34,791 bases of DNA, taken from NCBI GenBank assembly GCA_025923195.1, contig JAICGJ010000045.1, positions 1-34,791 on the forward strand, read 5' to 3'. The notes below the pieces were generated by a model that searched no databases, had not been told where the DNA came from, and saw only the letters and a list, made by a program, of their open reading frames with translations. Positions within the stretch are counted from its first letter, which is position 1; every line of letters starts with the position of its first letter. The DNA comes from Chryseolinea sp. Its GTDB lineage: Bacteria > Bacteroidota > Bacteroidia > Cytophagales > Cyclobacteriaceae. A program made the translations under genes and the position numbers. Below, in pieces: positions 1 to 34,791 of this stretch.

Positions 1-423
1 CTTCCCCCATTATTGGGATGGGTGGCCGCAACGGGTGGGATATCGCACGAGGCTTTGATCATTTTTGGGATACAGTTCATCTGGCAATTCCCCCACTTTT
101 GGGCTATTGCATGGGTTTCGGATGATGATTATAAGAAAGCGGGATTCAAGCTACTGCCTTCGGGAGGTGCGAAGGATCTGAATACCGCTATGCAGATCAT
201 GATATATACGATGTTCCTGATCCCGCTTGGGTTACTGCCGGCTACGTTTGGTATCACCGGCCTAAATTCAGCAATAGTGGTAACGGTATGCGGGGTTTTG
301 TTCTTCGCCCAGACATTTTCATTGATGAAGTCAGGCGACCGCCGGTCTGCCTTGAAAATTATGTTTGGGTCGTTCATGTATTTGCCCGTAGTACAGATTG
401 CATATTTATTAGACAAGATTTGA
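1..423 (+). CDS. ctaB: Heme o synthase (protoheme IX farnesyltransferase), 3' part
   Basis: The reading frame is open from the first base, so the gene begins outside the window and only about the last 140 residues are seen. The family is the UbiA-type membrane prenyltransferase that adds a farnesyl group to heme b to make heme o for the terminal oxidase. The visible start LPPLLGWVAATGG matches the conserved PP(L/M)xGW segment, and WQFPHFWAIAW followed by DDDYKKAGFKLLP is the second conserved cytoplasmic loop of the family. Three or four hydrophobic helices follow. The gene lies 20 bp before a coxC-like gene, which agrees with a role in oxidase assembly. An internal TTG at 13 could be mistaken for a start but is not one, because the upstream codons still match the family. 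Confidence 0.93.
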   Translation, partial: LPPLLGWVAATGGISHEALIIFGIQFIWQFPHFWAIAWVSDDDYKKAGFKLLPSGGAKDLNTAMQIMIYTMFLIPLGLLPATFGITGLNSAIVVTVCGVLFFAQTFSLMKSGDRRSALKIMFGSFMYLPVVQIAYLLDKI

Positions 424-443
424 AGGGATGAAATAGAAGAATT

Positions 444-1025
444 ATGGCAACTGATTTGAGAATAGTAGAAGAAGCGAAAAGGCCGTTGTCAATGCACCCG
501 AAAAAGTTTGCATTGTGGCTCTTTATCGTTACGATCTTTATGATTTTTGCTGCGCTGACAAGCGCTTATATCGTTAGAAGGGCGGACGGCAATTGGCTCA
601 TTTTTGAATTACCGAACTTATTTTTGGTAACAACTTGTATCATACTGGTTAGTAGTGGCACCATGCATTGGGCATACCGCGCTGTGAAAAAAGACAACCT
701 CGAAGCCGCCAAGCTCGCCATTGCAATTACCACCGTGCTGGGGATAAGCTTCCTTGCAGGGCAATTCCTCGCGTGGGGTGAACTTGTGAAGAATAGCATA
801 CATCTGGTAGGCAATCCATCAGGTTCATTTGTTTATATTATCTCGGGTTTACACGGCTTGCACATCGTAGGAGGAGTGGTATTTTTGATCGTTGTGCTGA
901 TTTCCATTTTTCAATATAAGGTCCATTCTAAAAACCTTTTACGCGTCGAAATGTGCGCTACGTATTGGCATTTTTTGGATGGACTTTGGCTATATTTGTT
1001 CGTCTTTTTACTTTTAACACGATAA
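444..1025 (+). CDS. coxC: Cytochrome c oxidase subunit III, short form (first copy)
   Basis: This 193-residue membrane protein of the heme-copper oxidase subunit III family belongs to the aa3/caa3 oxidase in the cytoplasmic membrane. It has about five helices. Key motifs are SGLHGLHIVGG in the penultimate helix pair and ATYWHFLDGLWLYLF at the C-terminus, matching the family's HGxHV and YWHFVDxVW signatures. It starts at the first M after the ctaB stop. At about 190 residues it is the short five-helix form lacking the first two helices of mitochondrial COX3. The next gene encodes a second, longer subunit III, a pairing common in Bacteroidota. It probably belongs to one operon with its neighbours, with gaps of 20-24 bp. 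Confidence 0.92.
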   Translation: MATDLRIVEEAKRPLSMHPKKFALWLFIVTIFMIFAALTSAYIVRRADGNWLIFELPNLFLVTTCIILVSSGTMHWAYRAVKKDNLEAAKLAIAITTVLGISFLAGQFLAWGELVKNSIHLVGNPSGSFVYIISGLHGLHIVGGVVFLIVVLISIFQYKVHSKNLLRVEMCATYWHFLDGLWLYLFVFLLLTR

Positions 1026-1049
1026 GAATTTAACACCTAATAGAAGATT

Positions 1050-1796
1050 ATGGCTAGCAGTACGTCAGTAGTACCTTCCGGTAGAGGTGTGTGGGATGGC
1101 GGAGTATCACCTATGGGCGCCAGTTACGGCAAACTCATGATGTGGTTCTTTTTGCTGTCTGATGCATTTACATTTTCCGCACTCCTAATTACGTACGGCT
1201 TGGTGCGTTCTTCTCATGATGCTTATACCGGACCCGTTGACGAATTTGTATTTTCACCAAACTACTGGCCGATTCCTGAAAGAGTGTTCGAAGCAGTTCC
1301 ATTCTTGCACGGAGTAGAATTACCCCTTGTTTTTGTTGGCATCATGACATTCATTCTCATCATGAGCAGCGTAACCATGGTATTGGCGGTGGAAGCTGGT
1401 CACAGAATGGATCGTAAAGCCGTTGAGAAATGGATGCTATGGACGATTTTGGGAGGTATAGCCTTTCTGTCGTGCCAGGCGTGGGAGTGGACACACTTCA
1501 TCCACGGTGCTGAAGAAGGGAAAGCTGTGGCCGAAGGCACGACATTTTTTGGTGCTAACTTGGTTCATAACCAATACGGCCCTCCAGATTTTGCGGCGTT
1601 CTTCTTTTTCATTACAGGCTTCCACGGGTTCCACGTATTTAGCGGTGTGTGCCTGAATTTTCTCATTTACTATAACACGGTTACAGGCGTCTACCAACGA
1701 AGGGGCCACTATGAAATGGTGGAGAAAGTGGGGTTGTACTGGCACTTTGTAGACTTGGTTTGGGTATTCGTGTTTACCTTTTTCTATCTTGTCTAA
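1050..1796 (+). CDS. coxC: Cytochrome c oxidase subunit III (second copy)
   Basis: This 248-residue polytopic membrane protein is the second heme-copper oxidase subunit III in tandem. MGASYGKLMMWFFLLSDAFTF near residues 22-42 corresponds to the first helix pair. FFFITGFHGFHVFSGV (about 184-199) and GLYWHFVDLVWVFVFTFFYLV at the C-terminus are the classical signatures. LSCQAWEWTHFI keeps the conserved acidic residue of the central helix. It is longer than the first copy because of an insertion (PVDEFVFSPNYWPIPERVFEAV and beyond) between the first helices. The start ATG lies 24 bp after the preceding stop. The two proteins are distinct paralogues; whether both enter one complex cannot be told from sequence. 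Confidence 0.92.
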   Translation: MASSTSVVPSGRGVWDGGVSPMGASYGKLMMWFFLLSDAFTFSALLITYGLVRSSHDAYTGPVDEFVFSPNYWPIPERVFEAVPFLHGVELPLVFVGIMTFILIMSSVTMVLAVEAGHRMDRKAVEKWMLWTILGGIAFLSCQAWEWTHFIHGAEEGKAVAEGTTFFGANLVHNQYGPPDFAAFFFFITGFHGFHVFSGVCLNFLIYYNTVTGVYQRRGHYEMVEKVGLYWHFVDLVWVFVFTFFYLV

Positions 1797-1832
1797 TTAA
1801 ATCGACGTTCATAATCAGTAACCTTCATAAAC

Positions 1833-2159
1833 ATGGATCACGCCGAAGAAAATGTAGACGTAGCCGTTATTCCTCCTAACAAGGAAAAAATCAGGAAGCT
1901 CTGGAAAGTAGCAGGTATCCTGGGCGTCGTAACAGCAGTAGAATTTGTTATCGCATTTACCTTGCCGCATGGTCCGTCCAAGACATTCCTGTTCGTTGCC
2001 CTGACAATCGTGAAGGCTGGCTATATCGTTTTGGAGTTTATGCATTTAAGGTATGAAGTGAAGATCTTGTTTTGGTCCATTTTAATACCCATGATATTTG
2101 TCGTCTGGATGCTGGTCGCCTTTGTATATGAAGGCATGGCAATCTCCGACGTGCGCTGA
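1833..2159 (+). CDS. Cytochrome c oxidase subunit IV (caa3-type small subunit)
   Basis: This small 108-residue protein has a charged N-terminus (about residues 1-25) and three membrane helices (about 27-47, 54-75 and 80-101). The central FVALTIVKAGYIVLEFMHLR segment is the recognisable core of the bacterial subunit IV family (CyoD/CtaF-like), which stabilises the oxidase core. It follows coxC and is the last gene before an intrinsic terminator at 2184-2212, so it probably ends the main structural transcript of the oxidase. Confidence 0.88.
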   Translation: MDHAEENVDVAVIPPNKEKIRKLWKVAGILGVVTAVEFVIAFTLPHGPSKTFLFVALTIVKAGYIVLEFMHLRYEVKILFWSILIPMIFVVWMLVAFVYEGMAISDVR

Positions 2160-2183
2160 GTCTGGTAACTTTGCATGCGGAAG

Positions 2184-2212
2184 GGCTTAGGTTTGACTAA
2201 GCCTTTTTTTTT
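2184..2212 (+). terminator. Rho-independent terminator after oxidase subunit IV
   Basis: GGCTTAG (2184-2190), a six-base loop and CTAAGCC (2197-2203) form a perfect 7-bp stem followed directly by nine T (2204-2212). It begins 24 bp after the subunit IV stop and separates the structural oxidase genes from the assembly genes, which must be reached by readthrough or an unseen promoter. Confidence 0.85.
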
Positions 2213-2228
2213 ATAAGAGGAAGCTCAA

Positions 2229-2720
2229 GTGATGAGGTTTAAAAAATTGATTTTGCTTTTTCTGGCTTTATTGTTTCCTATTTGCATTTTCTTGTTTTTG
2301 AGAATCTTTGGGAAAAATGAGTTCGCAGTACCTCCGTTGTATAGCGACAAATATCCCGAAGGAATGACAGATTGTGGCGTGACCGTAGTCTTGCCCTACC
2401 GTATTCCCGACAGTATCCAAGCCTTCTTGTCACTGCCAAATCAAGATTTGACGTTGGTCCGTTTCGAATCATTGCGCGAAGAGACAAACATACAATTGGA
2501 AAAAACTGTGGCTGCGCAGCGTAATGAAATTGCCGTGGTAACGCTGCAAAATTCTGATACCATTGCGCGAATACGTGAATGTGTTTTTTTCTTAAAGGAA
2601 CCTTACGACCTTGTGCTGGTGGATGGCAAGGGAACGATTAAAGGCCAATATGCGTCGGGTGATCGGGATGAATTAGACCGGTTGAAGATGGAATTATCAA
2701 TCCTGTTAAAAGAATATTAG
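2229..2720 (+). CDS. SCO1/SenC-like protein lacking the copper-binding cysteines
   Basis: This 163-residue protein has one N-terminal membrane anchor (about residues 6-26) and an extracytoplasmic domain. Its position between subunit IV and DUF420 is where Bacteroidota usually carry an SCO copper chaperone. The C-terminal segment LVLVDGKGTIKGQYASGDRDE followed by LDRLKMELSILL reads like the SCO end (LVD.xGxIxGxY, then acidic residues and a final helix). The CxxxC copper site is absent: the only cysteines are at 19 (in the anchor), 49 and 118. It could be a non-catalytic SCO relative or an oxidase assembly factor of unknown mechanism. Both GTG 2229 and ATG 2232 are possible starts behind AAGAGG; ATG 2232 is the more natural choice. 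Confidence 0.7.
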   Translation: MMRFKKLILLFLALLFPICIFLFLRIFGKNEFAVPPLYSDKYPEGMTDCGVTVVLPYRIPDSIQAFLSLPNQDLTLVRFESLREETNIQLEKTVAAQRNEIAVVTLQNSDTIARIRECVFFLKEPYDLVLVDGKGTIKGQYASGDRDELDRLKMELSILLKEY

Positions 2721-2721
2721 T

Positions 2722-3261
2722 ATGGAGAACGCGTCTCTGCAATCTACATCTAGGAGAGATCCATTGAAGAAGATAATAATCGCCTTATCTATTGTTATCC
2801 CCGTTTGCATTGCGGTGCTCTTCAGAGTCAAGATCGAGGGATACAATTTCTCATTTTTACCTCCGATCTATGCGGGCATCAATGGCTTAACTGCTATCCT
2901 GTTAATAGCGGCATTCATTTCTATCAAGAACGGTAGGCAGAGATTACACGAACTTTTGATGAAGATATGCATGGTGCTGTCTGCATTATTCCTGGTGATG
3001 TATGTGTTATATCATATGACCACCGAATCCACAAGTTTTGGCGGCACTGGGTATTTAAGAAATATCTATTTTTTCGTTCTTATTACGCACATTTTACTTT
3101 CGATCGGTGTTATTCCCCTGGTACTTTTTACGTACCTGCGCGCTTGGAGAAAAGACTTCAAAGGTCATCGGAAGCTGGCCAGAATAGCCTTTCCAATTTG
3201 GCTGTACGTTGCAGTAACAGGAGTAATTGTTTACCTTATGATCAGCCCTTATTACAAGTAA
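2722..3261 (+). CDS. DUF420 membrane protein (CtaM/YozB-like oxidase assembly factor)
   Basis: This 179-residue protein has about five membrane helices and starts one base after the previous stop, so translation is probably coupled. Conserved family features are the histidines in VMYVLYHMT, LITHILLSIG and FKGHRKLARIAFPIWLYVAV. DUF420 proteins of Gram-positive bacteria (CtaM) are needed for maturation of aa3 oxidases, and here the gene sits in the oxidase operon, which supports the same job. Biochemical activity is not known from the sequence. Confidence 0.85.
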   Translation: MENASLQSTSRRDPLKKIIIALSIVIPVCIAVLFRVKIEGYNFSFLPPIYAGINGLTAILLIAAFISIKNGRQRLHELLMKICMVLSALFLVMYVLYHMTTESTSFGGTGYLRNIYFFVLITHILLSIGVIPLVLFTYLRAWRKDFKGHRKLARIAFPIWLYVAVTGVIVYLMISPYYK

Positions 3262-3273
3262 AGTGAAAACGTT

Positions 3274-3531
3274 ATGAAGAAAGCCGTTCTGTTGTTTCTG
3301 TCACTGGTTATCAGCGCAACGGGTAATGTGTCGGCTCAATGCGCGATGTGTCGCTCGACGCTGGAAAATAATTACTCAAATGGTGATCCCGGTATCGCAG
3401 CGGGCATTAATACAGGCATACTGTATCTGCTAAGCATGCCTTATCTCGCCGTCCTCATAATCGGATATCTGTGGTATAAAACCAGCAAGAATGCAAGCAA
3501 GAAGTTATCAGATGGCATTGCTTCTCGGTAA
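3274..3531 (+). CDS. Small exported membrane protein with a CxxC motif
   Basis: This 85-residue protein has a signal peptide (residues 1-21, cleavage expected after VSA), then QCAMCRSTLENN with a CxxC at the new N-terminus, a short linker and one membrane helix (about 49-67) with a basic C-terminus. I do not know a named function. A protein of this shape recurs in Bacteroidota between DUF420 and DUF983 genes of oxidase clusters, so a thiol or metal role in oxidase biogenesis is a reasonable inference. Its 3' end overlaps the next reading frame. Confidence 0.72.
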   Translation: MKKAVLLFLSLVISATGNVSAQCAMCRSTLENNYSNGDPGIAAGINTGILYLLSMPYLAVLIIGYLWYKTSKNASKKLSDGIASR

Positions 3532-3877
3532 ATGTCCGCGTTGCCGGGAAGGCGACATTTTTACACATCCAATACGGCGTATTTCTAAATTCAATGTGAT
3601 GAATAAATCATGCCCATTCTGTAGCGCGATGCTTGAGCCCGAGCCTGGGTTTTATCAGGGCGCGATGTATGTAGGATATGGAATTACTATCGCGGTGCTC
3701 ATTCTGATCAGTCTAATACTTTATTCGCTGGGAAACCCATCTGAATGGGTTTACATTTCTGTCACAATTGGCGTGATGATCATACTAGCGCCGCTGAATT
3801 ATCGCTACTCGCGCATTCTTTATTTGTACATGTTCGGCGGCATCAAATATAACCCGCACCTGTCTCAACCAAAGTAA
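3491..3877 (+). CDS. DUF983 zinc-ribbon membrane protein
   Basis: This 128-residue protein has two CxxC pairs, C15/C18 (KCPRCREGDIF) and C41/C44 (SCPFCSAMLEPEPGFYQGAMYV), which make a cytoplasmic zinc ribbon, followed by two hydrophobic helices (about 57-80 and 88-108). This is the DUF983 layout, common next to Bacteroidota oxidase genes; its molecular function is unknown. ATG 3491 overlaps the upstream gene by 41 bp, while ATG 3512 (residue 8) would overlap by 20 bp and gives the more family-like N-terminus MALLLGKCPRC. Neither has a strong ribosome binding site. Confidence 0.85.
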   Translation: MQARSYQMALLLGKCPRCREGDIFTHPIRRISKFNVMNKSCPFCSAMLEPEPGFYQGAMYVGYGITIAVLILISLILYSLGNPSEWVYISVTIGVMIILAPLNYRYSRILYLYMFGGIKYNPHLSQPK

Positions 3878-3915
3878 TTCCGTAACTTTATCATTCACCA
3901 ATTTGTGAGTGGCAC

Positions 3916-6900
3916 TTGAATCTGAAGTATTTAGCTTTTGGTTTTTTATTTTTCCTGTCAGCCGGAATAGTCTTTTCCTATTTTGCGAGCAAACCGGTTT
4001 CCCCACAAAATATTGCCCTTAATATTTCACAAAACCTGGAAGAGGAAATAAAGAACGTTGATGCTGAAGCAGAGGCCATTCTCTCCAATTTGAGACAGTC
4101 GCAGTATACGCTTCCATTTCTGAAGGAGTACTCTTTTTTTCTGTTCGGCGCAGGCCGCTTGGTAGCCTGGTCCAACAATGACTTTGTCCCCACGGCTGGC
4201 TCAGTCGCAGAATCGTTTTCGGTGAAACTCCTGAAGGGTGGCAACGGCAACTATCTCGCGAAAAAATGGAAAATCAATAACACACACTTCCTCGTAGCAA
4301 TAATTCCGCTTATTCGAAATTACACTATCACCAATAATTACCTGCAAACTGAATGGAATGACAAGATTTTTCCCTCTCCGAATTTTGACATACTTGAGTC
4401 AGACGCAAATCTGGGTATACCGGTTTGTGTAGGAGATGAATGTGTTTTCCGTATTAGTTTTTTGCCAGATGAATTGCCAATTCATGAACATACGGAGATA
4501 GCTGCCGTCGCGTTGCTTTTCGTAGCCATTATTATATTAATCATACTCGGTCACGGATTTATAAAAAAAATTCCCTCTCCGGAAGCTCAGCTGGTGGTTT
4601 TCTACGTGATGCTGGCGGCCATCCGTTATGCGATGGTGTCGTTCAACTTTCCTGCGGGCCTCTTGCACTCAAATCTATTTAATCCACAGGTATTTGCGTC
4701 ATCGACTCTCAATGCGTCGTTGGGTGATCTCGTTCTTAACGAAATCGTTCTTTTGATCTTATGTGCAAATTTCTTTAGAAATTATAAGTCTTTCAAAACA
4801 CTAAAATACCTGTACAGCGAAAATGTACTGTCATGGATACTTTCAGTTGTATCTGGGCTGTGTGTGCTATATGCCATACTATTTCCGTTCGTAGTAATAC
4901 AGACATTGTATAATAATTCATCGATTGTATTGGATCTCTCTCAATCTTTGAGCTTTGATGAACTCCGGATTGTAGCGACTGTTGCCGTATTGCTTTCGGG
5001 AGTTTGTTCATTCCTGTTTGCGCATGCGTTTATACGGCTGTTAATTGCCGATGGAGCGAAAGTCCGCGTACTTGCGTCTTTCTCGCTGTCATGTGTGCTC
5101 TTCACCTTAATAAATTCCGCTGTTGAACAGTCCTATCTCTCGTCGTTGTTGTTGGGGGCAGGTTATTTTCTACTGGTTTACTTCCTGAAATTATACACCA
5201 GCTTGAGGCAACTGAGCTTCGGAACCTTTGTTTATCTTTTCGTATCTATTTTCTTTTTATCAACGAACGGCGCATATGCCATAAGTTATTATGAACACGA
5301 GGAGAAAATCGAAAATCAATTTCGCTTTGCTTCGAATTTTTTGATTGACCGCGACTATTTTGGCGAGTATCTTTTGAATGAGACGGCCGAGAAGATTTCT
5401 CAAGATGCGTTTACGCAGATAAGCATCGCATCTCCGTTTTTGAGTCGCGATGCCGTACGACAAAAGATCCGACAGGTTTTTATCCCAAGTTATTTTAACA
5501 AATACGATGTTGAGATTTACCTTTTTAATGCGGCGGGCCGTCCGTTAGGCAATCGGACAAGCGGCTCATTTTCAGAGACGATCGGCGCTTATGATAATGA
5601 TTCGTTCCGAACCGCATACGAAAGTGTGTATTTTATCAACAGCCCCTCGAATAATGTCACGCAGAAATACCTTGTGAAAATACAAATGAGAAGGTTAAAT
5701 GCCATCGCTGGATATGTTATATTGGAATTGTCGTTAAAGAAAGTAATTCCTGAAAGCGTATATCCGGAACTATTGGTAGACAACAGCTTCCTGGAATTCT
5801 ACAGGGCGCAGGATATTAGCTATGCAGTTTACGCCGACACCAGCTTGCTATTTAGTTCCGGAGATTTCAACTACGAGGTCGAGTTTGACCCCAAATGGCT
5901 CGGCATACCTGAACTGCATACAAGTGGCATCAAAGAAGCAGGGTTCGATCATATTGCACAAGAGGATCAGAACAATAGAATAGCAGTTGTTTCATCCCCA
6001 CAAACACCACCGACCTATGTGCTGGCAAATTTTTCCTTTTGGCTTGTTTTGGGTCTGGCAATAATCCTGCTCCAATTGTTATTCCTGGGGATTCAAAATT
6101 ACCTGCAGGGAGAAAAATTGTTTTTTTCCGCTCGCATTCAACTCCTCCTCAATGCTGCATTTTTTTTGCCTCTGATTATCGTTAGCGTTACCACATTAAA
6201 TCTCACGAACATCTCCTCACAGATACAGCTCAATAACGAATATTTGAATAAGGCTGAATCCTTTGGCACACAACTGTCTGTCTATTTGGATAGTTATTTA
6301 AATGGAGTAAGAGGCGATGTGGTCAGTTTCGAGAACCAACTGACGGATTTGGCGAATCTTACCAACCTGGACGCTAATGTTTATCATGTAAGCGGTGAGA
6401 TCCTGGCTTCCAGTCAACCACTAATAATAGAGAATAACCTTGTATCGGGGTATATAAATCCAGGTGCGAGGCAGGAAATTCTCGACGGCAAGAATCTTTT
6501 GATCCAGACAGAAAAAGTTGGAAGCCTGGAATATTTTGTGTCGTATGCCGCATTGAAAGCGCCGAGAACTGGAAGGTTGATCGGGATCCTAGGCATACCC
6601 TTCTTTCAATCTGCGTATTCATTGGAGAAGGTTCAAATTTCAATCCTTGCGAACATACTAAGCATCTTCGCACTGATTTTTATAGGGCTGGTCATACTTT
6701 CATACTTTGTTTCCCAATGGCTGACGTTTCCTTTAAAATTCATAACGCAGTCCCTTCGAAGGACTTCCCTTGTCAAGACGAACCAACCGTTAATATGGAA
6801 TGCTGATGACGAAATTGGCTTAATGGTAAAGGAATACAATCAAATGCTGTTCAAACTCGGGGAAAGCAAAGCGGAGCTGGAGCAAACGCAGCGGGAGCGC

Positions 6901-7575
6901 GCGTGGCGAGAGATCGCTCAGCAGGTGGCGCACGAGATCAAGAATCCACTCACACCAATGAAACTTACTCTACAGCAACTTGAACGTTCTCTGACATCAA
7001 ACAACCATACGTCTGAAAAGACTGAGAAAGCAGTGGCATCATTACTAACGCAGGTAGAAACGCTGAACGAAATTGCTTCCTCGTTCAGCTCCTTTGCGAA
7101 GATGCCAGAGCCCGTAATGCAACCGTTAGAGCTAATGTCTTTGCTTAAAAGGATAATCGATCTGCATATTCACGCTGGTGACCTTGTTTTGATTTCCAAC
7201 CTCAAGGAAGCTTACATTCTTGGCGATGAGCAACTGTTGGGTCGCACATTCTCTAACATCATCCTTAATGCATTTCAGTCAGAGCAGGCCGGCAAGGCAA
7301 TGCAAGTAAAAGTAATTTTGTCACAGGAGAACGGTCATTATAATATCGAGTTTCAGGATACGGGGAAAGGTATCCGGCCCGAGGAAGCGGAGAGAATATT
7401 TTCACCGTATTTCACCACCAAACATTCAGGATCCGGGCTTGGTCTGGCCATTAGCAAACAAGCCATCGAGCAAATGAAGGGAAAGATATGGTTTATCACA
7501 ACCGTAGGTCAGGGTACGAGCTTCTTCGTATCACTACCCGTTTTATCAAATCCACGCACTAAAATCGAAGAGTAA
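3916..7575 (+). CDS. Very large multi-membrane sensor histidine kinase (NtrY-like)
   Basis: This is a 1219-residue kinase. It has an N-terminal helix (5-25), an extracytoplasmic region (to about 190), a block of about eight helices (190-455), a second extracytoplasmic region (about 455-690), two helices (about 695-755), a third extracytoplasmic domain (760-905), a helix (905-930), a HAMP-like linker and a complete kinase core. The phospho-acceptor is H1006 in QVAHEIKNPLTPMKL. The N box has N1114 and N1118, the G1 box is D1148-TGKGI and the G2 box is GSGLGLA from 1172. The only in-frame start after the upstream stop (TAA 3883) is TTG 3916. No receiver gene follows on this strand; it converges on another kinase gene and may feed the sigma-54 regulator at 9091-10470 (inference). 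The signal is unknown. Confidence 0.9.
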   Translation: MNLKYLAFGFLFFLSAGIVFSYFASKPVSPQNIALNISQNLEEEIKNVDAEAEAILSNLRQSQYTLPFLKEYSFFLFGAGRLVAWSNNDFVPTAGSVAESFSVKLLKGGNGNYLAKKWKINNTHFLVAIIPLIRNYTITNNYLQTEWNDKIFPSPNFDILESDANLGIPVCVGDECVFRISFLPDELPIHEHTEIAAVALLFVAIIILIILGHGFIKKIPSPEAQLVVFYVMLAAIRYAMVSFNFPAGLLHSNLFNPQVFASSTLNASLGDLVLNEIVLLILCANFFRNYKSFKTLKYLYSENVLSWILSVVSGLCVLYAILFPFVVIQTLYNNSSIVLDLSQSLSFDELRIVATVAVLLSGVCSFLFAHAFIRLLIADGAKVRVLASFSLSCVLFTLINSAVEQSYLSSLLLGAGYFLLVYFLKLYTSLRQLSFGTFVYLFVSIFFLSTNGAYAISYYEHEEKIENQFRFASNFLIDRDYFGEYLLNETAEKISQDAFTQISIASPFLSRDAVRQKIRQVFIPSYFNKYDVEIYLFNAAGRPLGNRTSGSFSETIGAYDNDSFRTAYESVYFINSPSNNVTQKYLVKIQMRRLNAIAGYVILELSLKKVIPESVYPELLVDNSFLEFYRAQDISYAVYADTSLLFSSGDFNYEVEFDPKWLGIPELHTSGIKEAGFDHIAQEDQNNRIAVVSSPQTPPTYVLANFSFWLVLGLAIILLQLLFLGIQNYLQGEKLFFSARIQLLLNAAFFLPLIIVSVTTLNLTNISSQIQLNNEYLNKAESFGTQLSVYLDSYLNGVRGDVVSFENQLTDLANLTNLDANVYHVSGEILASSQPLIIENNLVSGYINPGARQEILDGKNLLIQTEKVGSLEYFVSYAALKAPRTGRLIGILGIPFFQSAYSLEKVQISILANILSIFALIFIGLVILSYFVSQWLTFPLKFITQSLRRTSLVKTNQPLIWNADDEIGLMVKEYNQMLFKLGESKAELEQTQRERAWREIAQQVAHEIKNPLTPMKLTLQQLERSLTSNNHTSEKTEKAVASLLTQVETLNEIASSFSSFAKMPEPVMQPLELMSLLKRIIDLHIHAGDLVLISNLKEAYILGDEQLLGRTFSNIILNAFQSEQAGKAMQVKVILSQENGHYNIEFQDTGKGIRPEEAERIFSPYFTTKHSGSGLGLAISKQAIEQMKGKIWFITTVGQGTSFFVSLPVLSNPRTKIEE

Positions 7576-8911
7576 AAACTGTTTTTACGTCGGGTTCGGA
7601 ATCCACAGTGATTGCTCCATTGTGCATCTGCATGATTTGTCTCGACAAGCTAAGGCCAATGCCGGAGCCTGCCCGCTTTGTCGTATAAAATGGCACGAAA
7701 ATGTGCTCCAGTGCTTCTTTGATTATACCCGGGCCGTTATCGATAACTTCAATTTTTACAGCATTCTCATCGTATGACCCGATCAGTTCGAGTCTTGGAT
7801 TCTCCGTTTCTGATAATGCTTCTATGGCATTTTTCATTAAGTTGATCAATACCTGTTCAATCATTTCGACATCTGCTTGTATGGTCAGGTATTCAGAACT
7901 GCACTCATAGTGGAACGCAATGGGTGTCCTTTTCAACTCGGTACGCATTAGCTGGGCTACGTGGTCGATCAAGTCCTTTAGCCGTACCGTTGTCATTTTC
8001 GGTTTGGGCAACGAGGTATATTCCCTATAGGCGTCAATAAATTTGATAAGGCCACGACTCCGGTTTTCAATAGTGCTCAAACCTTCTTTTAAATCTTCCG
8101 CGCCTTCTTCCCTGAGTTCATAGTGTGAATTTTTTCTTTCCATGTCATGATCCAGAATTTCGCGCAACGTCGACGTCAGCGAAGAAATGGGTGTTATGGA
8201 ATTCATGATCTCGTGCCGCAGCACACGGGTCAGGTTTTGCCAAGCTTCAAGCTCTTGTTTCTGCAATTCAGGTTGAATGTTTTGAAGGGTGACCAGTTTA
8301 ACGTCCGTTCCTCGAATACGAAGCTCAGTGGATTGTATGGTCAGGTATATTTCATTGGGTCCCTTATATAACTCGCTCTTGCCGAGTTCGGCGCTGTTAA
8401 TGGCATGATAGAGTTTCGGATTAAGATTTATGAGTTCCTTGATATTCTTTAGATTCGAAGTGCCTATAAATCTTTTTGCATTAGCATTGATTAGCTGGAC
8501 ATTGCCCTCGGCATCAAACGAGAGAATACCTGTGCGGACCTGCTGAACCACCGAGTTTAGGTATTGCCAATGTTCTTCCTTTTCAGATCTTGCTTTCCTA
8601 AAGGCTTCAAGCACTTCATTAAACGCAATATTCAATTCCTTGAAACTCTTTCCCAGGCGATTATCAGCTGCGAACCCCGATATAAAATCGGAATATCTAA
8701 CCGATTCTAGAAAACGGGTGAGTTTCCGGTTTGTCTGACTGATGAATTTGAAAATGTCGACGAGTTGGATGATTATGATAATACCCATGAGCATGGCTGC
8801 AAATAACATGTTTGGCCTTGATATCATGTAGATGAACAAAGCCATGGTCAACCCAAGCAGCACAACCCGAAAGATTACACGGGCTCGAAAGTCATTCAAA
8901 CCTAATTTCAA
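7559..8911 (-). CDS. PAS-containing sensor histidine kinase (NtrB/NtrY type)
   Basis: This 450-residue kinase has two adjacent membrane helices (about 11-31 and 35-55) with almost no periplasmic loop, a HAMP-like stretch, a PAS-like domain (about 115-215) and a DHp helix with H233 in RVLRHEIMNSITPISS. The ATPase domain has N357 and N361 in LINLMKNAIEAL, D391 in DNGPGI and GSGIGL from 415. The lack of an outside sensor suggests an intracellular or membrane signal. It lies downstream of the sigma-54 response regulator on the same strand (179-bp gap) and is its likely cognate partner. The start is TTG 8911, just after an in-frame TAG. Its stop lies inside the end of the convergent kinase gene, with a 17-bp overlap. 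Confidence 0.9.
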   Translation of the reverse strand: MKLGLNDFRARVIFRVVLLGLTMALFIYMISRPNMLFAAMLMGIIIIIQLVDIFKFISQTNRKLTRFLESVRYSDFISGFAADNRLGKSFKELNIAFNEVLEAFRKARSEKEEHWQYLNSVVQQVRTGILSFDAEGNVQLINANAKRFIGTSNLKNIKELINLNPKLYHAINSAELGKSELYKGPNEIYLTIQSTELRIRGTDVKLVTLQNIQPELQKQELEAWQNLTRVLRHEIMNSITPISSLTSTLREILDHDMERKNSHYELREEGAEDLKEGLSTIENRSRGLIKFIDAYREYTSLPKPKMTTVRLKDLIDHVAQLMRTELKRTPIAFHYECSSEYLTIQADVEMIEQVLINLMKNAIEALSETENPRLELIGSYDENAVKIEVIDNGPGIIKEALEHIFVPFYTTKRAGSGIGLSLSRQIMQMHNGAITVDSEPDVKTVFTLRF

Positions 8912-8963
8912 ATTCTAAAGTTCTCCGTTTAAAGTTCCAGGTTTATAGGTTGGAAAGCAACTT

Positions 8964-9074
8964 TGAAGTGTTGAAGTGTTGTAGTGCGAAGTGTTGAAGT
9001 TGGTGCCATCAATATGTGCGCACACTTTATTTAGTACGCAGTCCTGAGCTTTGGGCAGTCAGCAGCAGTCAGCT
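8964..9074. repeat. Short tandem-like repeats between regulator and kinase genes
   Basis: The 179-bp gap 8912-9090 has no gene. It holds degenerate 8-bp units related to TGAAGTGT (8964 to about 9003, about five units) and a perfect-register tandem GCAGTCAGCA/GCAGTCAGCT (9055-9064 and 9065-9074). Upstream of these, AAAGTTC-like words recur (8917-8931). It looks like low-complexity intergenic spacer. I cannot assign a function. Confidence 0.6.
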
Positions 9075-9090
9075 GTAAGTTGTCCACTCC

Positions 9091-10470
9091 TCACAATCCA
9101 TACTTCTCCAGCCTTCTATACAGGGAGGATCTCGTAAGTCCTAGCTCGGATGCTGCCTGGGTAATGTTGCCATTGTATTTTTTCAGAACCTTACGGATCA
9201 ATAGCTTCTCAACCTCTTCGAGATTGTATTGGTCAAGACTGAGTTGGCCATCCTCCTTCCCAGCTGACGGAGTAAAGTTGAAATCCTCAGGTTGAAGGAC
9301 ATTGCTGCCGGTTAAAATGATGGCACGCTCGAGTGCATGCTGCAGCTCACGAATGTTACCTGGCCAGGGATGTTTGTGCATGCGCGACATGGCAGCCTCG
9401 CTGATCTTGGTTACGCTCTTATCATACTTTGACGCGTAGTGTTTCAAAAAATGATTCGCCAAAAGTGGTATATCCTCGAATCGTTCGCGCAAAGGTGGAA
9501 TTTCTATCTCAATAGTATTGATCCGGTAAAGAAGGTCCTGTCGGAATCGGTTTTCTTTCACCATTTCATATAACGGCATATTAGTGGCGCAGATCAGCCG
9601 AATGTCGATAGCGGTATCCTTATTCGAACCAACACGGCTCACTTTCCGGTTTTGAAGAACGGTCAGGAGTTTTGCCTGAAGGGGCATGGATAAATTTCCG
9701 ATCTCGTCAAGGAACAACGTGCCATGGTTTGCCATTTCAAATCTTCCTGCACGATCTTCCTTTGCATCTGTAAAGGATCCTTTCTTATGGCCGAACAATT
9801 CACTCTCGAACAAGGTTTCCGTGATCGACCCCAGGTCGACGCTGGCAAAATTTTCATTTTTTCGGGAGGAGTTTCTATGGATAGCTCGTGCTATCAGCTC
9901 TTTGCCGGTACCATTTTCTCCCAGAATCAGAACATTTGCGTCGGTTTTCGCCACGCGGTCAATGGTCTGAAATATCTTTTGCATTGCCGTGCTTTGTCCA
10001 ATGATCTCGCTGTACCGATCGTTAAGCGCCTGATTGATCTCCTGATTTTTGATCTTTAGGTTTTCGATCACATCGCGAGATTCCCGCAGACGCATGGCAG
10101 AATACAACGTTGCCAGCAGCTTTTCATTCTCCCATGGCTTCACCACAAAATCGGTAGCACCGGCTTTGATGGCCTTGACAGCCATTTGAATGTCACCATA
10201 TGCAGTGATAAGCACGACAACAGCCGACGGATCCAGTTGAAGAATTCGTTCAAGCCAATAATAACCTTCACTTCCGCTGCTTACATCCTTGGTAAAGTTC
10301 ATATCGAGGAGGATAACATCGTAATCCTCGTTATTCATCAAAGCTGGTATGGCTTCGGGATTCTTCTCAACATCAACTTGAGAAAAATGCCGCTTGAGAT
10401 GCATCTTGGCAGCTTTTAGAAGATCTTCGTTATCGTCTACGATTAAGATTTTCCCGCTTTTCTGTTCCAT
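9091..10470 (-). CDS. Sigma-54-dependent response regulator (NtrC family)
   Basis: This 459-residue regulator has a receiver domain (about 5-125) with phospho-acceptor D56 in VILLDMNF and K111 in VVKPWE. An AAA+ domain (about 153-390) carries Walker A GENGTGKE (184-191), Walker B TLFLDEIGN (251-259) and the sigma-54 contact loop GSFTDA (231-236), a variant of GAFTGA. A Fis-type HTH ends the protein (NITQAASELGLTRSSLYRRL, about 434-453). It activates RNA polymerase with RpoN at -24/-12 promoters after phosphorylation. It is divergent from a MacAB-like transporter operon whose upstream region has a -24/-12-like element, so that operon is its probable target. The kinase gene follows on the same strand. 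Confidence 0.95.
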   Translation of the reverse strand: MEQKSGKILIVDDNEDLLKAAKMHLKRHFSQVDVEKNPEAIPALMNNEDYDVILLDMNFTKDVSSGSEGYYWLERILQLDPSAVVVLITAYGDIQMAVKAIKAGATDFVVKPWENEKLLATLYSAMRLRESRDVIENLKIKNQEINQALNDRYSEIIGQSTAMQKIFQTIDRVAKTDANVLILGENGTGKELIARAIHRNSSRKNENFASVDLGSITETLFESELFGHKKGSFTDAKEDRAGRFEMANHGTLFLDEIGNLSMPLQAKLLTVLQNRKVSRVGSNKDTAIDIRLICATNMPLYEMVKENRFRQDLLYRINTIEIEIPPLRERFEDIPLLANHFLKHYASKYDKSVTKISEAAMSRMHKHPWPGNIRELQHALERAIILTGSNVLQPEDFNFTPSAGKEDGQLSLDQYNLEEVEKLLIRKVLKKYNGNITQAASELGLTRSSLYRRLEKYGL

Positions 10471-10618
10471 TCAATATCGGTTTTAGGCTTGGTCTGATGA
10501 ATATCTAACTATGATTGTCCGCTAATGGGCAAAGTATATACCGAAAGGCATCATCCTCCTAAATGCGTCAGAAACCCACTTTTGCGTTAGAAGTGGTCGT
10601 TCGAATGCGGACATATCC

Positions 10619-10632
10619 GTTCACATGTGAAC
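10619..10632. promoter_or_regulatory. Perfect 14-bp palindrome, candidate enhancer site
   Basis: GTTCACATGTGAAC is fully self-complementary. It lies about 53 bp upstream of a -24/-12-like element, a usual range for an upstream activator site of an NtrC-type regulator. A second inverted repeat, CCACTT (10576-10581) and AAGTGG (10591-10596), lies 23 bp further upstream. The regulator gene itself is the divergent neighbour. Binding is inference. Confidence 0.5.
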
Positions 10633-10684
10633 TGATTTCGGGGAAAAAGAATTCAAATATTGGTTGGAATAGGCCTTCCGGCTG

Positions 10685-10702
10685 TTGGCACACTTGTTGG
10701 CA
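10685..10702 (+). promoter_or_regulatory. Near-consensus sigma-54 (-24/-12) promoter
   Basis: TTGGCACACTTGTTGGCA resembles TTGGCAC-N5-TTGC. The GG (10687-10688) and GC (10700-10701) are 11 bases apart instead of the usual 10, so the match is imperfect. It would place transcription start near 10713, about 58 bp before the adaptor ATG at 10771. Confidence 0.42.
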
Positions 10703-10770
10703 TCGAGGGGTACACGTTACTACGTGCCTATGCATGTGAGCAACGGCGTGTCATAAAACTTAGAAATTGA

Positions 10771-12021
10771 ATGGATAAGCAGATAAAGAAGAAGAAGTGG
10801 ACAGTAAAACGGGTGGCAACTTATGGTGGAATTGCACTCTTTGTGATTTTTGTAGGCTATCAATTCATTTTTGCTGACCGTCGGTCCAAACTTAAGATCG
10901 ACAGGGATAAGATCACCATCTCTGAAGTGAAACGCGGGGTATTCCAGGAGTTCATACCGCAGACAGGGATAGTGGAGCCAAGCCGTACAGTCTATCTGGA
11001 TGCGGTCGAGGGCGGTACAATCAAACGTGTCGTCGCGGAAAGCGGTGCTATGTTGAAAGAGGGTGATATAATCCTGGAGCTAAGCAACCTTAACCGCGAA
11101 TTGCAGGTCTTACAGCAGGAAGCGCAGCTGAATGAAAGCATAAACCAATTAAGGCAAACACGACTGAACCTTACACAAAACGATTTATTGCAGCAACAAA
11201 CGCTCGCGGAAGTTGACAAGGAATTGGCAAAGCTTATACCTCAATATAAACGTCAGAAGACGCTGTACGAAAAGAAGCTCGTCTCAAAGCAAGACTTTGA
11301 AAGTGTTGAGGCAGATTATTTATTCAATTTAAAGAGACGCGAGATAACCTATACATCCTACAAAAATGACTCCCTTGAAAGGATCAGGCAGGTGAAAGAT
11401 CTGAACAAATCTGAGGTTAAGATGATGCAAAGTCTTGAAGGTGCTGGAAAAATCCTTGACAACTTAGTGATCCGTGCCCCGATAGACGGTCAGCTTTCCA
11501 GACCCCAATTGGATCCGGGTCAAAGCGTCAATACAGGCCAACGCCTGGGCTGGATCGATGTGGTGGGGAGCTATAAGGTGAAAGTACCCATTGACGAATT
11601 GTATTTGCCTCGGATAACTACCGGGTTGCACGCTACGACCACTTTTAACAATAAAGAGTACGATTTAACGATCACTTATAAATACCCTGGTGCCACGAAC
11701 GGCAGATTTGAAGTCGATATGAATTTCGATGGCGAGCAACCCCCAGGCATAATAAGAGGTCTTTCTTTGCGCCTAAGAATCGAGTTGGGCCAATCATCTG
11801 AAGAACTGCTCCTGCCCGTAGGCGGATTTTATAAAGATACAGGAGGGAACTGGGTATATGTGCTGGAGGATGATAACCGTGCCGTTAAAAGAGATATTAA
11901 GCTAGGACGCAAGAGTGGGGCCGAGAATTTCGAAGTGCTGGAAGGCTTAGAGCCAGGCGATAAGGTCATTACTTCCTCTTATGAGAATTTCGGAACCAAT
12001 GAAGTTTTGCTCCTGAACTAA
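10771..12021 (+). CDS. HlyD/MacA-type periplasmic adaptor (membrane fusion protein)
   Basis: This 416-residue protein has a basic N-terminus and one membrane anchor (about 15-35), a split lipoyl domain (about 72-108 and 231-262, with LVIRAPIDGQLS and DPGQSVNTGQRLGW), a long coiled-coil hairpin (about 108-228, rich in Q, L, K and E), beta-barrel (about 265-345) and membrane-proximal domains (350-416). This is the architecture of adaptors joining an ABC or RND inner-membrane pump to the outer membrane. The ATPase gene follows after 120 bp and two permeases after that, so it is most like MacA of a MacAB tripartite system. Substrate is unknown. It probably answers to the divergent sigma-54 regulator. 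Confidence 0.9.
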   Translation: MDKQIKKKKWTVKRVATYGGIALFVIFVGYQFIFADRRSKLKIDRDKITISEVKRGVFQEFIPQTGIVEPSRTVYLDAVEGGTIKRVVAESGAMLKEGDIILELSNLNRELQVLQQEAQLNESINQLRQTRLNLTQNDLLQQQTLAEVDKELAKLIPQYKRQKTLYEKKLVSKQDFESVEADYLFNLKRREITYTSYKNDSLERIRQVKDLNKSEVKMMQSLEGAGKILDNLVIRAPIDGQLSRPQLDPGQSVNTGQRLGWIDVVGSYKVKVPIDELYLPRITTGLHATTTFNNKEYDLTITYKYPGATNGRFEVDMNFDGEQPPGIIRGLSLRLRIELGQSSEELLLPVGGFYKDTGGNWVYVLEDDNRAVKRDIKLGRKSGAENFEVLEGLEPGDKVITSSYENFGTNEVLLLN

Positions 12022-12044
12022 AAAAATATTGTAACTGGAAATTT

Positions 12045-12070
12045 AATAGTTCGTCTAAGGCGTAACTATT
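12045..12070. repeat. Inverted repeat in the adaptor-ATPase gap
   Basis: AATAGTT (12045-12051) and AACTATT (12064-12070) form 7-bp arms around a 12-bp loop inside the 120-bp AT-rich spacer 12022-12141, where the word GTAACT occurs three times. There is no T-run, so it is not a terminator. An mRNA processing or operator role is possible but unsupported. Confidence 0.4.
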
Positions 12071-12141
12071 TAACGATAAATGAGTAACTAAATTCAAAAC
12101 TAAATAAGTCCACCGACCATCAAATTGTAAATAAACTCACC

Positions 12142-12831
12142 ATGATCAAACTTAAAAACCTTGAAAAAGTCTATACGACTGAAGAAGTAGAAACCACCGC
12201 CTTAAACAATATCAACTTGGAGATTAAGGAAGGTGAGTTCGTTGCCATAATGGGTCCGTCTGGTTGCGGAAAGTCCACGCTACTTAATATTCTCGGGTTA
12301 TTGGACAACCCTTCTGGCGGCGAATATCATTTTGGGGAGCACGAAGTGGCAAAGTATTCCGAACGCCAACGCGCTCAGCTTCGTAAGGGATCCATCGGGT
12401 TTGTGTTTCAAAGTTTCAATCTAATCGATGAGCTTACCGTATTTGAAAATGTAGAACTACCATTGTTATACATGAAAGTACCGTCAAGTGAACGGAAACA
12501 ACGTGTGGAGGAGGTTCTCGAGCGTATGAATATTATGCACAGGAGAAATCACTTTCCCCAGCAGTTATCTGGTGGACAGCAACAACGCGTAGCCATCTCT
12601 CGTGCTATTGTCGCCAAGCCCAGAGTGATTCTCGCCGATGAGCCTACTGGAAATCTTGACTCTGCCAATGGAGAAGAAGTGATGAAATTATTGTCACAAC
12701 TCAATGAGGAAGGTACCACCATAATCATGGTTACTCACTCGCCCTATGATGCAAATTATGCTCACCGCATCATCAACCTGTTTGACGGAAAAGTTGTGAC
12801 TGAAAATATCAAGGAACAATTCCACATCTGA
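12142..12831 (+). CDS. ABC transporter ATP-binding protein (MacB/LolD type)
   Basis: This 229-residue ATPase has Walker [10 protein letters not shown] (38-46), Q-loop Q90 in GFVFQSFNL, signature LSGGQQQR (142-149), Walker B VILADEP with catalytic E167, D-loop GNLDSANG and H-loop H199 in VTHS. It belongs to the LolD/MacB/FtsE group that drives FtsX-fold permeases. Type VII ABC transporters of this kind transmit force to periplasmic domains rather than moving substrate through the membrane. The ATPase is a separate protein here, and the two large permeases downstream supply the membrane part. A strong terminator follows the gene. Confidence 0.95.
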
Positions 12832-12852
12832 TGCCAATACTATGGTATCTGA

Positions 12853-12890
12853 AACCTTTCTGGTGCCACTTACCAGAAAGGTTTTTTTTT
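12853..12890 (+). terminator. Strong Rho-independent terminator after the ATPase gene
   Basis: AACCTTTCTGGT (12853-12864) pairs perfectly with ACCAGAAAGGTT (12872-12883) around a 7-base loop. The stem end and following bases give an unbroken run of nine T to 12890. It lies 21 bp after the stop and would limit transcription into the permease genes, so these may need their own promoter or be expressed at lower level. Confidence 0.92.
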
Positions 12891-12989
12891 GACATATTTT
12901 ATGATCGCCGTGACATTATTTTACAATCCAAACGCAACCCTGATCATGCAATTTCAGTCTTAAGCTTAGCTCTTTAACCAACTCCCCGT

Positions 12990-15368
12990 ATGCTTAAAAA
13001 TTTCTTCCTGATTACGTTGCGCAATATGATGAAGAACAAACTGTTTATCTTCATCAACGTGTTCGGAATGGGCTTTGCCATCGCATGCTGCATAGTGGCA
13101 TATTTTGCGTATGAGTATGATTCGACATTCGATGCAATACATCAGAATGCAGAAAAGATTTACCGCGTCAGTGCAGTCCGGGAGTTTGACAATAACCTGA
13201 CGCGTTATGGATTTGCACCCCTTCCATTAAAAACAATCGTAGAGCAGAACCTTAAAGATGTTGACAAGTCGTCGCGCTACTTTTTTTCGTGGTCCAATTT
13301 TAAGCGTGAGGATGACTTGTTTCAATCGAACCTAAGCTATGTCGATCCGGAGTTTTTTCAAATGTTCTCCTTCGAGTTCATAAAGGGAGATCCGAAAGCT
13401 TTAGAAGATTTCAGAAGTGTTGTTATAAGCGATAAGATGGCTGTTCGTTTGTTTGGGTCGTCGGATGAAGCTTATGGAAAAACGATAACGCAGGTATATG
13501 GCCAGGATTTGAAGGAAATAAAAATTGCGGGAGTGTTTAAGGAACCGCCGCAAAATTCAAGTTTCTATTCCCGCGAAGCTTACCTCAATTTTGAAAACTG
13601 CAACGACGAGCACAAGGAGGTAAAGGATGACAATTGGAAGCAAGAAGCAACACTGTTTCTTCAGATCAATGATCCAAACCGGGTAAGCGCAGTACATCAA
13701 CAACTTCAGCCCTATTCTGAGAACAACAACAAGGTCCGCGAAGATTTTATTATTAAAGAATTAGCCCTTGACCATTTTCCTTCCATGGCGCACGGAGATC
13801 GGGCAGACCTCGTTCGATCCTGGACATGGGATGCACCCCCAATTTCTGCCATTATTGGTTCAGCTACCATGGGAATCCTGATTTTACTGATTGCTTGTTT
13901 CAATCTCACCAATACTGCTATTGCTATCTCGTCCAGAAGATTGAAAGAGATAGGTATTCGCAAAGTCATGGGCGGTCTTCGAAAGCAACTGATCGTGCAA
14001 TTCATCGGCGAGACCACCTTGATCTGCTTTCTTGCACTATTGTTCGGATTGTTTGTCGCCAGATTTTTGACTGAGGGGTGGAACACCATGTGGGAATACA
14101 TGCGCGTATCCCCACATTATCTTGACAATCCTCGTTTCTTGATATTTATGGGTAGTGTGCTGTTATTTACCGGCTTGCTGGCCGGTGGCTATCCTGCATT
14201 TTACATCAGTAAATTTGAGCCAATCAGCATCCTGAAAGGCAAATTGAAATTCGGCGGAACAAATTATTTCACGCGCGTATTACTGGGTCTTCAGTTTGCA
14301 ATTTCCCTGATAGCGATTGTAAGTGCGATAGCCTTCTTACAAAATGCAAAATATCAGCAGGATTACGACCTTGGCTTCGATGAAAAAGGATCTGTCATTG
14401 CCTGGTTGAACAGCAAGGAAGAGTTTGAAACTTATAGAAACTCATTGGATGGAAACCCTGAGATCGTTTCCATGGCTGGAGCTGCCAGCGGAATTTTTTC
14501 GAACCGGTCGCACGAGCCTGTGAAATTTGAATCCAAACAAGTGGAAGTAGATATAATAGAGGTAGGGGATCATTATCTAAAAACGCTTAATCTTACCTTG
14601 ATTGAAGGACGTGATTTTGTAAGGGATTCAGAAACAGACAAGAAAGAATCCATTATCATTTCTCAGAAAATGGCTTCCTTGTTTGGTTGGGAAAAACCCC
14701 TGGGGAAAGAGGTGATCTGGAAAGATTCCGTTAGACTATATGTCGTAGGCGTCGTAAAGGATGTCTATACCATGGGCCTTTGGCGAGCCATGGAGCCGCT
14801 GATGATCCGCTACGTTGGCCCTGAAAAGTATAGCCAGATCGTTGTTAACACGAAAGCAGCAAGAGTACCGGAGATCAATAAATTCATGGAATCAAAATGG
14901 AAAGAAATTTTTCCAAACCGCCTTTATAACGGTAATATGCTAGGGGGAAATGCAGCTGAGGCAGAAGAAGTGAACAAGAATATCATGACGATGTACATGT
15001 TTCTGGGCGTTATTGCGCTTATGCTTTCGGCTACGGGACTATTCACCCTCGTATCGCTAAACATCATCAAGCGCACAAAAGAAATCGGAGTGAGAAAAGT
15101 ACTAGGCGCATCCATCGGAAACATAACAAGAATCATTAACACTGAATTCTTTATCATATTAATTGTGGCGTCATTGACCGGTTCTATACTTAGTTATTTT
15201 GCGGTTGACCTCTTGATGGACAGCATCTGGGATTACTACCTTTCTACGACGACCATGACCTTTGTGGTTTCTATTTCAATAATGTTCATCGTCTCAGCTT
15301 TGGTAGTGGGTTATAAGGTTTTTCTGGCTGCCTCGATGAATCCGGTGAATACATTAAGGGATGAGTAG
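12990..15368 (+). CDS. FtsX/MacB-type ABC permease with two periplasmic domains (1)
   Basis: This 792-residue permease has the duplicated layout of Bacteroidota MacB-like proteins. An N-terminal helix (about 18-40) is followed by a MacB_PCD periplasmic domain (to about 280), three helices, a fifth helix, a second periplasmic domain and three final helices. Each half has the cytoplasmic coupling motif, first RRLKEIGIRKVMGGLRKQL and then KRTKEIGVRKVLGAS. The C-terminus NPVNTLRDE is typical. It should work with the ATPase at 12142 and the adaptor at 10771. The following gene is a paralogue. The gap 12891-12989 shows no clear promoter beyond TTGACA at 12889-12894, which lacks a good -10. Confidence 0.92.
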   Translation: MLKNFFLITLRNMMKNKLFIFINVFGMGFAIACCIVAYFAYEYDSTFDAIHQNAEKIYRVSAVREFDNNLTRYGFAPLPLKTIVEQNLKDVDKSSRYFFSWSNFKREDDLFQSNLSYVDPEFFQMFSFEFIKGDPKALEDFRSVVISDKMAVRLFGSSDEAYGKTITQVYGQDLKEIKIAGVFKEPPQNSSFYSREAYLNFENCNDEHKEVKDDNWKQEATLFLQINDPNRVSAVHQQLQPYSENNNKVREDFIIKELALDHFPSMAHGDRADLVRSWTWDAPPISAIIGSATMGILILLIACFNLTNTAIAISSRRLKEIGIRKVMGGLRKQLIVQFIGETTLICFLALLFGLFVARFLTEGWNTMWEYMRVSPHYLDNPRFLIFMGSVLLFTGLLAGGYPAFYISKFEPISILKGKLKFGGTNYFTRVLLGLQFAISLIAIVSAIAFLQNAKYQQDYDLGFDEKGSVIAWLNSKEEFETYRNSLDGNPEIVSMAGAASGIFSNRSHEPVKFESKQVEVDIIEVGDHYLKTLNLTLIEGRDFVRDSETDKKESIIISQKMASLFGWEKPLGKEVIWKDSVRLYVVGVVKDVYTMGLWRAMEPLMIRYVGPEKYSQIVVNTKAARVPEINKFMESKWKEIFPNRLYNGNMLGGNAAEAEEVNKNIMTMYMFLGVIALMLSATGLFTLVSLNIIKRTKEIGVRKVLGASIGNITRIINTEFFIILIVASLTGSILSYFAVDLLMDSIWDYYLSTTTMTFVVSISIMFIVSALVVGYKVFLAASMNPVNTLRDE

Positions 15369-15449
15369 TTCACATTGATCCTACAAGTTTCTGTATTTGG
15401 GTGACGTTGATACATACGGTCAATTCACCGATATCACACACAAATTTTA

Positions 15450-15464
15450 TCGGCTCGAAGCCGA
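15450..15464 (+). terminator. Weak hairpin between the two permease genes
   Basis: TCGGCT and AGCCGA (15450-15455 and 15459-15464) form a 6-bp stem with a 3-base loop, followed by ACTTTTATA. The stem is GC-rich but the T-run is short, so it is at best an attenuating terminator in the 128-bp gap 15369-15496. Confidence 0.35.
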
Positions 15465-15496
15465 ACTTTTATACCTTATATGACATTTAAAAGCTT

Positions 15497-17908
15497 ATGC
15501 TAAGGAATTATTTTAAGGTCGCGATTCGCAACATTACGCGCTACAAATTCTATTCGGCGATCAACCTTTTGGGGATGACGATCGGCTTGACTGCCTGCCT
15601 CATCATTCTGTTATACATAGTCGATGAATTGTCATTTGATAAATTTCACCGCAATGCCGCACGAATTTACCAGGTTGGATTACACGCGAAAATAAGTGGC
15701 CAGGACATCCTGGTGGCAAATACCTGTCCGCCAATGGGTCCGGCACTCATTCAAGAGGTACCCGAGGTGGAGGCAATGACACGTATTGCTCCATATTACG
15801 GCGAACCTTCAATAAAATATGAGGATAAGGTATTTGCTGAGAATAAGGTATTCTATGTTGATTCGAATTTCTTTGAGTTTTTTGACTTCAGACTTTTAGA
15901 AGGTGATCCAAAATCGGTATTGAAAGAACCGAACACACTGGTCATGACCGAGGAGATTGCTAGAAAATATTTTGGCAGTGAATCACCGGTTGGAAAACTT
16001 GTTGTCGTGGATAATCAGAATCAGACTTATAAAATAACAGGCGTTGCTGCAAATCCTCCCACAAATTCTCACTTTGATTTTAATGTACTCGTATCGGCTG
16101 AAACTGGCGACAGACTGAAGAGCAAGGAATGGATAAACAATAACATGTACACCTATTTTTTGCTGCGTGAACACGCGCAACTGGATGGAGTTCATGCTAA
16201 ACTCAAAGAGATGGTAGAAAAGTACGTGGGTCCTGAGGTTGAAAAATTCCTGGGGACTACGCTAGCTCAAATGCGCGAGGAAGGCGGTGTATATGGCTAT
16301 TATACTACCAAGCTTCCAGACATACATTTATATTCTGTATCCATGGGGGATCTGGAGCCAAAGGGTAATGTAATGTATGTTTACTTCTTTGGTGGTGTTG
16401 GTCTATTCATATTGATCATAGCTTGTATCAATTTCATGAACTTGTCAACGGCGCGTGCGGCTGGACGGGCGAAAGAGGTTGGCTTGCGAAAGACTCTTGG
16501 TTCATTGAGAGAACAGATGATCGGACAATTTCTTGCAGAGTCGATGATTTATAGTTTCATCGCAGTTGTAGTGGCCCTGGGGGTCTGTCATTTCCTGTTA
16601 CCGTCGTTTAATCTCTTATCAGGGAAGGAACTGGATATGACTGTTTTTGTTCAGCCATGGTTTGTTGCTGCAATTGTCGGTCTCATCATTTTTGTTGGAT
16701 TTGTGGCAGGCAGTTATCCGGCATTTTATCTCACGTCCTTTAATGCAGTCGAGGTTTTAAAAGGAAAACTCAAGGCAGGTATGAGGAGCAAAGGTATTAG
16801 AAGTTTTCTGGTAGTGCTTCAATTTTTTATTTCCATTTTCCTGATCATCTTCACCTTTGTAGTCTATCAACAAATCAGATTTATGCAGGAAAAGAATCTT
16901 GGTATCGACAAAGAAAATATTCTGATTCTAAAAAATACATCTAGGCTAGGTAAAAATAAGGAAGCCTTCAGAAATGCCTTGAGTCAACAGCGGGAGATCG
17001 TAAAAATGAGTTACACAAATAACAATTTTCCCGGTGTTACAAATACTACGGTCTTTAAAGAACCTGGGTCAGAACAGGATCATATAATGGGCGTGTATTA
17101 CGCCGACCAGGATCACCAGCAAGTAATAAAGTTTGAAATGCGCGAAGGCAGATATTTTTCAACTGACTTTCCATCGGACACGCTGGCGATTGTGTTGAAC
17201 GAAGCAGCGGTAAGGGAACTCAACTTCGATACAGTTCTCGGGCAAGAATTGCTATTCAATGACGGCGGTCCGACGGGCATTAAGAGACTCAAGGTCATTG
17301 GGGTGATGAGGGATTTTAATTTCGAATCCTTTAAGGCACAAGTGAGGCCAATGGCGATCTTGTATGCACAAAATTCCAATTCATTGCTTATTCGATACGA
17401 GGGTAATGCCAGCGCATTGGTTGAAAAGGTTGAGTCATTATGGAAAGAACATGCTTCTAATGAACCATTCGAGTTTACATTCATGGATGAAAGCTTTGAT
17501 GAGCTATTCCGTGCTGAACAAAGGATGGGAACCATCTTCACGATATTCGCAGGATTGGCGATATTCGTAGCATGCCTGGGCTTGTTTGCGTTGGCTGCTT
17601 TTACGGCGGAACAAAGAACAAAGGAGATAGGTATTCGCAAAGTATTGGGTGCGTCTGTAAGTAACTTGGCAGTCCTTCTCTCACGGGAATTTACCATCCT
17701 GGTTTTGATCGCGTTTCTCCCGGCCGCGGCATTCGGATGGTTTGTATCAAATCAATGGCTTGAAGGATTTGCCTATCGAATCAGCGTGAGTCCCCTGATC
17801 TTGCTTTTAAGTGGAATTGTGGCAATTCTGGTTGCTATGATAACGGTGAGTTTTCAGTCCATAAAGGCGGCTACGTCAAATCCAGTTGATTCCTTGCGAT
17901 ATGAGTAG
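15497..17908 (+). CDS. FtsX/MacB-type ABC permease with two periplasmic domains (2)
   Basis: This 803-residue paralogue of the preceding permease has the same order of helix, periplasmic domain, three helices, repeated. Coupling motifs are GRAKEVGLRKTLGSLREQM in the first half and QRTKEIGIRKVLGAS in the second. The C-terminus is NPVDSLRYE. Eight helices in all are expected. Tandem pairs of such permeases suggest either a heterodimer on one ATPase or two alternative transporters; sequence alone does not decide. After the stop, 17909-18115 holds no gene except the control region of the small gene at 18116. Confidence 0.92.
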   Translation: MLRNYFKVAIRNITRYKFYSAINLLGMTIGLTACLIILLYIVDELSFDKFHRNAARIYQVGLHAKISGQDILVANTCPPMGPALIQEVPEVEAMTRIAPYYGEPSIKYEDKVFAENKVFYVDSNFFEFFDFRLLEGDPKSVLKEPNTLVMTEEIARKYFGSESPVGKLVVVDNQNQTYKITGVAANPPTNSHFDFNVLVSAETGDRLKSKEWINNNMYTYFLLREHAQLDGVHAKLKEMVEKYVGPEVEKFLGTTLAQMREEGGVYGYYTTKLPDIHLYSVSMGDLEPKGNVMYVYFFGGVGLFILIIACINFMNLSTARAAGRAKEVGLRKTLGSLREQMIGQFLAESMIYSFIAVVVALGVCHFLLPSFNLLSGKELDMTVFVQPWFVAAIVGLIIFVGFVAGSYPAFYLTSFNAVEVLKGKLKAGMRSKGIRSFLVVLQFFISIFLIIFTFVVYQQIRFMQEKNLGIDKENILILKNTSRLGKNKEAFRNALSQQREIVKMSYTNNNFPGVTNTTVFKEPGSEQDHIMGVYYADQDHQQVIKFEMREGRYFSTDFPSDTLAIVLNEAAVRELNFDTVLGQELLFNDGGPTGIKRLKVIGVMRDFNFESFKAQVRPMAILYAQNSNSLLIRYEGNASALVEKVESLWKEHASNEPFEFTFMDESFDELFRAEQRMGTIFTIFAGLAIFVACLGLFALAAFTAEQRTKEIGIRKVLGASVSNLAVLLSREFTILVLIAFLPAAAFGWFVSNQWLEGFAYRISVSPLILLLSGIVAILVAMITVSFQSIKAATSNPVDSLRYE

Positions 17909-18045
17909 TTTAATGCACAAGTGCAGTTGTAAAATCTTCAAACTCAAACTATTAATTGTGCTTAACTCGAGCAGTGATATGAAGAGCAAACGTTTGCGGA
18001 AAGCTGCGAAATCAGGCTAAAAATGCAGATTTTTTTAATTGATGT

Positions 18046-18096
18046 TAAGTTTGCGTTAAAAGGATAATGTGGAGCTAACATTTAGTACATTAGCTC
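18046..18096 (+). promoter_or_regulatory. Candidate promoter -7 box and leader inverted repeat
   Basis: TAAGTTTG (18046-18053) fits the Bacteroidota -7 box TAnnTTTG, although no TTG is found at a suitable -33 distance. Downstream, GAGCTAA (18072-18078) and TTAGCTC (18090-18096) are perfect 7-bp arms around 11 bases, ending 19 bp before the ATG of the Lys-rich gene. The repeat would be a leader hairpin or an operator. Confidence 0.4.
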
Positions 18097-18115
18097 TTCG
18101 ACAATCATAATTTTT

Positions 18116-18409
18116 ATGGAAAAAACTAAGACATCTAAGAAGGCGCTACGAGGCCTTATAGCGGACTCAATGAAAGAAGCTATCGGAACATTAGAACTAC
18201 CGAAGCCAACAAAAAAAGTGAACAAATTGCTACAACGGAATTCTAAGAAGCTGGCGTCACTTTTTGCTGATATGATCAGACGCGAGAACAAGAAGAAAAA
18301 GAAAGCTGAAAAGTTTATGGAGGATGCAGGCAAATCAAAATCAAAAAAAGCGAAGAAATCAAAGGAGTTAAAATTTGTTAAGCAGGGTACTGAATCAGTA
18401 AGCGCTTAA
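18116..18409 (+). CDS. Small Lys-rich protein of unknown function
   Basis: I do not recognise this 97-residue protein. It is strongly basic, with Lys-rich blocks at about 60-68 and 72-83 (RRENKKKKKAEKF, KSKSKKAKKSKELK). The N-terminal 60 residues are predicted helical, with hydrophobic positions (LRGLIADSMKEAIGTLEL; LLQRNSKKLASLFADMIRR). There is no signal peptide or membrane segment. It could bind nucleic acid or ribosomes in the manner of small histone-like proteins, but this is only composition. It stands alone with its own leader hairpin and terminator. A shadow frame on the other strand is less convincing because this frame has a natural start, good codon use and a terminator just after it. 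Confidence 0.65.
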   Translation: MEKTKTSKKALRGLIADSMKEAIGTLELPKPTKKVNKLLQRNSKKLASLFADMIRRENKKKKKAEKFMEDAGKSKSKKAKKSKELKFVKQGTESVSA

Positions 18410-18430
18410 AAAAAATCGTAATCAAATATC

Positions 18431-18480
18431 GCCCTTGATGTTGAACTTGCTTAGCTCTTCAGCATCAAGGGCATTATTTT
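18431..18480 (+). terminator. Long-stem terminator shared by convergent genes
   Basis: GCCCTTGATGTTGAA (18431-18445) pairs with TTCAGCATCAAGGGC (18458-18472): 14 Watson-Crick pairs and one G-T, a 12-base loop, then ATTATTTT. It ends the Lys-rich gene and touches the stop codon of the convergent lycopene cyclase gene (TAA at 18476-18474). On the minus strand the stem lacks a T-run. Confidence 0.82.
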
Positions 18481-19169
18481 GTCGACGATTGTAGCCTCCA
18501 CTCGTAAATTGAAACGTTCATTAACAGCAGAAGCATAGCATAAAAAACATCTTCAATCGGTATTGTGCCAAGTCTGATCGAAAGGTTAGCCGCATTGTTG
18601 TACCAGACTATTTCCTCTTCTATAAAAGAACCTGTTAGTATTCCATTGACAATAAAAAATGGAAAGAGGATAATGCAAAATGCCACGTAAAAATGGCCAG
18701 GAAATCGTGCTCGAACTTTTAGCGTGATGTACGACAGATAAAACGCCAACGCAAGGAAAGTTACGGCTGTATAAGCTTTGTCGATATGATAGATTCCGGC
18801 GATCAGCAAAATGATAATGATTCCATATGATAGCAGTTCATGCCGTGAGAAAAAGTAATTCTTCTGAGCAACATGCTTGAAGGCGTGGTAAGTAAACAAA
18901 CATGCAAACGGAACGCATAAAAAGAAAAGTATCTCTTCAACTGGTAAGGATCCCAAACTCCACCCGGTAATATACCTGGGATTGAAGCCCCAAATTTCAA
19001 GTTGTGTAAATAATTCATCCCAAGCCACAAAAATGACGGCTGGTAACAATATAGCAATTCCAAAATCTTTCCATGTTTTGTAGAACGCACTTTTAAACCA
19101 GAAACTGGCAATCAATGGTAATAGAAGACAAAGTAAATCGATAAGAAGGTAGACGTATTTCGAATTCAA
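18474..19169 (-). CDS. crtYcd: Lycopene cyclase, fused CrtYc-CrtYd type
   Basis: This 231-residue integral membrane protein has about seven helices and is made of two homologous halves. Each half carries the PxE(E/D) motif of the heterodimeric/fused lycopene cyclase family: PVEE at 76-79 (SLPVEEILFFLCVP) and PIED at 204-207 (TIPIEDVFYAMLL). It closes the beta-ionone rings of lycopene to give beta-carotene. The start is TTG 19169, the first start after the in-frame stop of crtZ. The gap to crtZ is 15 bp, so the two genes form an operon. Fused CrtYc-CrtYd cyclases are typical of Bacteroidota and archaea. Confidence 0.9.
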   Translation of the reverse strand: MNSKYVYLLIDLLCLLLPLIASFWFKSAFYKTWKDFGIAILLPAVIFVAWDELFTQLEIWGFNPRYITGWSLGSLPVEEILFFLCVPFACLFTYHAFKHVAQKNYFFSRHELLSYGIIIILLIAGIYHIDKAYTAVTFLALAFYLSYITLKVRARFPGHFYVAFCIILFPFFIVNGILTGSFIEEEIVWYNNAANLSIRLGTIPIEDVFYAMLLLLMNVSIYEWRLQSSTK

Positions 19170-19184
19170 TGGAGCTAATTCTCT

Positions 19185-19664
19185 TTATTTTGAGAAGGTT
19201 TCTTTCGGTTCGTATTTTTTAGGCGCAATTAAAAAACTGAATGCCTCACAACCATACTTGGTATGCTTGCTATGATGAATGTAGTGAGCATTTATGATTC
19301 TTTTCAAATATTTACTCTTTCTCTTCGGCCGCCATTTTATGCGCTGATGAACTATGACTTCATGGAAAATGAAATAGAAAACGCCGTAACTGAATATTCC
19401 GATTCCGACAGCAATCAGGTAGGGATTATAGTTCACGATTGTGGAGTAGTAGAGCAATCCGATACAAGGAAGGCTGAACAATACCGCAAACCAATCATTC
19501 CGCTCCAACTTATGATCATGGACTGTGTGGTGCGACTTGTGCCAGGTCCATAAAAATCCATGCATGATATATTTATGTGTAAACCACGCCACGAACTCCC
19601 AAAAGAGAAATGTAATAATCGCAATAAGAGCACAAAAAACGATCATAAAAATCTGCATGTCCAA
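19185..19664 (-). CDS. crtZ: Beta-carotene 3-hydroxylase (CrtZ, fatty-acid-hydroxylase fold)
   Basis: This 159-residue di-iron membrane hydroxylase has the full histidine set: HKYIMH (30-35), HKSHH (42-46), HEVIVH (101-106) and HYIHHSKH (127-134). Helices lie at about 5-28, 58-78 and 82-102. It hydroxylates beta-carotene at C3 and C3', giving zeaxanthin via cryptoxanthin. It is the first gene of the crtZ-crtYcd unit. Start TTG 19664 or ATG 19658 (residue 3); ATG 19658 seems more natural and neither has a clear Shine-Dalgarno. Upstream is the divergent control region with direct repeats. Confidence 0.9.
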   Translation of the reverse strand: MDMQIFMIVFCALIAIITFLFWEFVAWFTHKYIMHGFLWTWHKSHHTVHDHKLERNDWFAVLFSLPCIGLLYYSTIVNYNPYLIAVGIGIFSYGVFYFIFHEVIVHQRIKWRPKRKSKYLKRIINAHYIHHSKHTKYGCEAFSFLIAPKKYEPKETFSK

Positions 19665-19665
19665 T

Positions 19666-19680
19666 ATTTAACCATTTAAC
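19666..19680. repeat. ATTTAAC direct repeat in front of crtZ
   Basis: ATTTAAC (19666-19672) and ATTTAAC (19674-19680) are in direct repeat with 8-bp period, immediately upstream of the crtZ start. On the crtZ strand this is GTTAAATGGTTAAAT, resembling GTTAAA-rich words in front of the MerR and sigma genes. Confidence 0.45.
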
Positions 19681-19683
19681 TAC

Positions 19684-19721
19684 GGTAATGTTGGCATTCC
19701 ATATGGTTATGTTGGTATTGC
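19684..19721. promoter_or_regulatory. 17-bp direct repeat at 21-bp period between crtZ and the cytochrome operon
   Basis: The two 17-bp copies at 19684-19700 and 19705-19721 read GGT(A/T)ATGTTGG(C/T)ATT(C/G)C, identical at 14 of 17 positions. The 21-bp period puts both copies on the same helix face. The second copy covers the -33 element of the rightward promoter, so a bound regulator could block or recruit polymerase for either direction. Confidence 0.55.
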
Positions 19722-19742
19722 TAAATAGTAAGCATACTTTTG
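19712..19742 (+). promoter_or_regulatory. Bacteroidota-type promoter of the DUF1553/DUF1501/cytochrome operon
   Basis: TTG (19712-19714), 20 bases, then TACTTTTG (19735-19742) match the -33/-7 pattern TTG-N17-23-TAnnTTTG. Transcription would start near 19749, about 80 bp before the ATG at 19829. Confidence 0.6.
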
Positions 19743-19828
19743 CATATCCAAAAGTGGGTTAAAATTATCACTATTAAGGAGCTTTTGAAACTCATTTAAA
19801 ATTCCGGAACTTAAGTATACTTTAGGGT

Positions 19829-22144
19829 ATGACGAGACGTGTGATATTGGCTGTTTCTGGCGTTATGATTTTGACGGCTTTAAGTGTCCTTTCCTGCAAG
19901 AAAGAACTAACTGCCTCTTCTGCACTAGATTCCGTTGACTACAATCTTCATATACGGCCCATTTTATCCGATCGTTGCTTTAAGTGTCATGGTCCGGACG
20001 CCAATGCGAGAAAGGCAGATCTAAGATTGGACATCGCCGAAGGTGCATTCGCTGGCCTCAAGGATAATCCTTCCGCACACCCTATTGTTCCAGGAAAACC
20101 AGAATTGTCGGAGGTATACCTGCGGATCTCAGCCGACGACACCTCTCAAGTAATGCCGCCCGTCAAATCAAATCTTAAGTTGACTGGCAGTGAAATTTCG
20201 CTAATTAAGAAATGGATTTCTCAGGGTGCGGTTTACAAACCTCATTGGGCGTTTATTCCGCCTAAACAGCCAGCAATTCCCGAAGTCGCAGACGAAGATT
20301 GGCCCCGTAATGAGATCGATCATTTTGTCCTGGCCAAAATCGAAGCGAAGGATCTTTCTCCAAATGAAGTTGCTGATAAAGAAAGGCTTTTGAAGCGGAT
20401 TAGCTTTGATATAACAGGCTTGCCCCCGACAATTGAAATGCAGGAAAAGTTTCTGAACGACAATTCCGAGTCTGCCTATGAAAAAATTGTAGATCAACTC
20501 CTTGCGCTGCCTCAATATGGCGAAAAAATGGCTGCGTATTGGATGGACGTTGCGCGATATGCCGATTCCCATGGTTACCAGGATGACGGGTTGCGTACCA
20601 TGTGGCCATGGCGGGACTGGGTTATTCACGCGTTCAACGAAAATTATCCGTATGACCAGTTCCTGACGTGGCAGTTGGCAGGTGACTTACTGCCCAACCC
20701 CACCAGGGAACAACTGCTGGCTACTGGATTTAACCGTAATCACAAAATTACCCAGGAAGGCGGCGTTATCGACGAAGAGTACCGGATAGAATATGTGACG
20801 GATCGGACTAATACTTTTGGCAAGACATTTTTGGCGCTAACTTTTGAATGCGCCAAATGCCACGATCATAAATACGATCCGATCTTGCAGAAGGACTATT
20901 ACAGCACGTTTGCATTTTTTAACCAAGTGCCTGAAAAAGGTCTTCTGGGTGATATCATGCTGGCCTCGCTGGCGGATCCACCGAAGATGAAAATAACTTC
21001 AAAGGAGATTGACGGGATACTTTCCTTTATTAATAAGAAGGATACGGCAGCTGTAGAAGTCATGATCATGCAGGATGCGCCTGAAAAGAGACCAACATAT
21101 TTGTTGAAGCGTGGTGCCTACGACGCACCCGCAGATAGGGTTCACGTTGGATTACCAAAAGCCATTATGCCTTTTGATTCAGTCAAATATGGGAACAATC
21201 GCTTAGGTTTGGCAAAGTGGCTAATTGATAAGAAGAATCCACTGACGTCACGGGTTTTTGTTAATCGTATGTGGCAGGAATTTTTCGGACGTGGACTCGT
21301 AAAGACTTCGGGAGATTTTGGAATGCAGGGCGAGATGCCGTCGCATCCTGAATTGCTGGATTGGCTGGCTACCGATTTCATTGCAAATGGATGGAACATA
21401 AAACGTTTGATTAAGCAGTTGGTTACCTCAGCAACTTATATGCAGACTACTGTAGTTTCGACAGAGAAGCTGGCCATAGATCCCGAAAATATTCTGCTGG
21501 CACGAGGACCGCGAACGAGGATGAGCGCTGAAACGATTCGCGATATGGCACTTGCCAGCAGCGGTTTACTTGTTAAAGAAATTGGTGGTCCCAGCGTCAA
21601 ACCATATCAACCGAAAGGTATATGGGAGTTGGCGACGTCCGGTCGCGGTATTCTCGCTCGGTATGTTCAGGATCATGAGGACAAGCTCTATCGACGCGGC
21701 CTCTATAGCTTTATTAAAAGAACCGTTCCACCACCCGTTATGCTGGTATTTGATGCCAGTAATAGGGACCAGTGCGAAGTCAGTCGCTTAAGAACGAACA
21801 CACCACTCCAAGCGCTGGTGATGTTAAATGATCCGCTTGTGCTCGAAGCTTCCCGGGTTTTTGCTGAAAAGCTGACACAACAGGAGCTTAGTACGGAAGA
21901 GAAAATTGCACACGCATTCCGTTCAATTGCCTGCAGGCAACCGAAGGATGAGGAGTTGAGTTTATTGCTGAAGTATTTTGAGGATGAAAAATCGAAATTT
22001 ATAGCTTCTCCTGAGAAAGCAACGGATTTTATTCGCGTGGGTGAATATCCGCATGCGGATATTCAGGATATACCATCACTAGCTGCTTTAATGCAGATCG
22101 TACATACTATTTACAATATGGAGGAATCTATCACCAAAGCTTAG
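19829..22144 (+). CDS. PSD1-type lipoprotein: c-heme domain + DUF1549 + DUF1553
   Basis: This 771-residue exported protein has a signal peptide ending in LSVLSC, with C23 as lipidation site. A planctomycete-type cytochrome c domain follows (about 35-140), with the heme site CFKCH at 50-54 and QVMPP as likely distal Met region. DUF1549 (about 150-360) includes the second CAKCHDHKYDP motif typical of the family, and DUF1553 covers about 455-720. It is shorter than many planctomycete versions of 900 or more residues. The biochemical role is not established; the heme suggests redox or electron transfer outside the membrane. Genes for a Tat-exported DUF1501 protein and a membrane cytochrome follow with 3- and 7-bp gaps, so the three surely form one operon. 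Confidence 0.9.
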   Translation: MTRRVILAVSGVMILTALSVLSCKKELTASSALDSVDYNLHIRPILSDRCFKCHGPDANARKADLRLDIAEGAFAGLKDNPSAHPIVPGKPELSEVYLRISADDTSQVMPPVKSNLKLTGSEISLIKKWISQGAVYKPHWAFIPPKQPAIPEVADEDWPRNEIDHFVLAKIEAKDLSPNEVADKERLLKRISFDITGLPPTIEMQEKFLNDNSESAYEKIVDQLLALPQYGEKMAAYWMDVARYADSHGYQDDGLRTMWPWRDWVIHAFNENYPYDQFLTWQLAGDLLPNPTREQLLATGFNRNHKITQEGGVIDEEYRIEYVTDRTNTFGKTFLALTFECAKCHDHKYDPILQKDYYSTFAFFNQVPEKGLLGDIMLASLADPPKMKITSKEIDGILSFINKKDTAAVEVMIMQDAPEKRPTYLLKRGAYDAPADRVHVGLPKAIMPFDSVKYGNNRLGLAKWLIDKKNPLTSRVFVNRMWQEFFGRGLVKTSGDFGMQGEMPSHPELLDWLATDFIANGWNIKRLIKQLVTSATYMQTTVVSTEKLAIDPENILLARGPRTRMSAETIRDMALASSGLLVKEIGGPSVKPYQPKGIWELATSGRGILARYVQDHEDKLYRRGLYSFIKRTVPPPVMLVFDASNRDQCEVSRLRTNTPLQALVMLNDPLVLEASRVFAEKLTQQELSTEEKIAHAFRSIACRQPKDEELSLLLKYFEDEKSKFIASPEKATDFIRVGEYPHADIQDIPSLAALMQIVHTIYNMEESITKA

Positions 22145-22147
22145 CGT

Positions 22148-23599
22148 ATGGAAAATGAATTCTTAAAAAACAGATTCCACATTACGCGCAGACATTTTTT
22201 AGGAAAACTTAGTCTGGGTCTCGGCTCTGTCGCGTTGGGTTCTTTGCTAATTCCTGATCTCTTGAAATCAGAATATGACGATGTCCCGCAGATCAGCGGG
22301 CTCCCTCATTTCGCGCCCAAAGCGAAGCGGATTATCTACTTGTTTCAAAATGGAGCTCCTTCACAGCTGGAAAGCTTTGATTACAAGCCCTTGTTGAATA
22401 AAATGACTGGCGAGGAGCTTCCAGCGTCGATTCGAATGGGGCAACGGCTTACCGGTATGACCTCAGGTCAGGCTAAATTCCCGTTAGTTGGATCTTATTT
22501 TGGTTTCAAGCAATACGGCCAATCGGGAGCTTGGGTAAGCGAACTATTTCCCCACACAGCAAAGATTGTCGACGAGCTTTGCTTTATCAAGACCATGCAC
22601 ACGGAGGCGATCAATCACGATCCTGCACTTACTTTTATGCAGTCGGGTGCGCAGCAAGGAAATAGGCCGAGCATGGGTGCATGGCTCAGCTATGGGTTAG
22701 GAAGCGAGAACAAGAATTTACCTGCGTTCTGTGTTTTGCTTTCCAGAGGCCGTGGAAATGGTCAAGGCGTATATTCTAAACTGTGGACAAATGGTTTTCT
22801 GGATAGCGTCCATCAGGGAGTTCAGTTTAGTAGCAGCGAGGAGCGGGTTCTTTATCTGCAGGATCCATCTGGAAGAGATCGCGAGAGCACGCGCAAGATG
22901 CTGGATAACCTTGCACAACTTAACTCTCTTAACTACAAGGAATTTGGTGATCCTGAAATAGAAGCGAAAGTACAGCAATATGAAATGGCATACCGGATGC
23001 AGACCGCTGTACCTGAACTGTCAGATTTGTCGCACGAGCCCGACCACATTATCAAAATGTATGGTGCCGACTGCTTATCACCAGGTACCTATGCGTCGAA
23101 CTGCCTGCTAGCCCGTAAGCTTTCAGAATCGGGAGTAAGGTTTGTTCAATTGTACCATCAGGGATGGGATCAGCATGACAACATGGTTGGCGACATGCCG
23201 CTGCAGGCACAGGATGTCGACCGAGCAACGGCTGCCCTAGTGTTGGATCTCAAACAGAGAGGATTATTGGAGGAGACCCTTGTCATCTGGGGTGGGGAGT
23301 TTGGAAGAACAAATTATTGTCAGGGTGATTTAAAGAAAAAAAATTATGGACGGGATCATCACCCTCGTAACTACACAATCTGGATGGCGGGAGGAGGAGT
23401 GAGACCTGGAATAGTATATGGTGAGACTGACGATTTTGGCTACAATATTGTGCGCAACCCGGTGCACGTCAACGATTTTCATGCAACTGTTTTGCACCTC
23501 ATGGGCCTTAATCACGAACAGCTTACCTTCAAGCACCTGGGTCGCCGCTATCGTCTGACTGACGTGGCAGGCAAGGTTATACATGATCTGCTAGCGTAA
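22148..23599 (+). CDS. DUF1501 protein with Tat signal
   Basis: This 483-residue protein of the DUF1501 family is related to the alkaline-phosphatase/sulfatase superfamily. The N-terminus has a twin-arginine signal (TRRHFLGKLSLGLGSVALGS, about 14-33), indicating export in folded form. Conserved family segments include YLFQNGAPSQLESFDYKP near 65-82, AINHDPALTFMQSG near 157-170, LYHQGWDQHDN near 338-348 and VIWGGEFGRTNYCQG near 379-393, the last two carrying the likely metal or active-site His and Asp residues. No catalysed reaction is established for the family. The invariant pairing with DUF1549/DUF1553 proteins, seen here at 3-bp distance, indicates joint function. Confidence 0.9.
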   Translation: MENEFLKNRFHITRRHFLGKLSLGLGSVALGSLLIPDLLKSEYDDVPQISGLPHFAPKAKRIIYLFQNGAPSQLESFDYKPLLNKMTGEELPASIRMGQRLTGMTSGQAKFPLVGSYFGFKQYGQSGAWVSELFPHTAKIVDELCFIKTMHTEAINHDPALTFMQSGAQQGNRPSMGAWLSYGLGSENKNLPAFCVLLSRGRGNGQGVYSKLWTNGFLDSVHQGVQFSSSEERVLYLQDPSGRDRESTRKMLDNLAQLNSLNYKEFGDPEIEAKVQQYEMAYRMQTAVPELSDLSHEPDHIIKMYGADCLSPGTYASNCLLARKLSESGVRFVQLYHQGWDQHDNMVGDMPLQAQDVDRATAALVLDLKQRGLLEETLVIWGGEFGRTNYCQGDLKKKNYGRDHHPRNYTIWMAGGGVRPGIVYGETDDFGYNIVRNPVHVNDFHATVLHLMGLNHEQLTFKHLGRRYRLTDVAGKVIHDLLA

Positions 23600-23606
23600 C
23601 CCTTTC

Positions 23607-25754
23607 ATGATGTCGTTGAATAGGATCGCTTTAAATGTTATTTTTTGTATTCAGATCCTGCTGGTTTTTTTATTGATAGCCGGAGACAGGATTGTATTGC
23701 CGGCATGGTTACAGGTGGCGGGCAGGTTGCACCCACTTGTACTCCACCTGCCAATAGGTTTCCTGATTTTTCTCGCCGTAATCCATTTGTTTCCGAAACA
23801 CGTGGATAAGGATTCCCTTCAGCGTCTTATTCACATCGGATTGGTCATCACATCACTCTTTGCCTCAATCGCCGCGCTGTTCGGATTTTTTTTAAGCCTT
23901 CAGGGAGAATACGGTACTGATGCCCTGATGCGCCATCGGACGGCGGGCGTATTGCTAAGTTGGTTTTGTTATGCACTTCTTCTTTTACATCGGGTCGACG
24001 AAAAACAGAGGTTCTTCTATGGATTCGGAGCCCTCACCTTGGTTACGCTGATAGTAGCCGGGCATACAGGAGCTGTGCTTACGCACGGCCAAAACTTTGT
24101 TCTTGCACCCATATTGGCAAATAAGGAACTTACAGTCGAAAACGCATCGGTATATGAGTTTGCCGTTCAGCCGATATTGGATCGAAAGTGTTTTTCCTGC
24201 CATAACGAAGTGAAAGCCAAGGGGGGTCTTGTGATGACTTCCATCGATAAGTTCAAGGAGGGAGGGAAACATGGGAAGCCGTGGGTGGAAGGGAAGCCGC
24301 AGGAAAGCCGGATGATTAAAGCATTTTACTTGCCATTGAGCCATGACGAGCATATGCCACCCGACGGTAGACCGCAACTTACTCCGGTCGAGATATCCAC
24401 TATCGAAGCATGGATCAAGTCAGGTGCAGATTTCGAAAAGAAGCTAAATCAATTTGCTGATGGAGATTCTTTGAAATTCATCGTGGCATCTTTTGCCGCT
24501 TCCAAGTCCGATGCCCCCGTAGAAGAAAAAACGTATTCATTTTCTGCGGCTTCGGGCGATGTCGTAGAGAAATTGAACACCCCATATCGGTCAGTCTTTC
24601 CACTGTTCAAAGATAGTCCTGCCTTACAAGCTGATTTTTTTCTCAAAGGAAGCTTTCAAGTGGAATTTTTAAGGGAATTGAATTCAATATCCCAACAGCT
24701 GGTGGTCCTTAATTTATCCAAGATGCCTGTGGAGGACAAGGAACTGGAGTTTATTGCTACTTTCACCAACCTGGAGAATTTAAATCTGAACTTTACGCGC
24801 ATCGAAGGCACTGGACTTCGGACGCTGGAGCCATTGGCTAATCTACAAACTTTATCGCTGGCGGGCACATCCGTAAAGGCTGGCGACATTGAACCATTGC
24901 TCTCACTGCCTCGTCTGCGGGAAGTTTACGTCTGGAACACTCAAATCGCCGAGGCAGAACGGGAGGCGTTAAGCAAGAAATATCCCGATGTTACAATAAC
25001 CGGCAACCTATTCTCGGATAGCGAGACGCTGAAACTTGGGAAACCCAGGTTGGAAAATGACGGAGTAATCCGTAAGGGAGAACTTATATCCCTAAAGCAC
25101 AGTATGCCAGGCGTTGTTATTAGATTGTCAAAAGACAAAACAGATCCCGATTCTATCAAATCTGATGTCTATGATAAACCATTCCCCGCTACGGAATCGA
25201 TGGTGTTAAAAGCTAAGGCGTGCAAGGATGGATGGTTCTGCAGCGATGTGTTGAAGGCTACATGCTTTGTCGAGGGGATTGCACCTGTTAACGTCGAACT
25301 TCAGTCTAAGGCCGACGTTCAGTATCCGGGGAAAGGAGCTGAGGGCCTTACTGATATGCAAAAAGGTTTCGCAGATATTCTAAAGGAACCATCCTGGTTG
25401 GGCTATCGTGAAGGACCGTTTTCTACAAATTTTGATTTTGGTAAGAGCATATCATTGAAGAGCATTGTTATTAGTCATGCAGAAAATATCGGCGGGTTTG
25501 TCTTTCCTCCCCAAGAGGTTGAAATTTGGGCGGGGGATAATGTCCGCGAAATGAAAATGCTAAAGCAGCTAAAGCCTGTACAACCTACTGGTTATACGCC
25601 TAATGGAGTAGAAGCACTGCCGATACCGCTGGATTCAGGCGGTTCATACCGTTATTACAGGGTCGTAGCCAGGCCCTTGGCTAAACTTCCAACCTGGCAC
25701 AATTCAAAAGGGGAGAGGGGTTGGTTATTCGTTGATGAGGTTTTCTTCTATTGA
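23607..25754 (+). CDS. Membrane c-type cytochrome with LRR and C-terminal beta domain
   Basis: This 715-residue protein begins with about five membrane helices (10-30, 38-62, 73-97, 112-128, 138-158) containing LHPLVLHLPIGF, like DUF2231-type membrane domains. A planctomycete-type cytochrome c domain follows, with CFSCH at 195-199 and distal M250 in EHMPPDG. A leucine-rich stretch (about 365-450: LEFIATFTNLENLNLNFTRI, LANLQTLSLAGTSVK) and a C-terminal chitobiase/discoidin-like region (to 715, ending GWLFVDEVFFY) complete it. It may be the membrane electron-transfer or anchoring partner of the two exported proteins before it. The stop lies 3 bp from the convergent photolyase stop with no terminator between. 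Confidence 0.85.
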   Translation: MMSLNRIALNVIFCIQILLVFLLIAGDRIVLPAWLQVAGRLHPLVLHLPIGFLIFLAVIHLFPKHVDKDSLQRLIHIGLVITSLFASIAALFGFFLSLQGEYGTDALMRHRTAGVLLSWFCYALLLLHRVDEKQRFFYGFGALTLVTLIVAGHTGAVLTHGQNFVLAPILANKELTVENASVYEFAVQPILDRKCFSCHNEVKAKGGLVMTSIDKFKEGGKHGKPWVEGKPQESRMIKAFYLPLSHDEHMPPDGRPQLTPVEISTIEAWIKSGADFEKKLNQFADGDSLKFIVASFAASKSDAPVEEKTYSFSAASGDVVEKLNTPYRSVFPLFKDSPALQADFFLKGSFQVEFLRELNSISQQLVVLNLSKMPVEDKELEFIATFTNLENLNLNFTRIEGTGLRTLEPLANLQTLSLAGTSVKAGDIEPLLSLPRLREVYVWNTQIAEAEREALSKKYPDVTITGNLFSDSETLKLGKPRLENDGVIRKGELISLKHSMPGVVIRLSKDKTDPDSIKSDVYDKPFPATESMVLKAKACKDGWFCSDVLKATCFVEGIAPVNVELQSKADVQYPGKGAEGLTDMQKGFADILKEPSWLGYREGPFSTNFDFGKSISLKSIVISHAENIGGFVFPPQEVEIWAGDNVREMKMLKQLKPVQPTGYTPNGVEALPIPLDSGGSYRYYRVVARPLAKLPTWHNSKGERGWLFVDEVFFY

Positions 25755-25757
25755 AAA

Positions 25758-27071
25758 CTAGGATAGTGCGGTCTTAAAGACCGCGAGTGCGCGTTCCCTG
25801 GCAAACTTGTGATCGATGATTGGTTCAGGATATTTATCGCTGCCATATTCAGGAACCCAATTGCGGATGTATTTACCGTCGGGATCAAACTTATCGGCCT
25901 GCAGCTCAGGGTTGAAAACTCGAAAATAGGGTGCCGCATCGCAGCCGGAGCCGGCTGCCCATTGCCAACCTCCGTTATTAGAGGCGAGATCGTAGTCCAA
26001 TAGTTTTTTCGCAAAATACGCTTCGCCCCACCGCCAGTCGATCAATAGGTGTTTGGTAAGAAAGCTTGCAGCAATCATGCGGACTCTATTATGCATAAAT
26101 CCGGTATGGTTGAGTTCCCGCATTCCGGCATCGACAATGGGGTATCCCGTCTGGCCCTCACACCAGGCGTTGAATTCGTTTACATCATTTCGCCAATGGA
26201 TGTTCTCGTAGGCGCGCTTGAATGACTGAGTCACAACATGCGGGAAATGCCAAAGTATCATTTGATAAAATTCTCGCCATACAAGCTCATTGAGCCACGC
26301 GTCGTTTTTCTTAAATGCGATTTGTACAAGCTTGCGGATACTGATTGTTCCGAAGCGCAAGTGAACACCAAGTCGTGTTGTCCCTTGCACACCCGGATAG
26401 TTCCGCTGCTTATGATATTTTTCAATAATTGGAATTCTAACGAGACGTTCCGGGAACTTGCTGTACGTTGCGTGGAAGCCTATGTCAGCAAGTCTGGGCA
26501 GTGGAAGTGATTTGCATGAAAGAAAGTACTGATGATACTTCTCCGACGGATAACTTTTTATATAGAAGGGGTTGATCTTGGCTTTCCACGCTTTAGCGTA
26601 TGGTGTGAACACAGTGTATGGCTTCTTATCCTGCTTTAAGACCTCTCCTTTTTCAAAAATCACCTGATCTTTATATGTCTTAAAAATAATTCCTTTGTCG
26701 TTTAGGACCTGGTGAACAACTCTGTCGCGCCCGATACCATAGGGTTCATAATCGTGATTTGCATAGACGATTCTAGGTGTGAGTCGTTTAAAAATCTCAG
26801 CTGGCCGGCCATGCAAGACGAGTAACGAGCTACCCAATAATTCCAACTCATTTTTTAGATGAGCGAGCGACTGATGAATGAAGTCAACGCGCCTATCTTG
26901 CTTATCATCCAGGTCGTCGAGAATGCCAGTGTCAAAAATAAACAATGGGATTACTTTTCGGTTTTCCTTCAAGGCGTAATACAGAGCTGCATTATCGTTC
27001 AAACGCAGGTCTCGTCTCAGCCAGCAAACGGCTACGTCATCATGGATAATCTCAGCGCCGGCGGTGCTCAA
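25758..27071 (-). CDS. phr: Deoxyribodipyrimidine photolyase (cryptochrome/photolyase class I)
   Basis: This 437-residue flavoprotein repairs UV-induced pyrimidine dimers with blue light. The N-terminal photolyase domain starts VAVCWLRRDLRLNDNAALYYAL (about 13-34). The FAD-binding domain has WREFYQMILWHFPHV, IVDAGMRELNHTGFMHNRVR and the hallmark stretch DLASNNGGWQWAAGSGCDAAP, then YFRVFNPELQADKFD. No ATG is available near the N-terminus; TTG 27071 is the only reasonable start. It is the last gene of the sigma-crtI-crtB-idi-phr operon, 12 bp after idi and in the same frame as idi. Confidence 0.95.
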   Translation of the reverse strand: MSTAGAEIIHDDVAVCWLRRDLRLNDNAALYYALKENRKVIPLFIFDTGILDDLDDKQDRRVDFIHQSLAHLKNELELLGSSLLVLHGRPAEIFKRLTPRIVYANHDYEPYGIGRDRVVHQVLNDKGIIFKTYKDQVIFEKGEVLKQDKKPYTVFTPYAKAWKAKINPFYIKSYPSEKYHQYFLSCKSLPLPRLADIGFHATYSKFPERLVRIPIIEKYHKQRNYPGVQGTTRLGVHLRFGTISIRKLVQIAFKKNDAWLNELVWREFYQMILWHFPHVVTQSFKRAYENIHWRNDVNEFNAWCEGQTGYPIVDAGMRELNHTGFMHNRVRMIAASFLTKHLLIDWRWGEAYFAKKLLDYDLASNNGGWQWAAGSGCDAAPYFRVFNPELQADKFDPDGKYIRNWVPEYGSDKYPEPIIDHKFARERALAVFKTALS

Positions 27072-27083
27072 AACTAAAAGTTT

Positions 27084-27599
27084 TCATGCAGCGAAAGGCT
27101 TCAGTTCAGGATGATTCAATATTAGTTTGAACCAGATGGTATAACGGTCGGGGTGCTGGTAAACATCCTCGCGTAAGTACTGCATAGTGACAAACTTCCA
27201 ATCCTCAACTTCGTCCAGGTTGATAATTGGTGTCCCATCAAAAGTGCCAGTAAAGACATGGTCAAGTTCGTGCTCTGTCAGATCCTCGTTGAGTTTGCAC
27301 TCATATATGAATTTATAGACATAGGTAGGTTGTAGGTCTATTCCCATTTCATATTTCAGTCTTTTACGCGTTGCATCATCTATTGATTCATTAAGCGTTG
27401 GATGGCTACAGCATGCATTTGTCCAAAGGCCACCGCTGTGATATTTATTTCGGGATCGCTTTTGGAGCAGCAGCTCGCCTTTGGAATTAAATATCAATAT
27501 GGAAAACGCCCTGTGCAATATCCCCTGTCTATGCGCTTCCATTTTATCCATTGAGCCTAAGACGTTATCCTGCTCATCTACGAGAATGACCTTGTCCAT
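27084..27599 (-). CDS. idi: Isopentenyl-diphosphate delta-isomerase, type I
   Basis: This 171-residue Nudix-fold enzyme (from ATG 27599) interconverts IPP and DMAPP, feeding carotenoid synthesis. AHRQGILHRAFSILIF near 22-37 has metal-ligand histidines, LWTNACCSHP (about 58-67) holds the catalytic cysteine and LTEHELDHVF (about 107-116) the catalytic and metal-binding glutamates. Length is normal. The crtB stop and idi start share one base (TGATG at 27601-27597), which indicates translational coupling. A TTG three bases upstream is possible but not needed. Confidence 0.95.
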   Translation of the reverse strand: MDKVILVDEQDNVLGSMDKMEAHRQGILHRAFSILIFNSKGELLLQKRSRNKYHSGGLWTNACCSHPTLNESIDDATRKRLKYEMGIDLQPTYVYKFIYECKLNEDLTEHELDHVFTGTFDGTPIINLDEVEDWKFVTMQYLREDVYQHPDRYTIWFKLILNHPELKPFAA

Positions 27600-28432
27600 C
27601 AAATTAAGTTAAGCTGATGTTTTACATATGAGTACGCGAGCAACCGGGCCTTGTCGGCGTTTGCAATTCGGATTCTGTCCTTAAGTATTGATTCCGGCGA
27701 GACATTTTTTATTTTCTTAAACAAAGAACGATAATATACATAAGCTACATATACGCCCAATCTTGAAGATCGCGGTAACCGTTTTATCCCTTGGATTGCG
27801 TGATTGAAGTCCTCTTCAATACTTTTTTCTATGTTCATTTTTGCACTAGCATCCCATTGACCCAAGTTGATTTCTGGAAAATAAATTCTCCCCAGCCCGT
27901 TGAAATCTGTGTTTAAATCCCGAAGGAAATTTACTTTCTGAAATGCTGCGCCCAGGCTTCTGGCAAAGGGGGAAAGTGTTTCGTATCGCGAAGTATCCCC
28001 TTCTAAAAAAACATGAAGGCACATGAGTCCAACCACTTCCGCGGAGCCCGTGATATATTCCTTTGATTCATCAACACTATAAGTCTTTTTATGGAGATCC
28101 ATCTCCATGCTTTTGAAGAACTTCTCAATTAATTCCTTCTTTATACCATAACGACTAACGACGTGTTGAAAACTGTTCAGGATTGGATTGAGACTGATTC
28201 CCTCCTCGATGGCCTGAAATGTCGCTAGTTTGAATCTGTCTAATAAAACTTTTTTATTTAACTCGTGGAACGTATCCACAATTTCATCTGCAAAACGAAC
28301 GAATCCGTAAATGGCGTAAATAGGATCTCGAAGGCGCTTATGAAAACATTGGATTCCAAGGGAAAAAGATGTGCTGTATTGATGAGCAGTAATTCGGCTG
28401 CATCGGGCTGAAACTTTATTAAAGGTTTGCAT
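27599..28432 (-). CDS. crtB: Phytoene synthase
   Basis: This 277-residue trans-prenyltransferase joins two GGPP to phytoene. Both Asp-rich motifs are present: DEIVD (49-53 from this start) and DLNTD (172-176) within VNFLRDLNTDFNGLGRIYFPE. I chose ATG 28432 because GGAGG (28441-28437) stands 4 bases before it and MQTFNKVSARCSRIT aligns with family N-termini. An earlier ATG at 28459 would add nine residues and overlap crtI by 14 bp. The GGPP synthase is not in the window. Confidence 0.94.
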   Translation of the reverse strand: MQTFNKVSARCSRITAHQYSTSFSLGIQCFHKRLRDPIYAIYGFVRFADEIVDTFHELNKKVLLDRFKLATFQAIEEGISLNPILNSFQHVVSRYGIKKELIEKFFKSMEMDLHKKTYSVDESKEYITGSAEVVGLMCLHVFLEGDTSRYETLSPFARSLGAAFQKVNFLRDLNTDFNGLGRIYFPEINLGQWDASAKMNIEKSIEEDFNHAIQGIKRLPRSSRLGVYVAYVYYRSLFKKIKNVSPESILKDRIRIANADKARLLAYSYVKHQLNLI

Positions 28433-28436
28433 TGTG

Positions 28437-28441
28437 CCTCC
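28437..28441 (-). promoter_or_regulatory. Ribosome binding site that decides the crtB start
   Basis: GGAGG lies four bases before ATG 28432, in the 13-bp gap after the crtI stop. The alternative ATG 28459 lacks a comparable site. Confidence 0.6.
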
Positions 28442-28445
28442 AGGA

Positions 28446-29921
28446 TTAAATACGCTCATGTCTTTTAATCAATTCTCTCGCGACCACTTCTCCTGATATC
28501 AGCGCTGGCGGTACGCCGGGTCCCGGCACCGTTAATTGTCCAGTATAAAACAAGTTAGCTACTTTTTTGCTGACGATCGAGGGTTTTAGTATGGCAGTTT
28601 GACGCAATGTATTGGCAAGGCCATACGCATTTCCCTTAAATGCATTATAATCTGCAGAGAAGTTATCAGGTGTATAGGTTCTCTGAAACACGATATGATC
28701 ACCAAGTCGTTCTCCGGTAATATTTTCAATCCTGTTTATCACCATGTCAAAATATTTTTGAGCGACTTCGTCTGACGTCCGGAGACCTGTAGCCACAGGT
28801 ATCAAAACAAAAACATTTTCATGCCCCGGCGGGGCAACCGTTGGATCCGTCTTCGAAGGACAGCAAACGTAAAATTGAGGGGAGGTCGGCCATTTCGGAT
28901 CAGTGTAGATCTCATCAGCGTGTTTTTTGAAATCCTGGTCGAAAAATAGCGTGTGGTGCAGGAGTTTGTCGATTCTTTTATTTATCCCGAGATAAAATAT
29001 GAGAGACGAAGGTGCCATCACTCTGTCATTCCAATAGTTGTCAGAATATATTCGATGAGACGATGGCAGAAGTTGCTGTTCAACGTGGTGGTAGTCCGCA
29101 GAGGCCACAACGTACTCAAAGGGTCTGAAAGTGTCCTTTACAATACATCCTGTTAATTTTCTTGAGGTTACTTCCAGTCTCTGGACAGGACTGTCATACT
29201 CGAACTCAACTCCCAATGAGGTGGCCAGTGATACCAATGCTTCTATAACTTTATATATTCCGCCTACAGGGTACCACGTACCCAGCGCCATATCTGCGTA
29301 GTTCATCAAACTATACAACGCAGGGGTTTCCTCAGCTCTTGCACCTAGAAATAAGACTGGAAATTCCAGCAGTTGAACTAATCGTTCAGACTTAAACTTT
29401 TTTTTTACATACGAGGACAAGGAGTCGAAGAGGTGTAATCTGAAAGAGTTTTTTACGATGTCTACGTCCAGCATTTCTCTTACGGACAGGCCTGGCTTGT
29501 ACACCAGGTTCCCTATACCGATCCGGTATTTATACTCAGCCTCCTTGAGAAATATCAGTAGTTGTTTACCGCTTCCAGGCTCTAGCTGCTCGAACATTTT
29601 GTATAATCCTTCTACGCTAGCTGGCACATCAACTGCATCGTCTTTGCCAAATAGAATGCGATACGATGGATCCAATCTCTCTAAAGAATAATAGTCGGCG
29701 GGTGTTTTTCCGAAATGTTTGAAGAATCTTTCGAATACATCGGGCATCCAGTACCAACTCGGTCCCATGTCAAAAGTAAAGCCGAAGGCCGCGAATTTTC
29801 TTGCGCGCCCTCCGGCTATTGTATTCTTCTCAAAAACCGTGACCTGATAACCCTGTTTCGCCAGAAAGCAGGCGGCAGATAAGCCAGAAAAACCCGAACC
29901 AATAACTGCGATTCGCGTCAT
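28446..29921 (-). CDS. crtI: Phytoene desaturase (CrtI family)
   Basis: This 491-residue FAD-dependent desaturase turns phytoene into lycopene. The dinucleotide-binding motif is GSGFSG (8-13) in IAVIGSGFSGLSAACFLAKQ, followed by VFEKNTIAGGRARKF. The C-terminus has the conserved NLFYTGQLTVPGPGVPPALISG segment that contacts FAD. Length is standard. It is preceded by the sigma factor gene (25-bp gap) and followed by crtB, in one operon. Some family members act on other carotenoids (CrtN, CrtD, CrtO types), but presence of crtB and the absence of a second desaturase favour phytoene. Confidence 0.93.
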   Translation of the reverse strand: MTRIAVIGSGFSGLSAACFLAKQGYQVTVFEKNTIAGGRARKFAAFGFTFDMGPSWYWMPDVFERFFKHFGKTPADYYSLERLDPSYRILFGKDDAVDVPASVEGLYKMFEQLEPGSGKQLLIFLKEAEYKYRIGIGNLVYKPGLSVREMLDVDIVKNSFRLHLFDSLSSYVKKKFKSERLVQLLEFPVLFLGARAEETPALYSLMNYADMALGTWYPVGGIYKVIEALVSLATSLGVEFEYDSPVQRLEVTSRKLTGCIVKDTFRPFEYVVASADYHHVEQQLLPSSHRIYSDNYWNDRVMAPSSLIFYLGINKRIDKLLHHTLFFDQDFKKHADEIYTDPKWPTSPQFYVCCPSKTDPTVAPPGHENVFVLIPVATGLRTSDEVAQKYFDMVINRIENITGERLGDHIVFQRTYTPDNFSADYNAFKGNAYGLANTLRQTAILKPSIVSKKVANLFYTGQLTVPGPGVPPALISGEVVARELIKRHERI

Positions 29922-29946
29922 CTGGGCAAGTTAGACAAGAATGTTT

Positions 29947-30447
29947 TCAATAACCTTGAAGCCTTTTTTGGATTTCTTTCCTGGCGTGAAAAATTCTATT
30001 CTTCACAGTTCCTATCGGGATTCGTAAGTGATCCGCAATTTCATGATACTTATAACCCGTAGTATGCATTTTGAAAGGCGTAAGCAGTTCTTCCTTGATA
30101 TTGTTTACATTTTTCCAGATCTCCTTGAATTCCAGACTTTCTTGAGGACGATTGAAAGTATGCTCTTCTTCTACGTTTAGAAAGTATAAATCCTTCGTAG
30201 TGTCGTTTGATGTCTTTGCACGTTGATTCTTGCGATAATTATTAATGAACGTGTTTCTCATAATTGTGAAAAGCCATCCTTTCAGGTTGGTGTCCTGCCT
30301 GAACTTATCACGATAAGTCAGGGCTTTGAGTATCGTATCCTGAACAAGATCCAGTGATTCATCCTTATCATGAGTGAATCTTCTGGTGAAAGTTTGCAAT
30401 GTGCCTCGCAAGCCGGCTATCTGATGGGTGAATTCTATCGCAGTCAT
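29947..30447 (-). CDS. ECF RNA polymerase sigma factor heading the carotenoid operon
   Basis: This 166-residue sigma-70 family protein has region 2 (about 20-80: ESLDLVQDTILKALTYRDKF and GWLFTIMRNTFINNYRK) and region 4 (about 105-162: YKYHEIADHLRIPIGTVKNR). No anti-sigma gene adjoins it, so control is probably transcriptional. Its place between a B12-MerR regulator and the crt genes parallels the LitR/LitS pair of Streptomyces, in which the sigma factor drives light-induced carotenogenesis. The promoter and dyad just upstream (30467-30523) support this. Its own target promoters are unknown. Confidence 0.92.
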   Translation of the reverse strand: MTAIEFTHQIAGLRGTLQTFTRRFTHDKDESLDLVQDTILKALTYRDKFRQDTNLKGWLFTIMRNTFINNYRKNQRAKTSNDTTKDLYFLNVEEEHTFNRPQESLEFKEIWKNVNNIKEELLTPFKMHTTGYKYHEIADHLRIPIGTVKNRIFHARKEIQKRLQGY

Positions 30448-30466
30448 GGGTCTTTGGTTTAAAAAT

Positions 30467-30494
30467 GTTTAATGATATTTGGATATCGTTAAAC
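30467..30494. promoter_or_regulatory. Inverted repeat (operator candidate) over the start of the sigma-crt operon
   Basis: GTTTAATGATAT (30467-30478) and ATATCGTTAAAC (30483-30494) are reverse complements at 11 of 12 positions, separated by TTGG. On the minus strand the dyad begins at the last base of the -7 box and spans the expected start site, the position for a repressor. It ends 20 bp before the sigma ATG. Confidence 0.68.
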
Positions 30495-30523
30495 AAATAT
30501 AGTGCTTAACCAAAACGCGCCAA
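30494..30523 (-). promoter_or_regulatory. Bacteroidota-type promoter of the sigma-crt-phr operon
   Basis: On the minus strand TTG (30523-30521), 19 bases and TATATTTG (30501-30494) match TTG-N19-TAnnTTTG exactly. Transcription should start about 7 bases further, inside the inverted repeat, giving a leader of about 40 bases. Confidence 0.7.
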
Positions 30524-30543
30524 GAATTCTGTTTGATTTTTCT

Positions 30544-30558
30544 GTTAAAAAGTTAAAC
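30544..30558. repeat. GTTAAAAAGTTAAAC element upstream of the sigma promoter
   Basis: Two GTTAAA words in direct repeat (8-bp period) lie 21 bp upstream of the -33 box. A related TTTAAACTTTTAAC lies at 31491-31504 in front of the MerR gene. They may be extra regulator sites or AT-rich chance. Confidence 0.35.
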
Positions 30559-30614
30559 AAAAATTAATTTAAAATTCATAACATTATAATAGACAATGGG
30601 TTATAAGGGTAGAG

Positions 30615-31481
30615 TTAAATGTATTTGCTGAGTTCCAGCGCTGTGGAGAAAGTTTGCACATTTGCCAGCTTAGAACCGTTGAATTTCTGGACCTGATAAC
30701 CCGATGCAAGAATTTTTGTCTGTCCGAACTCGTTTGCAAGGCGTTCCAGGTACTTTTCGATGGGGTCAGGAGGGGTGGACGTAATAGAAGTGAGCATAAA
30801 GTCCGGTTGATGCACTTTGTACACACTCACCAAATCCTCGTGTGGCACATTTTGCCCAAGATAGTAGGTTCGATACCCGGCCTTGCGGATAAGAAAGTGG
30901 TAAAAAAGTAATCCAAGTTCATGCATTTCACCCTCCGGCAGGAATAACAGTATCTTTTTCTGAGTTTTCGGTGGAATTGGGAGTCCATCAATTGCAACAA
31001 CGATTTTTTGCCTTATCAGATTTGAAATGAAATGCTCATGCGCGGGTGTGATATTCTGGGTTTGCCAGAGTATCCCTATTTTTTCAAGGAAGGGATAGAT
31101 GATTTCAGTGATTGTCTGCTCAAATCCGAATCGCAGAATCAAGTTGTTCAAAATCTTCTCAAACAATTCCTCTTCCATATCGATCATGGCAATAACCATT
31201 TGATCGATATGTACACCCTTGTCATTTTGGAGTTCGCTGATCTCGAGGACCTTTCTATTCATGTCATCCAATGACATGTCTGCGATCTTTGAGATCTTAA
31301 TACCATAGGTATTCAGCAGAGAGACATTAATAATTTTCTTGAGGTCCAGGTCGGAGTAGTAGCGGATATTCGTAGCGGTTCTTGATGGTTCAATGATCTT
31401 ATGACGCTTTTCCCAAATCCGAATGGTATGCGCCTTGATCCCTGAAAGTTGTTCAAGTTCTTTAATTGAATACTGCCCCAT
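30615..31481 (-). CDS. CarH/LitR-like B12-binding MerR transcriptional regulator
   Basis: This 288-residue regulator has an N-terminal MerR winged helix (about 4-70: YSIKELEQLSGIKAHTIRIW then RYYSDLDLKKI), a four-helix B12-cap domain (about 90-165) with W139 and E149-H150 in the W-x9-EH pattern, and a Rossmann cobalamin domain (about 175-288) with the ExHxxG motif E185-M-H187-E-L-G190. H187 is the expected lower axial ligand. In CarH of Thermus and Myxococcus these residues bind adenosylcobalamin; the dark tetramer represses carotenoid genes and light breaks it. The gene is next to an ECF sigma-crt operon, so the same role is inferred. Its stop is 167 bp before the sigma start. Confidence 0.9.
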   Translation of the reverse strand: MGQYSIKELEQLSGIKAHTIRIWEKRHKIIEPSRTATNIRYYSDLDLKKIINVSLLNTYGIKISKIADMSLDDMNRKVLEISELQNDKGVHIDQMVIAMIDMEEELFEKILNNLILRFGFEQTITEIIYPFLEKIGILWQTQNITPAHEHFISNLIRQKIVVAIDGLPIPPKTQKKILLFLPEGEMHELGLLFYHFLIRKAGYRTYYLGQNVPHEDLVSVYKVHQPDFMLTSITSTPPDPIEKYLERLANEFGQTKILASGYQVQKFNGSKLANVQTFSTALELSKYI

Positions 31482-31504
31482 CTTTCAGCATTTAAACTTT
31501 TAAC

Positions 31505-31510
31505 AGGAGG
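31505..31510 (+). promoter_or_regulatory. Ribosome binding site fixing the helicase TTG start
   Basis: AGGAGG ends nine bases before TTG 31520. The first ATG in frame is 39 bp further in (31559) with no such site, so the TTG start is favoured. The whole divergent gap to the MerR gene is only 38 bp. Confidence 0.65.
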
Positions 31511-31519
31511 GTCTACAAA

Positions 31520-34009
31520 TTGTTTTTTTACACAGTGGGAACTGATAATTTCGGCTTGATGCCGGATGATTACTTAAAAATAGGAAAAGATTGGTTTGCC
31601 ACCCGTGGCTGGAGTCCTTTTCAATTTCAAATTGAAACCTGGAACGCGTACTTGAATGGTGAAAGTGGTTTGGTGAATGCCCCCACAGGCAGCGGAAAGA
31701 CGTATTCGCTTATGATGCCAGTGCTTTTAGAATTCATTCGCGATAATCCGGGCTATAAAACAAAAAGAAATAATGGCTTACAGGTAATCTGGATAACACC
31801 CATCCGGGCGCTGTCGAAGGAAATCGAACTCTCGGGAAAGAGGATCATCGAGGGTTTGGGTCTGCCCTGGAAAGTAGGAGTAAGGTCAGGTGATACACCC
31901 GTAACCGAAAGGAACAGGCAGAAGCTCAAGCCACCTGAATTATTAATCACTACACCGGAGAGCCTACACCTTCTGTTGGCTAAAAAGGGATACCCAGAAT
32001 TTTTTGGCAGCCTCAAGGTGATCATCATCGACGAATGGCACGAGCTAATGGGATCGAAACGCGGTGTCCAGGTTGAGCTGGGGTTGTCGCGCCTCAAAAC
32101 CATTGTAGCTGGCCTGAAGGTGTGGGGTATTTCCGCGACGATTGGAAACATGGACCAAGCTGTAGAGGCTCTTCTCGGGAACTACTTTCACGAAAAAAAG
32201 TACAGGGTTATTAAGGCCGACATCGAAAAACAAGTAGAAGTCATTTCAATCCTTCCGGACTCTCTTGAAAGAATGCCCTGGTCGGGACACCTGGGTATCC
32301 ATTTGCTTCAACGGGTTGTTGACATCGTTAAGGGAAGTACCAGCACGTTAATTTTTACCAATACAAGATCGTTTGCTGAGATCTGGTACCAAAAGATGTT
32401 GGACAAGGCTCCTGAACTATCCGGGCTGATCGCGATGCACCATGGTTCGATAAGTCAGGAATTGAGAAATTGGGTAGAGGATCAGTTGCACGAAGGAAAA
32501 CTTAAAGCTGTAGTATGTACCTCCAGTTTGGATCTTGGCGTGGATTTCCGTCCTGTTGAAACGGTTATTCAGGTAGGAGGGCCGAAAGGCGTTGCTCGTT
32601 TTCTACAACGGGCGGGCCGGAGCGGACACCAGCCTGGCGCGATTAGCAGGATCTATTTTTTGCCTACACATTCACTGGAACTGATGGAAGCAGCTGCCTT
32701 GCGCGAGGCGATCGGCCAAAAAATCGTGGAAGACCGCCTGCCTTACATACGATCCTTCGACGTGCTCATGCAATACCTTATGACGTTGGCAGTCTCAGAC
32801 GGATTTAAGCCGGAGGATATTTTGCCGGAGGTTAGAAGTACATTTAGTTATTCCAGCATTACTGATGAAGAATGGTATTGGCTGCTGAACTTCATGACGA
32901 CTGGCGGAGATTCACTACAGGCATATGATGAATATAGAAAAGTGATCATAGATCATGGTATTTACAAAGTAGATAACAGGGCAATCGCCATGCGTCATCG
33001 ACTGTCAGTAGGTACAATTGTGGGCGATAGTTCTTTGTTTATCCGTTATGTGTCCGGCAAGTATCTGGGAACAATCGAGGAGTCGTTCATATCAAGATTA
33101 AGCCCTGGCGATGTGTTTTGGTTTGCAGGAAAAAACCTTGAGATGGTCCGGATCAAGGAAATGGAAGTACATGTCAGGAAGTCAAATCGCAGGTCCGGCC
33201 TCGTGCCCTCTTGGCAAGGAGGGCGCATGCCCCTTTCATCACAGATGAGTGCCATGATTCGGTATAAGCTCGCTGAAGTTGTCGATGGCAAAGAGCACGA
33301 TGTAGAAATGAAATTCCTGAAGCCTCTATTTGAGTTGCAAAAATTCCGTTCACATTTGCCTGGCAGGCATGAATTTCTCATCGAATACTTCAACGGGCCG
33401 GAAGGCTACCATGTTTGGATGTATCCCTTCGAGGGTCGGTTTGTTCACGAAGGAATGGCTGCGCTGATGGCTTACCGAATCGCACAGATCCAGCCCATAA
33501 CCTTTTCGTTGGCCATGAATGACTACGGGTTTGAATTGTTATCGGATCAACCTATCCCAATTGAAGAAGCAATCGAGACCAATATTCTGGGCAGCGATAA
33601 TTTGATGAAAGACATTCAAGCCAGCATCAACTCCACGGAAATGGCAAGGAGGAAATTCCGCGACATCGCAGCCATTTCCGGCTTGGTGTTCAAAGGTTAT
33701 CCAGGTAAGCCTATCAAAGACAGGCATCTCCAATCCTCATCCCAATTATTTTTCGACGTTTTTCATGATTACGAAGCTCACAATCTCTTGCTCCGGCAGG
33801 CTTTTGAAGAGGTAATGGATTTTCAATTGGAAGAGGCCCGTCTGCGGAGGGCTTTGGACCGTATTGCGGTACAAAAAATCATACTAACAACGCCAGACAA
33901 GCCTACGCCGTTTGGTTTCCCCATCATGGTGGATGGCATGCGCGAGAAGTTGACATCCGAGAAACTGGAAGACCGGATAAAGAGGATGGCACTGCAGTAT
34001 GCAGAGTGA
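31520..34009 (+). CDS. Lhr-type DEXH helicase, ligase-associated family
   Basis: This 829-residue SF2 helicase has the Q-like motif WSPFQFQIETW, Walker A APTGSGKT (54-61), DEWH box (171-174), SAT (205-207), then HHGSIS, VVCTSSLDLGVDF and QRAGRSGHQ of the second RecA domain. Lhr-specific winged-helix and C-terminal domains follow (about 430-829). It matches the DNA-repair helicases that usually sit with an ATP-dependent DNA ligase, an exonuclease-like MBL protein and a phosphoesterase. Here none of those partners lies within the window: the flanks are the MerR gene and a phosphate transporter. It is divergent from the light regulator, which may give co-regulation from the 38-bp gap. Confidence 0.92.
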   Translation: MFFYTVGTDNFGLMPDDYLKIGKDWFATRGWSPFQFQIETWNAYLNGESGLVNAPTGSGKTYSLMMPVLLEFIRDNPGYKTKRNNGLQVIWITPIRALSKEIELSGKRIIEGLGLPWKVGVRSGDTPVTERNRQKLKPPELLITTPESLHLLLAKKGYPEFFGSLKVIIIDEWHELMGSKRGVQVELGLSRLKTIVAGLKVWGISATIGNMDQAVEALLGNYFHEKKYRVIKADIEKQVEVISILPDSLERMPWSGHLGIHLLQRVVDIVKGSTSTLIFTNTRSFAEIWYQKMLDKAPELSGLIAMHHGSISQELRNWVEDQLHEGKLKAVVCTSSLDLGVDFRPVETVIQVGGPKGVARFLQRAGRSGHQPGAISRIYFLPTHSLELMEAAALREAIGQKIVEDRLPYIRSFDVLMQYLMTLAVSDGFKPEDILPEVRSTFSYSSITDEEWYWLLNFMTTGGDSLQAYDEYRKVIIDHGIYKVDNRAIAMRHRLSVGTIVGDSSLFIRYVSGKYLGTIEESFISRLSPGDVFWFAGKNLEMVRIKEMEVHVRKSNRRSGLVPSWQGGRMPLSSQMSAMIRYKLAEVVDGKEHDVEMKFLKPLFELQKFRSHLPGRHEFLIEYFNGPEGYHVWMYPFEGRFVHEGMAALMAYRIAQIQPITFSLAMNDYGFELLSDQPIPIEEAIETNILGSDNLMKDIQASINSTEMARRKFRDIAAISGLVFKGYPGKPIKDRHLQSSSQLFFDVFHDYEAHNLLLRQAFEEVMDFQLEEARLRRALDRIAVQKIILTTPDKPTPFGFPIMVDGMREKLTSEKLEDRIKRMALQYAE

Positions 34010-34066
34010 GAGGGTGGTAACAGGTGAGTGGTGACTGGTATCGGTTCAGGTAATCGGTAATCAATT

Positions 34067-34791
34067 TCAAAAGATCGATCTGAAGAGCAAGAACAACGTG
34101 CCTGCCATGATCATTACAACGGGGAGGGTAAGGAACCAGGCAATTAATATGTTCCGCACGGTTTCTGGCTGAAGGTTCTTAACTCCCCTGCTTGCGACCA
34201 TACTACCAGCTATTCCGGAAGAGAGAACATGCGTAGTGCTAACGGGCAATCCATAGTAAGAAGACAATCCGATGGTACTGGCGGCGACTATTTCGGCACT
34301 CGCCCCCTGGGCGTAAGTAAGATGCTCCTTGCCAATCTTCTCACCAATCGTCTTAACAATCCGTTTCCAGCCGATCATTGTACCCAGACCCAATGAAAGT
34401 GAAATCATTAGAATAACCCATCGCGGTGAATAATCCGTGAGCTCGCGGACATTCTTTAACTCGTCTCGCAGCGTTTTCTTTTCTCCGGCACTCAGCTTGA
34501 CATCATCATTTTTGGCAATAGCCGCCAGGTTGCGGTCCATTATCATAATGTCCTTTCGAACCAAAAACCGCTCGACTTTTGGGATAGCGTTGATCTGAAC
34601 TAACGTAGCAAAGCGTTGTTGGAGGCGCTTATTCATGTCCTTCGCGTCTGTTAACTTTTCGCGATCTGACGCCGAAAGGATCATAGGATCTATTGCACTG
34701 GCAATCCGCTCAACTCTAGCCAAGGGAACCTGTAGTTTAGAGGGGTTAAAGCTATCATCCAGCGCAAAGTATGCCGGAACTATTCCGATCA
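34067..34791 (-). CDS. pit: Inorganic phosphate transporter (Pit family), C-terminal part
   Basis: The frame is open to the right edge, so the N-terminus lies outside; about 241 residues are seen. A long charged cytoplasmic linker (first about 120 residues, Lys/Asp/Glu-rich) precedes membrane helices with WVILMISLSLGLGTMIGWKR, GASAEIVAASTIGLSSYYG and the Pit signature GLPVSTTHVLSSG. Pit proteins take up metal-phosphate by proton symport. The linker between the two Pit halves is long, as in many Bacteroidota proteins of the family. An internal TTG at 34723 is not the start because upstream codons remain open (IVPAYFALDDSFNPSKLQV). The gap 34010-34066 holds only short GGT-rich imperfect repeats. 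Confidence 0.88.
   Translation of the reverse strand, partial: IGIVPAYFALDDSFNPSKLQVPLARVERIASAIDPMILSASDREKLTDAKDMNKRLQQRFATLVQINAIPKVERFLVRKDIMIMDRNLAAIAKNDDVKLSAGEKKTLRDELKNVRELTDYSPRWVILMISLSLGLGTMIGWKRIVKTIGEKIGKEHLTYAQGASAEIVAASTIGLSSYYGLPVSTTHVLSSGIAGSMVASRGVKNLQPETVRNILIAWFLTLPVVMIMAGTLFLLFRSIF

Follow-up and report, generated by a model that had tools for sequence, protein, structure and literature searches.

A CarH-type MerR protein and a shared inverted repeat point to a predicted light regulon in Bacteroidota

The window analyzed here, a stretch of 34,791 bp from Chryseolinea sp. (GenBank assembly GCA_025923195.1, contig JAICGJ010000045.1), carries six minus-strand genes in the order merR, ECF sigma factor, crtI, crtB, idi and phr, as identified from open reading frames and Pfam/NCBIfam matches. 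The merR gene (30615–31481) encodes a CarH/LitR-like MerR regulator with an HTH, a four-helix B12 cap domain and a B12-binding Rossmann domain; a 167-bp gap separates it from the gene for a 166-aa ECF sigma factor (29947–30447). After a further 25 bp follows crtI (28446–29921), which scores 732 bits against NCBIfam CrtID (cut-off 640) and overlaps by 14 bp the gene for a CrtB-like phytoene synthase (27599–28459; Pfam SQS_PSY); a later in-frame ATG of crtB at 28432 would leave a gap. The crtB gene overlaps by 1 nt the type 1 isopentenyl-diphosphate isomerase gene idi (27084–27602, ATG start at 27599), and 12 bp lie between idi and phr (25758–27071, TTG start), a member of the DNA photolyase/cryptochrome family. 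No anti-sigma gene was found by Pfam/NCBIfam among the genes beside the sigma factor. Gene order, strand, the gaps or overlaps of 1–25 bp from the sigma gene onward and the absence of an anti-sigma factor all agree with an earlier note on this DNA. That note had also proposed looking for a conserved MerR–sigma–crtI order, and of 51 loci of relatives, 27 do have merR, sigma, crtI and crtB in succession on a single strand, a count that takes in L034, where the matches to crtI and crtB are short, and L041, where sigma lies at a distance of 6.8 kb. Since the gene order is conserved in relatives, it is not due to chance.

Pfam assigns to the MerR protein three domains in order, a MerR HTH, B12-binding_2 and B12-binding, the last with a match of 31.3 bits, just below the cut-off of 32.1, and a structure model (pLDDT 91) shows the fold. 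Against the NCBIfam CarH equivalog NF052513 the protein scores 85 bits, far below the cut-off of 400. A sequence comparison with the PDB ranks 3whp (“probable transcriptional regulator”) and 5c8d (Thermus CarH) highest. Of the 97 structures that match the model at E ≤ 0.001, the best 50 without exception belong to CarH, CtMerR or photocobilin. W139, E149-H150 and E185-x-H187-xx-G190, which had been singled out previously, are present in the translation. Moreover, the light signature of cobalamin domains, as defined in PMC11796333, is complete, with GxxW at 136–139, EH at 149–150, GxxH at 184–187 and GxxxP at 209–213. W139, E149, H150, H187, G209 and P213 are invariant in all 52 aligned MerR proteins, and position G190 is Gly in 20 of the 52. 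The bis-His position is Gln140 in the window protein and is His in 0/52. According to PMC11796333, TtCarH H132A stays un-monomerized in light, and the bis-His histidine is not universal among light-sensing cobalamin domains. Alignment and model indicate that the protein has lost neither the Rossmann half nor the lower-ligand His, and the same genome encodes a PduO-type cobalamin adenosyltransferase. We read the protein as CarH-type and as a predicted B12-based dark repressor, which would bind B12, respond to light and repress.

An inverted repeat, TTGTTTAA-N16-TTAAACAA (the dyad), occurs twice in the gap between merR and sigma, with the copies placed around a housekeeping-type promoter, all on the minus strand. 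The candidate distal operator dyad (30529–30560) has 2 mismatches to this pattern and the candidate proximal one (30465–30496) has 1. Between and over them lie a putative −33 element region (30516–30523, with TTG at 30523–30521) and a putative −7 box, TATATTTG (30494–30501), whose TTTG is common to the box and the proximal dyad; the box consensus TAnnTTTG is taken from PMC9723704. Both candidate sites fall inside 30448–30614, the interval that the earlier note proposed for binding tests. A simple sigma-70 promoter scan lists the 30523/30496 pair and gave 5 hits against 11.6 in shuffles, and a terminator scan gave 7 against 5.3, neither an excess. The tandem 11-bp direct repeats of CarH (nAnnTnnACAn) were sought in the gap and are absent, with a single AnnTnnACA match. 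The dyad half-site TAAACA agrees with the CarH half-site core TnnACA given in PMC8156234.

Allowing up to 2 mismatches and a spacer of 16 or 17, we found the dyad in 85 of 88 merR–sigma or merR–crtI gaps, the window included and six loci dropped as duplicates of genomes already in the set; two of the three dyad-less gaps (L079 and L258) have a dyad before merR instead. The TAnnTTTG box overlaps the proximal dyad in 63/85 gaps and the distal dyad in 3/45. Measured from the dyad, the box sits at either −5 or about +15; many gaps have a second dyad upstream, the copies standing about 44 or 63–64 bp apart. In 17 of 51 loci merR is separate from both sigma and crtI, and one of these 17 has a dyad next to merR; of 30 loci taken from the class, 11 have no dyad. 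The dyad is kept in four loci in which sigma is absent (L074, L078, L080 and L081); since the site directly precedes crtI in some relatives without sigma, the sigma factor is, on this sequence reading, a predicted optional layer of the light regulon. A sigma-factor promoter sought by eye upstream of Hymenobacter crtI yielded nothing firm. An “SRPBCC” label given by eye to the gene after sigma in L086 was withdrawn, as Pfam gave no match.

Across the order, the exact dyad occurs in 92/153 genomes with merR, leaving 61 without it, and in 3/41 genomes lacking merR; a reversed control pattern occurs in 4/194. Among genomes at least 90% complete the counts are 82/139 and 0/23. Restricting the set to genomes of at least 2.5 Mb and at least 90% completeness leaves only 7 without merR, none of which has the dyad (0/7, p 0.0026). 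The co-occurrence is not phylogenetically independent, because the merR-less genomes are mostly small and come from few families. With up to 1 mismatch, 4 of 8 merR-less relatives match too (G013, G019, G033 and G038). In the Chryseolinea genome itself, the exact dyad gives 1 match against 0 for the control, the only count there that favors the motif; there is no enrichment at up to 1 mismatch (2 against 2) or up to 3 (84 against 158). Ten places in this genome have 2 mismatches (L113–L122), of which one is the window site and the other nine show no clear light gene by eye.

The dyad also stands before other genes. Among rhodopsin genes, it precedes 33/58 where the genome has merR and 0/14 where merR is lacking; these counts include a further 13 matches, mostly second copies, with the dyad at 3/12 with merR and 0/1 without, which changed the total from 30/46 to 33/58. 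Four of 76 rhodopsin matches (three contig-end fragments and one below cut-off) were left out. The dyad likewise lies upstream of 18 of the 30 best-scoring PTPS genes, and loci whose cut flanks give wrong starts were scored as misses in both families (L306 for rhodopsin; L333, L346 and L354 for PTPS). In relatives it is found before pterin and cryptochrome genes as well, and in the Chryseolinea genome before a second crtB. Because further genes and further genomes carry the inverted repeat too, the system looks like a regulon rather than one operon. From sequence, we read the whole as a CarH-type B12 dark repressor over a sigma-first light regulon that appears widespread in Bacteroidota. The light-operon reading of the earlier note stands insofar as a CarH-like B12 protein adjoins a sigma-first pigment and photorepair operon; it was too narrow in taking one operon only and in making sigma obligatory.

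The system resembles CarH of Thermus thermophilus, Bacillus megaterium and Myxococcus (class I LitR) in its MerR HTH with a two-part B12 domain, its W-x9-EH and lower-ligand His, its adjoining crt genes and its predicted repression of a housekeeping promoter in the dark. It differs from characterized CarH in operator design, in the missing bis-His histidine (H132 in TtCarH) and in its predicted targets: in place of tandem 11-bp direct repeats, the operator has inverted half-sites spaced by N16 or N17 and is often present twice, and an ECF sigma factor is often the first gene under predicted control. In Streptomyces, LitR–LitS pairs a MerR/B12 regulator with an ECF sigma factor in carotenoid control. 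A similar pairing is predicted here, with dyads preceding sigma; beside it, some relatives lack sigma and have the site directly before crtI, and the site also occurs at unlinked genes. As PMC9758184 describes them, Pseudomonas class II LitR proteins (PplR and PmlR2) also use a pair of operator sites, of which one lies over the −35 region, and their light genes overlap in content with those here (phr, cry, folE and SDR), whereas their operator is TGTACA-N12-TGTACA rather than TTGTTTAA-N16-TTAAACAA. Chloracidobacterium thermophilum CtMerR shares the B12 light signature; it is a tetramer that monomerizes in light and apparently has an arginine at the bis-His position, where the window protein has Gln (PMC11796333).

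Based on these data, we think it likely that the MerR protein is a CarH/LitR-family adenosylcobalamin light sensor and dark repressor of sigma-crtI-crtB-idi-phr and other dyad genes. In the dark, B12-bound MerR oligomers would sit on both inverted-repeat operators around the housekeeping promoter and block RNA polymerase at the operon. Light would break the Co–C bond, and the oligomer would change or fall apart, so that sigma, pigment and photolyase genes could be made together. MerR would also directly control further dyad genes, namely the second crtB of its own genome and rhodopsin, pterin and cryptochrome genes of relatives, and the sigma factor may pass the signal to further genes.

Alternatively, the MerR protein might repress in a B12-dependent manner but report the supply of cobalamin instead of light, a reading to which the Gln in place of the TtCarH bis-His residue lends some weight. 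We regard it as unlikely: the upper-face W and EH that surround the light-labile adenosyl group do not vary, and photolyase, cryptochrome, BLUF and rhodopsin genes are among the recognized dyad neighbors, with no family of B12 uptake or use recognized among the named neighbor groups (46 other neighbors were read by eye only). It is also improbable that another regulator binds the dyad and that MerR works at other sites or in some other way. The merR genomes without an exact dyad and the single dyad among the 17 stand-alone merR genes would suit this, but the near-constant dyad in merR–sigma and merR–crtI gaps, its persistence in the four sigma-less loci, its exact form in 0/23 merR-less genomes at least 90% complete and the fit of TAAACA to the CarH core (PMC8156234) argue against it. 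Class II LitR binds paired TGTACA hexamers and controls a similar gene set, which could suggest that the MerR protein is an effector of this kind, dependent on a separate flavin photoreceptor rather than on B12; this is very doubtful, because class II proteins keep the four-helix domain only, without the B12 Rossmann half, and use a LOV partner (PMC9758184). The window protein has both that half and the lower-ligand His. MerR proteins are commonly activators, and yet activation of the operon by MerR from the dyad is the least credible account, since the two −7 box positions and the second upstream dyad suit occlusion, not a fixed spacer geometry.

The preferred reading, B12-based dark repression, may bear on light responses already described in this phylum. 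According to PMC7064467, light induces carotenoid synthesis in Chryseobacterium lacus and neither a car nor a lit gene was found there; its induced cluster (crtI, crtB, a hypothetical gene, crtZ, lycopene cyclase and lipocalin) resembles the merR–dyad clusters L261 and L265, the lipocalin and lycopene cyclase of L261 being supported by Pfam. Among the literature matches listed, which covered few subscription journals, we found no paper on a CarH operator or CarH control of rhodopsin in Bacteroidota, a silence that gives at most a weak hint of novelty. On balance, we lean toward a Bacteroidota light regulon in which rhodopsin, pigment, photorepair and pterin genes share an inverted-repeat operator by which a CarH-type B12 photoreceptor directly switches them, often with sigma first. 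This provides a candidate regulator and a predicted binding site for light-controlled genes in Bacteroidota, with an operator that predicts targets genome by genome. If true, vitamin B12 supply would help set the timing of rhodopsin pump production.

Six genes, assigned from open reading frames with Pfam and NCBIfam, lie on the minus strand from 31481 to 25758: the CarH/LitR-like merR (30615..31481), an ECF sigma factor gene (29947..30447), crtI, crtB, idi and phr. The spacing claimed by the earlier note was reproduced, with 167 bp between merR and sigma (30448-30614), and 25 bp between sigma and crtI; crtI overlaps crtB by 14 bp, crtB overlaps idi by 1 nt, and idi and phr are 12 bp apart. Sigma is the first operon gene and, as that note had also claimed, has no anti-sigma neighbor. 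Beyond merR, a helicase gene on the opposite strand starts at 31520. The closest named merR is that of Chryseolinea sp. H1M3-3 (85% identity).

Pfam identified MerR and B12-binding_2 domains in the regulator, with B12-binding slightly under the cut-off. The NCBIfam CarH model scored 85 bits, well below its cut-off of 400; thus, by the NCBIfam rule, the protein is not a close CarH orthologue. Its top PDB sequence matches were 3whp (2.6e-17; deposited as "probable transcriptional regulator") and Thermus CarH 5c8d (3.1e-17). A structure search with its AlphaFold model (pLDDT 91) returned 97 matches (E ≤ 0.001), the best 50 of which were all CarH, CtMerR or photocobilin. All four motifs of the light signature described in PMC11796333 (GxxW, EH, GxxH and GxxxP) are present. 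In an alignment of the regulator with 51 relatives, W139, E149, H150, H187, G209 and P213 are invariant (52/52), while G184 is retained in 35 of the 52. Gln140 occupies the position of TtCarH H132, which provides bis-His ligation in the light; none of the 52 proteins has His there. According to PMC11796333, H132A is unable to monomerise and SasPcob has Gln at this position; these observations collectively suggest that the light state of the regulator may form differently.

Comparison of 35 merR–sigma or merR–crtI gaps yielded the inverted motif TTGTTTAA-N16-TTAAACAA, a predicted operator of two halves (hereafter, dyad) that is presumably bound by MerR. When each half was allowed up to one mismatch, 41 half-site pairs occurred at spacer 16 (shuffle expectation, 0.02) and 9 at spacer 17, with four or fewer at every other spacer from 4 to 39. 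Across 88 gaps from two samples (window counted, six repeated genomes removed), the dyad was found in 85 at ≤ 2 mismatches; it was missing from L079, L258 and L225, the first two of which carry it before merR instead. Sigma-less loci (L074, L078, L080 and L081) still have a dyad between merR and crtI. A motif scan of the window gap located a distal copy at 30529-30560 and a proximal copy at 30465-30496, both on the minus strand. Of the 43 gaps with at least two dyads, 34 have their final pair separated by 42-45 or 62-65 bp, equivalent to roughly four or six helical turns. The −7 box of Bacteroidota (TAnnTTTG; PMC9723704) overlaps the proximal dyad in 63/85 gaps and the distal dyad in 3/45; the putative box of the window is at 30501-30494 on the minus strand, with a TTG 22 bases upstream. 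A promoter between and on top of both dyads fits repression, and one tetramer might bridge them. Tandem CarH direct repeats were sought in the merR–sigma gap and none was found.

Among 194 genomes of the order, merR (E ≤ 1e-30) was detected in 153, the exact dyad in 95 and the reversed control pattern in 4. The exact dyad was present in 92/153 genomes with merR versus 3/41 without, and these three are each at most 82% complete. At 90% completeness the figures were 82/139 versus 0/23. Many of the genomes lacking merR are small and related to each other; of the seven that remain above 2.5 Mb, none has an exact dyad (p 0.0026). Against the link, 61 merR genomes lack the exact dyad, and allowing one mismatch weakens the contrast, since 46/59 relatives then match, including 4/8 without merR. 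In one of the merR-less genomes (G013, 83% complete), this match precedes sigma–crtI. In the window's own genome, dyad and reversed control gave 2 versus 2 matches at one mismatch and 84 versus 158 at three. Of 17 loci in which neither sigma nor crtI follows merR, one has a dyad next to merR. A search of the wider class with a Lacinutrix query found a merR relative (E ≤ 1e-30) in 93/159 genomes; of 30 such loci fetched, 19 have the dyad and 11 do not. In L259, L260, L262 and L264 (three of them Pedobacter records), merR relatives adjoin two photolyase-family genes with no dyad and may represent a sister branch that uses a different operator.

The reach of the dyad was surveyed in 97 loci chosen for having one (≤ 1 mismatch; 5 dyads fall within open frames), which gave 135 neighbor proteins with starts within 500 bp. 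Named from window proteins or from Pfam tests of one to three members, these comprise sigma (31), PTPS (11), FAS1 (10), DUF4397 (8), a sigma-adjacent family (7), rhodopsin (6), a family opposite PTPS (6), merR (4), photolyase/cryptochrome (3), crtI (3) and 46 others, including one crtB and one BLUF gene. In L110, a dyad lies upstream of a BLUF blue-light sensor gene. Fasciclin FAS1 (L098, L103 and L164) and DUF4397 (L082, L128 and L189) genes are frequent neighbors. The sole perfect dyad of the window's genome lies on contig C256 upstream of a second crtB (phytoene synthase; 584-1432 in L093, G000:C256:1-1951), whose product is 68% identical to the first CrtB. In the main operon of Chryseolinea serpens (G003; L034/L194), crtI and crtB match in short stretches only, as if the middle were missing; a separate crtI (L092), 63% identical to window CrtI residues 1-453, has its own dyad, suggesting that the dyad moves with the gene.

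Gene-first tests avoided the selection bias of dyad-chosen loci. Of 76 rhodopsin matches in the order, 72 were tested in batches of 30, 29 and 13 for a dyad within 400 bp upstream, which was found for 33/58 genes in merR genomes versus 0/14 in merR-less genomes, despite the A+T-rich upstream regions of the latter 14, which come from 12 genomes of one family. Six rhodopsins of the last batch (L428, L429, L430, L432, L433 and L434), by eye of a type unlike the proton pump, have no upstream dyad; the dyad seems to go with pump-like rhodopsins. In the class, 15 of 28 tested rhodopsins have the dyad, 10 of them at ≤ 1 mismatch. An upstream dyad was also found for 18 of the 30 PTPS genes most similar to a dyad-bearing one, a sample biased to close relatives. 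The reversed control was zero in each rhodopsin and PTPS test. A rhodopsin search of the window genome found none.

In relatives, the genes downstream of sigma vary (crtI, phr, idi or others). A two-step cascade through sigma would be the natural reading. Inspection by eye upstream of Hymenobacter crtI did not reveal a firm promoter recognized by sigma. A CATCTTCG-like block lies some tens of bases 5′ of crtI in several Hymenobacter species (L243-L252, by eye) and might be the promoter of the operon's sigma factor.

Its domains and residues place the regulator with CarH/class I LitR; in operator and gene set, the system resembles class II LitR, for which PMC9758184 gives TGTACA-N12-TGTACA sites and phr/cry/SDR/folE genes. 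L261 and L265 carry merR–crtI–crtB, then a small Pfam-less protein, a crtZ-like gene (called by eye, the L261 copy without Pfam match) and lycopene cyclase (by Pfam in L261), with lipocalin, phr and idi additionally in L261; both resemble the light-induced Chryseobacterium lacus cluster described in PMC7064467. Within a literature only partially covered, no report of the dyad operator or of CarH control of rhodopsin in Bacteroidota was found. The merR–dyad system is real and conserved, and its link to rhodopsin phototrophy is a bold, testable proposal.
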